A stretch of 64,000 nucleotides of DNA from Corallococcus sp. NCRR. GTDB lineage: Bacteria; Myxococcota; Myxococcia; Myxococcales; Myxococcaceae. Made by a program: the position numbers and the translations under genes. How positions within the stretch are numbered: the stretch's first letter is position 1; the number at the start of each line of letters is the position of its first letter. The stretch covers positions 3,224,001-3,288,000 of the forward strand of contig NZ_CP114039.1 of assembly GCF_026965535.1 (NCBI RefSeq). The letters are read 5' to 3'. Shown one piece after another: positions 1-64,000 of this stretch. The notes below the pieces were generated by a model, which had not been told where the DNA came from, did no database searches, and saw only the letters and a program-made list of their open reading frames with translations.

Positions 1-54
1 CCGCGAGGTCATGCACGGTCTCCAGGGGAGGGGGACGCCAGTATAGCCACGCGC

Positions 55-1692
55 TCAGGAGCCGGCGCGGGGCCAGAAGGGCGCGGTGGGGCGGCCGGGG
101 GGCTGGAGCCAGACGGACTCCAGGAAGCGCACCGCGTTCTGATCCGCCCGGTCGTTCCGGGTGAACACCGCCTGCGCGCTCGCGAGCACCGCCAGCGTCG
201 CGAGCCCCGCCACCCAGGCGGCGGGCGGAGTCGCGCGTCCGGCCGCGTCGCGGACCAGCGCCCCGAAGACGGACGCCGCCACGGCGGCGAGCGCCGCGAG
301 CAGCACCGCGCCCGCCAGGGACGTGGGCAGGCCCAGCCAGACGAGCAGGTTGGGCGGGTGGTAGCCGTCCAGGAGCAGCGGCCGGGCCAGCGCGAGCACG
401 GGGGTGGAGACGTCGTCGGGGATGTAGTTGACGAAGGTGGCCAGGCCCGTGACGAGCACCGACGCCGCGCACAGCATGGCCGCGATGCCGGACAGCACCG
501 GCCGGCCCGCGCCGCGCAGCCGCTCCAGCACCAGGCCCGCGGGCAGCAGCAGGAAGGGCACCAGCCCCGTGAGGTGCCGGGGCCCCGTCGTCCATCCCCA
601 CGAGTCATAGGTGAACGACGAGGTGAAGTACGTGTAGCCGGCGAGCGTGGCCGCGGACATCCAGAAGAGGGCGCGTCCTTCCGCGGAGGTCCGGCCCAGG
701 CGCTTGAGCAGCGCGAGCCCGGGCAGCGCGAGCAGGAGGAACGGCGACAGGGTGAAGAGGCCCCGCAGCGGGGAGAAGAACGACAGCGTGAAGGCGCGCG
801 GATCCGGCGTGCGGATGCCCAGGAAGCCGCCCAGGTGCCACGGCTGGTAGGCCGCGTCGTTGAGGTGCTTGTAGCCCGTCTCCAGCGGGTGCCCGAAGGT
901 GGCCTGGTGGTAGAGCCCCAGCGCCACGATGAAGGGCAGCGCGCCCAGCACGGCGAGCCCCGTGGCCCGGCCCAGCTTCTTCAGCCGCGCGGCCCAGGGC
1001 TCCGGGGCTTCCGGCGTGCCCAGGAGGGTGAGGACGGCGTAGAGGATGAGGCCCAGCACGCCCAGCGCGCCGGTGTACTCGGCGGCGACGGTGGCGCCCG
1101 CGCACGCGCCGGCCACGACGTAGCCGCGCTCGCGCCACTCGCCGCGCGACAGCTTCCAGAGCGCGTAGAAGCCCGCGAAGAGCAGCACCGCAGTCGTCTG
1201 GTGGCTCATGAAGAGCAGCGAGTAGCTGAACGCGAGCGAGCCCAGCGCGTACGTCACCGTGACGCCGTCCGCGACGACGGGCGACAGGAACGCCAAGAGG
1301 AAGCGGCGCACCAGCCACAAGAGCCCCAGCGTGGGCAGCACCGTGAGGAAGAGGCGGCTGAAGAAGACGAGCGGCACCTCCGGCACGGCGTAGCGGTGGC
1401 CGCCGCCCAGCAGCCTCAGGCCCGCGTACACGGGCACCGCGGCGAAGGACAAGAGCGGCGCCTTGGACGGGTAGTACCGCCCGTCCATCACGGACAGGTC
1501 GCCCACCGGGCCGTAGTCACGCAGGGCGCGGTTGATCTCCAGCGTCCCGTCCTCCACCAGGGCGCGCGTCTGCCACAGGCGGCACAGCTCGTTGGGCGAG
1601 CGCAGGCCCGGGTGGTACGGGAACAGCAGCACGTAGAGCGCCGCGACCGTGGCCCACACCGCCCTGGGCAGTCCGGGAGCGCGGGGGGACAT
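55..1692 (-). CDS. Polytopic membrane glycosyltransferase-like protein (GT39/ArnT-type fold)
   Basis: The 545-residue protein is almost entirely hydrophobic, with about ten or more predicted membrane helices, and starts MSPRAPGLPRAVWATVAALY. After the first helix is a polar periplasmic-type loop with an N-E-L-C-R element and a tract ending RYYPSKAPLLSF, as in polyprenyl-phosphate-sugar-dependent GT-C enzymes of the GT39/ArnT kind, although the usual D-E pair is not obvious. Its ATG at 1692 overlaps the TGA of the upstream GT2-methyltransferase gene (TGATG), so the two are translationally coupled. A role transferring a lipid-linked sugar at the outer face of the inner membrane is inferred from fold and context; the substrate is unknown. 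Confidence 0.72.
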   Translation of the reverse strand: MSPRAPGLPRAVWATVAALYVLLFPYHPGLRSPNELCRLWQTRALVEDGTLEINRALRDYGPVGDLSVMDGRYYPSKAPLLSFAAVPVYAGLRLLGGGHRYAVPEVPLVFFSRLFLTVLPTLGLLWLVRRFLLAFLSPVVADGVTVTYALGSLAFSYSLLFMSHQTTAVLLFAGFYALWKLSRGEWRERGYVVAGACAGATVAAEYTGALGVLGLILYAVLTLLGTPEAPEPWAARLKKLGRATGLAVLGALPFIVALGLYHQATFGHPLETGYKHLNDAAYQPWHLGGFLGIRTPDPRAFTLSFFSPLRGLFTLSPFLLLALPGLALLKRLGRTSAEGRALFWMSAATLAGYTYFTSSFTYDSWGWTTGPRHLTGLVPFLLLPAGLVLERLRGAGRPVLSGIAAMLCAASVLVTGLATFVNYIPDDVSTPVLALARPLLLDGYHPPNLLVWLGLPTSLAGAVLLAALAAVAASVFGALVRDAAGRATPPAAWVAGLATLAVLASAQAVFTRNDRADQNAVRFLESVWLQPPGRPTAPFWPRAGS

Positions 1693-3023
1693 CAGACGGC
1701 GCGGGCGACGGCGAACAGGCTCATGCCCACGGGCAGCCGCACCTGCTGCTCGGCCTGGGCGAGCAGGGGGGCCAGCGCGTCGTAGAGCTTGAGCTGGAGC
1801 TTGGGCACCGCGCGGCGGCGCAAGAGGCGGCTGTTGACGAACCAGCCCGGCAGGCCAACCAGGTTCATCCACTCCAGCGTGTCCACGCGGAAGCCGTTCT
1901 CCTGCAGCACCGCGCGCAGGGACTCCGGCGTGTAGCGGCGGTAGTGGCCCACGGCCTCGTCGATGGCGCCGAACAGCTGCGGCAGCGCCGGCACGAGGAT
2001 GAGCACGCGGCCGTCCGGCTGGAGGATCTGACGGAAGCGGCGCACCGCGGACGCGTCGTCCGGGATGTGCTCCAGCACGTTGGACAGCACGATGGTGTCC
2101 AGGGCTTCCGCCTTCAGCGACTCCCAGTCCGCGAGCGCCACGTCGGACAGGTAGGGGCGCACGTGGGGCTTGCCGCGGAAGAGGTTCTTCAGGCGGTCCA
2201 CGTAGAAGCGCTCCACCTCCAGCGCGACCAGGTGCTCCGCGCCGGCCTCCAGCTCGCGGGTGATGGTGCCGATGCCGGCGCCAATCTCCAGCACGCGCCG
2301 GCCCATGTGCTCGCGGAAGCGGCGGCCCAGCCACTGGTTGTAGTGGGTGGCGCCGTCCATGCGCTCCAGGGTGGAGTAGCCCTCGTGCTGGTTGTCCGCG
2401 TCGTCGCGCACGGTGGCGTAGCGCACCAGCGTGCGCAGGCGGGCCAGGTGCGCGGAGGCCGGGCGGCGCGGCACGGCCTGCAGCGGCGGCAGGGACACCT
2501 CCGTGAGGCGGAAGAGCTGCGCGGCCAGCTTCACCACCAGCTCCGCGTCCACCGCGTCGTCATCGCTGGTGAGCTGGATGGAGCGCAGCGCCTCCGTGCG
2601 GAAGGCGCGCAGGCCGGTGAGCGGATCCGTCAGCGCCACGTCGGTGACGAAGCGGGTGATGCCGCCCAGCGCGCGCTCGGCCACCAGCTCCGGCGACATG
2701 CCGGGGCGCCGGCCGAAGACGCCGTCCGCGGTGTCGTCCCGCAGGGGCTGCACCAGGGCGTCGTAGGTGTCCGGCGAGTAGGCGGCGTCCGGATCCTGGA
2801 GCACCGTGTGCGCGCCGGTGACGTGGGGGAGCGCGGCGCGGATGGCCGCCCCCTTGCCACCCTGGGCGGCGAGGACGTGGACGTTGGGACCGGGCGTGAC
2901 GTCCACCGGCCCTTCACCCGCGAGCACGACCTGGGCCTGGCCGGACAGCGCGTGGGCGAACCGGGCGGCGGCGGCGGCGGTGGCGGGGGTGAAGGGCAGG
3001 ACGACGGAAAGCGCAGGAACCAT
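1692..3023 (-). CDS. Two-domain GT2-like glycosyltransferase / class I SAM methyltransferase
   Basis: The N-terminal about 220 residues look like a short GT2 domain: SVVLPF start, G-G-K-G near residue 56 and a DxD-like DPDAAY near residue 77. From about residue 242 the protein is a class I methyltransferase with the SAM-binding motif VLEIGAGIGTIT, an acidic residue ending the second strand (ALEVE) and the VLEHIPDD motif typical of Methyltransf_11/23 proteins. It could modify a lipid-linked sugar by both activities, but neither substrate is evident. It is transcribed away from the wzc gene. The chosen ATG gives a canonical GT2 start; a GTG at 3041 has a better Shine-Dalgarno (GGAGG, 5 nt) and may be the true start. 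Confidence 0.8.
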   Translation of the reverse strand: MVPALSVVLPFTPATAAAAARFAHALSGQAQVVLAGEGPVDVTPGPNVHVLAAQGGKGAAIRAALPHVTGAHTVLQDPDAAYSPDTYDALVQPLRDDTADGVFGRRPGMSPELVAERALGGITRFVTDVALTDPLTGLRAFRTEALRSIQLTSDDDAVDAELVVKLAAQLFRLTEVSLPPLQAVPRRPASAHLARLRTLVRYATVRDDADNQHEGYSTLERMDGATHYNQWLGRRFREHMGRRVLEIGAGIGTITRELEAGAEHLVALEVERFYVDRLKNLFRGKPHVRPYLSDVALADWESLKAEALDTIVLSNVLEHIPDDASAVRRFRQILQPDGRVLILVPALPQLFGAIDEAVGHYRRYTPESLRAVLQENGFRVDTLEWMNLVGLPGWFVNSRLLRRRAVPKLQLKLYDALAPLLAQAEQQVRLPVGMSLFAVARAV

Positions 3024-3242
3024 TGCGCCGCTCACTACCACAGGACCCTCCAGGGTGCGCGTTCGCGGACCGGCGCGGATGGATGGGGGGCATCCAGGCG
3101 GCGTTCGTCGGATGGACAACCCGCCCCACCCGTTGCACGCTCCGGACGTTATTCCCCCAGCGCGATGTGGGTGCAGGTCGGGTCCGGATGCGTTCGGGCC
3201 GGTGGAGACCGCCCGCGGCAGCCACTTCCGGAGAGACGCGAC

Positions 3243-5435
3243 GTGGAAGGAACGGTGTTGGACCCGGCCGGTGGAGCGCCCGGCGCGACGTCCGCGAGCG
3301 TGATGCACCGGCTGCGAGGCGTGTGGCGCCGGCGCTGGGTGATGCTCGGGGTGGCGTTGGCGGTCACCGCGCTCACGGCGGCCTGGACGCTCCGGCAGCC
3401 GCGCATCTACGCGGCCAGCACCTCGCTCATCATCGACGTCACCGCGCCGCGCATCCTCGACGGCGAGGTGAAGGAGGTGATGGGGGAGGAGCGCAGCAAC
3501 TACTGGTTCAACAAGGAGTACTACGCCACGCAGAGCGAGATCATCACCTCGCGCGCGGTGGCCAGCCGCGTGGTGGACCGGCTGGGGCTGTCGAAGGACG
3601 CGTCCTTCCTGGGCCTGCCCGCGAACCAGGACCCGGCGGAGCGCGCGAAGGCGCTGGAGGACGCGGACGCGGTGGGGCTGTTGCGCTCGCGCATCCAGGT
3701 GGTGCCCGGCAAGGACTCGCGGGTGATGAACATCGGCGTGGAGGACGAGGACCCCGCGCGCGCGGCGCTGCTCTCCAACGAGGTGGCCGCCGCGTACATG
3801 GCGGAGAACCTGGCGCTGAAGCTGCGCACCACGGAGGAGGCTCGCGCGTGGCTGGAGGGGCGCCTGGACGAACTGGGCCGCCAGTCCAAGGCCGGCGAGA
3901 TGGCCGTCTACGACCTGAAGAAGGACGCGGACATGCTGTCCACGTCGCTGGAGTCGCGGCTGTCCATCGTCAGCGAGCGGATCAACTCCTACAACCTGAA
4001 GCTCACCGAGGTGCGCACGCGCATCGCGGCGCAGCAGGCGCGCGTGGACGCCATCCACCGGCTGCGCAAGGACGCGGGCAACGACGAGACGTGGGCGGAG
4101 GCCGTGCCCGGCGCGAAGGACGGCCCCATCCAAGACCTCAAATCGCGCTACGGCGAACAGAAGGCCGCGTGCGCGGAGCTGACCGAGCGCTACCTGCCGG
4201 AGCACCCGAAGCTCCTGGAGTGCAACCGCAAGCTGGACGTCGTGCGCGCGGACCTGCTCAAGAGCCTGGGCAACGTGGTGCGCTCGGCGGAGACGCAGTT
4301 GGCGGAGGCGCAGGGCGAGGAGAAGAACCTCAACAAGCTCCTGGACGAGACCAAGGCCGAGGCCTTCCAGGTGAACAAGAAGGCCATCGAGTACGGGCGG
4401 CTGCAGCGCGAGTCGGACAACAACCAGCGGCTCTATGAGCTGGTGCTCAAGCGGCTGAAGGACATCGAGCTGTCGGGCCTCCTGCGCACGAGCAACGTGC
4501 GCGTGTTGGACGCCGCGCGGCCGGAGCTGTTGCCGGTGCGGCCGCACACGCGGCGCAACCTGCTGGTGGGCTGGGTGATGGGGATGCTGCTGGGGCTGGG
4601 CGTGGCGCTGTTCCTGGAGATGCTGGAGAACAGCGTCACGTCGCAGACGGACGTGGAGGACGTGCTGGGCCTGGCGTTCCTGGGCGTGGTGCCGCGCATG
4701 GAGGCCACGAAGGCGCCGGGCGACCGCGACCTGTACGTGCACCGCGCGCCGCGCTCGGCGGTGGCGGAGTGCTGCCGCGCGGTGCGCACCAATCTCCTGT
4801 TCATGTCGCCGGATCACCCCTGCAAGACGCTGGTGGTGACGTCCAGCGGCCCGCAGGAGGGCAAGTCCACCACGTGCATCAACCTGGGCGTGGCCATGGC
4901 CCAGAGCGGCAACCGCGTGCTGCTGCTGGACACGGACATGCGCCGGCCCCGGCTGCACCGCGCGTTCGGCGTGCCCAACGACCTGGGCATCAGCTCGCTG
5001 GTGGTGGGCGAGGGCTCGCTGGACAAGGCGGTGAAGAGCACGGAGGTGCCCAACCTCTTCGTGCTGCCGTGTGGCCCGCTGCCGCCGAACCCCGCGGAGT
5101 TGCTGCACACGCGTGCCTTCAAGGAACTCCTGCGCGCGGCGGGGGAGAAGTTCGACCGCATCATCCTGGACAGCCCGCCGCTCAATGCAGTGGTGGACGC
5201 GGCGGTGCTGGCCACGCAGGCGGACGGCGTGGTGATGGTGCTCAAGGCGGGCCGGACGGACCGGAGCGCCGCGAAGCGCGCGCTGCGCTCACTGGCGGAC
5301 GTGCAGGCGCGGATGTTCGGCGCCATCCTCAACGACGTGGACCTGCGGCAGCCGCGCTACGGCGACACGTACCTGGGCTACCAGGGCTACGGCCCGACGC
5401 AGGACGAGCCCAAGGGCGGGGTGGCCCCGTCGTGA
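3243..5435 (+). CDS. Wzc-type polysaccharide co-polymerase with BY-kinase domain
   Basis: This 730-residue PCP-2a protein has an N-terminal helix (WVMLGVALAVTALTAAW), a long periplasmic coiled-coil region, a second helix near 440-465 and a cytoplasmic tyrosine autokinase. The kinase shows Walker A GPQEGKST (about 536-543), Walker A' LLLDTDMRRPR (about 560-570), Walker B RIILDSPP (about 639-646) and a Tyr-rich tail (RYGDTYLGYQGYG). BY-kinases of this class control chain length and export with Wzx, Wzy and an outer-membrane Wza. By position it would match the M. xanthus BPS co-polymerase (WzcB/BtkA), which is recalled, not searched. GTG at 3243 is preferred because GGAG lies 9 nt upstream; ATG at 3303 is the alternative. 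It heads a five-gene operon. Confidence 0.9.
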   Translation: MEGTVLDPAGGAPGATSASVMHRLRGVWRRRWVMLGVALAVTALTAAWTLRQPRIYAASTSLIIDVTAPRILDGEVKEVMGEERSNYWFNKEYYATQSEIITSRAVASRVVDRLGLSKDASFLGLPANQDPAERAKALEDADAVGLLRSRIQVVPGKDSRVMNIGVEDEDPARAALLSNEVAAAYMAENLALKLRTTEEARAWLEGRLDELGRQSKAGEMAVYDLKKDADMLSTSLESRLSIVSERINSYNLKLTEVRTRIAAQQARVDAIHRLRKDAGNDETWAEAVPGAKDGPIQDLKSRYGEQKAACAELTERYLPEHPKLLECNRKLDVVRADLLKSLGNVVRSAETQLAEAQGEEKNLNKLLDETKAEAFQVNKKAIEYGRLQRESDNNQRLYELVLKRLKDIELSGLLRTSNVRVLDAARPELLPVRPHTRRNLLVGWVMGMLLGLGVALFLEMLENSVTSQTDVEDVLGLAFLGVVPRMEATKAPGDRDLYVHRAPRSAVAECCRAVRTNLLFMSPDHPCKTLVVTSSGPQEGKSTTCINLGVAMAQSGNRVLLLDTDMRRPRLHRAFGVPNDLGISSLVVGEGSLDKAVKSTEVPNLFVLPCGPLPPNPAELLHTRAFKELLRAAGEKFDRIILDSPPLNAVVDAAVLATQADGVVMVLKAGRTDRSAAKRALRSLADVQARMFGAILNDVDLRQPRYGDTYLGYQGYGPTQDEPKGGVAPS

Positions 5436-6676
5436 AGGGCGCGGGCCTGCGGGTGCTGCACCTGGGGAAGTTCTACCCGCCGGCCTCCGGCGGCATGGAG
5501 GCGCACCTGTGCACGCTGGCGCGAGCGCAGGCGGCGCTGGGCGCGCAGGTGGAGGTGCTGTGCGCGAACCACTCCGTGGATGGCACCGGGACCAGCCACG
5601 AGTTCCACGGGCGCAGCCCCACGCGTGAGGAGTGGGATGGGCCGGTGCGGGTGGTCCGCCTGGGGCGGCTCGCGTCGGTGGCGCGCATGGACGTGATGCC
5701 GTCGCTGCCGTTCATGCTGAGGCGCGCGCTGGCGCGGGGCGTGGACGTGGTGCACCTGCACGTGCCCAACCCGAGCATGGTGCTGGCGCTGGACGCGGTG
5801 CCGCGGCTGCCCGCGGTGGTGGTGACGCACCAGAGCGACATCATCCGGCAGAAGGTCGCGGGCGCGCTGTTCCGTCCCTTCGAGTGGATGCTGTACGCGC
5901 GCGCGGCGCGGCTGTTGGCCACGAGTGACGCGTATGTGCGCGGCTCGTCGCTGCTGTCGACGTTCAAGTCGAAGGTGCGGGTGCTGCCGCTGGGCATCGA
6001 GTTGGAGTCGTACCTGCGGCCTCCTTCCGCGGAGGCGCTCGCGGCCCAGGCGCGGTGGACGGCGGAGGCGGCGGGCGGGCCGCTGTGGCTGATGGTGGGG
6101 CGGCTCGTCTACTACAAGGGGTTGTTCACGGCGCTGGAGGCGCTGGTGCACGCGCCGGGGCGGCTGGTCATCGTGGGCGAGGGGCCGCTGGCGCAGGAAG
6201 GCCGCGCGCGGGCGAAGGCGCTGGGCATCGAGGACCGGGTGACGTGGGCGGGGTACCTGTCGCCGGAGGCGCTGACGGGCGCGTACCGGGCCGCGACGGC
6301 CCTGTGGTTCCCGAGCAACGCGCGCAGCGAGGCGTATGGCCTGTCGCAGGTGGAGGCGCTGGCGAGTGGACTGCCCGTGCTCAACACCGCCGTGCCGGAC
6401 TCGGGCGTGGCGTGGGTGAGCCTGCACGAGCGCACGGGCCTCACGGTGCCCGTGGGAGACGCGCGGGCGCTGGCGGCGGCGGCGCGCCGGTTGGTGGACG
6501 AGCCGGACCTGCGGGAGCGGCTGTCACGTGGGGCGCGAGAGCGTGCGCGGGCGGAGTTCGCCCATGACGTGATGGCGTCGCGCAGCCTGGACCTGTACGC
6601 GGAGGCGCTCGGACGGCCGCCGGTGGCGGAGGAGCGGAGCGATGCCTCCGTCCGGCACGTCGCGGGCGGGCGCTGA
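5432..6676 (+). CDS. GT4 family glycosyltransferase
   Basis: The 414-residue protein has the GT-B fold of GT4 enzymes. The acceptor-side loop FYPPASGGMEAH lies near residues 14-25, and the nucleotide-sugar E-x7-E motif EAYGLSQVE near residue 300. It would add a sugar from an NDP donor to an undecaprenyl-linked intermediate on the cytoplasmic face. The GTG start overlaps the wzc TGA by 4 nt (GTGA), so it is probably translated by coupled re-initiation. Donor sugar and linkage cannot be read from the sequence. Confidence 0.9.
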   Translation: MKGAGLRVLHLGKFYPPASGGMEAHLCTLARAQAALGAQVEVLCANHSVDGTGTSHEFHGRSPTREEWDGPVRVVRLGRLASVARMDVMPSLPFMLRRALARGVDVVHLHVPNPSMVLALDAVPRLPAVVVTHQSDIIRQKVAGALFRPFEWMLYARAARLLATSDAYVRGSSLLSTFKSKVRVLPLGIELESYLRPPSAEALAAQARWTAEAAGGPLWLMVGRLVYYKGLFTALEALVHAPGRLVIVGEGPLAQEGRARAKALGIEDRVTWAGYLSPEALTGAYRAATALWFPSNARSEAYGLSQVEALASGLPVLNTAVPDSGVAWVSLHERTGLTVPVGDARALAAAARRLVDEPDLRERLSRGARERARAEFAHDVMASRSLDLYAEALGRPPVAEERSDASVRHVAGGR

Positions 6677-8027
6677 AGGTCCGCGCATGCACCGGTCGCG
6701 CGCATCTCATCGTGACGGTCTCGGGGAGGGCGAAGGCCCCTCTTCGCGCGTGCCGCGCTCGCCCGGTGGTGAGCCTGGTGGAGACACCGAGGCTGTCGGC
6801 ACGGCCTCCAGCGAGCCGCATGCGCCGAGTGGCGCGCCGGTCGATGACGCGGATGCGGGCATGGGTGTTTCGCGCAGGTGGGCTGCATCCGCAGGTGCAT
6901 CGCTTCGCGTGTTGCATGTCTCCAGCGGCAACCTCTACGGCGGTGTCGAGACACTGCTGCGCACGATGGCGCTCGCGAGCGCGGAGCACGACGGCGGCGC
7001 GGTGCATGCTTTCGCGCTCTGCTTCGAGGGACGCATCGCGGAGGAGCTTCGCGCGGCGGGCGCGCCGCTGACGCTGCTGGGACCGGCGAAGGTGAGCCGG
7101 CCGTGGCGGGTCTGGGAGGCCCGTCGTGCATTGGCGGCGCTGCTTCAGCGGGAGGCGTTCGACGCGGTGGTGTGTCATGCGGCGTGGCCTCAAGCCCTCT
7201 TCGGGCCCGTGGTGCGCACGGCCGGTGTCCCGTTGATCTTCTTCCAGCACGACGCCCTGTCGGGCTCGCACTGGGTGGAGCGGTGGGCCCGCGCCACGTC
7301 GCCGGACCTGGCGCTGTGCAACAGCCGATACACCGCGAGCACGCTTCCGAGCGTGTACCCGCGCACCCCGTGGAGCGTGCTCCATCCGCCGGTTCGGGAC
7401 GGTGGCCCGGGCCTCATGGCTTCCGAGCGCGCTTCGCTCCGGGGCGAGCTGGGCGCGGACTCGACGGACGTCGTCATCGTCCATGCCAGCCGCATGCAGG
7501 AGTGGAAGGGGCAGCGGCTGCTGCTCGAAGCGCTGGGCCGGCTGCGCCAGGTGCCTCACTGGAAGGCGTGGTTCGCGGGTGGTGCGCAGCGCCCGGAAGA
7601 GGTTGCCTACGAAGAGGGCTTGAAGGCCCAGGCCCTGGCGCTGGGCCTGGGGGACCGCGTGCGGTTCCTGGGACAGCGCTCGGATGTGCCCCGACTGCTG
7701 CGCGCGGCGGAGGTGCACTGTCAGCCCAACACCGGGCCGGAGCCGTTTGGCCTGGCGTTCGTGGAGGCCCTCTACGCCGGGCTCCCCGTGGTTACCACCG
7801 CGCTGGGCGGACCGCTGGAGATCGTCGATGCGTCTTGCGGCGTGCTCGTGCCTCCGAAGCCGGAGGCCCTGGCCCAGGCGCTGCGCGGGCTCATCGAAGA
7901 TGAAGCGGCTCGACGGAAGCTGGGCAGCGGTGGACCGTCTCGCGCGAAGGCGCTGAGCGCGCCGGATGCCTTCCTGTCGACGCTGGAGGACGCGGTGCGC
8001 TCCGTGACCCGGGGGCCCAGCGCATGA
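6642..8027 (+). CDS. GT4 family glycosyltransferase with low-complexity N-terminal extension
   Basis: A GT4 enzyme with acceptor loop GNLYGGVETL near residue 97 and donor motif EPFGLAFVE near residue 367-375. The catalytic domain begins only around residue 88 (SLRVLHVSSG); the preceding stretch is rich in Gly, Ser, Pro, Arg and charged residues and resembles no domain I know. The ATG at 6642 has an excellent purine-rich ribosome site and overlaps the upstream gene by 35 nt. An in-frame ATG at 6687, just past that gene's stop, would shorten the tail by 15 residues, and further downstream starts could remove more. Confidence 0.85.
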   Translation: MPPSGTSRAGAEGPRMHRSRASHRDGLGEGEGPSSRVPRSPGGEPGGDTEAVGTASSEPHAPSGAPVDDADAGMGVSRRWAASAGASLRVLHVSSGNLYGGVETLLRTMALASAEHDGGAVHAFALCFEGRIAEELRAAGAPLTLLGPAKVSRPWRVWEARRALAALLQREAFDAVVCHAAWPQALFGPVVRTAGVPLIFFQHDALSGSHWVERWARATSPDLALCNSRYTASTLPSVYPRTPWSVLHPPVRDGGPGLMASERASLRGELGADSTDVVIVHASRMQEWKGQRLLLEALGRLRQVPHWKAWFAGGAQRPEEVAYEEGLKAQALALGLGDRVRFLGQRSDVPRLLRAAEVHCQPNTGPEPFGLAFVEALYAGLPVVTTALGGPLEIVDASCGVLVPPKPEALAQALRGLIEDEAARRKLGSGGPSRAKALSAPDAFLSTLEDAVRSVTRGPSA

Positions 8028-9472
8028 GTGGCGCGAGTCCTCGTCCCCAGCTCCGGGGCCCCGGTGTGCTGCATCAGCGGTACGTGCGCCGCGCGCCGGA
8101 ACCCGCGACGACGCAGGCCGTGCCGGCTCCGGCTCCAGCGTCTCCGGGGCTGCTCGGTTCGGGCGGCGTGGTGGTGGCGTTCATCGCGCTGCTCTTCGTC
8201 TGCCAGCTCGCGCTGCTGGTGGAGGCGCTGGCCCCGGCTCGCGTGGTGTTCCGCATCGCGTCGTTCGGCGCGAGCCTGGCGCTGCTGGTGCTGGTGAAGG
8301 GCCCTTTCCTCAGGCACCCGGCGATGCCCTTCCTGCTCGCGTCGGCGGGGCTCACCGCGCTGAACTTCTTCCACCCCGGCACCAACACCCCGCTGGCGGC
8401 GGCCGCGCAACTGGGCATCCAGATCTCCGTGTTCGCGCCCCTCTTCTGGGCGAGCCGCCTGCGCATCGACGCGAAGATGTTCGGACGCGTCGTCCTGCTG
8501 CTCTTCCTGTTCAACATGGCGAGCGCCTCGCTGGGCATCCTGCAGGTGACCTTCCCCGGCCGCTTCCAGCCCAACCTGTCCGCCATGGTCGAGAGCCAGG
8601 GCGAGGGCTACGTGCGCAGCCTCCAGTTCGAGACCGCGAGCGGCGCGCGTGTGTTCCGCCCCATGGGGTTGACGGACATCCCGGGCGGAGCCGCCACCGG
8701 CGCCTTCTATTCGGTGCTGCTGGGCGGCGCGTTCCTGCTCAGCCGCCAGGGCCTGTCCCGGAAGGTGCTGGGCGCGGCGGGCATCGGCATCGGGCTCATC
8801 TGCCTCTACCTGGGGCAGGTGCGCGTCGCGGCGGTGACGTTGATTGTCTGCATGGCGGCCATGGGCCTGGTGCTCACCGTGAGCGGCCGGTGGGTGCGCC
8901 TCGTGACGCTGGCTGCGGTCGTGGGCGGCTTCGCGGTGGTGGCCTTCGGCTGGGCCGTCGCGGTCGGCGGCGACGCGGTGCTCTCGCGCTGGAGCACGCT
9001 CACGGCCGCCGACCCGTCGCAGGTGTATCAATCCAACCGGGGCCGCTTCCTCGACGAGACCTTTGACGACGTGCTCCCGGAGTTCCCCCTGGGCGCGGGC
9101 CTGGGGCGCTACGGCATGGCCAACGCCTACTTCGGCGACAACCTCGACCGCGAGAGTCCTCCGCTGTGGGCCGAAATCCAGTGGACGGCGTGGGCTTACG
9201 ACGGTGGATGGCTGGGGCTCGTCTGTTATCCGCTCGCGCTGCTGGCGACGTTGTGGTGGGGCTTCCAGGTGGCGCGGCGCCGCGATGAGTCGGCGGGTGA
9301 GTTCTGGCTCTGGGGCAGCCTCCTCTTCGCGTATGACCTGGGCGCGATCGCGCAGACCTTCAGCTACCAGTTCTTCATGAGCCAGATGGGCATGGAGTTC
9401 TGGCTGCTCAACGCGGCCTTCTTCAGCGCGTACTGGAACCGGAATGCGGCCCTACACCCTCATCGCCGGTGA
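8024..9472 (+). CDS. O-antigen ligase/polymerase-like membrane protein (Wzy candidate)
   Basis: The 482-residue protein has a cytoplasmic proline-rich N-terminus of about 45 residues, then about ten to twelve hydrophobic helices. A large polar loop containing QSNRGRFLDETFDDVLPEF and GAGLGRYGMAN occupies the place of the functional periplasmic loop of Wzy_C/O-antigen ligase proteins. It starts with ATGA overlap onto the preceding glycosyltransferase. A Wzy role joining flipped repeat units fits the operon, but a second, larger Wzy-like protein at 25432-28056 competes for that job. These families are recognised by topology more than by motif. Confidence 0.78.
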   Translation: MSGASPRPQLRGPGVLHQRYVRRAPEPATTQAVPAPAPASPGLLGSGGVVVAFIALLFVCQLALLVEALAPARVVFRIASFGASLALLVLVKGPFLRHPAMPFLLASAGLTALNFFHPGTNTPLAAAAQLGIQISVFAPLFWASRLRIDAKMFGRVVLLLFLFNMASASLGILQVTFPGRFQPNLSAMVESQGEGYVRSLQFETASGARVFRPMGLTDIPGGAATGAFYSVLLGGAFLLSRQGLSRKVLGAAGIGIGLICLYLGQVRVAAVTLIVCMAAMGLVLTVSGRWVRLVTLAAVVGGFAVVAFGWAVAVGGDAVLSRWSTLTAADPSQVYQSNRGRFLDETFDDVLPEFPLGAGLGRYGMANAYFGDNLDRESPPLWAEIQWTAWAYDGGWLGLVCYPLALLATLWWGFQVARRRDESAGEFWLWGSLLFAYDLGAIAQTFSYQFFMSQMGMEFWLLNAAFFSAYWNRNAALHPHRR

Positions 9473-10577
9473 CTTCGTCTCCACCGGTGGCATGGACCGC
9501 GCGAACCTCGCGCTGGCGGACTGGCTCGCGCGCCAGGGCGGGCCCGTGCGGCTGGTGGCGCACCGGGTGGAGGATTCGCTCCTGCGCTACCCCAACGTGC
9601 ACTTCGTCCGCGTGCCCAAGCCCGCGAACGCGTACCTGCTGGGCGAGCCGTTGCTCGACGCCGTGGGACGCTTCTGGGCCGCGCGCACGCTGGCGCAGGG
9701 CGGGCAGGTGTTGGCCAACGGCGGCAACTGTGAGGTGGCCGCCGCCAACTGGGTCCACTACGTCCACGCCGCGCACGTGCCCGAGTCCGCCGGCGGCCCG
9801 CTGCGCAGGCTGAAGGGCCAGGTGAGCCACCGGATGCACCTGCGCAGCGAGCAACGTGCGTTGCGCCGGGCGCGGATCATCCTGGCGAACTCACAGCGCA
9901 CGCGGCAGGACCTGCTGGCCGCCACGGGCGTGGAGGCCTCCCGCGTCCACGTCGTGTACCTGGGCGGTGACCCGGCGCGCTTCCCGTCCACGACGCCCGT
10001 GCTTCGCCGTGAGGCGCGCGCGTCGCTGGGTTGGCCGCAGGAACGGCAAGTGGCGTTGTTCGTGGGCGCGCTGGGTGACCGGCGCAAGGGCTTCGACACG
10101 CTCTTCCATGCGTGGGCGCGGTTGTGCGCGCGACGCGAGTGGGACGTGGACCTGTACGTGGTGGGCGCGGGCGCGCAGCGCGAATCCTGGGAGCGCGCGG
10201 CGCGTGAGCAGGGGCTGGGCGAGCGGATCCGCTTCCTGGGCTTCCGCGACGACGTGCCCCGCCTGATGGCCGCCGCGGACCTGCTGGTGTCCCCCACGCG
10301 CTACGAGTCCTATGGCCTGGGCGTGCACGAGGCGCTGTGCGTGGGCATCCCCGCGCTGGTGAGCCGCTCGGCGGGCGTGGCGGAGCGCTTCCCGGCCTCG
10401 CTCCAGGGGTTGCTGCTGGACGACCCGGAGGACTCGGGTGAGTTGGTGCGGCGCCTGGAGGAGTGGCGGGCTCGGGGCGGGGATTGGATGCCCGCCGTGG
10501 CCGCGCTGTCGTCGGAGCTGCGGGCCTGGACGTGGGACGCGATGGCCGCGGCGGTGGTGGCCCGGCTGGAGGCGTGA
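9444..10577 (+). CDS. GT4 family glycosyltransferase
   Basis: This 377-residue GT-B enzyme has the N-terminal acceptor loop VSTGGMDRAN (about residues 12-21), an ANSQRTRQD segment typical of GT4 interdomain regions, a second-domain start VALFVGALGDRRKG and the donor motif ESYGLGVHE near residue 288. It overlaps the Wzy-like gene by 29 nt and ends only 4 bp from the end of the opposing operon, so the two transcripts converge tail to tail with almost no spacer. It is the last gene of the plus-strand operon begun by wzc. Confidence 0.9.
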   Translation: MRPYTLIAGDFVSTGGMDRANLALADWLARQGGPVRLVAHRVEDSLLRYPNVHFVRVPKPANAYLLGEPLLDAVGRFWAARTLAQGGQVLANGGNCEVAAANWVHYVHAAHVPESAGGPLRRLKGQVSHRMHLRSEQRALRRARIILANSQRTRQDLLAATGVEASRVHVVYLGGDPARFPSTTPVLRREARASLGWPQERQVALFVGALGDRRKGFDTLFHAWARLCARREWDVDLYVVGAGAQRESWERAAREQGLGERIRFLGFRDDVPRLMAAADLLVSPTRYESYGLGVHEALCVGIPALVSRSAGVAERFPASLQGLLLDDPEDSGELVRRLEEWRARGGDWMPAVAALSSELRAWTWDAMAAAVVARLEA

Positions 10578-10581
10578 GGCT

Positions 10582-11733
10582 TCAGGCCCCGCGCTCGAGC
10601 ACCTGCTCGAAGAAGTCGAGGTGCGCCTTCGCGACCACCGGCCAGGCGAAGCGGGACACGGCCCGCTCGCGGCCTCGCGCGGAGAGCTCCTGACGCTGCG
10701 CGGGGCTCTCCAAGAGTTCCTCGAGCGCGGTGACCCAGGCACCGCCGTACGCCTCCGGCAGGATGCGCCCGGCATCGCCCACGGTATGCGGAATCTCTCC
10801 GGAGTCGCTGGCGAACACGGGCACGCCACACGCGAAGGCCTCCGCGAGCATGCGGCCGAACTGCTCCTTCCACGCGGGCGTCGTCTGGCTGGGCGCGCAG
10901 AGCACGTCCATGGCGTTGAGCGCGCGAGGCACCTCCGCGTGCTTCACGCCGGTGACGATGCGCACGCGGTCTCCGTGGCGCTGCGCCCACGCGCGCAGGT
11001 CCACCTCCAGGGGGCCTCCGCCAACGAAGAGGGCCCGCCAGGGCGTGGTCATCCGGTTGAGCGCATCCATCAGGAGCCGCAGGCCCTTCTCCGGCACGAA
11101 GCGACCCAGGTAGCCCACCACGGGCGGCCCTTCGGACGTCCAGCCCACGCGCTCGCGGAAGGCGCGGCCCGCTTCCGGATCCGGACGGAAGTGATCCACG
11201 TCCACGCCCACGGGGATGAAGCGCGAAGGGCGCTGCTCATAACCGGGCCGGGCGAGGAGGTTGTCGTGCACCGTCTGGCCCCAGGCGATCCACCCCGCGG
11301 CCCGGCGCAGGACGAAGCGCTCGGCCTGCGCGAAGGGCGGGGGATAGCGCTTGGCCAGGTTCTGGAACGTGCAGAAGACGAGCGGCACGTGGGCGGGCGT
11401 CATCAGCGCCACCTCCAGGCCGGAGAGCACGTAGGGCTCCTCCCACAGGTGCACCAGGTCCGCGCCCCGCGACAGGTGCGCGTGCACCTCCGGTCCGTAG
11501 ACGAAGCCGTGCAGCGAGCGGCTGAAGTACGCGGGCACGCCCTCCAGGTTCACGGCCTCATGCGGGTCACGCTGGAGCACCAGCGGGCTCAGGTCTCCGT
11601 GGAAGGACTTCGGCGCCACGGCGGTGACTTCCCAGCGGCCGGCGCCCACTCGGGCCATCTCGTTGGCCAGTCGCCGGTTGAGGGTGACGACGTAGGAGTG
11701 CGAGACGGTGACGAGCTTCCGGGGACGCATCAT
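10582..11733 (-). CDS. GT4 family glycosyltransferase
   Basis: The 383-residue protein starts MMRPRKLVTVSHSYVVTLNR, lacks the usual G-G-x-E acceptor loop, but has a clear second GT-B domain (VGYLGRFVPEKGL) and an E-x7-E donor motif EQFGRMLAE near residue 291. The start ATGATG overlaps the TGA of the upstream glycosyltransferase by 4 nt. It is the promoter-distal gene of the six-gene minus-strand operon led by the flippase. Its N-terminal form resembles GT4 enzymes that act on already extended lipid-linked glycans, a family impression only. Confidence 0.88.
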   Translation of the reverse strand: MMRPRKLVTVSHSYVVTLNRRLANEMARVGAGRWEVTAVAPKSFHGDLSPLVLQRDPHEAVNLEGVPAYFSRSLHGFVYGPEVHAHLSRGADLVHLWEEPYVLSGLEVALMTPAHVPLVFCTFQNLAKRYPPPFAQAERFVLRRAAGWIAWGQTVHDNLLARPGYEQRPSRFIPVGVDVDHFRPDPEAGRAFRERVGWTSEGPPVVGYLGRFVPEKGLRLLMDALNRMTTPWRALFVGGGPLEVDLRAWAQRHGDRVRIVTGVKHAEVPRALNAMDVLCAPSQTTPAWKEQFGRMLAEAFACGVPVFASDSGEIPHTVGDAGRILPEAYGGAWVTALEELLESPAQRQELSARGRERAVSRFAWPVVAKAHLDFFEQVLERGA

Positions 11734-12965
11734 GAATGCCCTCGTGCGGGGACGAGGCTCCGGTACACGGCGAGGATGTCCCGGGCGTAGCGCTCGCGGG
11801 AGAAGCGGCGCACGGCGGTGTGGCGGGCCGCGCGGGCCAGGGTGTCTCGCAAGGCTTCATCCTCCAGCAGCCGGCGCAGGGCCGCCGCGAGCGTGTTCGC
11901 GTCGCCGGGTTCAATGGCCAGCACGTCCTCGCCATCCCGCAGCGCTTCGGCCGCGCCGCTCGACTTTGAGATGACGGCGGCCCGGCCACAGGCGAGCGCC
12001 TCAGCGATGGTGAGGCCGAAGGGTTCGCGGCGAGTGCTCGCGTGCACGAAGACGTCCAGGGCCCGGTAGACGCGGGCGGGCTCGGGCTGGAAGGGCACGA
12101 AGCCCACGCGGCCCGTGAGGTCGTGGCGCTCCACCTGTTCGCGCAGCTCCGCGCCGGTGAACTGCGAGCCGGCCGTGCGGTAGAGTGGAGCGCCCACGAC
12201 GTAGAAGCGCACGGGAAGGGCCGGTGCCTGACGCGTCAGCAGGGCCGCGGCCTCCAGGAAGACGTCGTGTCCCTTCCAGCGCGCGTACGTGGCCACGAGC
12301 CCCACGCGCAGCGTGCCTGGAGGCGCGGGAGGCAATCCGGCCAGTGCATCCAGGTGCGCGCCGTCACCCGCGGCCGGAGAGAACCGCTCCACGTCCACGC
12401 CGTTGGGCACGACGTGCACGGGCACCTTCCCGAGCACCGTGCGCGCGTCGTCTCCCACGGCTTGCGAGTTCGCGATGGCGGCCGAGGCCAGCGGATGCAG
12501 GCCGGAGAGCGCGCGGCGCACCAGGGGCCGTTCGCCGAGGAAGTCGTGCACGTGCCACACGCGCGGAATCGGAAGTCCGGTGGTGGCCGCGCTCAGCAGG
12601 TGGGTCTTGATGCCATTGGAGTGCAGCAGGTCCGGCGCCGCGTCACGCACCGCGCGCCGCAGGTCGAGTCCGTAGCGCGTCAGCAGCAGGGGCGTGGGGG
12701 CAAGCTCCCGCGCGAAGCGAAGGAGCCCCGCGTGGCCCTGTTCCCGCAGACCGCTGTCCCCGAGCGCGGACAGTCGGTCGGGCAGGGCGAGCACTCGGGC
12801 CTCCACGCCGAGCCCTCGGGCCGTCTCCACGAGGGGCCCGTCCGTGCCGGCGATGAGGTGCAGCGACAGCCCAGGGTCCTGCGCGCGCAGGCACGCGAGG
12901 AGATCCACGAGTGCGCGCTCGGCACCGCCCAGGATACCCACGGGGTTGAGGAACAGGATCCGCAC
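11730..12965 (-). CDS. GT4 family glycosyltransferase
   Basis: The 411-residue enzyme begins MRILFLNPVGILGGAERALV, the classical GT4 acceptor-side loop, and carries a second-domain VGLVATYARWKGHD segment and donor motif EPFGLTIAE near residue 313. The start is GTG at 12965; I see no strong Shine-Dalgarno and the upstream gene ends 15 bp away. Within the flippase operon it presumably adds one sugar to the growing repeat unit on undecaprenyl diphosphate. Confidence 0.9.
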   Translation of the reverse strand: MRILFLNPVGILGGAERALVDLLACLRAQDPGLSLHLIAGTDGPLVETARGLGVEARVLALPDRLSALGDSGLREQGHAGLLRFARELAPTPLLLTRYGLDLRRAVRDAAPDLLHSNGIKTHLLSAATTGLPIPRVWHVHDFLGERPLVRRALSGLHPLASAAIANSQAVGDDARTVLGKVPVHVVPNGVDVERFSPAAGDGAHLDALAGLPPAPPGTLRVGLVATYARWKGHDVFLEAAALLTRQAPALPVRFYVVGAPLYRTAGSQFTGAELREQVERHDLTGRVGFVPFQPEPARVYRALDVFVHASTRREPFGLTIAEALACGRAAVISKSSGAAEALRDGEDVLAIEPGDANTLAAALRRLLEDEALRDTLARAARHTAVRRFSRERYARDILAVYRSLVPARGHS

Positions 12966-12980
12966 GCGGACGCGACCGAA

Positions 12981-14132
12981 TCAGACCCGCCCGGAGCGGT
13001 CAAGGCGATGCAGATACGCGTCCAGCACGGTGCGCGCGTGGGCGCTCCAGGTGAAGCGCTCGGCCCGTGCACGCCGCGTCTCCGGTGATGGCGCGGGCAC
13101 GCGGCCCGTGAGCAGCGCGTCCACCGTTTCCACCCATGCGGCCACGTCGCCTACGGGGCAGTACGTGCAGGCGTCGGCGCCCACTTCGCGCAGCACCGGC
13201 AGGTCGCTGGCCACCACGGGGACACCACACGCCAGCGCTTCGATGACGGGCAGGCCGAAGCCCTCCGCGTCACTGGGCACCAGCACCGCGCGGGCACGCC
13301 GGTACAGGCCCGCGAGCGTGGCCCGCTCCTGCCGGGGCGGTTGCAGCAGCGCGTCCTTCAATCCGAGCCGCGCCACCTGCGCCTGTTGGGCCGCGTCCAG
13401 GTCGCCGCCCTGTTGCACCAGCATGAGGTCCGGATGCCGGGCTCGCAGCGCGGCGAAGGTCTCGAACAGCACGTCCAGGCGTTTGCGGCGGATGGCGCTG
13501 CCCACGTGCAACAGGTACGGCCGGCCCTTCAACGGCGCGAGCACCGTATCGCTGGCGTCTCCGGTGACGGATTCGAGCCGGTACTCCGGCGAGACTCCAT
13601 AGGGTGCCCACACCAATCGCTCGGGAGGCACCACGCCGTGCGCGAGCAATTCGTCGCGCACCTGCTGCGTGCTGTGGAAGACGATGGCCGCGCGCTCCAG
13701 GCCCTTGAGCGTGGCCCGCGCCATCAGCCGGAACCACGTGGGGCGTGGTTCGCGGTGGGGCTCCAGGACGGAGCGGAACGCATCCAGGTCATGGCAGAAG
13801 ACGCCGGTGCGCTCCGCGGGCAGCGCGTGGACGAGCTGCGCGTAGGTGTGGTCCACGACGTGGAACACATCCGGGCCAACGCGTTCACGCAGCAGTCGCG
13901 CGGGGTAGAGGCCGAAGCGGGTGAGCAGCCGGTCCGCGTTGAAGGCGGCCTTGCGGCTGCCCACGCGGGGCAGGGCGCGCACGGCATGGGGAATGGACGG
14001 ACGCACGCGGGTGACGTCGACCTCGGCGGGATGCGCAGCCAGTCCGTCCACGAGCGCTTCGCCCACCAGGTCCATGCTGGGCCAGCCCTCCTCGCGCGGA
14101 TCCATCAGGACCTTCAACTTCAAGGGGCTCAC
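12981..14132 (-). CDS. GT4 family glycosyltransferase
   Basis: The 383-residue product starts at GTG 14132 (SPLKLKVLMDPREEGWPS), chosen because GGGAGG lies 10 nt upstream. The reading frame extends further, but that segment overlaps the HEAT-repeat gene and looks non-coding. GT-B features are HVVDHTYAQL in the first domain, LLHVGSAIRRKRLDVL at the start of the second and donor motif EGFGLPVIE near residue 285. It resembles mannosyltransferase-like GT4 proteins. The spacer to the upstream stop is 17 bp. Confidence 0.9.
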   Translation of the reverse strand: MSPLKLKVLMDPREEGWPSMDLVGEALVDGLAAHPAEVDVTRVRPSIPHAVRALPRVGSRKAAFNADRLLTRFGLYPARLLRERVGPDVFHVVDHTYAQLVHALPAERTGVFCHDLDAFRSVLEPHREPRPTWFRLMARATLKGLERAAIVFHSTQQVRDELLAHGVVPPERLVWAPYGVSPEYRLESVTGDASDTVLAPLKGRPYLLHVGSAIRRKRLDVLFETFAALRARHPDLMLVQQGGDLDAAQQAQVARLGLKDALLQPPRQERATLAGLYRRARAVLVPSDAEGFGLPVIEALACGVPVVASDLPVLREVGADACTYCPVGDVAAWVETVDALLTGRVPAPSPETRRARAERFTWSAHARTVLDAYLHRLDRSGRV

Positions 14133-14149
14133 CTGCTCAGCGCCTCCCG

Positions 14150-14719
14150 TCAGGGGATGCCGTTCTTGATGCGCATCTCGTGCATGCCCACGATCCATTC
14201 CAGCGCGCGTGATGCCTCATCGCTCACCGTGCCCACCCAGCCTGGCGCCGGGGTCTTGTCCTCGCGCATCGCCTCGAGCGTAGGGATGAGCGGCAGGTGG
14301 CCCGTGGTGCCCAGCGCGTTGACGGCGCAGTAACGCACCTCGGGAGAAGGGTCCTTCAATGCATCGAGGAGCGCTTTGACCGCGACCTCGAACTCCGCGG
14401 AGTCCGTCCTCACCATCGAGAAGTTGTACGACAGGTATTCGGCGGCCTGGCCGCGAATCAGGGGCGGCTCCTGAACATCCTTGAGGAGGCCGACCATGAG
14501 GTCCCACTGCGCGAGATGGCTGTGCCAGGTCAGCGCATAGAGGATGGCGTGCCGCGTGTCGACGCGCGTCTCCGCTTCGAGGAATCGGAGCAGCGTGGAG
14601 GTGGTCGACTTGTCGTAGCACAGCAGGATCGACGCCTTGACCATCGCGGTGCGGTCGTCTCCCAGAATGTCCTTCATCGCGACGTCGCGCTGTTCTGGCG
14701 TCGGTGAAGTGTCACTCAT
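14150..14719 (-). CDS. HEAT-repeat protein embedded in the glycosyltransferase operon
   Basis: The 189-residue protein is mostly alpha-helical with HEAT/PBS-lyase-like repeats, for example DTRHAILYALTWHS, LIRGQAAEYLSYNF and EVRYCAVNALGTTG. It lacks signal peptide, membrane segment and catalytic motifs. Such proteins are usually scaffolds. Its 4-nt overlaps with the glycosyltransferase gene upstream make co-expression almost certain. A role organising the biosynthetic enzymes is only inferred; it could also be an unrelated passenger. Confidence 0.8.
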   Translation of the reverse strand: MSDTSPTPEQRDVAMKDILGDDRTAMVKASILLCYDKSTTSTLLRFLEAETRVDTRHAILYALTWHSHLAQWDLMVGLLKDVQEPPLIRGQAAEYLSYNFSMVRTDSAEFEVAVKALLDALKDPSPEVRYCAVNALGTTGHLPLIPTLEAMREDKTPAPGWVGTVSDEASRALEWIVGMHEMRIKNGIP

Positions 14720-15855
14720 GGGGTGCTCCCGGTTCGCCGCAGCAGGTGCGCCACCGTGTGCTCCAGCGCGAAGTGCTCACGGTACACGCGCGCCGCGCGC
14801 TCACCCAGTGCCTGGCGCTCCTCACCATGCTCCAGCAAGTGCTCCGTGAGCGCCAGCAGCGCGGCGGGAGATGCGTCGTCCGCGAGCGCCACGGGCCGCA
14901 GCTCGCGCCACAGCGGTTCGCTCAGGTGCCCGGTGTGGGTGACGATGGGCAGGCCCAGTCCCAGGCCCCCCATCGCGCTGCTGCGCCGGGCGCTGACGCC
15001 GTCGGGGTAGGGCTGCACCAGCAACTCCGCCGCTCGCAGGTGCGCGGCCACGGCCTCCGGTGCCAGTCCGTCCCGCGCATGGAGCCTGCGAGCCAATGCG
15101 GGATGCTTCCGCCCCAGCGACTCGCTCCAGGCCTGACTGCCCCGGCCCAGCAGCAGCGCCTGCCGTCGCTCATCCCGCTGCAACAGCGGCACGAGCACGG
15201 CCTCCAGCGGACCCGCGATGGCTCCGCCATACGTCCCGAAGTGCGCCACCGTGGGGCCACTGCCCAGCGCTTCCCGCACCGCGCGCACGGCGTCCTCCGG
15301 CACGTCCTGGGGCAGGGGACTGGGGATGGGACACCACCGGGCCTGGGACCGCAGGGGCTCCGGCAGGTGCTCCGCCCAGGTGGGGATGGACACGTAGGCG
15401 CGCTCCACGCCGAGCGCCAGCGCGCGCAGCATCACCCGCGTGACCCCCGCGAGCAGCTGATGCTTCCACGGCGCGCCCGGACTCCATGGGTACACCGCCT
15501 CATGGAGGAACAGCTCGCGTTCGTCCTGCCGCCTCGCCGCGAACCAGGCGCACAGCGGCACGTTCATCGCCTTCATTCCGAACGCGTGCGGCACGTACAG
15601 GAGCAGCAGCCTTCGGGGCCCGGGCGTCGCATCCAGTTCGCGCGTCAGTCGCACCAACTCCGGCGGCGTGTAGAGGCCGGGCCAACGGTGCACGGTCACG
15701 CCCTGATCATCCGTGACGCCGTCGGTCCCAGGCGTCCAGACATGCACCGTCTCCCCCGCCTTCAACAGCGCGTGGGCGATGCTCCGGGTGTGGTCGGAGA
15801 CGCCGCCGGGGGCCGGCGGGTACTCCCCCGTCAACAGGTGCCACGTGTGGCTCAC
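14716..15855 (-). CDS. Divergent GT4-like glycosyltransferase
   Basis: The 379-residue protein opens with HLLTGEYPPAPGGVSDHT, a clear GT4 acceptor loop, and has a GT-B second domain (VAHFGTYGGAIAGPL). The usual E-x7-E donor motif is not present: the corresponding stretch reads YPDGVSARRSSAMGGLGLG, so donor binding may differ from its neighbours. The GTG start forms a GTGA overlap with the end of the flippase gene. Confidence 0.82.
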   Translation of the reverse strand: MSHTWHLLTGEYPPAPGGVSDHTRSIAHALLKAGETVHVWTPGTDGVTDDQGVTVHRWPGLYTPPELVRLTRELDATPGPRRLLLLYVPHAFGMKAMNVPLCAWFAARRQDERELFLHEAVYPWSPGAPWKHQLLAGVTRVMLRALALGVERAYVSIPTWAEHLPEPLRSQARWCPIPSPLPQDVPEDAVRAVREALGSGPTVAHFGTYGGAIAGPLEAVLVPLLQRDERRQALLLGRGSQAWSESLGRKHPALARRLHARDGLAPEAVAAHLRAAELLVQPYPDGVSARRSSAMGGLGLGLPIVTHTGHLSEPLWRELRPVALADDASPAALLALTEHLLEHGEERQALGERAARVYREHFALEHTVAHLLRRTGSTP

Positions 15856-17372
15856 GGAGGCGCCCGCCTCGCGCGCAGGTGCTGGACCAGGGCGCGCAGC
15901 TCTCCCAGCAACGACAGTCCACGCCGCGTGGCCTCACGCCCGAGCACCAGCGCGGTCAGGAGCCCCGCCGCCACCAGCGCCTGCACGAGCAGCCCGTCCT
16001 GTCCCATCGCGAGCCGCGAGCCGCCCACCGCGAGCGCGAGCAGCGCGCCCACCGTGAGGAACGGCTCCATGACCTCGAACTCCAGCCGCGACAGGTGCGG
16101 GTTGCGGCGGGACACCAGCCGCGCCGTGAACCACAGCTCCGTCAGCGTCACGGCCGTCGCGCTCACCCCGACGCCCACGATGCCCCAGTGCATCACCGCC
16201 AGCACTCCCAGGCCGAAGCGCAAGAGGCTCCCGGTGATGGCCACGTACATCCGCTCCCGAGCGTGACCGCTGGCGTTCTGCTGCGAGGCCAGCAGGCCCT
16301 GCACCGCCAGCATCGACGCCTCGATGGTGAACCACTGCACCAGCGTGGACGCGGGGCTCCAGCGCGCACCGAAGACCACCGGGATGAAGGGCGGCAGCGC
16401 GATGACGCCGAACGGGATGGCCAGGCACAGGACCGCGCTCACGCGCCGGATGGACGTGCGCAGGTAGTCCGCCAGCGCGACCGTGTCCTCCTGCATGCGG
16501 CTGTACGCTGGATAGGCGACGCGGGTGAGGACGCTGCTCACCGCCAGCGGCACGGAGGCCAGCGCGGTCGCCCAGTTCACCAGGCCCACCCCGTCCTTGC
16601 CCTCCATGCGCCCCACCACCAGCGGAATCCACCCCTGGAGCGCCGCGGGGATGATGCCCGTGAGCTGGAACCAGATGCCGAAGGACAGGAGCCGCTTCAC
16701 GATGTCCCAGCGGAACGTGCCCTGGGGCCGCCAGCGCGCCGCCCACCAGAACAGCACCATGCCCACCGCGCCCCGCACCAGCCCACCGCCGATGAGCGAC
16801 CACGGTCCGAAGTGCAGCGAGGCCAGCAGGATGCTGCCCGCCGTCTGCGCCACGCTCTCGATGAGCTCGATGCGCGCGAGCGTCGGGAAGCGCAACTGCC
16901 GCTCCAGCATCATGACGGGGACGACGCGCAGCGAGTGGAAGAACAGGCCAATCGCCATCGTGCCCACCATGGCCGCGCCCGAAGGGCCCAGCTCGTAGGT
17001 GTTCGACAGCCACGGCGCGAGCAGCGCGATGGTGCCCACGATGAAGACGGTGAACGCCTGGTGGCTCCAGAAGGCGGAGGTGATCTCGTCCTGCGTGGGT
17101 TCGTGCTGCTGGCGCACCAGGGACGCGCTGAGCCCCAGGTCCCCCAGGAACGCGCCCATCGCGGAGGTGAAGGCGACGATGGCGAACACGCCATAGTCCC
17201 CGGGGAACAGCAGATGCGACAGGGTGAGCGAGCTCACCACGCGCAAGCCCAGCGAGCCGACCGTCCGCAGGAGCAGGGCGATGATGGAGCGCTGCGCGCG
17301 GACCTTCACGTCCGACATGCCCAGGGGCGGAGCTTCGGCGGCGTCCGGCGCGGAAGGGGAACGGCTGCTCAT
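15852..17372 (-). CDS. Wzx-type polysaccharide flippase (PST/MVF family)
   Basis: The 506-residue protein has a polar N-terminus (MSSRSPSAPDAAEAPPLG) followed by about 12-14 membrane helices in the pattern of the polysaccharide transport family, including an early Arg-rich turn and LFPGDYGVFAIV, matching the LxPxDYG signature of Wzx/RfbX proteins. It would flip the lipid-linked repeat unit across the inner membrane. It is the first gene of a minus-strand operon with five further genes. In M. xanthus the corresponding position, from memory, is WzxB of the BPS pathway. The frame is open further upstream but only ATG 17372 gives a sensible start. Confidence 0.9.
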   Translation of the reverse strand: MSSRSPSAPDAAEAPPLGMSDVKVRAQRSIIALLLRTVGSLGLRVVSSLTLSHLLFPGDYGVFAIVAFTSAMGAFLGDLGLSASLVRQQHEPTQDEITSAFWSHQAFTVFIVGTIALLAPWLSNTYELGPSGAAMVGTMAIGLFFHSLRVVPVMMLERQLRFPTLARIELIESVAQTAGSILLASLHFGPWSLIGGGLVRGAVGMVLFWWAARWRPQGTFRWDIVKRLLSFGIWFQLTGIIPAALQGWIPLVVGRMEGKDGVGLVNWATALASVPLAVSSVLTRVAYPAYSRMQEDTVALADYLRTSIRRVSAVLCLAIPFGVIALPPFIPVVFGARWSPASTLVQWFTIEASMLAVQGLLASQQNASGHARERMYVAITGSLLRFGLGVLAVMHWGIVGVGVSATAVTLTELWFTARLVSRRNPHLSRLEFEVMEPFLTVGALLALAVGGSRLAMGQDGLLVQALVAAGLLTALVLGREATRRGLSLLGELRALVQHLRARRAPP

Positions 17373-17596
17373 GGGGAAATGGGGCGCTCCACGAAAGGAA
17401 CTTCGGCGGAGCCTATATGCGCCCCCGCCTCCGGCGAACAGTGGCACGCGGAGGTAGGGCGTCCCCGCGTCCCGGAAGGAGGGCCCGCATGCAGCCCCGT
17501 GGGGCGGGCAGGCGGACACGGGCGTGCCTGGCAAGGCGGCTCCGGCCGCGCCCGCGCTGCGCAGATTGTCCCGCGAGCGAACCACGGGGACACGAC

Positions 17597-18631
17597 ATGG
17601 CCGACGCGTCAGCGAAGAACGGGCACCGCGCGGGGAACGGGAACGGCGCGCGCAACGACAAGGCCCGCATCTGGGGAGGCATCGACCTGGGCGGCACGAA
17701 GATCGAGGCGGTCATCGTGGACGCGCGCGGCGACGTGCTGGGCCGGGCCCGCCATGCGACCCCCGCGACGGGCGGCCCGGGCGAGGTGGTGAAGGAACTC
17801 TACGGCGCCCTGGGCGAGGCCGCGCAGTCCGTGGGCATCGAGCCCGCGAGGCTCGCGGGCGTGGGCGTGGGCGTGCCGGGCTCGGTGGACGCGAACCAGG
17901 GCACGCTCTCGCATACGGCCAACGTGGCGGGCGGCTGGGACTCGCCATATCCGCTGGCGTCGGACCTGGGCGACCTGGTGGGCGGCGGCAAGGTGATGCT
18001 GGGCAACGACGTCCAGGTGGCGGTCGCGGCCGAGTACAAGCTGGGCGCGGGCCGCGGCCACCGCTCCGTGCTGGGCGTGTGGTGGGGCACGGGCGTGGGC
18101 GGGGGCCTGGTGCTCAACGGCGTGCCGTGGCGCGGGCAGGGCTCCGCCGGTGAGATTGGCCACATGGTGGTGAAGCCCAACGGCGCCCGCTGTGGCTGCG
18201 GCCGGCGAGGCTGCCTGGAGGCCTACGCGGGGCGCGCGTCCATGGAGCGCAAGGCGCGCTCGGCGGCGAAGAAGGGGGAGAAAACCATCCTCTTCGACAT
18301 CATGCGGGACAAGAAGCGCACGCGCCTGTCCAGCAGCGTCTGGGCGAGCGCGCTGAAGCACAAGGACCCGCTGGCGACGCGGCTCATCGAGCGAGCCATC
18401 AAGATGCTGGGCGCGACCATCGCCTCCGTCATCAACCTGCTGGACGTGGAGGCCGTCATCATCGGAGGCGGGCTGGGGTCCCGGCTGGGCCCCATCTACA
18501 TGGGCCACCTCCAGGACGCCATGGACCCGCACCTGTTCATCACGGAGCGCAAGCCCGCGATGCGCATCGCCGAACTGGGGGACCTGTCTGGCGCCATTGG
18601 CGCGGCGCTGCTCGCGGGCCCGCGGATGTAA
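17597..18631 (+). CDS. ROK family sugar kinase (probable glucokinase)
   Basis: The 344-residue protein contains the ATP-binding GGIDLGGTKIEAVIVD, the sugar-binding GVGVGVPGSVD, and the ROK zinc site: GEIGHMVV followed by C-G-C-G-R-R-G-C-L-E. The nucleotide-site GGGLGSRLG lies near the C-terminus. ROK kinases phosphorylate glucose or N-acetylhexosamines, which would feed NDP-sugar synthesis for the surrounding locus; specificity cannot be decided. Start ATG 17597 has GGGGA 6 nt upstream. An Asn/Gly-rich leader of about 25 residues precedes the domain. The 224-bp spacer to the divergent flippase gene must hold both promoters, but I see no firm match. Confidence 0.9.
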   Translation: MADASAKNGHRAGNGNGARNDKARIWGGIDLGGTKIEAVIVDARGDVLGRARHATPATGGPGEVVKELYGALGEAAQSVGIEPARLAGVGVGVPGSVDANQGTLSHTANVAGGWDSPYPLASDLGDLVGGGKVMLGNDVQVAVAAEYKLGAGRGHRSVLGVWWGTGVGGGLVLNGVPWRGQGSAGEIGHMVVKPNGARCGCGRRGCLEAYAGRASMERKARSAAKKGEKTILFDIMRDKKRTRLSSSVWASALKHKDPLATRLIERAIKMLGATIASVINLLDVEAVIIGGGLGSRLGPIYMGHLQDAMDPHLFITERKPAMRIAELGDLSGAIGAALLAGPRM

Positions 18632-18768
18632 GGCCAGGAGGACTCACCTGGCCCGACATCGCCGCCCGTATCAGCAAGGAGGCAGGCGAGTCGTGACGCA
18701 CCTGCGACGTCAGGACGTTGACGCGCTGCTTCGGTGGCCGTCACGATGCGGGTGGACGCTCCTCCCGC

Positions 18769-20256
18769 ATGGTCACCTTCTTCGTCGCCTTCCTCGTGTC
18801 GCTGCTCGTGGCGCTGGTGCTCACGTGGCGCGTGCGTGAGCGTGCGCTGGCGTGGGGCTGGTTGGACCAGGCGAACTCCAGCCGCAAGGTGCACGTGCGG
18901 GCCGTCCCCCGGCTGGGCGGCATTGGCATCGTGGGGGGCTTCTTCGCGCCGCTGTGCGCGCTGTTCATCGTGGACTCGGGCGTGGGGGACCAGTTCCTCG
19001 CGCAGACGACGCTCATCATCGGCCTCTTCGTGGGCGGCGCCATCATCGCGGGGCTGGGCTTCTACGACGACCTCAAGGGCGCGGGAGCGAAGCTGAAGTT
19101 CTCCGTGCAGTTCGCGGTGGCGCTGGGCCTGTACGCGCTGGGCTTCCGCATTGAAGTGCTGGCCAACCCCTTCGGCGCGGAGCTGACGCTGGGGCTCTTG
19201 AGCCTGCCGCTGACGGTGCTGTGGGTGGTGGGCGTCATCAACGCGCTCAACCTCATCGACGGGTTGGACGGGCTGGCGGGCGGCGTGGCGTTCTTCGGCG
19301 TGGGCACCCACTTCCTGCTCGCGCTGATGCGCGGGGACGTGCTGCTGTGCCTGCTGATGGTGTCGCTCGCGGGCGCCATCCTCGGGTTCCTCGTCTTCAA
19401 CTTCAACCCGGCCTCCATCTTCATGGGGGACACGGGCAGCATGTTCCTGGGCTTCGTGCTCGCGGCGGTGTCCATCAAGACGTCGTCGAAGAGCGGCACC
19501 GCGGTGGCGCTGCTGGTGCCGGTGATGGCGCTGGGCCTGCCCATCATGGACACGCTGCTGGCCATGGTGCGCCGCTCGCTGCTGGGCAGACCCATGTTCA
19601 GCGCGGACAAGGAGCACATCCACCACCGGCTGATGAGCCGGCTGCTCCTGTCCCACCGCACCACCGTGCTGGTGCTCTACGCGCTGTGCACGCTGTTCAT
19701 GGTCACCGCGCTGGCGCTCAACTTCGCCAACAGCCTGCAGAGCGCGCTGCTGCTCTGTGGCGTCGGCGTGGTCATCATGGTGCTGATGCGCAAGCTGGGC
19801 TACCTGGACGTGCGCCGCATGGAGGCGGTCCAGCAGACGCGCCACCGCAACCTGGAGCTGCGCTCCCTGGTGCGCTCCGTCACCGCGGCGGTGCGCGCGG
19901 CCGGTTCGTTCCAGGAGGTGTGGAACGCCGTCCGCCCGCTGTCCCAGGGCCTGAGCCTGTCCTCGTTGGAGCTGCGCCTGCGCCGCCCGCACGAGGACGT
20001 GAACGCGGGCGTCGTCTTCGAAGCCCAGCACCCGGACGCCGGTTCCGCGGCGGCGCTGGAGGTGCGCCTGGACGTGAAGGAGGAGGAGACCCTGCTCGGC
20101 GCGCTGCGCCTGGTCTGGCGCGACGGCCGGACCGCCATCGACCGGGACGAGGAGCTGGCGCTGGAGGTGGTCGCGGACGCGGTGGCTGAACGCGTGGGGC
20201 AGCTCGTGGCGCTGGAGGCCGCGGAGCCCCAGCGCATCATCGCGCTCCGGCGGTGA
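18769..20256 (+). CDS. WecA/TagO-like polyprenyl-phosphate N-acetylhexosamine-1-phosphate transferase with C-terminal sensory-like domain
   Basis: The first 350 residues are an MraY/WecA-type enzyme with about eleven helices and all signatures: DDLKG (about 99), NLIDGLDGLAGG (about 161), GDTGSMFLG (about 221) and HIHHRL (about 283). It would transfer a sugar-1-phosphate onto undecaprenyl phosphate to begin repeat-unit synthesis. Unusually, a soluble tail of about 140 residues (about 355-495) follows, starting with a helical linker QQTRHRNLELRSLVRS and running into an alpha/beta stretch with a GAF-like look. ATG 18769 precedes the first helix; an upstream TTG in frame gives a polar leader unlike the family. 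Its stop is 4 bp from the next start. Confidence 0.88.
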   Translation: MVTFFVAFLVSLLVALVLTWRVRERALAWGWLDQANSSRKVHVRAVPRLGGIGIVGGFFAPLCALFIVDSGVGDQFLAQTTLIIGLFVGGAIIAGLGFYDDLKGAGAKLKFSVQFAVALGLYALGFRIEVLANPFGAELTLGLLSLPLTVLWVVGVINALNLIDGLDGLAGGVAFFGVGTHFLLALMRGDVLLCLLMVSLAGAILGFLVFNFNPASIFMGDTGSMFLGFVLAAVSIKTSSKSGTAVALLVPVMALGLPIMDTLLAMVRRSLLGRPMFSADKEHIHHRLMSRLLLSHRTTVLVLYALCTLFMVTALALNFANSLQSALLLCGVGVVIMVLMRKLGYLDVRRMEAVQQTRHRNLELRSLVRSVTAAVRAAGSFQEVWNAVRPLSQGLSLSSLELRLRRPHEDVNAGVVFEAQHPDAGSAAALEVRLDVKEEETLLGALRLVWRDGRTAIDRDEELALEVVADAVAERVGQLVALEAAEPQRIIALRR

Positions 20257-20260
20257 GCCC

Positions 20261-21337
20261 ATGACCTGCGCTCCGGCCCTGCTGACCCTGCTCCAGGCCT
20301 GGCCGGACGCGCCGGACGTCCCCGCGCCCGTGGACGCGGAGTCCTGCGACGCGCTGGTGAAGGCCGCCGTGCGCCACGGGCTCGCGGGCTTCGTCGAGCA
20401 CGCGCTCGCGAAGGCGGACTGGACGCTGCCCCCGGACGCCGCCGCGCTGCTCACCCGCGAGGCCCGCTCGAGCGCGGCGCGGGGCATGCGCGTGCGGTCG
20501 CTCCTGTCGCGGAGCCTGGCGGCGCTGGCGGCGCTGGACGTGACGCCGGTGTTGCTCAAGGGCTACGGGCTGGCGCGCAGGCTCTACCCGGAGCCGCTCC
20601 AGCGTGCGACGAACGACGTGGACCTGCTGGTGCCGCGCGCGCGGGTGCTGTGCGCCGTGCACGCGCTGGAGGGGATGGGGCTCACCACCCAGGCCGGCGA
20701 CGTGGACCGGGACGACGCGCACCACGTGGAGCTCACCGGCCCGGACGGACTGGTGGAGCTGCACTACCGCGCGCTCGCGGGCTACGGCCTGGCGCTGGAG
20801 GGCGACGCGATGGTGGCGCGGGCGGTGGACGCGACGCTGGACGGCCACCCCGTGCGCTACCTGTGCCCGGAGGACGAGGCCGTGTACCTGTCCCTGCACG
20901 CGAGCAACCACCTGCTGCAGCGGCTGGCCTGGCTGTTCGACCTGAAGTTGCTGGCGCGGGCGCACCCCCGGCTCGACTGGGACCGGGTGGTGACGCGCGC
21001 GCGGCGCACGGGGCTGCCCCACCTGGTCTGGTACGCGTGGGACGCCGCGCACCGGCTGCTGGACGCGCCCGTGCCCCCCTGGGTGCTCAAGGCGCTCTGC
21101 CCGCCCCGGTGGCAGCGCGCGCTGGCGACGCGGCTGTTCTCCGGGCCCCGGCTGGTGGACGCGGAGCTGGCGGGGAGCAAGCCGGCGTGGATCGCCGCGA
21201 AGCTGGCCCTGGCGCCCCAGGCCCGGCCCATGGTGCGGTACGCGCTGCGGCGGCTGCGCGTCACCTGGTCCCCTCCCGGGACGGGGGCGGAACCAGGGGC
21301 GCCACGGCCTGTTCGCTCGCCTGCTGGAAGACGGTGA
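20261..21337 (+). CDS. Nucleotidyltransferase-like protein (PF14907 type)
   Basis: The 358-residue protein resembles the uncharacterised nucleotidyltransferase family (NTP_transf_5). It shows PVLLKGYGLARRLYP, then RATNDVDLLVPRA with the metal-binding D-x-D pair, then VELHYRAL. It lacks membrane segments. In other bacteria this family occurs beside polysaccharide or peptide-modification genes; no reaction is established that I know. It is almost certainly co-transcribed with the WecA-like gene (4-bp spacer). The extreme C-terminus is Pro/Gly/Arg-rich. Confidence 0.78.
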   Translation: MTCAPALLTLLQAWPDAPDVPAPVDAESCDALVKAAVRHGLAGFVEHALAKADWTLPPDAAALLTREARSSAARGMRVRSLLSRSLAALAALDVTPVLLKGYGLARRLYPEPLQRATNDVDLLVPRARVLCAVHALEGMGLTTQAGDVDRDDAHHVELTGPDGLVELHYRALAGYGLALEGDAMVARAVDATLDGHPVRYLCPEDEAVYLSLHASNHLLQRLAWLFDLKLLARAHPRLDWDRVVTRARRTGLPHLVWYAWDAAHRLLDAPVPPWVLKALCPPRWQRALATRLFSGPRLVDAELAGSKPAWIAAKLALAPQARPMVRYALRRLRVTWSPPGTGAEPGAPRPVRSPAGRR

Positions 21338-21376
21338 TTGCGGCGGGCGGGCCCGGCCCATTAAAGGTGCCGCACC

Positions 21377-22348
21377 ATGGCGCCCAGCCTCCTCGACACC
21401 TTCCGGGTCCTGTCCTCCTTCGAGCCCCCGCGCGGAAAGCTCCGGGGCGCGCCCTGGGAGGCGTACGTCGACTGGGCCATCGCGCAGGGACTGGCGCCGC
21501 TGGCGGCGTACAACCTGGAGTACCGGATGGGCGGCGGCGACGCGCCGGAGTGGGCCCGCGACCGGATGATGTCCATCTACACCGGCTCCGTGAACGACAA
21601 CGTCATGAAGCTGGTCCACTTCAAGCGCATCGTGGATCAGCTGGAGGGCCGCAAGATTCTGCTCCTGGGCGGCGCGGCCTTCGCGGAGGCGCTCTATCCG
21701 CACGTGGGCTTCCGGCCCGTGCTGGACATCCAGGTGCTGGTGCGCCGCATGGACGTGGACGGCTTCGCCGGCTACCTGTCCAACCACGAGTTCGTCCCGG
21801 AAGAGGACACGACGAACAGCGGCGCGGCGCGCGTCGTGTCCGACGGCCGCACCCCCATCCACATCTACGCGGACGTGCTGGGCGCGAACCGACGTGAGCA
21901 GTTGGCCGGCATCTTCGAGCGCGCCCGACCCATGAAGGTCTACGGGCAGTCCATCTTCCGCCCGGAGCTGGAGGACGCGCTGCTCCTCACCGCGTTGGAT
22001 CAGGCCCACCACGGGTATGACGTGCCGTGGCTGTCCTTCGTGGACCTGCGCGAGCTCATCACCGGCGCCACCTGGATGGGCGGTGTGTACTCGCGCCCGC
22101 TGGAAGTCCCGGCGCTGCTCGCACGCGCGGAGGCGTTCGGCCTGGAGCGCGCCCTCTACACGTCGCTGGCCATCGTGGCGCGGCTGTTCCCGGAGGCGGA
22201 AGCACAGGCGACCGCCGCGTTCCCGCCGCTGCGCCGCGCGACCCGTGAGCTTCTGGACCGCGGCGTGGTGGGTCCGGTGAGCACCCCCGGACGTTCCTCC
22301 GCCCTGCGGGGTGTGGATCGACTGCGACGCCTCCTCACGGGGCGATAA
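21377..22348 (+). CDS. Second nucleotidyltransferase-like protein (PF14907 type, degenerate)
   Basis: The 323-residue protein is a diverged relative of its upstream neighbour: it keeps the order ILLLGGAAFAEALYP, FRPVLDIQVLVRRMDVD and PIHIYADV. The D-x-D position reads D-I-Q-V, so the metal ligands are altered and it may be inactive or use other residues. AAAGGTG lies 7 nt before the ATG. It follows the first paralogue by 39 bp; together they suggest a heteromeric pair, with function unknown. Confidence 0.7.
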   Translation: MAPSLLDTFRVLSSFEPPRGKLRGAPWEAYVDWAIAQGLAPLAAYNLEYRMGGGDAPEWARDRMMSIYTGSVNDNVMKLVHFKRIVDQLEGRKILLLGGAAFAEALYPHVGFRPVLDIQVLVRRMDVDGFAGYLSNHEFVPEEDTTNSGAARVVSDGRTPIHIYADVLGANRREQLAGIFERARPMKVYGQSIFRPELEDALLLTALDQAHHGYDVPWLSFVDLRELITGATWMGGVYSRPLEVPALLARAEAFGLERALYTSLAIVARLFPEAEAQATAAFPPLRRATRELLDRGVVGPVSTPGRSSALRGVDRLRRLLTGR

Positions 22349-22453
22349 GGCTGTCTGGTCGCTCGGCGGTCCTTCGTGCCCGGGCTTTCTTTCAGTGCTC
22401 CGGTCGGCGTATGAGTTCATGACGCCACCTGTCGAAACCAGGACACTCAAAGA

Positions 22454-23755
22454 ATGCGCATTGCCATTATCGGATCGGGTTACGTCGGACTCGTCGCGGG
22501 CACCTGCTTCGCGGACTCGGGCAACGACGTCGCGTGCGTGGACATCGACGAGCGGAAGATCCGCATGCTCCAGGATGGACAGGTTCCCATCTACGAGCCG
22601 GGTCTGGAGGAGCTCATCAAGAAGAACGTGAAGGAGAAGCGCCTCACGTTCACCACGAACCTGGCCGAGGGCGTGCAGAACGCGCAGGCCGTGTTCATCG
22701 CCGTGGGTACTCCTGAAGGGGAGAGCGGCGAGGCGGATCTCCAGTACGTGCTCGCGGCGGCGCAGGCGGTGGGCCGCGCGATGAAGCAGTACACGGTGGT
22801 GGTGGACAAGAGCACCGTGCCGGTGGGCACCGCGGACAAGGTCCGTGAGGCCATCGCCAAGGTGACGGACGTGGAGTTCGACGTCGTCTCCAACCCGGAG
22901 TTCCTGAAGGAAGGCGCCGCGCTGGACGACTTCTTCAAGCCGGACCGCGTCGTCATTGGCGCGGACACGGAGCGCGCCCGGACCATCATGGGGGAGCTGT
23001 ACGCGCCGTTCGTGCGCACGGAGAACCCCATCCTGTTCATGGACACGCGCTCCGCGGAGCTGACGAAGTACGCGGCCAACGCGATGCTCGCGACGCGCAT
23101 CTCGTTCATGAATGACATCTCCGCGCTCTGCGAGAAGGTGGGCGCGGACGTGGACTTCGTGCGCAAGGGCCTGGGCGCGGACAAGCGCATCGGCTACCCG
23201 TTCCTCTTCCCGGGCGTGGGCTACGGCGGCTCCTGCTTCCCCAAGGACGTGAAGGCGCTCGTCACCACGGCGCGTGAGTACGGCCTGGAGCTGGACCTGC
23301 TGCGCGCGGTGGAGCGCACCAACGAGCGCCAGAAGAAGCTGCTCGTGAGCAAGGCCGTGAAGCACTACGGGTCGCTGGAGGGCAAGAAGTTCGGCGTCTG
23401 GGGCCTGGCGTTCAAGCCGAAGACGGACGACATGCGCGAGGCGCCGTCCATCGAGGTCATCGAGGGCCTCATCGGCAAGGGCGCGTCCGTGATTGCCCAC
23501 GACCCGGTGGCCGCGCACGCGGCGAAGCGCGTCTTCGGAGACCGCATCCGCTACGCGGAGCTGCCGTACGACGCGCTGGAGGGCGTGGACGGCCTGTTCG
23601 TGGTGACGGAGTGGAACGAGTTCCGCCACCCGGACTTCGCGCGCATGAAGTCGCTGATGAAGACGCCGGTCGTCTTCGACGGCCGCAACATCTTCCAGCC
23701 CGCGCGCATGCGTGAGCAGGGCTTCACCTACTTCGGCATCGGTCGTAACAAGTAG
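22454..23755 (+). CDS. ugd: UDP-glucose 6-dehydrogenase
   Basis: The 433-residue enzyme oxidises UDP-glucose to UDP-glucuronate using two NAD+. It has the N-terminal Rossmann motif IGSGYVGLVAGTCFAD, STVPVGTAD, NPEFLKEGAALDDF, the catalytic cysteine in GYGGSCFPKD (Cys261), and the C-terminal VWGLAFKPKTDDMREAPS region. Length and motifs are normal for the family. UDP-glucuronate would provide an acidic sugar for the polysaccharide, although a related dehydrogenase acting on UDP-ManNAc is not fully excluded. The 105-bp upstream gap probably carries a promoter, but I cannot place one. The acyltransferase gene begins immediately after its TAG. Confidence 0.93.
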   Translation: MRIAIIGSGYVGLVAGTCFADSGNDVACVDIDERKIRMLQDGQVPIYEPGLEELIKKNVKEKRLTFTTNLAEGVQNAQAVFIAVGTPEGESGEADLQYVLAAAQAVGRAMKQYTVVVDKSTVPVGTADKVREAIAKVTDVEFDVVSNPEFLKEGAALDDFFKPDRVVIGADTERARTIMGELYAPFVRTENPILFMDTRSAELTKYAANAMLATRISFMNDISALCEKVGADVDFVRKGLGADKRIGYPFLFPGVGYGGSCFPKDVKALVTTAREYGLELDLLRAVERTNERQKKLLVSKAVKHYGSLEGKKFGVWGLAFKPKTDDMREAPSIEVIEGLIGKGASVIAHDPVAAHAAKRVFGDRIRYAELPYDALEGVDGLFVVTEWNEFRHPDFARMKSLMKTPVVFDGRNIFQPARMREQGFTYFGIGRNK

Positions 23756-24949
23756 ATGAAGCCGCAGTCCGGAGGCTCGCTGGATGCACTGACGGGGCTG
23801 CGCTTCCTGGCGGCCCTGCACGTCGTGTTGTTCCACTTCGGCACCCCCTGCATCCAGGGCGTGGCGCCGGAGTGGATGGTGCAGGTGGTGGCCTCCGGCT
23901 ATGCGTCCGTGGGGGTCTTCTTCCTCCTGTCCGGCTTCGTGCTCGCGTACAACTACGTGGACACGGCCGGCGGGATGCAGACCCCGCCCCGGGCCTTCTG
24001 GAGCGCGCGGGTGGCGCGCGTCTACCCGGTGTTCCTCCTGATGTTCCTCTTGTCGGCGGTGCCCACGGCGCAGGGCTCGCTGGCGTCGAACACCGTACCG
24101 GTAGCGGCGGCGAAGCTGACCACGGCGGGGCTCACCACGCTGATGCTGCTCCAGTCGTGGGTGCCGAAGCTGGCGCTGTACTGGAACCCGCCGTCCTGGT
24201 CCGTGTCGGTGGAGGCGTTCTTCTACGCGCTGTTCCCCGCGCTGGCCGGGAGGCTGGAGCGCTTCCGGGGCGCGCGCATGACGGCGGCCCTGGTGGGCGT
24301 GTGGCTGCTGGGGCTCTTGCCGCCAGTGCTCTACCTGGTGCTGATGCCGGACGGGTCGGGCCCGCTGAACGCGGCGTCCGGCGGCATGTGGCTGACGGTG
24401 GTGAAGTTGAACCCGCTGGCGCGCCTGCCGGAGTTCCTGCTGGGTGTGTTGCTGGGGCTCGTCTTCGTGCGCGAGCGGGCGGCGGCGACGGCGGAGTCCC
24501 GGCGCTCCGGCGCGGTGATGGCGCTGGCGGGCGCGGCGCTGCTGGTCGCGGGCTTCTCGCAGGGCGCGTGGATTCCGTATCCGCTGATGCACAACGCGCT
24601 GCTGGCGCCCGCGTCGGCGCTGCTGGTGTACGGGCTGGCGCGAGGCGGCGGTCCGCTGGGGCAGGTGCTGGCGAGGCCGTGGCTGGTGCACCTGGGCGGG
24701 GCCAGCTACGCGCTGTACCTCTTGCAGTACCCCGTCAGCGAAGGGGTGCACTGGCTGGAGCGGTTCGTGGGCCCGTTGTTGCCTCCGGGCTTCCTGGCGG
24801 TGCTGCTGGGGGTGCTGGTGCCCGCGTCGGTGGCGGTGCACCGGTGGGTGGAGACGCCGTGGCGCACGCGGGTGCGGCGCGGGCTTCAGCCGTGGGTGGA
24901 TGGTGCATCCACGAGGCCGGCTCCGGCTCCCGTGGCGCCGGGCACCTGA
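23756..24949 (+). CDS. Acyltransferase family 3 membrane protein (polysaccharide O-acetyltransferase candidate)
   Basis: The 397-residue protein has about ten helices and the acyltransferase-3 signatures: LTGLRFLAALHVVLFHFG with the R-x10-H pattern, GYASVGVFFLLSGFVLAYNY, and RVARVYPVF. SWSVSVEAFFYALFP is the conserved W-S-x-x-x-E element. OafA/YrhL-type members move acetyl groups across the membrane onto exported glycans. It directly abuts ugd with no spacer, so both are likely co-translated. A link to an acetylated uronic-acid polymer is inferred from position. Confidence 0.88.
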   Translation: MKPQSGGSLDALTGLRFLAALHVVLFHFGTPCIQGVAPEWMVQVVASGYASVGVFFLLSGFVLAYNYVDTAGGMQTPPRAFWSARVARVYPVFLLMFLLSAVPTAQGSLASNTVPVAAAKLTTAGLTTLMLLQSWVPKLALYWNPPSWSVSVEAFFYALFPALAGRLERFRGARMTAALVGVWLLGLLPPVLYLVLMPDGSGPLNAASGGMWLTVVKLNPLARLPEFLLGVLLGLVFVRERAAATAESRRSGAVMALAGAALLVAGFSQGAWIPYPLMHNALLAPASALLVYGLARGGGPLGQVLARPWLVHLGGASYALYLLQYPVSEGVHWLERFVGPLLPPGFLAVLLGVLVPASVAVHRWVETPWRTRVRRGLQPWVDGASTRPAPAPVAPGT

Positions 24950-24968
24950 GCCTCACGGCAGCGCGACT

Positions 24969-25244
24969 TCAGCGGGCGAGGCCGCAGGCCTTCTTGCCCT
25001 CTTCGGTCTCGATGGCGCGGCAGTCGCAGCCGTCGAGCCTCGCCTCGCAGACCATCTCGTCATCGGCGGTGGGCTCCACGCGGCCTTCTTCATCGGCGGC
25101 GCGCTGCTGGCAGGCCTGCTTCTCCACCGAATTCAGGGCGCACTCGCAGAGCTTCTCGGACAACTCGCGGCATGCGCTCTTGCAAGCGGTGAGTCCGGAG
25201 AGGGAGGCGCAGAGGACGGCGGCGGTGAGCAGGAAGCGACGCAT
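24969..25244 (-). CDS. Small cysteine-rich lipoprotein
   Basis: The 91-residue protein starts MRRFLLTAAVLCASLSGLTACK with a type II lipobox LTAC. The mature part is small, acidic and rich in cysteines (about ten after the lipobox Cys, including ELCECAL-type and DGCDC spacing), suggesting disulfide bonds after export. The chosen ATG at 25244 gives a proper signal peptide; an upstream in-frame start would add 13 polar residues. I recognise no family. It converges on the acyltransferase gene with a 19-bp spacer. Confidence 0.75.
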   Translation of the reverse strand: MRRFLLTAAVLCASLSGLTACKSACRELSEKLCECALNSVEKQACQQRAADEEGRVEPTADDEMVCEARLDGCDCRAIETEEGKKACGLAR

Positions 25245-25431
25245 GGGGTCGGGGGAAGATGCCAGATGGTTCCCCGGATGCAAGCGGTGTCCCGGGCGGC
25301 CCGTTCATTCGCGGGCCCCCGCCCTGGAAGACGGCCGCGCCCGGAGAGGAGGCGTCCAGGCGTCACGCCCGCTGGCCAAGGGGACAAGCCCCGGAGACCC
25401 GCGAGGAGCGTGACATACTCCCGCGCCGCGC

Positions 25432-28056
25432 ATGGCTCCTGGCTCCCACCGCGTCTCCCGGTACACCGTCTACGCGGAAGCAGCGCTCGCGGCGTTGGTG
25501 GTGCTGGGCCCGGTGGCGCTCGGCGGCGCCGCGCACTGGGTGTCCTGGCCGTTGTGCGTGCTGTCCGGAGCCGCGGCGGTACTGGCCTTCGTGGGGGCCC
25601 GCAGGCAGGGAGAGACCCTGCGCGCACCGCTCCTCGCCGCGCCGCTGGTGGGCGCCGTGGTGCTGTGCGCGTTGCAACTCGTGCCACTGCCACCGGGGCT
25701 GCTCGCATTCGTGAGCCCGGAGGCCGCGGCGCTGCGCGAGGACGTGCTCGTTCCGCTGGGGCTCACGGGCTGGCGGCCGGTGTCGCTGGAGCCTTCCGCT
25801 ACCTGGCGTGAGTTGGCGAAGCACGGGGCCTATCTGCTCACGTTCGTCGCGGCGGTGCAGGTGTGCCGGGCTCGCGCGTCGCGGCAGCGGCTGCTCGCGG
25901 TCCTCTCGTTCACGGGCGCGGCGGTGGCGACGGTGGGGTTGGGACACGCGCTGTTCGGCGTGGAGGCGCTGTTCGGGCTGCGGGCGTACGTGCATGCACG
26001 GCCACCGCTGGTGACGCCGTTCGGAAATCCCAACCACCTGGCGGGCTTCCTGGGGCTGTGCGCGACGGTGGCGGTGGGGCTCGCGCTGTCGAAGCAGCCG
26101 CGTTCGCGCGCGTGGCCCTTCGCGATGGCGGCGCTCGTCTCCGGCGCGGGCGTGCTGCTGTCGCTGTCTCGCGCGGGCATCGTGTTCTTCGTCTTCGGGC
26201 AGGTGCTGCTCGCCGCGTGGTTGGTGAAGCAGCGTCGCGAGGCGCGCACTCCCGCCAGGCCCGCGTGGGGAAGGGGCGCGGCGGTGCTGCTGGGGCTGCT
26301 GGCGACGCTGTCCGTGGGCGCGTACCTGGCGGCGGATCAACTGTGGGCGGAGGCGCGCACCGTGGACGGCGTGGAGTCCCTGCGCCGCGGCAAGATGGAG
26401 CCCTGGTCGATGATGGCCCGCGCGGCCCGCGCCTTCCCGGTGCTGGGCATGGGGCGCGGCGCGTTCGAGGCCGCCTTCCCTCGCTACCAGACCGAACCCA
26501 ACCCCAACACCTTCACGCACCCGGAGAACGCGGTGTTGCAGGTGGCGGCGGAGTGGGGCGTGCCGGGAGTGCTGCTGCTCGGGCTGGCCCTCTGGGCCTT
26601 CGTGAAGCGCGTGCGGCGCGAGGACCACGGTCCCGTGGAGTTGGCGGCGCTGTCCGCCGTGGCGGCGCTGGCGCTGCACAACCTCTTCGACTTCAGCCTG
26701 GAGCTGCCCGCGTGCGCGGTGGCGGTCGCGGTGGTGCTGGGCGCGGTGGCCCGGCCCCGTGAGGCCGAGCGCATGGCCGCGCGCCGCACGAAGTGGGGCA
26801 CCCTGTCCGCCAGGCCCGCGCTGGCGTTGGCGGCGGGGCTCACGGCCGTGCTGCTCGTCGCGCTCGTGCCGGGACAGCGGAGGATGGTGGACGCGGAGGC
26901 GCTGCTGGCGGAGCGCGTGGCGGCGCGGGCACCCGTCGCGGAGGTGCGAGCGCTGGGGCTCCAGCTCATCGACACGCACCCGGCGGACTACCTGCTGTAC
27001 CGGCTCATGGCGATGGCCTCCGTGTCGAATGGCGCTGAAGGCGCGAAGGACGCGCTGTCCTTCGTCAATCACACGCTGTACCTGCATCCACTGGATGCGC
27101 CCGCGCACCGCGTGGCCGCGCGGGCCCTCTTGCACCTGGGCCGGCGCGAGCAGGCCTTCCTGGAGTACCGGCTCGCGCACGAGGCCGGCGACACGCGCGT
27201 GTTGATCAGCGAGGCGATGCCCCGGGCCCGCACGGTCGAGGAGCTGAAGACCCTCACGTCCGAGGCAACCGGCCAGGTGGTGGAACTCGCGGAGGCGCTG
27301 CTCGTCGGTCCCTCGCGTCGCGCGCTGGGACTCGAATGGCTCGCCTGGGCACGTGAACACTTCGAGGGCCGGCCCGAAGCCACCGCGCTGTGGATGCAGG
27401 AGGCGCGCGGCCGACTGGCCCAGGGAGCGCTCCCCGCGGCGGAGGCAGCCTGCGCGGAGGTGGAGCGGCGCGCTCCGGATGCGCTGGCCACGCACCTGCT
27501 GCGCGCGGACGTGTGGCGTGCACAGGGAAAGCAAGCGGAGGCGCTCCAGTCGCTGGAGGCGCTCGTGAAGCGCTTCCCCCACGACGTGGAGCTGGCCTTC
27601 ACGCTGGCCACGCGGCAGCAGGAGGCCGGGCTCACGCGCAGGTCGCGGGACACGCTGGCCGCCATGGCGCCGTACCTGACCGGCCTGCGGCAGCGCGCCC
27701 GCCTGCTGTCGCTGGAGGCGGACAGCTTCGAACGGGAAGGTCTGCTGGCCCGTGCCCTGGAGCAGCGCCGCTCGGTCGTGGGGCTGCTGCCCGGTCCGGA
27801 GAGCCACTTCGCGGTGGCCCGGCTGCAGGAGCTGCTGTCGCGCTACGACGCGGCGGCGCGCTCGGTGCACGAGGGCCTGCGGCTCATGCCGCTCAACGAT
27901 GCACGGCGCGCGGAGGGTGAGGCCTGGGCGGCGCGGCTGGAGGAACGCGAGCGTGCGTTGCAGGACGCACACAAGGGGGCGCTGCTGGAGGCCGCGAAGG
28001 GGCAGGAACTGGAAGCGCCGGGCTCACCGGCGGTCAGCGACGCTCCTCCTCCCTGA
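25432..28056 (+). CDS. O-antigen ligase/polymerase-like membrane protein with TPR-like C-terminal region
   Basis: The 874-residue protein has about 11-12 helices in its first half and a polar loop with FGNPNHLAGFLGL, the Wzy_C/O-antigen ligase signature region. The second loop contains GMGRGAFEAAFPRYQTEPNPN and FTHPENAVLQ. From about residue 480 to the end it is soluble and helical, with repeated A-x-x-L-x-x-G pattern (for example HRVAARALLHLGRREQAFLE and VWRAQGKQAEALQSLEALV), a TPR-like solenoid. It is a strong candidate for the polymerase; by position I believe it matches M. xanthus WzyB (MXAN_1052). The ATG has no good Shine-Dalgarno. Confidence 0.85.
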   Translation: MAPGSHRVSRYTVYAEAALAALVVLGPVALGGAAHWVSWPLCVLSGAAAVLAFVGARRQGETLRAPLLAAPLVGAVVLCALQLVPLPPGLLAFVSPEAAALREDVLVPLGLTGWRPVSLEPSATWRELAKHGAYLLTFVAAVQVCRARASRQRLLAVLSFTGAAVATVGLGHALFGVEALFGLRAYVHARPPLVTPFGNPNHLAGFLGLCATVAVGLALSKQPRSRAWPFAMAALVSGAGVLLSLSRAGIVFFVFGQVLLAAWLVKQRREARTPARPAWGRGAAVLLGLLATLSVGAYLAADQLWAEARTVDGVESLRRGKMEPWSMMARAARAFPVLGMGRGAFEAAFPRYQTEPNPNTFTHPENAVLQVAAEWGVPGVLLLGLALWAFVKRVRREDHGPVELAALSAVAALALHNLFDFSLELPACAVAVAVVLGAVARPREAERMAARRTKWGTLSARPALALAAGLTAVLLVALVPGQRRMVDAEALLAERVAARAPVAEVRALGLQLIDTHPADYLLYRLMAMASVSNGAEGAKDALSFVNHTLYLHPLDAPAHRVAARALLHLGRREQAFLEYRLAHEAGDTRVLISEAMPRARTVEELKTLTSEATGQVVELAEALLVGPSRRALGLEWLAWAREHFEGRPEATALWMQEARGRLAQGALPAAEAACAEVERRAPDALATHLLRADVWRAQGKQAEALQSLEALVKRFPHDVELAFTLATRQQEAGLTRRSRDTLAAMAPYLTGLRQRARLLSLEADSFEREGLLARALEQRRSVVGLLPGPESHFAVARLQELLSRYDAAARSVHEGLRLMPLNDARRAEGEAWAARLEERERALQDAHKGALLEAAKGQELEAPGSPAVSDAPPP

Positions 28057-28061
28057 GGACC

Positions 28062-28592
28062 TCAGGCCGGCGCGCCTGAGTCCTCCGAGGACGCTCCGTA
28101 CGACGGCGCCTTCTCCTCTTCACGCGAGAGCGGCTGGATGAAGGACGCGACCAGCGGCCACTCCAGGCGCGCGAAGTCCTGGAAGCGCATCTCCAGGGCC
28201 TCCTCGTGCGAACCCGCGCGGAACAGCAGCCGCTCGTTGGCGCTCAGGGACTCATCCATCGCGACGGGCAGGCCGTACAACTCTCCGAAGGGAGGCTCGG
28301 CGCCCGTCTCGCAGTCGGGGAAGTGGTCCTTGAACTCGGACTCGGCGGCGAGCCGCGCGGTGCGGACGCCCAGCGTGTGGCGGACCTGCCTCAGGTCCAC
28401 GGTCGCCATCGCGGGAACGACGACGATCCACGGCTGCCGGTCGGCCAGCACGATGACGGACTTGGCCACGCGCCAGGCGGGCACGTTGAGGGCGTCCACG
28501 AGCTCCATCGCGGTCACGGCCCGGCCGTGGGCATACCGCTCGAAGGGGACGCGATGGCGCCGCAGATAGCTTTGAATGGCACTCGGAATCAT
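28062..28592 (-). CDS. YbaK/EbsC-type aminoacyl-tRNA deacylase
   Basis: The 176-residue protein fits the YbaK/ProX editing fold: an N-terminal YLRRHRVPFERYAHG segment, AWRVAKSVIVLADRQPWIVVVPA with the conserved K-S-V-I/V core, and GAEPPFGELYGLPVAMDES with the G-x-x-P-P-F loop. Such proteins hydrolyse misacylated tRNAs or act as thiol-dependent deacylases. The mucin-poor acidic C-terminal tail is extra. Start ATG 28592 is preferred; an ATG at 28601 and a GTG at 28613 are close, and a GGAGG sits between them, 11 nt from 28592. The gene ends 5 bp from the polymerase-like gene, tail to tail. Confidence 0.82.
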   Translation of the reverse strand: MIPSAIQSYLRRHRVPFERYAHGRAVTAMELVDALNVPAWRVAKSVIVLADRQPWIVVVPAMATVDLRQVRHTLGVRTARLAAESEFKDHFPDCETGAEPPFGELYGLPVAMDESLSANERLLFRAGSHEEALEMRFQDFARLEWPLVASFIQPLSREEEKAPSYGASSEDSGAPA

Positions 28593-28725
28593 GGGGGACA
28601 TCACCTCCTTCACCTACAAGGTGTGTCCGGACGACGTGGGCGGCCATTTGCCACCCGAACGGGGCGGACGTGGCTGCCTGCCCTCGCCGGGTGCGCCGGA
28701 GGGCAGGCGGACAGGCCCGCTACCG

Positions 28726-30048
28726 TCACTGCTGGAAGTCGTACACGCTGCCCAGCTTGAGCAGCCGCGTCAGCTCGTCGAGCGCGGTCATCGTCTCGCG
28801 CGCGAGCTGCGGGTCGCGCACGTCCTCCGGCTTGAGCACGTCGCGGTAGTGCTTGCGCACCCAGCCCGCGAGCGACTCATGCAGGGCCGGAGAGTAGAAG
28901 ACGTCCGCGGTGATGGCGGCGCGCTCCGCGTCCGTGAGCGAGATGCGCTGACGCAGGCACGCCGGGCCGCCGCCGTTGTTCATGGACTGCCGCACGTCCA
29001 GGTAGTGCACCGCCTTCACCGGGTTGTCCCCGGCGACGACGCGCTCCAGGAAGGCGCGGGCGGTGGGTGTCTCGCGGCTCTCCGTAGGCGCGATGATGGC
29101 CATGGTGCCATCCGGCAGCGACAGCACCTGCGAGTTGAATGGGTAGGCGCGCACCGCGTCCTTCACGGGCAACTCGGCGTCCGTCGCGACCTCGAAGCGG
29201 AACGCGTCACCCAGCTTCTCGCGCAGCGTCTGGAGGAGCTTCGGGTGCTCCACGAAGGCCAGCGCGTGCAGCATGAGGAAGCGCTCGTTGCCCACCGCGA
29301 GCACGTCCGTGTGGAACGCGCCCGCGTCGATGCCATCCGGATGCTGCTGCGGCAGCACCACCTGCTCCGGTGCCAGCTGGTGCAACCGCGCCAGGGCCTG
29401 GCTGGACTCCAGCGTCTGGCGTGCGGGGAAGCGCTGCGGCCCCTTCACGTCCTGCCACGCGCTGCGCCCCCACGCGAGCACGTGCACGGCCTGGTGCCCC
29501 GGCGTGAAGAGGCGCGTGTGGTTGGCCGCGCCCTCGTCCGCGAAGTGCGAGGCGCCCGGCAGCGGCGCGTGCACCTGGAAGTGCTTCGGGTCCGCGAAGA
29601 TGGCGCGCAGCACCGCGTGCGTGGTGTCCGCCTCGATGGCGCGGTGGAACATCTGCGTGAGGTTCGCGGGCGTCAGGTGCACCCGGCCATCCGCCGTGTC
29701 CGCCGAGGGCGCCACGGTGGCCGCGTTCGCCGTCCACATGGCGGAGGCGCTGGAGGTCAGGCGCAGGAGGTGCTCCGCGTCGCGCGCGGCGCGGGTGATG
29801 ACCTCCTCGTCGGAGCCGGTGAAGCCCAGCGTCCGCAGGGTGCGCAGGGAAGGGCGCGGCTGGGGCGGCAGCACCGCCTGGCCCACGCCCAGCTCCGACA
29901 CGAAGCGCATCTTCTCCAGCCCCTGGAGCGCCGCCTCCCGGGGATGGCTGGGCTGGCCGCCGTGGTGCTGTGACGCCAGGTTGCCCGGCGAGAGGCCGGC
30001 GTAATTGTGGGTCGGGCCAATGAGGCCGTCGAAGTTGTATTCGCGCAT
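28726..30048 (-). CDS. astB: N-succinylarginine dihydrolase
   Basis: This 440-residue enzyme of the arginine succinyltransferase pathway converts succinylarginine to succinylornithine, CO2 and ammonia. It begins REYNFDGLIGPTHNYAGLS, the family signature, and has GASHFADEGAANHTR with the catalytic Glu, DAGAFHTDVLAVGNE with the catalytic His and SMNNGGGPACLRQR with the nucleophilic Cys near residue 364. Length is typical. No other ast gene is in the window. It is divergent from the lipid A acyltransferase gene with only 18 bp between starts. Confidence 0.95.
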   Translation of the reverse strand: MREYNFDGLIGPTHNYAGLSPGNLASQHHGGQPSHPREAALQGLEKMRFVSELGVGQAVLPPQPRPSLRTLRTLGFTGSDEEVITRAARDAEHLLRLTSSASAMWTANAATVAPSADTADGRVHLTPANLTQMFHRAIEADTTHAVLRAIFADPKHFQVHAPLPGASHFADEGAANHTRLFTPGHQAVHVLAWGRSAWQDVKGPQRFPARQTLESSQALARLHQLAPEQVVLPQQHPDGIDAGAFHTDVLAVGNERFLMLHALAFVEHPKLLQTLREKLGDAFRFEVATDAELPVKDAVRAYPFNSQVLSLPDGTMAIIAPTESRETPTARAFLERVVAGDNPVKAVHYLDVRQSMNNGGGPACLRQRISLTDAERAAITADVFYSPALHESLAGWVRKHYRDVLKPEDVRDPQLARETMTALDELTRLLKLGSVYDFQQ

Positions 30049-30066
30049 GGGATATGGAGACGCGTC

Positions 30067-31020
30067 GTGGAGCGTCCCCCTTTAACAAAGCGCCTCAAGC
30101 GTTACCTGCGCTACCTGCTCATCGCCGGGATGTTGCGCCTGCTCCAGTTCCTGCCGCTGGACACGGCCCGCACCCTGGGCATGACCCTGGGCGGCTGGGC
30201 CTACGCGCTCGCGGGCGGGGAGCGCAGGAAGGCGCTCAAGTCGCTGGCCCGCGCCTTCCCGGAGCGGACCGGGGCGGAGCGTGACGCGCTCGCCCGTGAC
30301 GCCTTCCGCCACCTGGCCGCCGCCGCCCTGGAGGTCGCCTCCGCGCGGGCGCTGGACGCCGGGCTGGAGGCCCTGGTGTCCTGGCCGGACGCGGACCGCC
30401 AGGTGCTGGAGGCCGCGCTGGCGAAGGGGAAGGGCGTCGTCTTCGTGTCCGGCCACGTGGGCAACTGGGAGCTGCTCGCCCGGCGCGTGGCGAAGGCGGG
30501 CTACCCCAGCCAGAGCATCGCGAAGGAGACCAGCGACCCGCGCCTCACCGCGCTGGTGGAGGACTTCCGGGCGAAGGGCGGGGTGCGCAGCATCTGGCGC
30601 GGCCAGGAGGGCGCGGCCCGGGCCATGCTCCGGGCGCTCCGGAGCGGTGAAATCCTGGGCATCCTCATCGACCAGGACACCAAGGTGCAGTCCGTCTTCG
30701 TGCCCTTCTTCGGGGAGCTGGCGGCCACCCCGCGCGCCGCGGCGGACCTGGCGCTGCGCACCGGCGCGGCCGTGGTGGTGGGCTTCTGCCAGCGCGACGG
30801 CCAGGGCTACCGGCTCACCATGGAAGAGGTGCCGCACCCGGACGCGACGGAGCGTGAAGCGGCCGTGCAGGCGCTCACCGCCGCGCTGTCGCAGCGCATC
30901 GAGGCGGCGATCCGCCGCGCCCCCGAACAGTGGGTGTGGATGCATCAGCGCTGGAAGACGCGTCCTCCCGAGGACGTTCCCCCAGCCCTCGCCGACGCAC
31001 CGTCCGCCCCGGCGCGGTGA
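30067..31020 (+). CDS. LpxL/HtrB-type lysophospholipid (lipid A) acyltransferase
   Basis: The 317-residue protein has an N-terminal membrane helix (YLLIAGMLRLLQFLP) and the acyltransferase H-x4-E motif in SGHVGNWE near residue 130, with downstream LIDQDTKVQSVFVPFFG, as in lauroyl/myristoyl transferases that add secondary acyl chains to lipid A precursors. It ends with RAPEQWVWMHQRWKTR, the typical C-terminal signature. GTG 30067 is chosen because GGAG lies 7 nt upstream; the longer frame overlaps astB. It is followed after 13 bp by lptC, tying lipid A acylation to LPS export. Confidence 0.9.
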   Translation: MERPPLTKRLKRYLRYLLIAGMLRLLQFLPLDTARTLGMTLGGWAYALAGGERRKALKSLARAFPERTGAERDALARDAFRHLAAAALEVASARALDAGLEALVSWPDADRQVLEAALAKGKGVVFVSGHVGNWELLARRVAKAGYPSQSIAKETSDPRLTALVEDFRAKGGVRSIWRGQEGAARAMLRALRSGEILGILIDQDTKVQSVFVPFFGELAATPRAAADLALRTGAAVVVGFCQRDGQGYRLTMEEVPHPDATEREAAVQALTAALSQRIEAAIRRAPEQWVWMHQRWKTRPPEDVPPALADAPSAPAR

Positions 31021-31033
31021 TAAGGAGGGCCTC

Positions 31034-31573
31034 GTGCCGCGCCTGCTTGCCCTGAGCTTCCTGGGACTCCTCGCCACCGGCTGTTCGCCGCGCCGCCCGG
31101 CCCCGGGCGCGAACGAACCGCGCCCGGACGTGGTGCTGGAGGGCGCGCACCTGCGCTCCTACGAGGGCGACACGCTCCAGGTCTCCGGCACCGCCTCGCG
31201 GGTCAACTACCGGCGCGCGGGCGGCGAGGTGCAGGCCACCGAGGTCGTCGTGCGCCTGCCTCCCGCCAAGGGCTCGCCCGCCTCCCAGCAGGGAGGCACC
31301 ATCATCACCGCGCCGAATATGGACGGCAGCCTCGCGTCCAAGAGGTGGGTGGGGTCGGGCGGGGTCGTCGTCCAGACGGCGGAGGGCCTGGTGGCCAACA
31401 CCCCCCGCCTGACCTACGACTCGGATGCGCGGCGGGCCCACGGCGACGAGGGCGTGACGATGAGGGGCCCGGACTACCAGATGCGCGCGGACCGCTTCAC
31501 GCTGTCCGCCGCGGACCAGACGTTCACCTTCGAGGGCACGGTCCAAGCCGTGCTGGGTGGAGCGACGGAGTGA
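31034..31573 (+). CDS. lptC: LPS export periplasmic protein LptC (lipoprotein form)
   Basis: The 179-residue protein starts at GTG 31034, 5 nt after a strong AAGGAGG, and has a lipoprotein signal ending LATGCS. The rest is predominantly beta, with an LptC/OstA-like pattern: LRSYEGDTLQVSGTASRVNY and TAEGLVANTPRLTYDSDARRA. LptC bridges LptF/G and LptA in the periplasmic LPS bridge. The lipobox differs from the membrane-anchored E. coli form. It overlaps the lptA-like gene by GTGA. Confidence 0.86.
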   Translation: MPRLLALSFLGLLATGCSPRRPAPGANEPRPDVVLEGAHLRSYEGDTLQVSGTASRVNYRRAGGEVQATEVVVRLPPAKGSPASQQGGTIITAPNMDGSLASKRWVGSGGVVVQTAEGLVANTPRLTYDSDARRAHGDEGVTMRGPDYQMRADRFTLSAADQTFTFEGTVQAVLGGATE

Positions 31574-32214
31574 TTGAGTTCCTCGTGATGGCGCTGTTCC
31601 TGGCCCAGCCCGCGTCCTCCCAGGCCGCCGCGCCCGCCGCTCCTGGCGCCCCGCTCGTCGCGCAGGCCGGTCCGGCCCCGAAGTCGGGTGCTCCCGGTGC
31701 CCCGGCGGCGAAGCCTCCCGACGCGGGCACCCCGGCCGCCCCGACTCCCGCGCCGGGCGCGTCCCTGGCGCCCACGGGCCTGCGCAACCCGGTGGACCTG
31801 TCCGCGGACCACGTCACCGGCGACCGCAACCAGGCGGTGCTCACCGGCAACGTGGTGGTGAAGCACCAGACCATGGACATCCGCTGCGACAAGATGACCG
31901 GCTACTACAACGCCACCCGCCAGGTGACGCGCGTGGTGTGCGCCGGCAACGTGCGCGCCGTGGACGGCGACCGGCAGGCCCGGGGCGAGCGCGCCGACTA
32001 CGACGTGCCCTCGGGCGTGCTGGTGGTGACGGGCTCCCCGGAGGCCCGCCAGGGCAACACCTACCTCACCGGCACCAAGGTGCGCCTCATCCTGGGCAAC
32101 GAGCGCCTGGAGGTGGAGAACGCCCGCATCCTCGTGGACTCCCCGTCCACCACCGCCGTCCCCGGCACCCGCAAGAAGGCCCCCGCGCCCAAGTCCCCGG
32201 GCAAGACGCCATGA
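31570..32214 (+). CDS. lptA: LptA/OstA-domain LPS transport protein
   Basis: The 214-residue protein has an N-terminal signal peptide ([18 protein letters not shown]), a long Pro/Ala/Gly-rich linker of about 45 residues, and then an OstA domain: [41 protein letters not shown] and [15 protein letters not shown]. LptA forms the periplasmic bridge that carries LPS to LptD. GTG 31570 is coupled to the lptC stop and has GGAG 7 nt upstream. The linker is longer than in E. coli, and the C-terminus is Lys/Pro-rich. Confidence 0.88.
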
Positions 32215-32951
32215 GCGGCGCGAAGCTCTTCGCCGAAGGGCTCCAGAAGACCTTCCGCCGCCGCCAGGTGGTGCGGGACGTGTCCTTCAACGTCGCCCCC
32301 GGTGAGGTCGTGGGCCTCCTGGGCCCCAACGGCGCCGGCAAGACGACGAGCTTCAACATGGTGGTGGGCCTGGTGACGCCGGACGCGGGCCGGGTGCGCG
32401 TGGGCGACGAGGACCTCACCCCCCTGCCCATGCACCGCCGCGCGCGCCGCGGCGTGGGCTACCTGCCGCAGGAGGCCTCCGTCTTCCGCAAGCTCACGGT
32501 GCGCGAGAACTTCCTGGCCGTGCTGGAGCTCCAGAAGGGGCTCACCGCCCAGGACCGCAAGCAGCGCGCGGACACCCTCCTGGAGGAGTTCGGCCTCTCC
32601 CACGTCGCCGAGTCCTGGGGCGAGACGCTCTCCGGCGGCGAGCGGCGGCGCGCCGAGATCGCCCGCAGCCTCATCCCCGCTCCCCGCTTCATCCTCTTCG
32701 ACGAGCCCTTCGCCGGCGTGGACCCCATCAACGTGGGTGACCTCCAGCGTCAAATCCACCTGCTGCGCGAGCGGGGCCTGGGCATCCTCATCACCGACCA
32801 CAACGTCCAGGACACCCTGGGCATCTGTGACCGGGCCTACATCATCGCACAGGGGCAGATTCTCGAGGAGGGCACCCCTTCGCAGATCGCCGGCTCGGCC
32901 CGCGCGAGGGCCGTCTACCTGGGAGACCGGTTCCGTCTCCAGGCTCCGTGA
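32211..32951 (+). CDS. lptB: LPS export ABC transporter ATPase LptB
   Basis: The 246-residue cytoplasmic ATPase has Walker [11 protein letters not shown]-loop [14 protein letters not shown], signature LSGGERRR, Walker [14 protein letters not shown] and the switch His in ITDHNV, all canonical for LptB. It powers extraction of LPS from the inner membrane with LptF/G (not in this window). Its ATGA start overlaps the lptA stop. It lies just upstream of rpoN, the arrangement common in Gram-negative bacteria. Confidence 0.96.
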
Positions 32952-33138
32952 AAAGCCGCGCTCCCCGTATGCCTCCAGATGCTCGGGGTGAAGTTGGCCC
33001 CACTTTTGCGTCGACGTTTGAACATCAGCCGGGCAGGCAGGGGTTGCGGCAACCTGTCGGATTTCCTGCGGTTTTTTAGACACTGCAAATCAGAAACCAT
33101 GCGCTGGGCCACTGGACGTGGCCGGGGGTCCTTGTTAG

Positions 33139-33156
33139 GTTGGCACGGTCCTTGAT
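33139..33156 (+). promoter_or_regulatory. Putative sigma-54 (-24/-12) promoter of rpoN
   Basis: The sequence TTGGCACGGTCCTTGAT matches the sigma-54 consensus TGGCACG-N4-TTGCW at every core position except the last: the -12 dinucleotide is GA instead of GC. GG is at 33142-33143 and the GA at 33154-33155, with the required 10-nt spacing. A transcript would start near 33166-33167, inside the adjacent inverted repeat, leaving a leader of about 38 nt before rpoN. This would make rpoN autoregulated; the -12 deviation may weaken it. Confidence 0.5.
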
Positions 33157-33173
33157 TGGAACCTCCAATCAAG
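33151..33173. repeat. Perfect 10-bp inverted repeat upstream of rpoN
   Basis: CTTGATTGGA and TCCAATCAAG are exact reverse complements separated by ACC. The repeat overlaps the -12 end of the putative sigma-54 promoter and its predicted start site, 31 bp before the rpoN start codon. There is no T-tract, so an operator for a dimeric regulator is more likely than a terminator; a hairpin in the 5' leader RNA is also possible. Confidence 0.6.
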
Positions 33174-33204
33174 TGGCACGCATGCCTTCCGGAGACGCCC
33201 CCAC

Positions 33205-34725
<1,521 letters not shown>

Positions 34726-34738
34726 AGCCGTCCGCGCC

Positions 34739-34765
34739 TTCCGGCCCTGCACACCAGGGCCGGAA
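34739..34765 (+). terminator. Hairpin after rpoN
   Basis: TTCCGGCCCTG and CAGGGCCGGAA form a perfect 11-bp stem with a 5-nt loop (CACAC), 14 bp past the rpoN stop. There is no U-tract (AATGGGG follows), so it may be a weak terminator or an mRNA 3'-end stabiliser that separates rpoN from the acetyltransferase gene. Confidence 0.5.
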
Positions 34766-34785
34766 ATGGGGCATGAAGCGGGTCC

Positions 34786-35424
34786 ATGGACCCCGTGCTC
34801 CCCGCCGATGTCGGCGTTCCCCGCCGTGACCCCGTGCCGCTCGTCGTCCCGCCCGTCACCCTGGAGGGGAGGGCGGTGCGGTTGGAGCCGCTGACGCTGG
34901 AGCACGTGCCCGCGCTCGCGGCGGTCTGCGAGCCGGAGGTCTTCGCCCACTTCTCCCGCGTGCTGCGCACGGAAGCGGACGTCGCGGACTACGTCGCCAG
35001 TGCACTGAAGGCGACCGCCGCGGGCACGGAGCGGCCCTTCGCCATCCGTGAGCTGGCGGGCGGCACCGTGGCGGGCTCCACGCGCTACCTGGACATCTCC
35101 CGCGAGTACCGCACGCTGGAGATCGGCTCCACGTGGCTGGCGCGGCGGGCGTGGCGCTCGCGCGTGAACACCGAGTGCAAGTACCTGCTCCTCAAGCACG
35201 CCTTCGAGACGCTGGGCGTGATGCGCGTGCAGCTCAAGACGGACAGCCGCAACGCGCGCTCCAGGGCGGCCATCGAGCGCCTGGGTGCCTCCTTCGAGGG
35301 CATCCTGCGCAACCACATGCTGGTGCGCGGCGGCGTGGTGCGGGACAGCGCGTACTACGGGTTCATCGACACCGAGTGGCCCGGCGTGAAGGCACGGCTC
35401 GAAGGACTGCTGGCGCGGGAGTGA
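34786..35424 (+). CDS. GNAT-family acetyltransferase (RimJ/RimL-like)
   Basis: The 212-residue protein has the acetyltransferase-3 order: VTLEGRAVRLEPLTLEHVPAL, FAIRELAGGTVAGSTRYLDI, an acetyl-CoA pocket in the WLARRAWRSRVNTECKYLLL region, then VMRVQLKTDSRNARSRAAIERLGASFEG. RimJ/RimL-like enzymes acetylate protein N-termini or small molecules; the substrate is unknown. The first 25 residues, rich in Pro and Val, precede the fold. It sits where many bacteria have hpf next to rpoN. Confidence 0.85.
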   Translation: MDPVLPADVGVPRRDPVPLVVPPVTLEGRAVRLEPLTLEHVPALAAVCEPEVFAHFSRVLRTEADVADYVASALKATAAGTERPFAIRELAGGTVAGSTRYLDISREYRTLEIGSTWLARRAWRSRVNTECKYLLLKHAFETLGVMRVQLKTDSRNARSRAAIERLGASFEGILRNHMLVRGGVVRDSAYYGFIDTEWPGVKARLEGLLARE

Positions 35425-35440
35425 TAGGGTGCCGGCCGCC

Positions 35441-36229
35441 ATGACCTTCATTGCTCCGAGCCCGCGTCGAACCGTGTCCCGCTTCACCGTCCTGGGGGCG
35501 CTCGTGGCGCTTACCGGGTGCAGCGGCGGCGAGACGAAGGTCATGACGCTGGCGGAGCTGTCGGACCGCTCGCTCATCTTCGCGCTGGCGGACGTGGATG
35601 ACGCGGAGACGCCGGACGCGCAGGGCGCGCACCGCTTCACGGCCAGCTACACGGTGGCGCCAGACGGCCCGTGCTCGCGCTTCGCCGACGACGTGACGGC
35701 CACCCTCAACGGCCAGCCCATGACGCTGGTGCCGGGCGGCGCGTCGGACGTGGGCGGGCGCTCGGAGGCGTGTGAGAACAGCCGCGTCTACTTCAACTTC
35801 GACCCGGCCGCCTGGGGCCGCGAGCCGGTGGAGGACATCGTCGTGCAGTTGCAGGACGCCTCCAGCACCGTGCGCCTGGTGGTGAAGAACGCCAAGGCCA
35901 AGCGCAAGTTCACGTTCCAGGGGGAAGGCACCCCGGACAAGCTGCGCGTGGGGCAGTCCTATGACTTCCTCTGGGAGCCTTCCACGGAGGTGCCCGGTCC
36001 GGTGGAGGCGCTGCTGTTGCGCGAAGGGGGCCGCGCGCCCGGCGTGCTGCCCGTCACGCAGGATGGCACCAAGGCCACCGTCACCATCGCCGCGGGCACC
36101 CCGCAGGCGAACCACACCCTGACGCTGGGCGCGGACCTGGAGGGCGTGGTGAGCGAGTGCACGGGCGTGGCGTCGTGCTCGGGCGCCATCTACCACTCGC
36201 AGGACTTCGTGCTCTCCGTGGTGCCCTGA
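35441..36229 (+). CDS. Predicted lipoprotein of unknown function
   Basis: The 262-residue protein has a signal peptide with a clear lipobox (LVALTGCSGG). The mature part is beta-rich: ASYTVAPDGPCSRFADDVTATLNG, SEACENSRVYFNFDP and SECTGVASCSGAIYHS, with paired cysteines suggesting disulfides. I recognise no family and no catalytic motif. The ATG at 35441 is chosen for the signal peptide. It lies 16 bp after the GNAT gene and may be co-transcribed. Confidence 0.72.
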   Translation: MTFIAPSPRRTVSRFTVLGALVALTGCSGGETKVMTLAELSDRSLIFALADVDDAETPDAQGAHRFTASYTVAPDGPCSRFADDVTATLNGQPMTLVPGGASDVGGRSEACENSRVYFNFDPAAWGREPVEDIVVQLQDASSTVRLVVKNAKAKRKFTFQGEGTPDKLRVGQSYDFLWEPSTEVPGPVEALLLREGGRAPGVLPVTQDGTKATVTIAAGTPQANHTLTLGADLEGVVSECTGVASCSGAIYHSQDFVLSVVP

Positions 36230-36316
36230 GGCGGGCGGGCAGGCGGCCCGCGCGTGATTGCCGCTCCATGCCAGCGCCTCCACCGTGTGGAAACGCCTTT
36301 CCCACGGAGCGAAGAC

Positions 36317-37198
36317 ATGGCCCGCAACCCCGATCCCCGCGACGCCGGCCCCAAGCCGCCCTTCCCGGAGCAGACGCAGCCCTCTCCCGGCCACGAAGGC
36401 CGCATGGAGCCGGAGCCTGACTACGGCGAGCAGTCGTACAAGGGCTTCGGCCGGCTGCAGGACCGCGTCGCGCTGGTGACGGGCGGAGACAGTGGCATTG
36501 GCCGCGCGGTGTGCCTGGCCTTCGCGCGCGAGGGCGCGGACGTGGCGTTCGCGTACCTCAGCGAAGGCGACGACGCCAACCACACCCGCCGCGTGATTGA
36601 GGGCTCCGGACGGCAGGCGCTGGCGCTCGCGGGCGACATGGCCCTGGAGGCCACCTGCAAGCGCATCGTCGAGGACACGGTGAAGAAGTTCGGCCGCATC
36701 GACGTGCTCGTGAACAACGCGGCCTACCAGGGCAAGGCGGTGGAGAAGTTCGAGGAGCTGGAAGCGGAGCGCGTGGAGCGCGCCTTCAAGGTCAACATCC
36801 TCGCGATGTTCCACCTGGTGAAGTACGCGCTGCCGCACATGAAGCCGGGCGCGACCATCATCAACACCGCGTCCATCCAGGCGTACCAGCCCACGCCCTC
36901 CATCCTCGACTACGCGACCACGAAGGGCGCCATCGTCACCTTCACCAAGGGCCTGTCCCAGGAGCTCATCGGCCGCGGCATCCGCGTCAACGCCGTGGCG
37001 CCGGGCCCCGTGTGGACGCCGCTGATTCCCCAGTCCTACGACGGGGAGAAGGTGAAGGAGTTCGGCAAGAGCTCGCCCACGGGCAGGCCCGCGCAGCCCG
37101 CGGAGCTGGCGCCCAGCTACGTGTTCCTCGCGTGTGACGAGTCGCGCTTCGTCAACGGCGACATCCTGGGCGTCACCGGAGGCATGTTGCTCGCCTGA
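36317..37198 (+). CDS. Short-chain dehydrogenase/reductase (YghA/GsiB-linked type)
   Basis: The 293-residue SDR has a Pro-rich N-terminal extension ending near residue 45, then the cofactor motif VTGGDSGIGRAV (about 52-63), DVLVNNAAYQ, the catalytic Ser in NTASIQAYQ and Y-x3-K in YATTKG (Tyr199, Lys203). Extension and fold match the stress-associated SDRs like E. coli YghA and Bacillus YdaD, which use NAD(P)H; substrate not known. GGAG lies 7 nt before the ATG. Confidence 0.88.
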   Translation: MARNPDPRDAGPKPPFPEQTQPSPGHEGRMEPEPDYGEQSYKGFGRLQDRVALVTGGDSGIGRAVCLAFAREGADVAFAYLSEGDDANHTRRVIEGSGRQALALAGDMALEATCKRIVEDTVKKFGRIDVLVNNAAYQGKAVEKFEELEAERVERAFKVNILAMFHLVKYALPHMKPGATIINTASIQAYQPTPSILDYATTKGAIVTFTKGLSQELIGRGIRVNAVAPGPVWTPLIPQSYDGEKVKEFGKSSPTGRPAQPAELAPSYVFLACDESRFVNGDILGVTGGMLLA

Positions 37199-37424
37199 GC
37201 GCCACGCACGCGGTGTGGGGGATGGCGGACCGGAAAATGAGGCCCGGGTCGGAATCCCCCCGCCGTGACAGGCAGCGGACACCAGACGTGTCCTGTGGCG
37301 GTCGCTTTCGCGAGCGCGAGCCATGAACGGGAAGTTCCAACCTGGGGGGCCGGGTTGCTTTCGGCGTGGGCTCCGTTTCTGATCTGTCACGGAGCTTACC
37401 TCTCTCCATAGGAGGCAGCCACGC

Positions 37425-38054
37425 ATGCAGCTCAACATCACCTTCCGTCAGTTCGGATCGTCGGATTCCCTGAAGGAGTACGCCCGTGAAAAGGTCGAGC
37501 GGGTGAACCGACTGCTGGACCGGGCGGGTGAAGCCCACGTGGTGCTGTCGTTGGAGCGGCACCTGCACCACGCGGACATCACCATCCACTCCGGCGCCTG
37601 GGTCCTCCGGGGGCGTGAGAAGAGCGATGACATGTACGCGTCCATCGACCTGGCGATGGACAAGATCGAACGGCAGCTGCGCCGCTACCGCGACAAGCTC
37701 AAGTCGCACCACGGCAAGGAGAAGGTCCACCACCGCCAGGACCTGGTGAAGGTCCGCCACGACGTCTTCGAGGTCCACGAGCCGGAGGAGACCGCCGAGG
37801 CTTCCGCGCCCGCCGCCCAGGCGCCGGTGGCCGAGTCGGGCGTCGCCCGCCTGGTGCGCACCACGCACCTGGCCATCCAGTCGTTGTCCGTGGACGACGC
37901 CGTGATGCAGATGAACTTGATGAACAACGACTTCTACGTGTTCCAGAACCAGCAGTCCCAGGCGCTGTCCATCGTCTACCGCCGCAAGGAGGGTGGGTTC
38001 GGCCTCATCGAGCCGCACCTGCCTGACGCGCCGGTGGCCGCCACCGGCACCTGA
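37425..38054 (+). CDS. hpf: Ribosome hibernation promoting factor, long form
   Basis: The 209-residue protein has the HPF/YfiA N-domain (QLNITFRQFGSSDSLKEYAREKVERVNRLL, split here by family signature, to about residue 105), a charged linker and the C-terminal dimerisation domain (SVDDAVMQMNLMNNDFYVF to FGLIEP). Long HPF dimerises 70S ribosomes into 100S particles in stationary phase. AGGAGG lies 9 nt before the ATG. The 226-bp region upstream has no gene; I see no confident promoter. Confidence 0.93.
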   Translation: MQLNITFRQFGSSDSLKEYAREKVERVNRLLDRAGEAHVVLSLERHLHHADITIHSGAWVLRGREKSDDMYASIDLAMDKIERQLRRYRDKLKSHHGKEKVHHRQDLVKVRHDVFEVHEPEETAEASAPAAQAPVAESGVARLVRTTHLAIQSLSVDDAVMQMNLMNNDFYVFQNQQSQALSIVYRRKEGGFGLIEPHLPDAPVAATGT

Positions 38055-38082
38055 CGGGCAACCGTCCGTGCCGCGGGGGACC

Positions 38083-38115
38083 GGGTCCGGGGAGAGCATC
38101 TCCGAGCCCGGACCC
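38083..38115 (+). terminator. GC-rich stem-loop between hpf and ptsN
   Basis: GGGTCCGGG (38083-38091) pairs with CCCGGACCC (38107-38115), and the interior GGAGA/TCTCC extends the stem around a GCA loop with a small GAG bulge. There is no U-tract. It may attenuate read-through from hpf into ptsN or protect the hpf mRNA end. Confidence 0.45.
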
Positions 38116-38267
38116 CGGGACCCGGGGTGTAGGGGAACGGCCCGGGCTGACGCGCAGTGAGCGAAGCGCCTGTCACCGCCCAGGCCACCCTTGCGCGAAT
38201 CCAGTGTGAGGAGTAATTGCCGGCCGAGGAATCATTGCCGGCCCGGAGCGCCAGTGCGGGAGCGCCA

Positions 38268-38729
38268 TTGAGAATCGCCGATTTCCTCAGCCCCCAGGCG
38301 GTCGTCGCGGACATGCAGGCCCGCACGAAACCGGAGGTGCTGCGCGAGCTGAGTGCCACGCTGGCCCGGGCGCATCCGAATCTGCGCGAGGACCGGCTGG
38401 TGGCGGTGCTCCAGGAACGCGAGAAGCTGGGCAGCACGGGCATTGGCGAAGGCGTGGCCATCCCCCACGGCAAGCTGGCGGGCATGGACAGCCTCCAGGC
38501 GGCCTTCTGCGTGTCGCGCGCGGGGGTGGACTTCGAGTCCATCGACGGCAAGCCCACGCACCTGTTCTTCGCGCTGGTGGCGCCGGAGAACAGCGCGGGG
38601 GTGCACCTGAAGGCGCTGGCGCGCATCTCGCGCCTCTTCAAGAACCCGCGCTTCCGGGCGGCCATCCTGGAGGCGCCCTCGGCCGCGGACATCCACGCCC
38701 TCATCGTCCAGGAAGACGCGCGGCCCTGA
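38268..38729 (+). CDS. ptsN: Nitrogen PTS EIIA component
   Basis: The 153-residue domain starts RIADFLSPQAVVADM and has the phosphorylated histidine in AIPHGKL (His67), as in EIIA-Ntr, which relays phosphate state to regulators of nitrogen, potassium or polysaccharide pathways. There is no ATG: three in-frame TTG codons (38217, 38235, 38268) are candidates. I prefer 38268 because GGGAG lies 5 nt upstream and the protein then begins exactly at the family start. The order rpoN, hpf, ptsN is kept but interrupted by three genes. Confidence 0.9.
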   Translation: MRIADFLSPQAVVADMQARTKPEVLRELSATLARAHPNLREDRLVAVLQEREKLGSTGIGEGVAIPHGKLAGMDSLQAAFCVSRAGVDFESIDGKPTHLFFALVAPENSAGVHLKALARISRLFKNPRFRAAILEAPSAADIHALIVQEDARP

Positions 38730-38752
38730 GGGCCTGACAGGAGACGCCCCGC

Positions 38753-39598
38753 ATGGACGTCGTCCTGCGTCCCATCAACGACCGTTTCTTCCATGAGCTG
38801 GTGCTGCCGTTCTTCACGCGCGCCATGGGGGATGCCTCCGGCGCGCTGGAGGCCCTGTCCAACCACCTGGGTGACGCGCAGGCGTTCACGCTCTGCCAGC
38901 GGCTGGCCTCGTCGGCGTTGCCGGGGGGCGTGGGGTCGGTGGACTCGGACGGGTGGATGGACCTGGTGGACCGGCTGGTGTTCCAGCCCTGGCGCGAGGC
39001 GCCCGGCGGCTGGGAGGTGGGCGGGTCCCCCGGCGGCTACGCGGACGAGTGGGACGAGGCGCTGAACCTGGCGCTGATGGTGGAGGACCCGGCCTATCCC
39101 TACTGGGACACGAAGGCGGCGCGCGTGGTGCGGGACAACTTCCGCCGGCGCCCCCCGGGCGAGCAGGGGCTGGCGTCGCTCCTGGCCGGGCAGTGGGACC
39201 CCTTCCCGGAGTTCCCGCCGGACCGCGTCTTCGTCACGCAGGGCCGCGGGGAGTACGCGGTCCGTGAGCGGTTCGCCTTCGCGGACTGGGCCTGGCGGCC
39301 GGCGAAGACGGTGTTGCACTGGCAGGTGAACCTGCCGCGCAAGCTGGAGCGGCTGATGTCGCGGGAGCAGGAGCGCCTGAAGCTGCCGGTGCTGCCGGAG
39401 CGCGACGAGGTCTTGGGCTACTGGACGGGGAAGCTGCCCCAGCCGCCGCCCCTGTCCGTGCTGTTCTCCGGCCTGGGCCCGAACGCGGCCACGTGGATCC
39501 GCGAGCTGGGCGCGCTCACGCTGCACCTGCGCACCGCCGCGCAGACGAAGCAGGGGCTGGCCGCGCTGGTGACACGCGGGACCACCGTGCGGCTGTGA
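38753..39598 (+). CDS. Protein of unknown function
   Basis: The 281-residue protein starts MDVVLRPINDRFFHELVLPF with a GGAG 13 nt upstream. It is soluble, acidic in the middle and rich in Trp, Pro and Arg, with stretches such as YPYWDTKAARVVRDNFRR and DWAWRPAKTVLHWQVN. I see no signal peptide, membrane helix or known motif. It follows ptsN by 23 bp and is probably in the same transcript; codon bias fits a real gene. Confidence 0.7.
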   Translation: MDVVLRPINDRFFHELVLPFFTRAMGDASGALEALSNHLGDAQAFTLCQRLASSALPGGVGSVDSDGWMDLVDRLVFQPWREAPGGWEVGGSPGGYADEWDEALNLALMVEDPAYPYWDTKAARVVRDNFRRRPPGEQGLASLLAGQWDPFPEFPPDRVFVTQGRGEYAVRERFAFADWAWRPAKTVLHWQVNLPRKLERLMSREQERLKLPVLPERDEVLGYWTGKLPQPPPLSVLFSGLGPNAATWIRELGALTLHLRTAAQTKQGLAALVTRGTTVRL

Positions 39599-39742
39599 GC
39601 CGCGCGACTCCCTCCGCAATGGAGCCTCCTTCCACGCCGTAGGGACGACAGGCGCTCGTGCCAGCCGTGTCCGCTGGAGCCCATGTGTCGTTCGCGCTCG
39701 AAATCCACTTGAGGCCCACCGAGGGCCCGGAAGAATCCGCCC

Positions 39743-40837
39743 ATGTCCCTCTCCTCGCGATGTCCCTCCCGCGTGGTGTTGCTGATCTCCGCGGCCCTGC
39801 TGACGGGCGGCTGTGCTTCCTCGCGCGGTGCCGGGCCGGCCGCTACATCCGTCCCTGCGTCCCCCTACGGCGCGGACGCGGCCTACGCGGTGGGGCTCTC
39901 GTCGCTGACGGTGGAGGACGCCGCGCGACACCGTTCGTTGAAGGCGGTGGTCTGGTATCCGGCGGCACCCGGTACGCGGATGGAGACGCAGAAGACGTCC
40001 GCCATCTTCGCCCCCTTCCTCGGCGCGAAGGACGCGCCGGTGTCGGACGCGCACGAGCGCTGGCCGGTGGTGCTGCTGTCGCACGGCAGCGGGGGCACGG
40101 CCATCAACATGTCCTGGCTTGGGGCGCACCTGGCTGCGCACGGCTTCCTCGTCGTGTCGGTGAACCACCCGGGCAACACCTACGGGGACGACAGCCCGGA
40201 GGGCTATGCGCGCGGTTATGAGCGGCCCCGGGACTTCTCGGTCCTGCTCGACCACCTGCTGAAGGATGCGAAGTGGGGGCCGCGCATGGATCCGGACCGC
40301 ATTGGCGCGGCGGGACACTCCATGGGCGGCTACACGGCGTTGGCGCTGGTGGGCGCGCGCATGAACCTGCAATGGATCGCCGAGGGCTGCACCGCGCCGG
40401 AGACCCGCGACCACGTGGGCTGTGAGGGCCTGCGGGACGTGGACTACAGCCGCATCGACATGGCCGTCGCGCGTGCGTCGTACCGGGACCCGCGAGTGAA
40501 GGCGGCCTTCGCGATGGCGCCGGGCATGGCGGGCTCCTACGAGGCGCGGGACCTGGCGGACATCCAGAGGCCGGTGGAGCTGGTGCTCGCGAAGGGGGAC
40601 GAGCTGATGCCGCACGAGCTCATGGGCATGAAGCTGGCGGGTCAGCTGCCCGCGGCGAAGACGGTGGTGCTCGACGACGCGGCGCACTTCAGCTTCCTGC
40701 CCGAGTGCATGCCGCTGGGCTTCGAGGTCGCGCCTCCGCTGTGCCGGGATGCGGTCGCCGGGACGCGCGCGGCCACGCATGCGCGCACGCAGGCGGAGGC
40801 CGTGGCGTTCTTCCGCCGCACGCTGGACGTCCGCTGA
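39743..40837 (+). CDS. Lipoprotein alpha/beta hydrolase, copy 1
   Basis: The 364-residue protein has a lipoprotein signal (LLISAALLTGGCASS) and a serine-hydrolase fold related to PAF-acetylhydrolase/dienelactone hydrolases: oxyanion region PVVLLSHGSGG, NHPGNTYGDDSP, nucleophile elbow GHSMGGY (Ser), acidic KGDELMPHE and the histidine in DDAAHFSFLPE. Such enzymes cleave esters; substrate unknown. A near-identical relative lies 79 bp downstream. Upstream 145 bp hold no gene. Confidence 0.85.
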   Translation: MSLSSRCPSRVVLLISAALLTGGCASSRGAGPAATSVPASPYGADAAYAVGLSSLTVEDAARHRSLKAVVWYPAAPGTRMETQKTSAIFAPFLGAKDAPVSDAHERWPVVLLSHGSGGTAINMSWLGAHLAAHGFLVVSVNHPGNTYGDDSPEGYARGYERPRDFSVLLDHLLKDAKWGPRMDPDRIGAAGHSMGGYTALALVGARMNLQWIAEGCTAPETRDHVGCEGLRDVDYSRIDMAVARASYRDPRVKAAFAMAPGMAGSYEARDLADIQRPVELVLAKGDELMPHELMGMKLAGQLPAAKTVVLDDAAHFSFLPECMPLGFEVAPPLCRDAVAGTRAATHARTQAEAVAFFRRTLDVR

Positions 40838-40915
40838 GCAGGCGTCACTGAGCCGAGGCGGATGGGCGTCTTCCGGGATTCCCTGCTCCGCCATTCCCAG
40901 CCATGCTCCGGGGCC

Positions 40916-42013
40916 ATGTTCCGTCTGCTCTCTCCGATGGGTCCCGTCCTCCTCGTCTCCGTGCTGCTGACGGGCGGCTGTTCCTCCGCGAAGAAGGCCA
41001 CGGAGGCTCCGCGCACGGACCACACGTCGCTCTACGGCGCGGACGCGGCCTACGCGGTGGGCGTCACGCAGTCGCTGACATACGAGGACGCGGTCCGCCG
41101 CCGCACGCTGAAGCCGTGGGTCTGGTACCCGGTGTCCCCGGGCACGCCGATGGACAACCGCGCGCCGTCGGACGTGTTCAAGCCCTTCTATGGCGCGAAG
41201 GACGCACCGCTGTCGGACGCTCAGGAGCGCTGGCCGGTGGTGCTGCTGTCGCACGGCAGCGGCGGCTCGGTGATGGACCTGGCCTGGTTCGGTTCGAACC
41301 TGGCGGCGCACGGCTTCGTCGTGGTGGGGCTGAACCATCCGGGCAACACGTTCGGAGACACGAGCCCGGAGGGCTTCGCGCGCGCCTACGAACGCCCGCA
41401 GGACTTCACGGTCGTCCTGGACCACCTGCTGAAGGATGCGAAGTGGGGCCCACGCGTGGATCCAGCGCGCATCGGCGCGGCGGGACACTCCATGGGCGGC
41501 TACACGGCGCTGGCGCTCGTGGGGCTGAACCTGAACCTGGAGTGGATTGAGAAGCGCTGCAAGACGCCGGGAACAAAGGAGGAGATTGGCTGCGAAGGCC
41601 TGCGGGACGTGGACTACAGCCGCATCGACATGAAGCACGCGCGGGCGTCATACCTGGACCCGCGAGTGAAGGCCGCGTTCGCGATGGCGCCGGGCATGGC
41701 GGCCTCCTTCGAGGCGCGCGACACCGCCGACATCCAGAAGCCCGTGGAGCTGGTGCTCGCGAAGGGCGACGAGCTGATGCCCCACGAAGGGCACGGCATG
41801 CACCTGGCAGGGCTGCTGCCGGCCGCGACCACGACGACGGTGGTCCTGGACGACGCCGGGCACTTCACCTTCCTGCCCGAGTGCTACCCGAAGGGCTTCA
41901 AGGTCATCGCCATGCTGTGCCGAGACCCGGTGGCGGGGACGCGCCCGGCCTCGCACGCGAGTACGAACGCGGAGGGCGTGGCCTTCTTCCGCCGCACGCT
42001 GGACGTGCGCTAG
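40916..42013 (+). CDS. Lipoprotein alpha/beta hydrolase, copy 2
   Basis: This 365-residue protein is a tandem paralogue of the preceding gene with the same layout: signal MFRLLSPMGPVLLVSVLLTGGCSS, SHGSGGS, NHPGNTFGDTSPEG, GHSMGGYTALAL nucleophile elbow, KGDELMPHE and DDAGHFTFLPE. The tail FFRRTLDVR is identical. ATG 40916 matches copy 1 in length; ATG 40862 would add 18 polar residues. Its last 4 bp overlap the convergent dtd gene. Confidence 0.85.
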   Translation: MFRLLSPMGPVLLVSVLLTGGCSSAKKATEAPRTDHTSLYGADAAYAVGVTQSLTYEDAVRRRTLKPWVWYPVSPGTPMDNRAPSDVFKPFYGAKDAPLSDAQERWPVVLLSHGSGGSVMDLAWFGSNLAAHGFVVVGLNHPGNTFGDTSPEGFARAYERPQDFTVVLDHLLKDAKWGPRVDPARIGAAGHSMGGYTALALVGLNLNLEWIEKRCKTPGTKEEIGCEGLRDVDYSRIDMKHARASYLDPRVKAAFAMAPGMAASFEARDTADIQKPVELVLAKGDELMPHEGHGMHLAGLLPAATTTTVVLDDAGHFTFLPECYPKGFKVIAMLCRDPVAGTRPASHASTNAEGVAFFRRTLDVR

Positions 42014-42471
42014 GCCGGAGGCGCGGCCTTCGGCGGGCTCTCCAGCAGGATGGTGACGGGCCCGTCGTTGACGAGCGCGACCTTCATGTCCGCGGCGAAG
42101 ATGCCGGTGCCCACGGTGAGGCCGCGCTGGCGCAGCGCTTCGCAGGTGCGCTCGTAGAGGGCCTTGGCGGCGACGGGCTCCATCGCTTCGATGAAGCTGG
42201 GCCGGCGGCCCTTGCGCGCATCGCCATAGAGCGTGAACTGGCTGACGACGATGAGCTGCTTGGAGGTGTCCTCCAGCGACAGGTTCATCTTCTCGTTGGC
42301 GTCCTCGAAGATGCGCAGCGTGGCCAGCTTCTCCACCATCCACGTCATGTCCGCGTCGGTGTCGCCCTTGCCCACGCCCAGGAGCACGAGCAGGCCCGGG
42401 CCCATCTCGCTCACACGCTGTCCGTCCACCGTCACCGACGCTTCCAGGACCCGCTGCACCACGGCCTTCAT
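42010..42471 (-). CDS. dtd: D-aminoacyl-tRNA deacylase
   Basis: The 153-residue enzyme releases D-amino acids (and glycine) from mischarged tRNAs. It shows KAVVQRVLEASVTVDG at the N-terminus, the SQFTLYGDARKGRRPSF active-site loop and NDGPVTILLES with the G-P cross-subunit motif. Length is standard for Dtd1. It lies downstream of the ABC permeases by 54 bp and converges on the second hydrolase gene. Confidence 0.96.
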   Translation of the reverse strand: MKAVVQRVLEASVTVDGQRVSEMGPGLLVLLGVGKGDTDADMTWMVEKLATLRIFEDANEKMNLSLEDTSKQLIVVSQFTLYGDARKGRRPSFIEAMEPVAAKALYERTCEALRQRGLTVGTGIFAADMKVALVNDGPVTILLESPPKAAPPA

Positions 42472-42525
42472 GGATTGACTCCCTTTCGTCCCTGCTTCCT
42501 GCCAGGGACGCCCGGGGCCTTCAAG

Positions 42526-43359
42526 TCAGCGCCCTTCGTGACGGGGATCCATCGCGTCGCGAAGCGCGTCGCCCAGCAGGTTGAAGCCCAGCACGGTGAC
42601 CGCCAGCGCGATGCCGGGGAAGAGGGCCACGTGCGGCGCCACCAGCAGGTACTGCGTCCCCTGGTCCACCAGCGCGCCCCAGGACGGCGTGCCCGGGGGG
42701 ACGCCCAGGCCGAGGAAGCTCAGGGACGCCTCCGCGACGATGGCGCCTGGCAGCGCGAACGTCGCCTGCACGAGCAGTGGCCCCGCCGCGTTGGGCAGCA
42801 GGTGCCTCACGAGGATGCGGCCCGGACCGCTGCCCAGCGCCCGCGCCGCCTGCACGTAGTCCCGCTCGCGCAGGGTGAGCACCTGTCCACGCGTCAGCCG
42901 CGCGTAGCCCGTCCACCCGGTGAAGGACAGGGCGAACACCACGTTGGCGAGGCTGGGACCCAGCACCGCGGTGATGAACAGCGCCAGCAGGATGCCGGGG
43001 AACGCGAGCAGCACGTCCACCCCCCGCATCAGCGCCTCGTCCACGAGCCCGCCCGCGTAGCCCGCGATGCCGCCCAGCGTGATGCCCACCGCGGCGGACA
43101 GCACCACGGCGAAGAAGGACACCTCCAGCGACACCCGCGCGCCGTACAGCACGTGCGTGAGCACGTCGATGCCGTTCTCCCCCGTGCCCAGAAGATGGCC
43201 GGGCGTCGGGGGCGACAGCTCGCGCGTGAGGTCGATGGCGTCCGGCGCGTGAGGGCTGAGCCACGGCGCGAACAGCGCGGTGAACACCCAGACGCACGCC
43301 ACGGCGAGCCCGAACCGGGCGCCCCACGAGTGCAACCGGAAGCGGCGCGCCGCGCTCAT
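42526..43359 (-). CDS. DppC-like ABC transporter permease
   Basis: The 277-residue permease has an N-terminal OppC-type region (FGLAVACVWVFTALFAPWLSP, then HLLGTGENGIDVLTHVLYG) and the permease EAA-type motif VQAARALGSGPGRILVRHLLPN. It has five to six helices. With the DppB-like partner it would form the membrane pore of an oligopeptide or nickel-type importer. ATGA couples it to the upstream permease. No ATPase gene follows. Confidence 0.92.
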   Translation of the reverse strand: MSAARRFRLHSWGARFGLAVACVWVFTALFAPWLSPHAPDAIDLTRELSPPTPGHLLGTGENGIDVLTHVLYGARVSLEVSFFAVVLSAAVGITLGGIAGYAGGLVDEALMRGVDVLLAFPGILLALFITAVLGPSLANVVFALSFTGWTGYARLTRGQVLTLRERDYVQAARALGSGPGRILVRHLLPNAAGPLLVQATFALPGAIVAEASLSFLGLGVPPGTPSWGALVDQGTQYLLVAPHVALFPGIALAVTVLGFNLLGDALRDAMDPRHEGR

Positions 43360-44270
43360 GAGCGCCTCCGCACGCGCGGGTCCACCCACGCATACGTCAG
43401 GTCGGTGAGCGTGTTGACCACGACGTAGCAGAACGTGAAGAGGAGCACCGTGGCGCGCACGGTGTTGTAGTCGCGCTTCTCGATGGCGGTGAGCAGCAGC
43501 GTGCCCATGCCCGGCCACGCGAACACCTTCTCCGTCACGATGGCGCCGCCGAGCAGCGCGCCGAACTCCAGGCCCAGCACGGTCACCAGCGGCAGCAGCG
43601 CGTTGCGGAACGCGTGCTTCCACAGCACCACGCGAGGCGACAGGCCCTTGGCCCGGGCCACCGTGACGTAGTCCTCGTGCAGCACCTCCAACATCGTCGC
43701 GCGCGTCATCCGGGCGAGGAACGCCGCCAGCCCTGTGCCCAGCGTGAACGCGGGCAGCACCAGGTTCCGCCACGACTCCGCGCCCGACACGGGCAGCCAG
43801 TCCAGCTTCAGCGCGAAGAGGATGATGAGCACCGGGCCCAACCAGAAGCGGGGCAGGGCGATACCCGCCACGGACACGCCCATCGCCGCCGCGTCCACGG
43901 GCGTCCCTCGCCGCGCCGCCGCCATCACGCCCAGGGGCAGCGCCAGCACCAGGGACACCGCCATGGCCGACACCGTGAGCAGCAGCGTGTAAGGCAGCGC
44001 CGCGCCCAGGGCCGGGAGCACCTTGCGCTGGAACGGAGGCAGCGACGTGCGCAGCTCCCCGGTGGCCAGGTCGCGCGCGAACGTCCAGAGCTGCGCGTAC
44101 CACGGCAGGTCCAACCCCACGGCCTGCCGCAGCGCCGCGCGGTCCACCTGCGTCGCCTGCTCGCCCAGCATCACGTCCACCGGGTCCCCAGGCACGAGGT
44201 GCAGGAACAGCGATACCAGCAGCAGCGCCCCCACCATCGCGATGAGCGCGGACACGAGCCTCCGGGTCAC
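43356..44270 (-). CDS. DppB-like ABC transporter permease
   Basis: The 304-residue protein has the OppB signature (LLLVSLFLHLVPGDPVDVMLG), six helices and the EAA loop VTVARAKGLSPRVVLWKHAFRN. It is translated from a GTG that overlaps the substrate-binding protein stop by 4 nt. The family imports peptides, nickel chelates or sugars; substrate cannot be told. Confidence 0.93.
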   Translation of the reverse strand: MTRRLVSALIAMVGALLLVSLFLHLVPGDPVDVMLGEQATQVDRAALRQAVGLDLPWYAQLWTFARDLATGELRTSLPPFQRKVLPALGAALPYTLLLTVSAMAVSLVLALPLGVMAAARRGTPVDAAAMGVSVAGIALPRFWLGPVLIILFALKLDWLPVSGAESWRNLVLPAFTLGTGLAAFLARMTRATMLEVLHEDYVTVARAKGLSPRVVLWKHAFRNALLPLVTVLGLEFGALLGGAIVTEKVFAWPGMGTLLLTAIEKRDYNTVRATVLLFTFCYVVVNTLTDLTYAWVDPRVRRRS

Positions 44271-45826
44271 GGCGTCACTTCCCGCGCCTTCGCCAGCGGC
44301 AGCAGCAGTCCGTGCGCGCTGGGCTCGAAGTCCGCGAGCCGCGAGGACACCACCGCGACGCTGGCCTCATGCCACAGCGGGATGACGGGGAGGTCGGCGT
44401 CCAGCTCCCGCTGCGCCTCCGCGTACAGCGCCTTGCGCTCCTCGCGAGACGCCTGCGTCGCCGCGTCCAGCACCCGGTCCAGCTTCGGGTCCTTCAGGGC
44501 TCCGCGATTGAACCCGCCCCAGTGGTTCTCCGGCCCGGGGATGTTCGCGGAATGGAACGCGCCCCGCAGCAGGTCCGGCTCCATCACGGCGGCCCACTTC
44601 AAGGTGAACAGCTCGAAGCGCCCCCGGCGCACGTCCTCGAAGAACGTCCCGAACTCCAGCGCCCGCACCTCCACCGCGATGCCGCCCTTCGCCAGCTGCT
44701 CCTTGAGCACCAGCGCCACCGCGCGCCGGAAGCGGTCCGTGCTCGTCTTGAAGGTGAAGGACAATCTCGGCTGTCCCCCGGGCCCGTCCGGATCCGGATA
44801 CCCCGCAGCGTCCAGCAGCCGGGCCGCCTCCTCCGGCGCGTAGCCGCAGCCCGGTGTCTCCGTGAAGGCCCAGTGCTCGCGGGGCAGCATGCTGGATGCG
44901 GGCTCCGCCAGCCCGTGCAGCTTGTGCTCCACCAGCGGGCGCACGTCGATGAGGTGACACAGCGCCTGGCGCACCCGCACGTCCGCGAGCGGCCCCTCGC
45001 GCAGGTTGATTCCCAGGTACGTGAAGCCCGTGCCCGGCTTCGTCACCACGCGCAGGTGGGGCGCCTTCCGCAGCGCGGGCAGCACCGCCGGGGACACGTT
45101 GTTCACCACCAGGTCCGCGCGGCCCTTGAGCAGCTCCAGCACCCGCGTCGTCTCGTCCCGCACCACCCGGAACGTCAGCCTCGATACGGCGGGCCTGCCT
45201 CCATGCCAGCCCTCGAAGGGGACCAGCGTCAGGTGCTCTTCATCCGGCCACGACTCGAACCGGAACGGCCCCGCGCCCACCGGGTGCGCTCCCTGCGCCT
45301 CGATGCCTCCGGGGCCCACGCGCTCCGCGGGCAGGATGGCCGCGGACAGCTCCGCGAGCAGCGGTGCATAGGGCCGCTTCAAGTGGAAGCGCACCGTGCG
45401 GGCGTCCACCACCTCCACGCGCTCCACCGGCTCGTACCGCTCGCGCTTGGGGCTGCCCAGCTTCGGATTCATCAGGGCATCGAAGGTGGCCTTCACGTCC
45501 TCGGAGGTGAGGGCGCTCCCGTCGTGGAAGGTCAGCCCCGGGCGGAGGACGAACTCCATCACCGTGGGCGAGACCTCCCGGAAGGACTCCGCCAGCTGGG
45601 GCACGGGCCGGCTCGCGTCATCGAAGGTGAGCAGCCCCGGGCTGACGAGCTGCGCCAGCCGCTGTCCATGGGCCGTGAGGGCGAAGCGGTCATCCAGGCT
45701 GTCCGGTGGGGCCTCCAACAGCACCGTGATGCCCGCCGGAGGCGCCGGGTCGCGGCAGCCGGAGTCAAGCGCCAGCGCCAGCGCGATGAAGAACACCCGG
45801 GCGGCGCGGGAGGGCAGGGGAGGCAT
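44267..45826 (-). CDS. Family 5 extracellular solute-binding lipoprotein
   Basis: The 519-residue protein has a signal peptide with lipobox-like DSGC, then the SBP_bac_5 layout: PDSLDDRFALTAHGQRLAQLV, LRPGLTFHDGSALTSEDVKATF, YAPLLAELS and FTYLGINLREGPLADVRVRQAL. It would bind peptides or a related ligand for the permeases that follow in the operon. The start at ATG 45826 gives the best signal peptide; an ATG at 45865 is in frame. Ribosome sites are weak for both. Confidence 0.88.
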   Translation of the reverse strand: MPPLPSRAARVFFIALALALDSGCRDPAPPAGITVLLEAPPDSLDDRFALTAHGQRLAQLVSPGLLTFDDASRPVPQLAESFREVSPTVMEFVLRPGLTFHDGSALTSEDVKATFDALMNPKLGSPKRERYEPVERVEVVDARTVRFHLKRPYAPLLAELSAAILPAERVGPGGIEAQGAHPVGAGPFRFESWPDEEHLTLVPFEGWHGGRPAVSRLTFRVVRDETTRVLELLKGRADLVVNNVSPAVLPALRKAPHLRVVTKPGTGFTYLGINLREGPLADVRVRQALCHLIDVRPLVEHKLHGLAEPASSMLPREHWAFTETPGCGYAPEEAARLLDAAGYPDPDGPGGQPRLSFTFKTSTDRFRRAVALVLKEQLAKGGIAVEVRALEFGTFFEDVRRGRFELFTLKWAAVMEPDLLRGAFHSANIPGPENHWGGFNRGALKDPKLDRVLDAATQASREERKALYAEAQRELDADLPVIPLWHEASVAVVSSRLADFEPSAHGLLLPLAKAREVTP

Positions 45827-45999
45827 GGCGTCTGTCACGAGGTGGATGTCAGGCGGGGCGTCCATGCTGCGACAGCCTTCTTCCTGTTTCCAGGAAGCAG
45901 GCAGGCGTGCAGGGTAACGGCGGACGTGGATCCTCCCCCCGCCCTTGCCGCCCCTTTCGTCCCTTCTTCATAATGGAACGCGACTTCCCCGGAGCGTGC

Positions 46000-48237
46000 G
46001 TGCAGGTTTTTCGAACCAGACCCTTCTGGGCAGCGACCGCCATTGTCTTGTGGCTGCCTTCCGCCACCCTGGCCGCGTCGCCGTCCGCCGAGAAAAAGGC
46101 CGAACGCGAGGCGCTGAAGAACGCGCTCGTGCAGGTCATGCAGCGCACCGCGCTCAAGAGCAGTCGCGTCGGCGTCCACATGCAGAGCCTGGACGACGGC
46201 TCCGTGGTGTTCAGCCACAACGCGGACGAGCTGCTCAACCCCGCCTCCAACGTGAAGCTCGTCACGTCCTCCGCGGCGCTCGTCGCCCTGGGGCCGGAGT
46301 TCCGCTACGAGACGGAGTTCCTCGTCGACCAGGAGCTGCCCTCCGACGGCAAGGTCAAGACGCTCTACGTGCGCGGCAAGGGTGACCCCACCGTCACCAC
46401 CGAGCGCCTCTACGGCATGACCTCCGAGCTGCTCCACGCGGGCCTCAAGGAGGTGCAGGACATCGTCGTGGACGACTCCTGGTTCGACGCCGAGCGCACC
46501 CCGCCCGGCTACGACCAGGAGGACTCCGACCGCGCGTACATGGCGCCCACCGGCGCGGTGAGCCTCAACTGGAACGCGATCGCCGTGTATGTGCGCTCCG
46601 CTCCCGGCGGCAAGGCCGCGGTGGACATGGAGCCGCCCAGCGACTACTTCGTCGTGGACAGCTCCGTCTCCAGCGGCCCTGGCCGCGCGCGGCGCCTGTC
46701 CGTGAAGTCCGCCGCCTTCGGTGACAAGCAGAAGATCATCGTCAAGGGCCAGGTCCCCGACGAGCGCGGCGCCGTCAGCGTCTGGAAGAAGATCGACAAC
46801 CCGCCCATGTACTTCGGCTACACGCTGAAGCAGCTGCTCGCCTCGCGTGGCGTGAAGGTGAAGGGCAAGGTGAAGCTGGGCCTGGCGCCCTCGCGCGCGA
46901 AGGTCGTGTACGTGGCCCAGTCGGACACGTTCGACATCGTCCTCAAGCGCCTCAACAAGCTGTCCAGCAACTTCATCGCGGAGACGCTCCTCAAGACGAT
47001 GGGCGCGGAGCTGCGCGGCCAGCCGGGCTCGTTCACCAAGGGCGTGGACGTGGTGGAGGAGTTCCTGGACCGCGACGTGGGCATCCCCCGCGGCACCTAC
47101 GTGATGAAGAACGGCAGCGGCCTCAATGACGCCAACCGCTTCTCCACCGCGCAGGTGGACCGGCTGCTGCGCCACATGTACGAGCGCTTCCCGCTGGCCC
47201 CGGAGTACCTGTCCTCGCTGGGCATCGCCGGCAAGGACGGCACGCTCAAGTACCGCTTCGACGGCACGGACGCCGTGGGCCGGCTGCGCGCCAAGACCGG
47301 CACCCTGGAGGGCGTCTCCGCGCTCAGCGGCTACGTGCAGTCCGCGGGCGGAGAGAAGTTCTCCTTCTCCATCATGGTGAACGACTACGCGGGCCGCGCC
47401 GGCCCCGTCGTCGCGGGTATGGACGCGCTGGGCGCCGCCGTGGCCGCCACCGGCTCCACGCTGGGGCCGGACAACGCGCTGGCCTCGCTCAACGAGGGCC
47501 AGAAGCCCCAGGGCGGCCTGCCGGACATCGCCAACCGCGTGAAGACCTACCTGGAGCTGGGCAAGCAGCGCGACCAACGCAACATCGGCTTCCTGCGCAC
47601 CGCGTGGCGCAGCGAGCGCGACCCCGCCGTGCGCGCCGTGCTGGCGGAGAGCCTCTACCAGTCCAACCCCCACGACTACCTGGGCACCCGCACGCTCCTG
47701 GACAGCTACTCCGCCACGGACGACGTCTACGGCCGCCTGCGCCAGGTGGCCCACGCCCTGTCCGTGGGCGTGCCCGGCGTGAGCAGCATGGTGGAGCTGG
47801 CCTCCGGCGGAAACACGGAGGCCCTGGCCCGCGTGCTGGAGCTGTGCCGCGCGGCCGGCACCGCCCGCGACCTTGAGGCGCAGGACGAGCTGGCGGATGG
47901 CCTGGGCGAGGTGGCCCGCACCGCCCCGGACGAGCTCGTGGTTGCCCTGCGCGCCGCCAGCGCCGTGGAGCGCGACGCGACCGTGCCGCTGCTGGCCCAG
48001 GGGCTGGTGAAGACCGGGGACACCTCCCACCCGTTCTGGAAGTCCCTGCGCAAGCTGGGCTCCGGCGGGACGGATCCGCAGCTCGTCGCCTTCGCCAAGG
48101 GGCTGGACTCCACCCTCGCCACCAAGACGGCCGAGGCCCGGACCTCCCAGCGCGCCCAGCCCGTCCAGGTGGTCGCCCCGGCCTCCGCCACGCCCAACGT
48201 GGTCCCTGCCTCCGGCGTCCTCCGCCCGGGCGGGTAG
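46000..48237 (+). CDS. dacB: D-alanyl-D-alanine carboxypeptidase/endopeptidase (PBP4 type) with C-terminal helical extension
   Basis: The protein has a signal peptide (VFRTRPFWAATAIVLWLPSATLA) and a class C penicillin-binding domain. Active-site motifs are S-N-V-K in NPASNVKLV (Ser83), S-S-N (322-324) and KTG in RAKTGTLEGVSALSGY (Lys432). PBP4 proteins trim and cut peptidoglycan cross-links in the periplasm. After about residue 500 comes an additional about 240-residue helical region with repeat-like ERDPAVRAVLAESLY and EALARVLELCRAAG stretches, not found in E. coli DacB. GTG 46000 has GGAG 5 nt upstream; ATG 45973 in frame lacks one. Confidence 0.9.
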   Translation: MQVFRTRPFWAATAIVLWLPSATLAASPSAEKKAEREALKNALVQVMQRTALKSSRVGVHMQSLDDGSVVFSHNADELLNPASNVKLVTSSAALVALGPEFRYETEFLVDQELPSDGKVKTLYVRGKGDPTVTTERLYGMTSELLHAGLKEVQDIVVDDSWFDAERTPPGYDQEDSDRAYMAPTGAVSLNWNAIAVYVRSAPGGKAAVDMEPPSDYFVVDSSVSSGPGRARRLSVKSAAFGDKQKIIVKGQVPDERGAVSVWKKIDNPPMYFGYTLKQLLASRGVKVKGKVKLGLAPSRAKVVYVAQSDTFDIVLKRLNKLSSNFIAETLLKTMGAELRGQPGSFTKGVDVVEEFLDRDVGIPRGTYVMKNGSGLNDANRFSTAQVDRLLRHMYERFPLAPEYLSSLGIAGKDGTLKYRFDGTDAVGRLRAKTGTLEGVSALSGYVQSAGGEKFSFSIMVNDYAGRAGPVVAGMDALGAAVAATGSTLGPDNALASLNEGQKPQGGLPDIANRVKTYLELGKQRDQRNIGFLRTAWRSERDPAVRAVLAESLYQSNPHDYLGTRTLLDSYSATDDVYGRLRQVAHALSVGVPGVSSMVELASGGNTEALARVLELCRAAGTARDLEAQDELADGLGEVARTAPDELVVALRAASAVERDATVPLLAQGLVKTGDTSHPFWKSLRKLGSGGTDPQLVAFAKGLDSTLATKTAEARTSQRAQPVQVVAPASATPNVVPASGVLRPGG

Positions 48238-48257
48238 GGCTCCACCGCCGCATCCCT

Positions 48258-48283
48258 CCGCCCGGACGTCCCCGTCCGGGCGG
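48258..48283 (+). terminator. GC-rich hairpin after dacB
   Basis: CCGCCCGGACG and CGTCCGGGCGG form a perfect 11-bp stem with a TCCC loop, 20 bp past the dacB stop. No U-tract follows, so termination would be imperfect or Rho-assisted. It lies in the 262-bp gap before ssb, which must also hold the ssb promoter; I see no convincing -35/-10 pair. Confidence 0.5.
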
Positions 48284-48499
48284 GCGGTCCTCCCAGCCGG
48301 CTCGCGGCACCTCCCAACACCCCGGAATCCTTGAGGCCTCCCGCCTGGTGGGCAGGCGGACGTGCGTCCCGGGCACCCCCGGCCGTTTAGTGGCCCGGGG
48401 AATGTCAGTGGTGGATGCTATGGGCTGAAGGACCTGTCGGGGCGTGTGGCCTCGCAGGTTTGTTCCTGGCCCTAGAGGGGTCAGGTATCGGGAGGAAAC

Positions 48500-49006
48500 A
48501 TGGCTGGAGGCGTGAACAAGGTCATTCTCATCGGCAACCTCGGGGCGGACCCCGAAGTGCGCTTCACCCCGGGCGGTCAGGCCGTGGCGAACTTCCGCAT
48601 CGCGACGAGCGAGAGCTGGAACGACAAGAACGGCCAGAAGCAGGAGCGCACCGAGTGGCACCGCATCGTCGTCTGGGGAAAGCTCGCGGAGCTGTGCGGC
48701 GAGTACCTCAAGAAGGGACGGCAGTGCTTCGTCGAAGGCCGTCTGCAGACGCGCGAGTGGATGGATAAGGAGAACAAGAAGAACTACACCACCGAGGTCG
48801 TCGCCACCTCCGTCACCTTCCTCGGCGGCCGTGACGCCGGTGAGGGCTACAGCGGCGGCAATGGCGGTGGGCGCCGGCAGCAGCAGGGCGGCAACGGCGG
48901 CTACGGTCAGGGGCGTGACGACTACGGTCAGCCGCCGCCTCCCATGGATGACGGTGGCGGCATGGGCGGCAACCACGGCGGCGCGGACGACGACATCCCG
49001 TTCTAA
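48500..49006 (+). CDS. ssb: Single-stranded DNA-binding protein
   Basis: The 168-residue SSB has the OB fold ([47 protein letters not shown]), a Gly/Gln/Asn-rich disordered linker and the acidic tip DDDIPF that recruits replication and repair partners. GGGAGGAAAC precedes the ATG. Another SSB paralogue elsewhere is common in myxobacteria. Confidence 0.97.
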
Positions 49007-49035
49007 CGCCCTGGGGGCCTTCCCCTGAAAAGCGA

Positions 49036-49076
49036 ACCGGCCGCTCCTGGATGTCAGGGGCGGCCGGTCGTGTTTT
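49036..49076. terminator. Bidirectional intrinsic terminator between ssb and sdhC
   Basis: ACCGGCCGCTCCTG (49036-49049) pairs with CAGGGGCGGCCGGT (49055-49068) in a 14-bp stem with one G-U pair and a 5-nt loop. On the plus strand TGTTTT follows; on the minus strand the flank reads CTTTTC, so it can serve both converging genes. Confidence 0.8.
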
Positions 49077-49120
49077 CAGCGCCGGAGCGCGAGGCTCCGG
49101 CTTCCTGCCGCCCGAAGGCC

Positions 49121-49804
49121 TCAGCCGACGTCCAGGCCCGCCGGGCTGTACGCCCCGCCCGCGGTGTAGAGCGCGTAGATGGCGCCCCAGGACATGGCCA
49201 GCAGGACGAGGAAGACGAGGATGGAGATGGGCTCGAAGCGGCGCATGGAGCGGTCGCTCGCGAGGATGCCCCAGCCCATGCCGAAGGTCTGCAGGCCGTT
49301 GGCCAGGTGGTACGAGGTGCCCAGCGTGCCCAGCAGGTAAACCATCAGCGTGGGGCCGTGGTAGTGCATCTCCCGCGCGATGTCCGCGAAGGGCTCCGCG
49401 TGACCCTCCATCAGGCGCGGCTGCAGGAAGGCCAGCCAGATGTGGGCGCCCAGGAACGCGAGCACGCCCAGGCCCGCCACGCGCTGCACGATGTACTTGA
49501 GGTTGCCGTAGTTGTTGTAGGCGAGGTTGTTGGGCTTCATCGTGAAGATGCGCAACAGCCCCCACGCCGTGTGGATGAGCAGCGGCAGCATGACGATGAT
49601 GAACGTGAACGCCTGGGCGAACGGGTTCGCGTACTCCGTCACCGACTTTTCCCAGGCCGTCGCGCCGTAGAAGGCGGACAGGTTGTCCCACAGATGGTTG
49701 ATGACCCAGATGCTCAGGGGCACCACGGCGAGGAACGACCCCAGCCGCGACTTCAAGAAGGGCGTCCGGTCGGTGATGGCTTCGGCGGTGGCTTGGGTGC
49801 TCAT
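49121..49804 (-). CDS. sdhC: Succinate dehydrogenase cytochrome b subunit
   Basis: The 227-residue membrane protein is of the B. subtilis/epsilon-type (TIGR02046-like) cytochrome b558 family, with five helices and conserved His residues in VINHLWDN, LLIHTAWG, GAHIWLAF and TSYHLANG for haem ligation. It anchors the flavoprotein and iron-sulfur subunits and passes electrons to quinone. No sdhA or sdhB follows: the ssb gene converges directly. Start ATG 49804 removes a polar upstream extension. Confidence 0.92.
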   Translation of the reverse strand: MSTQATAEAITDRTPFLKSRLGSFLAVVPLSIWVINHLWDNLSAFYGATAWEKSVTEYANPFAQAFTFIIVMLPLLIHTAWGLLRIFTMKPNNLAYNNYGNLKYIVQRVAGLGVLAFLGAHIWLAFLQPRLMEGHAEPFADIAREMHYHGPTLMVYLLGTLGTSYHLANGLQTFGMGWGILASDRSMRRFEPISILVFLVLLAMSWGAIYALYTAGGAYSPAGLDVG

Positions 49805-50076
49805 CGAGTCTCCAGCGGGGCGCGCGGTCGGGTGGGGTGAGGACCCCCGCGAGCCCAAGTCAGGGCCTGGGTGATACGGCCTTCCGGCGGTTTATAGCCG
49901 TTCCGTCACGCTGGCTGGATTTCTTCCGCACCGGTCCGTGCCAGCCGGGGAACACCGACTCATAAGCCCTGGCGATGCCAGCCCCCCGCCCTGACTGCTG
50001 GCCGCCAGGCGGGCGTCCCGTCCCAGTCCCTCTTCCGTTGGCGGGCGCGGACGGGTGGGGCACGCTAACCAGCCCT

Positions 50077-50970
50077 ATGCCTGATGAGCTTGTCAGTGGA
50101 TTGTTGAAGGCGTCGGACCTGCGCCTGGTGCTGGCCACCACCGGAGACCTGTCCCGCCAGGCCCGCGCCACGCACCAGAGCATGCCGGCCTCCGCCGCGC
50201 TCCTGTCCCAGGGCCTCACCGCCGCCGCCCTCATGGGGTCGCTGCGCAAGGGCACGGACTCCCGGATCAACCTGCAACTGGAGTGCGACGGCCCCCTGCG
50301 CGGCCTCTTCGTGGACGGCGACGCGAACGGCGTCGTGCGCGGCTACGTGAAGAACACCCTGGTGGAGTACACCGGCTCGGAGGGGCGCTATCACTGGCGC
50401 CCGGTGCTGGGGAACCAGGGCTTCCTGTCCGTGCTGCGCGACCAGGGCGGCGGCGAGTACTACCGCTCGTCCGTGGAGCTGGAGCACTTCGACCTGGTGG
50501 CGGACCTGGAGCGCTACTTCCACCAGTCGGATCAGGTGCCCTCGCACCTGATGGTGGCCCAGGTGCCCGGCCTGGTGGACGGCCAGGAGGATGCGCTCGC
50601 CACGGTGGTGGGCCTGCTCGTGCAGCCCCTGCCCGACGGGGACCGGGACGCCTTCAAGGCGCTGGGCACCCGGCTCCGGGCGCAGTTCCAGACGGCCGTG
50701 CAGGCGCACGCACAGGACGGGGCGGCGACACTCCTGCGCTCACTGGTGCCGGAGGCGGACCTGGAGATCATGTCGCGCTATCCCCTGCGCTTCACCTGCT
50801 CGTGCAGCCGGGACCGCGTGAAGCTCGCGCTGCTCGCCATGGGCCGCGAGGAGCTGAAGGACCTGCTGGAGAAGGAAGGCCAGGCGGAGGCCACCTGCCA
50901 GTTCTGCACGACGCGCTATGTCATCCCCGGCGCGGAGATCCAGCAGATGCTCACCGAGGGCAGCGCCTGA
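50077..50970 (+). CDS. hslO: Redox-regulated chaperone Hsp33
   Basis: The 297-residue Hsp33 has the N-terminal substrate domain (DLSRQARATHQSMPASAALL, then GRYHWRPVLGNQG) and the C-terminal zinc switch C-x-C (FTCSCSRDR) and C-x2-C (CQFC). On oxidation the four Cys lose zinc, form disulfides and the chaperone binds unfolding proteins. The 272-bp gap to sdhC is divergent and must hold both promoters; none is clear. Confidence 0.95.
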   Translation: MPDELVSGLLKASDLRLVLATTGDLSRQARATHQSMPASAALLSQGLTAAALMGSLRKGTDSRINLQLECDGPLRGLFVDGDANGVVRGYVKNTLVEYTGSEGRYHWRPVLGNQGFLSVLRDQGGGEYYRSSVELEHFDLVADLERYFHQSDQVPSHLMVAQVPGLVDGQEDALATVVGLLVQPLPDGDRDAFKALGTRLRAQFQTAVQAHAQDGAATLLRSLVPEADLEIMSRYPLRFTCSCSRDRVKLALLAMGREELKDLLEKEGQAEATCQFCTTRYVIPGAEIQQMLTEGSA

Positions 50971-51104
50971 CGTGAAGACAGACATCCGCTTCTACAGCGG
51001 ATGATTCAGCGCTTCACACCGTCCGGGGAGGCAGGCGCGGCGGTTGTGGCGGGGGCCCGGTGCTCGGGATATGACAGGGCCGCACCTCACCCGGAGCTTT
51101 CGCC

Positions 51105-51800
51105 GTGGCCATCAAGCGGGCAGCGCCGCCGAAGTCCCAGGACCAGCGCAACCCTTCCCCGAAGTCTTCCGTGCCCTCCGCCGCCCAGAAGGACGGGGCG
51201 GAGAAGCTCGTCTCCATTCCCAATGACATGGTGCTGGCGCCCCAGGTGGAGGCCCCGCGCCAACCCACCGGCCGCGACCAGTCCCGGCACAAGTCCACCG
51301 GCGTGGTGGAGCTGTCGTGGGCGGAGTTCGACCGGAAGGTGCAGCAACTGGCGCGCACCATCCGTCAGGCGTGGGAGCCGCAGGCGGTGGTGGGCGTGGC
51401 CCACGGCGGCGTGTACGTGGGCGGAGCGCTCGCGGGCGCGCTCGGCTGCAAGTTCTACCCCGTGCGCATCAGCCGCCGCAGCCGCGACAAGGCCGAGCGC
51501 ACCCCGGAGCGGGGCCAGCCGCAGGTGAGCGAGGAGATGTCGCCGGAGCTCAAGGGCTGCCGCGTGCTCATCGTGGACGACATCGCCTCCAGCGGGGACA
51601 CGCTGGGGCTGGCCACGGCGCTCGCGAAGAAGGTGGGCGCGAAGGAGATCCGCACCGCGTGCCTCATCGCGCGGCCGGAGGGCTTCACGCCGGACCACGT
51701 GGGGCTGTCCACGGACGCGCTCTTCGTCTTCCCGTGGGACTACCAGCCGGTGATGGGCGACGCCCACCCCGACGACGACCCGGACAAGGCCGGGGCCTAG
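51105..51800 (+). CDS. Type I phosphoribosyltransferase family protein
   Basis: The 231-residue protein has a polar N-terminal extension of about 65 residues and a PRT domain: VVELSWAEFDRKVQQLARTI, VVGVAHGGVYVGGALAGAL and the PRPP loop VLIVDDIASSGDT (about 156-168). It resembles hypoxanthine/xanthine PRTs used in purine salvage; the hood region is too variable to name the base. GTG 51105 has GGAG 8 nt upstream. Confidence 0.87.
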   Translation: MAIKRAAPPKSQDQRNPSPKSSVPSAAQKDGAEKLVSIPNDMVLAPQVEAPRQPTGRDQSRHKSTGVVELSWAEFDRKVQQLARTIRQAWEPQAVVGVAHGGVYVGGALAGALGCKFYPVRISRRSRDKAERTPERGQPQVSEEMSPELKGCRVLIVDDIASSGDTLGLATALAKKVGAKEIRTACLIARPEGFTPDHVGLSTDALFVFPWDYQPVMGDAHPDDDPDKAGA

Positions 51801-51828
51801 GGTCCCGCATCAGGGCGCTGACGCGGCG

Positions 51829-53757
51829 ATGATCATCGGGACGGCGGGGCACATCGACCACGGCAAGACGTCCCTCGTGAAGGCGCTGACGGGCACCGAC
51901 ACCGACCGGCTCCCAGAGGAGAAGCGGCGGGGCATCACCCTGGAGCTGGGCTTCGCGCACCTGCCGCTGCCGGACGGGCAGGTGGCGGGCGTGGTGGACG
52001 TGCCCGGCCATGAGCGCTTCGTGAAGGCCATGGCCGCGGGCGCGGGCGGCGTGGACCTGGCCGTGCTGGTGGTCGCGGCGGACGAGGGCGTCATGCCCCA
52101 GACGCGCGAGCACCTGGACATCTGCCGGCTGCTCGGCGTGAAGGCGGGCGTCGTCGCGCTCACCAAGGCGGACCTGCTGGAGGGCCTGGGCGACGACTGG
52201 CGCGCGCTGGTGGAGGCGGACCTCGCCGCGCTCACCGCCGGCACCTTCCTGGAGACCGCGCCCGTGGTGCCGGTGTCCGCGCGCACGGGGCAGGGCCTGG
52301 AGGCGCTGAAGGCGGCGCTCGCCCACGCGGGCGCCTCAATGTCACGGCGCCCCGCGGAGGGCCCCGTGTTCCTCCCGGTGGACCGGGCCTTCACCATCAA
52401 GGGCTTCGGCACGGTGGTGACGGGCACGCTGTTGTCCGGCGCGCTGGCGGTGGATGACGCGGTGGCGCTGATTCCCTCGGGGGCCGGCGCGCGTCCGGGC
52501 CCCTTTCGCGTCCGCGGCGTGCAGGTGCACGGCCAGCCGGTGGCGCGCGTGGAGGCGGGGCAGCGCGCGGCGGTGAACGTGGCGGACGCGCAGACGGAGG
52601 ACGTGCACCGGGGCATGGTGCTCACGCGCGCGGGCGAGCTGCCGGAGACGTCCATGCTGGACGTGGAGCTGACGCTGCTGCCCGCCGCGGAGGCCCCGCT
52701 GCCCAGGCGGCGCAAGCTGCTCTTGCACCTGGGCACCGCGCAGGTGGAGGCCACGGTGGCGCTCCTGGACCTGGACTCGCTTTCGCCAGGGGAGACGGGG
52801 CTCGCGCAGCTGCGGCTGGAGTCTCCGGTGGGCGCGCTCGTGGGCCAGCGCTTCATCCTGCGCGGCTCGCGCGCGCTGCCGGGCCGGGGCGCCACGGTGG
52901 CCGGGGGGCGCGTGCTCTCCATCACGCCGCCGCGCCGGCGCAAGGGGGCGTCCTCGGTGGTGCGGCCGCTGCTGGAGGCGGACGCGGCCGGGCAGGTGGC
53001 GTGGCTCCTGCGGCAGGCGGGCTACGCGGGGCTCACGCAGACGGAGCTGTTCGGCCGCTCGGGGCTTTCGCCCAGGGTGCTCGCGCGCACGCTGGAGCTT
53101 TCGGGCGCCAAGGGGCAGGTGCTGCTGGTGGACCGCGACCGGCGGCTCTACGTGGCGCAGGACGTGTTCGAGGGCCTGCGCCAGCGCTCGCTCGCGCTGC
53201 TTGCCGCGTTCCACGAACGCGAACCCATGCGTGAAGGCCTGTCCCGCGAGGAGCTCCGTCAGCGGCTCTCCGCCCAGTTGGACGTGCGCCTGTTCCAGCG
53301 CGTGGTGCAGGCGCTGGTGGACTCCGGCGGCGTGGAGGCGGAGAAGGACCTGGTGCGCCTCAAGGGCCGGGGCCGTACGCTCACGCTGGGCGACGAGGCC
53401 GCGCGCACGCGCCTGTCCGCGGAGCTGTCCGCGGCGGGGCTCGCGCCGCCCACCGTCACGGAGCTGTCGCGGAAGCTGGGGCTTGCGCCCGCGAAGCTGC
53501 AGGAGCTGTTGAAGGTGCTAGTGGCCTCGGGCACCGGCGTGCGGGTGAGCGAGGAGCTGTGCTTCGACGCGGGCGCGCTGGAGGACCTGCGCGGGCGGCT
53601 GGTGACGTACCTGAAGGAGCAGAGGGAGATTTCCACGCAGGCCTTCAAGGAGCTGGTGGGCCAGAGCCGCAAGTTCAGCATCCCCCTGTCGGAGTACTTC
53701 GACCGGGAGAAGGTGACGCTGCGGGTGGGGGACAAACGGGTGCTGCGTCGCGGATGA
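51829..53757 (+). CDS. selB: Selenocysteine-specific elongation factor
   Basis: The 642-residue SelB has G1 [14 protein letters not shown], the switch [11 protein letters not shown]3 [12 protein letters not shown] and G4 TKAD, EF-Tu-like beta domains, and about four winged-helix domains from about residue 380 on that read the SECIS hairpin ([37 protein letters not shown] and [15 protein letters not shown] are helix-turn-helix-like). It delivers Sec-tRNA to UGA. Neither selA, selD nor tRNA-Sec lies in the window. Its stop overlaps the kinase start. Confidence 0.95.
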
Positions 53758-56260
53758 GCTCCAAGACCTACAACGAGCAGGAACTGCGTGCCCTGGTGGA
53801 TGCCTTCACCCAGCCCGTGCTGGTGGTGGAGGGCGAGGGGCGCGTCTGCGTGGCCAACGCCGCGTACGCGCGGCTGCTGGGCCTGCCCGTGGCGCAGGTG
53901 GAGGGCCGCTCCTTCCTGGACTTCGTCCAGCCGGAGGACCGCAGCCGGATGGCGGACCGCTTCCACCGGGTGGCCACCGGCGCGCCGCTGGACGGGCGTC
54001 CCCAGCTCTACAAGATATTCAGCGTCCACGGGACGACGGGCGAGCTCTACGTCCAGGCCAACCCCCTGCGCCTGGACACCGGGCGCTTCGCGCTGCTGCT
54101 CAGCTGCATGGTGATGGCGGAGCGCCCCCGGGAGCTGGCGGTGGCGGAGCGGCTGGTGGACACGTCCGCGGGGCTGGTGTCCGCGCGCTCGGAGGAGGGC
54201 GTGCGGCGCGTGGCGCTGGCGGGCCTGGAGGCCGCGGGCTTCCGGGCGCGCATCCTGCGCTGGGACGGCACCCGGTGGGTGGCGCGCGACGGCGTCTCCC
54301 TGCCGGCGGACACGCACCTGGCGCTGGAGGCGCTGTCGGACGGGCGGCCGGTCTTCGGCGGCGCGGACCAGGCGCAGCCCACGCACGCGTACCTGCCGGT
54401 GGGCGGGCCGCGGTCGGAGGTGCTCTGGGTCGCGGGCCCGTGGGTGGCGCCGCGGCACGGCTCGGTGCTGACGCTGTTCGCGAAGGTGGTGGGCGCGGCG
54501 CTCGCGGACGCCCACCTCCAGGCGGACGGCGCGCGCAGCCGCTGGGAGGTGGAGTCGGTGGCGGAGATGGCGCGCTTCGTGGCGCAGCCCGTGCCTCCGC
54601 CGCCGGAGACGTTCCTCGCGCGCGTGGCGGAGCTGCTCCAGGCCCGCGCGGTGGCGCTGCACGTCGTCCCCGGGCCGGGGCAGGCCCCCCGCCTCTCCGC
54701 CCAGGTGGGGTTGGAGGAGGGGAGTGACGCGGACGCCGTGCGCGCCACCGGCGTGCTGCTGGCCGCGTCGCTGAGGGAGGACGGGGGCGTGCTGTCGTCA
54801 GAGGCGCAGGGGCGCGCGCTGGAGACGCTGTCCCAGGGCCGCCTGGGCAGCGGCACGGCGGCGCGGCTCACCCGCGGCGGTGAGAGCGTGGGCGTGGTGC
54901 AGGCGCTGCGCGCGAAGGAGCGCCCGTTCGATGAACGCGACGCGCGGCTGCTGTCCACGCTCGCGGAGCTGCTGGTGACGCTCCTGGAGCAGCGCCGCCT
55001 GCGCGCCGAGTCCGCGCGCCAGCTCACGGAGACGCGCCTCCTGCTGGACCTGGCGCGCACCACCTCCGGCGTGCTGGAGACCGCGAGCATCCTGGACGTC
55101 GCGTCCGACTTCCTGGTGCACCTTCTGGACGTGTCCAACTGCTTCATCCTGCTCTACGACGAACAGGCCAAGGTGCTGCGCGGCGCGGCGGCGTCCGCGA
55201 CCCACCGCGACCTGTTCCGCACGGTGGTGGTGCCGCTCGACAGCGACGACCTGGCCGCGCGCGTGGCGCTGGAGCGCAAGCCCATCGCGGTGGAGGACCT
55301 GACGTCCGCGAGCGCTTCGGTGAGCGCGGTGCTCATCGACCGGCTGGGGGAGAAGGCGCTGCTGGGCCTGCCGCTCACCTCGCGCGAGGAGCTCATCGGC
55401 GTGGTGCTGGTGGACGACGTGCGCGGCCCGCGCCCCTTCGGCCCGGAGCTGATTGAGCTGGCGGAGGCGACGTGCGGCCAACTGGCGCTGTCCATCGCCA
55501 ACGCGCGCCTCTACGAGTCGCTGTGGGCCAGCTACGCGGAGCTGGCCGCCACCCGCGCGGAGATGGTGAAGCGCGAGCGCTTCGCCGCGCTGGGCGAGCT
55601 GTCCGCCATCGTCGCCCACGAGGTGAGAAACCCCCTGGGCGTCATCTTCAACGCGGTGGCCACGCTCCGGCGCATCATGAACCCCGGGGGGGACACGGCC
55701 ATGCTGCTGGACATCGTCGCGGAGGAGAGCGACCGCCTCAACCGGATGGTGGCGGACCTGCTGGACTTCACCCGCCCGCGCAACCCGGTGCTCCAGCCGG
55801 AGGACCTGCTGCGCGTGCTCCAGGACGCCTTCGATGCCGCGCGGGCTCAGGCCCCCACGGAGCGCCCGGTGTCCCTCTCCATCGAGGTGGAGCCCGGCCT
55901 GGCCGCGGTGCCCATGGACCGGCGGCAGATCCGCCAGGCCCTGTTCAACGTGGCCGTCAACGCCATCCAGTCCATGCCCCAGGGCGGCGAGGTCCGGGTG
56001 CGCGCGCGCCGGGACACGCATGGCGGCCGCGAGCAGCTGCGCATCGACGTGATGGACGGGGGGCCGGGCATCCCGGCGGAGCTGCTCCACCGCGTCTTCG
56101 AACCCTTCTTCACCACCAAGGCCCAGGGCACCGGCCTGGGGCTGGCGGTGGTGAAGCGCATCCTGGAGGAGCACCGCGGCGAAATCGCCGTGGAGAGCGC
56201 CGCCGGACGCGGAACCACCTTCACCTTCTGGCTGCCGCTCACGCAGCCCCAGTCCCTCTC

Positions 56261-56264
<4 letters not shown>
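53754..56264 (+). CDS. PAS/GAF sensor histidine kinase
   Basis: The 836-residue cytosolic sensor has an N-terminal PAS domain (about 1-110), one weak and two clearer GAF-like regions (about 130-290 and 290-570), then HisKA with AIVAHEVRNPLG (phospho-His about 622) and a HATPase with N box VAVNAIQSMPQ, G1 DGGPGIP and G2 GTGLGLAVV. Without a membrane segment it senses an internal signal. It overlaps selB by ATGA and the response regulator by ATGA, so the kinase and regulator are a cognate pair. The stimulus is unknown. Confidence 0.92.
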
Positions 56265-57718
<1,454 letters not shown>

Positions 57719-57763
57719 CCTCACAGCGAACTCACACCTGCCTCCGGGTATGAGTGCAGATCC

Positions 57764-57840
57764 GAAATCGCCCCCGTTCAGGGATGAAAAAACCAACCTC
57801 CTGAATTCGTTGATTGTTTTCATCCATGAAACGCGATTTC
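57764..57840. repeat. Large AT-rich nested inverted repeat
   Basis: The outer arms GAAATCGC (57764-57771) and GCGATTTC (57833-57840) enclose inner arms GGATGAAAA (57782-57790) and TTTTCATCC (57817-57825), with GTTCA/TGAAAC pairing between. Together they give a stem of about 22 bp and a 26-nt loop. The block is far richer in A+T than the rest of the window. It lies 46 bp past the regulator stop and about 80 bp before the pxr promoter. It might be an enhancer for an NtrC-type activator, a structured RNA or the end of the upstream transcript. Confidence 0.75.
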
Positions 57841-57917
57841 AGGGCTGCAATGGGGCGGGACTGTTGCCCGGTCGTCCAAGTGCCTGAGAACTCTAGATTT
57901 CCGCCTCGTACGGGCGC

Positions 57918-57933
57918 TGGCATGGCACCTGCT
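57918..57933 (+). promoter_or_regulatory. Sigma-54 promoter of the pxr sRNA
   Basis: TGGCATGGCACCTGCT has the invariant GG (57919-57920) and GC (57931-57932) exactly 10 nt apart, the -24/-12 hallmark. The expected start is near 57944, about 20 nt before the first hairpin of the sRNA. Confidence 0.75.
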
Positions 57934-57943
57934 AAAGGGTTAG

Positions 57944-58064
57944 CTCGGGACGCATCGAAGCGAGGCTGAAAGTGGTTCCCCCCCACCCTTTCAGCACTTC
58001 CGGTGCGTTACCTTGAGAAGACCCGCGGCCCGACACCCTCACGGGTGCCGGGCCGCCTTCTTTT
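57944..58064 (+). ncRNA. pxr: Pxr small RNA
   Basis: The predicted RNA of about 120 nt has three stem-loops. SL1 pairs GCTGAAAG (57965-57972) with CTTTCAGC (57988-57995), and its loop region holds a run of exactly seven cytosines (57978-57984). SL2 is a short GCAC/GTGC stem with a TTCCG loop (57994-58006). SL3 is the terminator at 58025-58056. In M. xanthus, Pxr represses fruiting-body development while nutrients are present, and a single change in a seven-C run restored development to a cheater strain. The placement between an NtrC-type regulator and nuoN matches my recollection of MXAN_1078-1079. The exact ends are inferred. Confidence 0.8.
58025..58064 (+). terminator. Intrinsic terminator of pxr
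   Basis: GCGGCCCGACACCC (58025-58038) pairs with GGGTGCCGGGCCGC (58043-58056) with one A-C mismatch and a TCAC loop, followed by CTTCTTTTCC. It is the strongest terminator in the window. Confidence 0.88.
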
Positions 58065-58177
58065 CCGCTCCCCGCATCGTTGCAGCGTTGCAACCGCCCG
58101 CATGACGCAGCGCGGATCCATTTCACTTCTGCAATGCACCCACGGCCTTGACGCCGTGAGCCATGCCCGCAACGACA

Positions 58178-58210
58178 ACGCCCGCCAGGGCCAGGGGCCG
58201 AGGCGGGCGT
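58178..58210 (-). terminator. Possible terminator of the nuo operon
   Basis: ACGCCCGCC (58178-58186) and GGCGGGCGT (58202-58210) are exact reverse complements 22 bp past the nuoN stop. Reading on the minus strand, TTGTCGTTG follows the stem, a poor U-tract. Between it and the pxr terminator (58065-58177) I see no gene. Confidence 0.5.
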
Positions 58211-58232
58211 CGGGTGCCGCGAGCTGAAGCGG

Positions 58233-59792
58233 CTACTGGCCGAACAGCGTGCCGGCCTGGGCGAGCCAGTCGGTGACGTGGCCGGGGAGGATGCCCAGCA
58301 GCACCACGGCGACGGTGGCGATGACGAGCGCGGCCTCCGTGCCCCAGTTGCGCTCCAGCGGCTGCGCGCCCTCGGGGACGGGGTGCATGAACATGTAGAC
58401 CACGACGCGCAGGTAGTAATACGCGCCCGCCGCGCTGCTGAGCACCGCCACCACGGTGAGGCCCACCAGGCCCACGTCGATGGCGGCCTGGAAGATGAGC
58501 AGCTTGCTCATGAAGCCCACGGTGGGGGGGATGCCGCCCAGGGACAGCATGAAGGCTGCCATGGCGAACGCCCAACCCGGACGGCGCTGCGCGAGGCCCG
58601 CGAAGCGCTCCAGGTCCCACGCGGTCCCCTTCTCTTCGTCCTCGCGGCGCTCCAGCGCGGAGACCATGGCGAAGGCGCCCGCCGCGCTGAAGGTGTACGC
58701 CAACAGGTAGTAGAGGATGCCGCGCAGCGCGTCCGAGCGCGCCACGTCCAGCGGCGTGCCACCGGACAGCGACGACGCGGACAGCAGGCGGAAGTGCTCG
58801 CCCGGGGCCGCGACGAACAGCGCCGCCACGCCCAGGAGCAGGTAGCCCGCGTGCGCGATGGAGGAGTACGCCAGCATGCGCTTCACGTTGCGCTGCGGAA
58901 TCGCCATCAGGTTGCCGGCGATCATCGTGAGCAGCGCCAGCGTGGCGAAGAGCATCAGCGGCAGCTTGGGGTCCATGCCCTTGCCCACCGTGACGAACAC
59001 GCGCACCAGCGACGCGAACGCCGCCGCCTTCACGCCCGCGCTCATGAGGGCCGTCACCGGGGTGGGGGCGCCCTCGTACACGTCCGGCGTCCACATGTGG
59101 AACGGCACGGCCGCCACCTTGAACGCGAAGCCCGCGGCGATGAGCACCGCGCCCACGTAGACGAGCGCCGGGTTGGTGGACAGGGCCTGCTGCAGCGGCC
59201 CCGCGATGTCGTTGAGCTTCGTGGTGCCCGTGGCGCCGTACAGGAGCGCCGTGCCGTAGAGCAGGATGGCGGAGGAGAAGGCGCCCAGGATGAAGTACTT
59301 GAAGCCCGCCTCGCTGGGGCGCGTGCCGCGGCGCAGGTACGCCGTCAGCGCGTACGTCGCGATGGAGAGCACCTCGATGTTGACGAAGATGGTGATGAAC
59401 TCCGACGACATCGCCAGCAGGCTCATGCCCGCGGAGGCGAAGAGCATCAGCGCGTAGAACTCACCGCGCTCCGCGCCACGCTTGCGCAGGAAGCCCACCG
59501 CGCTCAGCGCCGCCAGCCCCAGGCCCACGCTCACCACCAGGGTGAGGAAGCTGGAGAAGGGGTCCAACACGCCGAAGCCGAGGAACACCTCCTGCGGCGG
59601 CTCGAACATCAGGCCCACGGCGACGGCGCCGCTGGCCACCGCCGCCACGACGGTGAGCACCGCCTGGTAGCCGCGGGACGCCGTCGCGGAGAGGAACACC
59701 TCCGACAACAGCAGGACGGAGGCCGCCACCACCATGATGATGGCGGGCAGCATGGGGAGGAAATCCGCCAGGGTGAGATTTGGCAGGTTCAT
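58233..59792 (-). CDS. nuoN: NADH-quinone oxidoreductase subunit N
   Basis: The 519-residue antiporter-like subunit of complex I has 13-14 helices with the conserved Lys and Glu charges of the proton path (for example FAFKVAAVPFHMWTPDVYEGAP, RNVKRMLAYSSIAHAGYLL). It is the last gene of the nuo operon, 15 bp after nuoM. It faces pxr tail to tail. Confidence 0.97.
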   Translation of the reverse strand: MNLPNLTLADFLPMLPAIIMVVAASVLLLSEVFLSATASRGYQAVLTVVAAVASGAVAVGLMFEPPQEVFLGFGVLDPFSSFLTLVVSVGLGLAALSAVGFLRKRGAERGEFYALMLFASAGMSLLAMSSEFITIFVNIEVLSIATYALTAYLRRGTRPSEAGFKYFILGAFSSAILLYGTALLYGATGTTKLNDIAGPLQQALSTNPALVYVGAVLIAAGFAFKVAAVPFHMWTPDVYEGAPTPVTALMSAGVKAAAFASLVRVFVTVGKGMDPKLPLMLFATLALLTMIAGNLMAIPQRNVKRMLAYSSIAHAGYLLLGVAALFVAAPGEHFRLLSASSLSGGTPLDVARSDALRGILYYLLAYTFSAAGAFAMVSALERREDEEKGTAWDLERFAGLAQRRPGWAFAMAAFMLSLGGIPPTVGFMSKLLIFQAAIDVGLVGLTVVAVLSSAAGAYYYLRVVVYMFMHPVPEGAQPLERNWGTEAALVIATVAVVLLGILPGHVTDWLAQAGTLFGQ

Positions 59793-59807
59793 GGAGTCTT
59801 TCGGGGC

Positions 59808-61499
59808 CTACTCGCGGACGGCGAGCGGCGCGGCGGGAACGGAGGGGCGGGCCGCGGCGGCGGTGGAGGGCAGCGACATCACCTCCACGCGCAGCTGGTC
59901 GTCCTTCGCCTGGGTGGCGCCCGGAGCGCCCACGCTGGCGCGCGCCACGTAGCGGTCCGTGGACGGAGCGATGCGGTCCAGGAAGGGCTGCGGCATCAGG
60001 CCCATCACCGCCACCAGCACGATGAAGGGGGCCGTGGTGAGCATCTCACGCAGGTTCATGTCGCGCAGGTGCTGGTTCTCCCGGTGCGTGATGCTGCCGA
60101 AGAACACCTTCTGCACCATCCACAGCATGTACGCCGCGCCCAGGATGACGCCCAGCGTGGCGAACGCGCCGAAGCCCAGGGGCAGGCTGCTCTTGAACGT
60201 GCCCATCAGCACCAGGAACTCGCCGATGAAGCCGTTGGTGCCCGGCACCGCCACCGACGAGAAGGTGATGATGACGAACGCCGCGGTGAACACCGGCATC
60301 ACCTTGGCGATGCCGCCGTAGTCCGACATCAGGCGCGTGTGGCGGCGCTCGTAGAGGAAGCCGAACAGGAGGAACAGCGCGCCCGTGGAGATGCCGTGGT
60401 TGAGCATCTGGTACGCGCTGCCCGTGGCGCCCTCACCGGTGACGGCGAGCAGGCCCAGCATGCAGTAGCCCAGGTGGCTGACGGACGAGTACGCGATGAG
60501 CTTCTTGATGTCCCGCTGCGCCAGGCACATCAGCGCGCCGTACACGATGCCAATCACCGCCAGCACCGCGAGGAACGGACGGGCCTGGTGCGCCGCCACC
60601 GGGAAGAGCGGGATCGCGAAGCGCCAGAAGCCGTAGGTGCCCATCTTCAGCATCACGCCGGCCAGGATCATGGAGCCCGCCACCGGCGCCTGCACGTGCG
60701 CGTCCGGCAACCAGGTGTGCACCGGCCACATGGGGACCTTGATGGCGAACGCCAGCGCGAACGCGGCGAACATCCACGGCCCGTAGGTGTGCAGCGTGGC
60801 GGCCAGGCCCGAAAGGCCCGCGCACGCGCCCTCCGGCCCGGCGCTGCACGCGGCGAGCTGCTGATTGGCGGCGAGCAGGTTGTTGTAGAGCGTGCCGTAG
60901 TCGAACGAGCGCACGCCCGGGCCGCCGCTGATGAAGTACACGGCCACGATGGCCACCAGCATCAGCAGCGAGCCGACCAGCGTGTAGAGGAAGAACTTCA
61001 CCGCCGCCATGCGGCGATCCTCGGCGCCCCACACACCCACCATCAGGTACATGGGGATGAGCATGGCCTCGAAGAAGATGTAGAAGAGCAGGACGTCCAT
61101 CGACGCCAGCGCGCCCAGCATCGTCGTCTGGAGCACCAGCAGCGCCAGGTGGAACTCCTTGATGCGGTGCTGGATGTACGTGGTGGAGGCGAGCACCACC
61201 AGCGGGCCCAGGAACACCGTCAGGAGCAGCAGGCTCACGGCCAGGCCGTCCACGCCCAGGTGGTAGCTCATCCCGAACTGCTGGAACCACGGGACGCGGT
61301 ACTCCATCTGGAACTCGGCGCCGGACGGGTCGAAGCGGAAGTACGCCCAGACGCCGAACACCAGGTCCAGCAGCATGCCCACGAAGGTGATGGTGCGGAC
61401 CTGCCCGTGCTCACTGGCCGGCAGCGCGAGCACCAGCGCCGCGAAGACGAGCGGCAGGTAGATGACGACGTTCAACAGGTGGGTGTCGAAGAAGCTCAT
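59808..61499 (-). CDS. nuoM: NADH-quinone oxidoreductase subunit M
   Basis: The 563-residue antiporter-like subunit has 14 helices and family motifs FAIKVPMWPVHTWLPDAHVQAP (given here as two parts of one motif) and RDIKKLIAYSSVSHLGYCML. It forms one of the proton channels of complex I. The ATG overlaps the nuoL stop by 4 nt. A polar C-terminal extension of about 50 residues, rich in Ala and Pro, is longer than in E. coli. Confidence 0.97.
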   Translation of the reverse strand: MSFFDTHLLNVVIYLPLVFAALVLALPASEHGQVRTITFVGMLLDLVFGVWAYFRFDPSGAEFQMEYRVPWFQQFGMSYHLGVDGLAVSLLLLTVFLGPLVVLASTTYIQHRIKEFHLALLVLQTTMLGALASMDVLLFYIFFEAMLIPMYLMVGVWGAEDRRMAAVKFFLYTLVGSLLMLVAIVAVYFISGGPGVRSFDYGTLYNNLLAANQQLAACSAGPEGACAGLSGLAATLHTYGPWMFAAFALAFAIKVPMWPVHTWLPDAHVQAPVAGSMILAGVMLKMGTYGFWRFAIPLFPVAAHQARPFLAVLAVIGIVYGALMCLAQRDIKKLIAYSSVSHLGYCMLGLLAVTGEGATGSAYQMLNHGISTGALFLLFGFLYERRHTRLMSDYGGIAKVMPVFTAAFVIITFSSVAVPGTNGFIGEFLVLMGTFKSSLPLGFGAFATLGVILGAAYMLWMVQKVFFGSITHRENQHLRDMNLREMLTTAPFIVLVAVMGLMPQPFLDRIAPSTDRYVARASVGAPGATQAKDDQLRVEVMSLPSTAAAARPSVPAAPLAVRE

Positions 61500-63724
61500 G
61501 AAAGCACCTGCACGAGGGCGTAGACCGCGCCGCCCAGGATGGCGAGCGCCATGATGGCGGCGTAGGCCTGCGCGTCACCCGTCTGGAGCCGGCGCAGCCC
61601 GAGGCCCACCTTCTCCGTGACGTACGCGGTGCCACGCACCAGCACCGTGTCGATGACGAGCGCGTCCACCACGCGGAAGAGGATGAAGGCCACGAACTTC
61701 ACCGGCCGGATGAGGATGAACTCGTAGAACTCATCCACGTAGAACTTGTTGAGCGCCGTGCGGCGGACCGCGCGGGCGAAGGCCGGCACCGGCTGGCCCA
61801 CGCGCGAGGGGAAGAACTTCAGGTAGGCGAACGCCGCGGCGCCGCCGCCCAGGAGCGCCCACATCCACGCGAAGGCGTAGTCCCCGACGCCAGGCACGCT
61901 GGTGTCCAGCTTCACCGTCTCCGCCACGCGGGCCACCGTCTCCGCCGGGCGCAGCACGGGGGACAGGAAGTTCTCGAACACCGGCTGCGTCCCGCCGCCC
62001 ACGCGGGGCATCAGGGGCAGGGCGTAGACGAAGGTGATGAAGGCCAGGAACGCCAGGATGACCAGCGGCAGCGTCATGTGCCACGCGCTCTCATGCGCGT
62101 GCGCCAGCTTCGCCTCCGGGGACCGCTTGCCCGTGAAGGTCAGCAGGTAGACGCGCGACATGTAGAACGCCGTGGACGCGGTGATGAGCAGGCCCAGTAC
62201 GTAGACGAAGCCGGACACCCACTCCAGACCGTGCAGGTGGTTGTGGTGCACGCCGTGGAAGATGGCGTCCTTGGAGAAGAAGCCGGACATGATGGGGAAG
62301 ATGCCGGTGATGGCCAGCGTGGAGATGAGGAACGTGGCGTGCGTCCACTTCATCTCCTTCCACAGGCCGCCCAGCTTCTTGATGTCCGTCTCGTCCCCGT
62401 TGCCGTGCATCACGCTGCCGGCGCCCAGGAAGAGGCAGGCCTTGAAGAACGCGTGCGTCATCAGGTGCATCGCGGCGGCCCAGAAGACGCCCATGCCCAC
62501 GCCCATGAACATGATGCCCAGCTGGGACACCGTGGAGTAGGCGAGCACCTTCTTGATGTCGTCCTGCGCGAACGCGATGAGCGCCGCCAAAAGCGACGTG
62601 AGCGCGCCCACGATGGCGATGGTCGCCATGGCGGTGGGGGACAGCACGAGCAGCGCGCTCATGCGGCAGAACAGGTACACGCCCGCGGTCACCATCGTGG
62701 CGGCGTGGATGAGCGCGGAGACCGGCGTCGGGCCGGCCATCGCGTCCGGAAGCCAGACGTAGAGCGGCAGCTGCGCGCTCTTGCCCGCGGCGCCCAGGAG
62801 GAAGAGCAGCATGATGGACGTCATCACGCCGCCGAAGGTGTAGCCGGACAGCGGCCCGGACTCGATGGGCGTGGACAGGGACACCGCGCCGCCCGTGCCT
62901 TCCGGCAGGGCCAGGGCCAGCTTCTCCAGGCCCTTGAAGGTGACGGGGCCCTTCTGGGAGATGCCCTGCTCGTAGCGGGCCCGCGACGTGGCCGCCGCGT
63001 TGTAGTCCCGCGCGTCCGCCTGGCGGTTGAAGGCGCCCACCGTGAGGATGAGCAGGAACGTGGCGATGAGGAACGCGAAGTCACCGATGCGGTTGGTGAC
63101 GAACGCCTTGCGGCCCGCCCACGCCTTCGCGCTGTCCGTGTACCAGAAGCCGATGAGCAGGTAGCTGGCCATGCCGACGCCCTCCCAGCCCACGAAGAGC
63201 AGGACCAGGTTGTCGGCCATCACCAGCGTGAGCATCGCGGCGACGAAGAGGTTCAGGTACGCGAAGAAGCGCCAGTACCCATCGTCGTGCTCCATGTAGC
63301 TGGTGGAGTACAGGTGGATGAGGAAGCCGACGCCCGTGATGATGAGCAGCAGGATGCCCGACAGGTGGTCCACCAGCAGGCCGAAGTTCACCCGGAAGTC
63401 ACCGGCGGCGAACCACGTCCCGTAGTCGTACGCGATGGCGTAGCGGATGGTGTCCCGCTCGATGCCGAACGGGTTGGCCATGCTCACCACGCGCCCGCCG
63501 GCCGCGTCGCTGGTGGCCCAGAAGGCCAGCAGGCTCAGCACGAAGGCGCCGGCGATGGCGGAGCACGCCACCAGGTGCACGTTGGCGCGGCCCAGCCACT
63601 TGCCGAACACGCCGCACACGAACGCGCCCAGGAGCGGCAGCAGGATGATCAACCCCAGCGAGGGCGAAAACACCTCCGGGGGGATGGGTGCGGTTCTGAA
63701 GAACTCGACGAGGGATCCGTCCAT
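61496..63724 (-). CDS. nuoL: NADH-quinone oxidoreductase subunit L
   Basis: The 742-residue subunit has the antiporter core with YVWLPDAMAGPTPVSALIHAATMV and DIKKVLAYSTVSQLG, and the C-terminal lateral helix and final helix beyond residue 560. It is about 120 residues longer than the E. coli protein, partly from an insertion near residues 225-290 rich in Ala and Gly (NRQADARDYNAAATSRARYE). It is a distal proton channel of the membrane arm. Confidence 0.96.
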   Translation of the reverse strand: MDGSLVEFFRTAPIPPEVFSPSLGLIILLPLLGAFVCGVFGKWLGRANVHLVACSAIAGAFVLSLLAFWATSDAAGGRVVSMANPFGIERDTIRYAIAYDYGTWFAAGDFRVNFGLLVDHLSGILLLIITGVGFLIHLYSTSYMEHDDGYWRFFAYLNLFVAAMLTLVMADNLVLLFVGWEGVGMASYLLIGFWYTDSAKAWAGRKAFVTNRIGDFAFLIATFLLILTVGAFNRQADARDYNAAATSRARYEQGISQKGPVTFKGLEKLALALPEGTGGAVSLSTPIESGPLSGYTFGGVMTSIMLLFLLGAAGKSAQLPLYVWLPDAMAGPTPVSALIHAATMVTAGVYLFCRMSALLVLSPTAMATIAIVGALTSLLAALIAFAQDDIKKVLAYSTVSQLGIMFMGVGMGVFWAAAMHLMTHAFFKACLFLGAGSVMHGNGDETDIKKLGGLWKEMKWTHATFLISTLAITGIFPIMSGFFSKDAIFHGVHHNHLHGLEWVSGFVYVLGLLITASTAFYMSRVYLLTFTGKRSPEAKLAHAHESAWHMTLPLVILAFLAFITFVYALPLMPRVGGGTQPVFENFLSPVLRPAETVARVAETVKLDTSVPGVGDYAFAWMWALLGGGAAAFAYLKFFPSRVGQPVPAFARAVRRTALNKFYVDEFYEFILIRPVKFVAFILFRVVDALVIDTVLVRGTAYVTEKVGLGLRRLQTGDAQAYAAIMALAILGGAVYALVQVLS

Positions 63725-63749
63725 GGGTGTGCTCAGGGGTGACGGGGCG

Positions 63750-64000
63750 TTAGTGCTTCATCGTCCGGATGTCGTCGACGTTCACGGACCCGCGACTGCG
63801 GAAGACCGCGATGACGATGGCCAGACCGATGGCCGCTTCCGCGGCCGCCACGGCGATGACGAAGAAGGCGGACACGTGGCCCGTGCCTTCGCCGTGCATG
63901 CGCGCGAAGGCCAGGAACGTGAGGTTGACCGCGTTGAGCATCAGCTCCACGCACATGAAGACGACCAGCGCGTTGGTGCGCACCAGCACGCCGAACATGC
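63750..64000 (-). CDS. nuoK: NADH-quinone oxidoreductase subunit K (partial, cut by window end)
   Basis: The visible 83 residues contain [21 protein letters not shown] with the conserved membrane Glu of the proton relay, then a second helix [18 protein letters not shown] with the second Glu. The start and first helix lie beyond base 64000; the ATG at 63998 is internal. It is 25 bp upstream of nuoL in the same operon. Confidence 0.94.

Follow-up and report, generated by a model that had tools for sequence, protein, structure and literature searches.

Comparison of a Corallococcus pxr locus with its relatives suggests a 5' leader stem in the Pxr RNA and a family of shorter C-loop hairpins in Myxococcota

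Pxr is a small RNA that keeps Myxococcus xanthus from developing fruiting bodies when nutrients abound (PMC5684412, PMC10217877). According to the accessible portions of these two reports, its synthesis requires the response regulator PxrR, while PxrK, the sensor kinase of the system (PMC10217877), is needed for synthesis and perhaps for processing; RNase D makes the Pxr-L form from Pxr-XL, and the Pxr-S form vanishes on starvation. Changing a loop C to A (the fifth loop base) or deleting the loop of the first stem-loop (SL1) abolishes function with the RNA still made, an 8-bp core in SL3 is needed for Pxr to accumulate, and no hfq homologue occurs in myxobacteria (PMC5684412, accessible portion). 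The published free energy of M. xanthus Pxr is -58.3 (PMC5568312), and tandem pxr copies have been published for Cystobacter. The transcript most raised in an M. xanthus delta-pxr strain is that of pxrA, predicted to be a partner mainly of SL3 (PMC11928866, accessible portion).

The window analysed here (the whole 64,000-nucleotide stretch of Corallococcus sp. NCRR, positions 3,224,001 to 3,288,000 of contig NZ_CP114039.1) had been read from its sequence alone as carrying a Pxr-type small RNA, and the covariance search proposed with that reading has now been run. The Rfam model RF01812 (Pxr) matches the forward strand at 57958-58064 with 109.9 bits against a gathering score of 80, all model positions 1-109 being covered, and this is the sole RF01812 match in the genome (a single contig of 9,787,125 bp). 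Upstream on the same strand lie orthologues of PxrK (SpdS), a sensor histidine kinase of 836 aa (53754-56264; 92-94% identity in the congeners G057, G069 and G059), and of PxrR (SpdR/Nla19), a sigma-54-dependent response regulator of 485 aa (56261-57718), the two genes overlapping by 4 bp. PxrR is 85% identical to its M. xanthus orthologue (844 bits; the top PxrR paralogue across nine genomes searched scores 390), and a convergent NuoN orthologue follows on the reverse strand (58233-59792). Published pxr genes sit between these same neighbours, pxrK/pxrR and a nuo gene (PMC5568312). Over 5.5-6 kb of the locus the closest named relatives are Corallococcus sp. AS-1-6 (L103, 95.3%) and C. interemptor (L085, 93.6%). 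The Rfam score, the upstream pxrK and pxrR, a sigma-54 site and a terminator support identification as the Corallococcus orthologue of Pxr, and we infer that it gates development in Corallococcus NCRR as well. As such the gene is unremarkable, one more example of a known RNA, because Rfam already has the family and a pxr of C. coralloides / Corallococcus DSM 2259 is already in a published alignment (PMC5684412, Fig. 3 legend, in the accessible portion); the sequence-only reading, which had presented it as an RNA gene of the kind usually missed, was right about the RNA and overestimated its novelty. It is very improbable that the window copy is a decayed, unexpressed relic, as all 16 genomes of the genus have an RF01812 match above the cut-off, and promoter, C7 run and terminator are intact in all four Corallococcus copies inspected. 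Just 3' of the Pxr terminator lies a near-perfect palindrome, GTTGCAGCGTTGCAAC (58079-58094).

The sigma-54 promoter, TGGCATGGCACCTGCT, with GG at -24 and GC at -12, occupies 57918-57933 on the forward strand and agrees with 10 of the 12 fixed positions of the consensus, as generally known, that was used for scoring promoter sites; a score of at least 10/12 is reached at 6 of 127,968 positions in the window, both strands counted. The GG-N10-GC signature alone, on which the promoter had first been proposed, is uninformative, since it occurs 1955 times in the window; it becomes informative here because, of 79 distinct homologous copies, 77 retain it and 74 score at least 10/12. The copies below 10/12 are those of G122 and G123, where the site is absent, and of G125-G127 (8-9). 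With the -12 C at 57932, +1 falls at 57944, the start first suggested from sequence, 14 nt ahead of the Rfam start, and the predicted full-length Pxr is 121 nt (57944-58064), of which the Rfam match covers only 57958-58064. A candidate PxrR enhancer site, TGAAACGCGATTTCA (57827-57841, forward strand), would lie 103-117 nt before +1; 32 of 80 copies have the motif in their upstream 250 nt, against a background rate of 0.03 per 250 nt, and 48, including the M. xanthus locus L010, lack it. The apical GGTTCCCCCCCACC (57974-57987) is near-invariant and likely the functional site; it holds the exact seven-C run that had been noticed in the first loop (C7, 57978-57984), and it occurs once in the window (shuffles expect 0) and once in the 9.79-Mb genome. 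The SL3 terminator with its U-tract (58015-58064) likewise lies where it had been placed, as a long G+C hairpin at 58015-58062 with TTTT at 58061-58064, and its 8-bp core pairs GCGGCCCG (58025-58032) with CGGGCCGC (58049-58056), equated with the published 8 bp by way of primer GV683 in the accessible portion of PMC5684412. A simple terminator scan adds nothing, because it returns 1 site against 0.7 in shuffles.

A start at 57944 gives the RNA a 14-nt leader (57944-57957) that is outside both the Rfam match and the published 108-nt gene and is predicted to pair with 58001-58012. The result would be a composite hairpin at 57947-58012, in which a leader stem (57947-57957 with 58001-58012) encloses SL1 (57962-57999). 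The fold of 57944-58064 has -63.9 kcal/mol (z = -6.6; none of 200 shuffles as low). Three hairpins had been read from the sequence, and three are predicted when the RNA is truncated to the Rfam start and so has no leader; in the minimum-energy fold of the RNA beginning at 57944 only two remain, since the strand of the second hairpin, the published and Rfam SL2 (58002-58012), is taken up by the leader. The predicted mean pair probability of SL2 is 0.0 with the leader and 0.82 without it in the window, and 0.0004 and 0.98 in M. xanthus, so by the thermodynamic model leader stem and SL2 exclude each other; freeing the leader has a predicted cost of 12.4 kcal/mol in the window and 7.0 in M. xanthus. 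Among 79 copies folded from the predicted +1 (with starts set by hand for G087 and for G122 and G123, which have no site), the leader makes at least 7 pairs with the strand 3' of SL1 in 76, 6 in two and none in G052a.

Covariation points the same way. RNAalifold, given 47 sequences that MAFFT had aligned without structure, proposed six leader-stem pairs unprompted, and 13 of its 24 pairs overall have changes on both sides. In an alignment not fitted to the leader stem, the 11 leader pairs are paired in 79.1% of 503 cells (shuffled 62.8; slid 35.4-44.5), with a covariation of 0.514 (shuffled 0.251, 0/500; slid 0.070-0.182) and 104 cells changed on both sides against 31.6 shuffled (0/500), the shuffles ignoring kinship and the slid controls not. 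The number of leader pairs with a both-side change shows no excess (10 against 8.5 shuffled, 100/500), and 22 of the 47 sequences cannot form the pair at columns 11/66. Swapping leaders and strands among 20 copies, each representing a different genus group (the mis-set start of g12 being kept) gives a cognate mean of -15.5 kcal/mol against -11.1 permuted (sd 0.66; 0 of 20,000 as low). The effect is weak in g2 and g12, where 51% and 77% of foreign strands match the own strand's pairing (21% pair as well as the own strand in the window's fruiting group), and the g23 leader stem is itself weak at -9.6 kcal/mol.

It is improbable, in our judgement, that the published three-stem-loop RNA from about 57958 is the primary transcript, with SL2 real and the upstream pairing a matter of DNA or of a discarded part. 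The published fold and gene limits (PMC5568312 and the accessible portion of PMC5684412) favour that start, as does the Rfam model; SL2 taken alone is 71.3% paired with a covariation of 0.358 (0.225 shuffled), which is weaker than the leader stem, and alleles transplanted from the published start onward worked (PMC5568312). These transplants, however, keep upstream DNA with the leader, in a 262-nt intergenic part (PMC5568312), and primer GV490 ends just 5' of AAGCG, so that the leader is retained upstream (PMC5684412, accessible portion). The leaderless M. xanthus RNA is predicted at -59.1, close to the published -58.3, and this together with GV490 indicates that the published gene lacks the leader and that the constructs keep it upstream. 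With a start at 57958, moreover, the -12 element would lie 26 nt before it, well outside the spacing usual for sigma-54, and both the leader covariation and the short relatives described below (predicted +1 within 0-4 nt of the matched RNA start in 20 of 20) fit a leader inside the RNA. Since SL2 covaries too, it may be that both folds exist, or that the strand they have in common lends its signal to both. On balance the comparison suggests that start and fold of Pxr have so far been drawn too short. Leader mismatch was also considered as the cause of the failure of Cystobacter paralogues in M. xanthus, and was set aside when chimeric folds with Archangium/Cystobacter-type copies proved sometimes better and sometimes worse than native.

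RF01812 at E<=0.001, run with stricter filters, matches 93 of 147 genomes of the class (61 above the cut-off), all 93 in Pxr's own family f1 (93 of 96) and none in the 51 genomes of other families. Several f1 genomes carry 4-5 tandem copies. A scan of GTDB contigs for the loop pattern gave 57 matching contigs, in 54 of which R1, a covariance model that includes the leader stem, finds Pxr; three of these 54 are labelled with a different or broader taxon ("Comamonas" L089, "Proteobacteria" L117, "Deltaproteobacteria" L125). The pxr of L089 (Comamonas sp. KCTC 72670 by title) is of Myxococcus type, and the record name looks wrong. The remaining three loop matches, in Actinobacteria (L078, L083, L101), were rejected as chance, with the SL1 stem absent and no Rfam match at E<=0.01. 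A PxrR match precedes pxr in 75 of 80 copies within the fetched stretch, partial matches at contig ends included; the copies with none are those of G122, G123 and G125-G127. In these five genomes (82-100% complete) only PxrR paralogues below 390 bits were found, while PxrR orthologues score 660-844 bits in G119, G084 and G132; sigma-54 is present in G122, G125 and G126 and was not found in the G123 and G127 genomes. G125-G127 are small genomes of 2.1-2.7 Mb, which from their sample codes we take to be termite-gut MAGs, and their loci correspond to L098, L093 and L117 (records named Cystobacterineae twice and Proteobacteria). In the loci L049, L050 and L051 of these small genomes Pxr is kept near NuoN, and upstream in L050 and L117 there is a long reading frame resembling a membrane transporter, by eye of the OPT family. 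L047, L048 (G122, G123) and L136 (G086) hold a Pxr-like RNA with neither sigma-54 site nor PxrR orthologue; TTGTCA-N17-TATYTG upstream in G122 and G123 might be a sigma-70-type replacement.

R1 reaches further, with matches in 112 of the 147 genomes of the class: 95 of the 96 that belong to f1, and 17 from other families. Scores rise from the Rfam model to R1 in G091 (44.1 to 78.6 bits), G087:C14 (36 to 55.2), G092:C355 (40.8 to 66.1), G121:C597 (57.2 to 88.8) and G121:C903 (50.7 to 84.3), five places that were outside the building of R1 but had relatives in its training set; R1 is not better everywhere, as in G079 (122.2 against 134.8). The R1 places of 12 of the 17 genomes outside f1 were inspected (G009, G013-G019, G021, G034, G039 and G041; G036 and G185 were not among them), and all 12 have a sigma-54 site scoring 10-12/12, the same stem plan and GGUCCCCCCCCGCC. 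Composite hairpin, loop of at least seven C and sigma-54 start at the stem base are common to the window RNA and these short forms, and the core of the short forms, GUUGAAGnAGGU(U/C)CCCCCCC(A/G)CCACUUCAGC, also recurs in many f1 copies. The inspected forms of f3 and f6 have no SL3, and their hairpin terminates in a U-tract; G009 has a separate terminator-like hairpin, and G041 three short-form copies. An alignment of 15 short forms (13 distinct) has 27 pairs, 94.8% paired (slid 31.5-55.5), 10 of them with both-side changes against 3.7 shuffled (0/500), the number of pair types not exceeding shuffles (200/500). When long and short forms were put into one MAFFT alignment (A2), the outer stems came out misaligned, and A2 was left out of the counts. 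Second Pxr-like loci in the window genome and its relatives, scoring 22-37 bits with R1, were rejected: 14 of 14 inspected lack a six-C run on either strand and resemble ordinary terminators. R1 alone is therefore not specific at 22-37 bits, and the cases outside f1 rest on the C-loop together with the sigma-54 site.

A model built from the short forms only (R2, E<=1e-4) matches 51 of 195 genomes of the phylum, 24 of the 96 in f1, each at the pxr place, and 27 outside it (f2 4, f3 15, f5 1, f6 3, f7 1, f8 2, f27 1); at this threshold the window's own pxr is not matched. Outside f1 and outside its own alignment R2 finds 22 places, of which 20 were inspected, the other two being in G018, where one is antisense to the RNA. 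A C-run of at least 7, which the model favours, is present in all 20; the sigma-54 site scores 10-11/12 in 19 and 9/12 in one, and the predicted +1 lies within 2 nt of the match start in 19 and 4 nt from it in one. The chance of a score of at least 9 in such a 5-nt slot is 0.0034 in short-form loci. Short hairpins with a C7-C9 loop and a predicted sigma-54 start occur in 27 genomes outside f1, and in 16 of these the RNA stands directly behind a PxrR orthologue (at 57-63% in G013, G014, G015, G017-G019, G021, G034, G039 and G041; likewise in G024, G025, G035, G040, G188 and G033). In G016 PxrR lies about 1.7 kb upstream, and in f2, f5, f7 and f8 orthologue and RNA are on different contigs. NuoN is in the fetched stretch in 11 of 15 f3 genomes. 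G188 (f27) is outside the class (PxrR 59%, PxrK 47%), and its contig, from a fragmented assembly, could be mis-binned.

PxrR orthologues are found at E<=1e-135 in 130 of 195 genomes, and of 26 inspected downstream (three with less than 600 nt of sequence there) a C-run hairpin follows a sigma-54 site in three (G143, and G031 and G032 with C6), G144 has a sigma-54 site and a likely C-run hairpin, its loop breaking off in poly-C where the contig ends, and 22 have neither C-run hairpin nor sigma-54 site. A sister hairpin with the loop region GGGGACCCCCCC (L202, L203, L210) was seen in G022, G031 and a second place of G024; in L202 and L203 (G022, G031) it adjoins a different NtrC-type sigma-54 regulator (44-46%), and it is possibly a second sigma-54/C-loop RNA system. 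Several C-loop hairpins per genome, with their own sigma-54 sites and on contigs apart from PxrR, are seen in L193-L197 (G138 4 places, G139 3). A pattern search allowing up to 2 mismatches matched 91 of 195 genomes; further places found by it are G024:2596900, G055:C38 and G101:5004907, and its matches in G028, G029 and G155 were rejected, the hairpin of the same plan being absent and the promoter score 6-8.

Taken together, these data favour a model in which PxrK and PxrR would activate the sigma-54 promoter to yield an RNA of about 121 nt, from 57944 to 58064. Its 14-nt leader, as the covariation supports, would pair with the strand 3' of SL1, so that the nascent RNA forms a long hairpin presenting C7, and then SL3. 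The C7 loop would be the active surface, most likely pairing with G-rich mRNA sites, probably ribosome-binding sites, and lowering translation of the targets while nutrients last. Processing from L to S could be loss of the leader or of SL3, which is a guess; the leader is proposed, from predicted folds, as a candidate switch. The bare C-loop hairpin would be the old core of the family and SL3 an addition within Pxr's own bacterial family. We give this model as a whole (orthologue, 57944 start, leader-closed hairpin, C7-mRNA pairing and old hairpin core) a probability of roughly 0.78.

The loop is taken as the active site because it hardly changes across the phylum while the stems change freely and covary. 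That same constancy would suit a loop that titrates a C-binding protein rather than pairing with mRNAs, the main rival for loop function and a possibility we hold to be clearly the lesser one; Rho, a cold-shock-like protein and a ribosomal protein are examples of C-binding proteins. The multiplication of copies (4-5 in tandem in several f1 genomes; 3-4 places in G041, G138 and G139) also fits a sponge, but base-pairing RNAs with CU-rich sites are multicopy too, e.g. LhrC (PMC4132741, accessible portion). For pairing with mRNAs, GGGGGGA-N3-9-ATG outnumbers the backward pattern in G000 (116:21), G119 (106:29), G013 (37:4), G126 (62:17), G084 (29:4) and G132 (19:4), and the ratios are 62:32 and 15:9 in G145 and G150, genomes with no known RNA. 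As a sign of anti-Shine-Dalgarno targeting the excess is suggestive only, because G-rich Shine-Dalgarno sites give such an excess anyway, and the analysis turned up no target.

The neighbouring pxrA mRNA, bound through SL3, seems an improbable main target. In its favour, pxrA is most raised in M. xanthus delta-pxr and SL3 is its predicted partner (PMC11928866, accessible portion); against this, no pxrA match was found between pxr and nuoN in the window, in three other Corallococcus loci or in the five short-form loci searched, and most inspected short forms have no SL3. Matches to pxrA with 50-63% identity do stand beside pxr in g7/g8 loci (L015, L018, L020, L026), G046 and G121, so that pxrA-like neighbours occur more widely than the accessible portion of PMC11928866 lists. 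The pxrA-like gene of Archangium violaceum G046 follows pxr (L146 281-652) with 54-55% identity in two pieces. In M. xanthus (G119, L010 about 1203-1209) a G-run of pxrA is longer than in relatives and the frame changes there, which is either a sequencing error or real.

What is new here is the leader stem, proposed from sequence comparison, and the set of shorter relatives that Rfam does not report; our literature search, to which most subscription papers were closed, found no report of a pxr leader stem or of shorter forms of the RNA. Chen et al. (2014) reportedly placed the origin of pxr in basal Cystobacterineae. Anaeromyxobacter belongs to Cystobacterineae, and part of the short-form distribution may therefore already be known; the f27 case (G188) would lie outside that group. 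G013, G014 and G018 presumably are A. dehalogenans 2CP-1 and 2CP-C and Anaeromyxobacter Fw109-5, none of which, to our knowledge, fruits. We regard as somewhat better than an even bet the broader proposal that Pxr is the elaborated tip of an ancient sigma-54-driven family of C7-C9-loop hairpins, often coupled to PxrK/PxrR, across Myxococcota lineages that include some not known to fruit. Control of fruiting would then have come later, the leader would switch between the closed hairpin and the three-hairpin form, and Pxr-S would be the RNA with the leader removed (about 107 nt) or with SL3 removed, the ancestral hairpin (about 70 nt). If Pxr as published begins 14 nt too late, the fold in current use is incorrect, and mutants have been planned from an incomplete RNA. 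Short relatives next to this two-component system in lineages where fruiting is not known would date the switch before the trait, and they give a minimal RNA for target searches. The 2.1-2.7-Mb MAGs with the RNA and no PxrR orthologue shown amount to a natural experiment on the RNA without its regulator.

Compared with known systems, the window RNA is like M. xanthus Pxr in sequence, in SL1 with its C7 loop, in the 8-bp core of SL3 and in its sigma-54 promoter, and its locus is alike in having PxrK/PxrR upstream and a nuo gene nearby. It differs in lacking a pxrA neighbour and, from Pxr as published, in the proposed start 14 nt earlier and in a leader stem predicted to replace SL2. The short C-loop hairpins (Anaeromyxobacter-type and in other genomes) share with it the sigma-54 promoter, the stem plan and the loop GGUCCCCCCCCGCC or one close to it, and several also sit between PxrR and NuoN; unlike Pxr they are about 70-80 nt long, mostly a single hairpin ending in a U-tract, without SL3, and they were not reported by the RF01812 search of the class genomes at E<=0.001. 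The Qrr RNAs of Vibrio are, like Pxr, base-pairing small RNAs driven by a sigma-54 response regulator, and differ in being Hfq-dependent and in sequence and targets. LhrC of Listeria, not a sigma-54 system and offered here as an analogy with no claim of homology, is alike in outline (PMC4132741): multicopy, dependent on a two-component system, with CU-rich mRNA-binding sites and a rearrangement of the small RNA.
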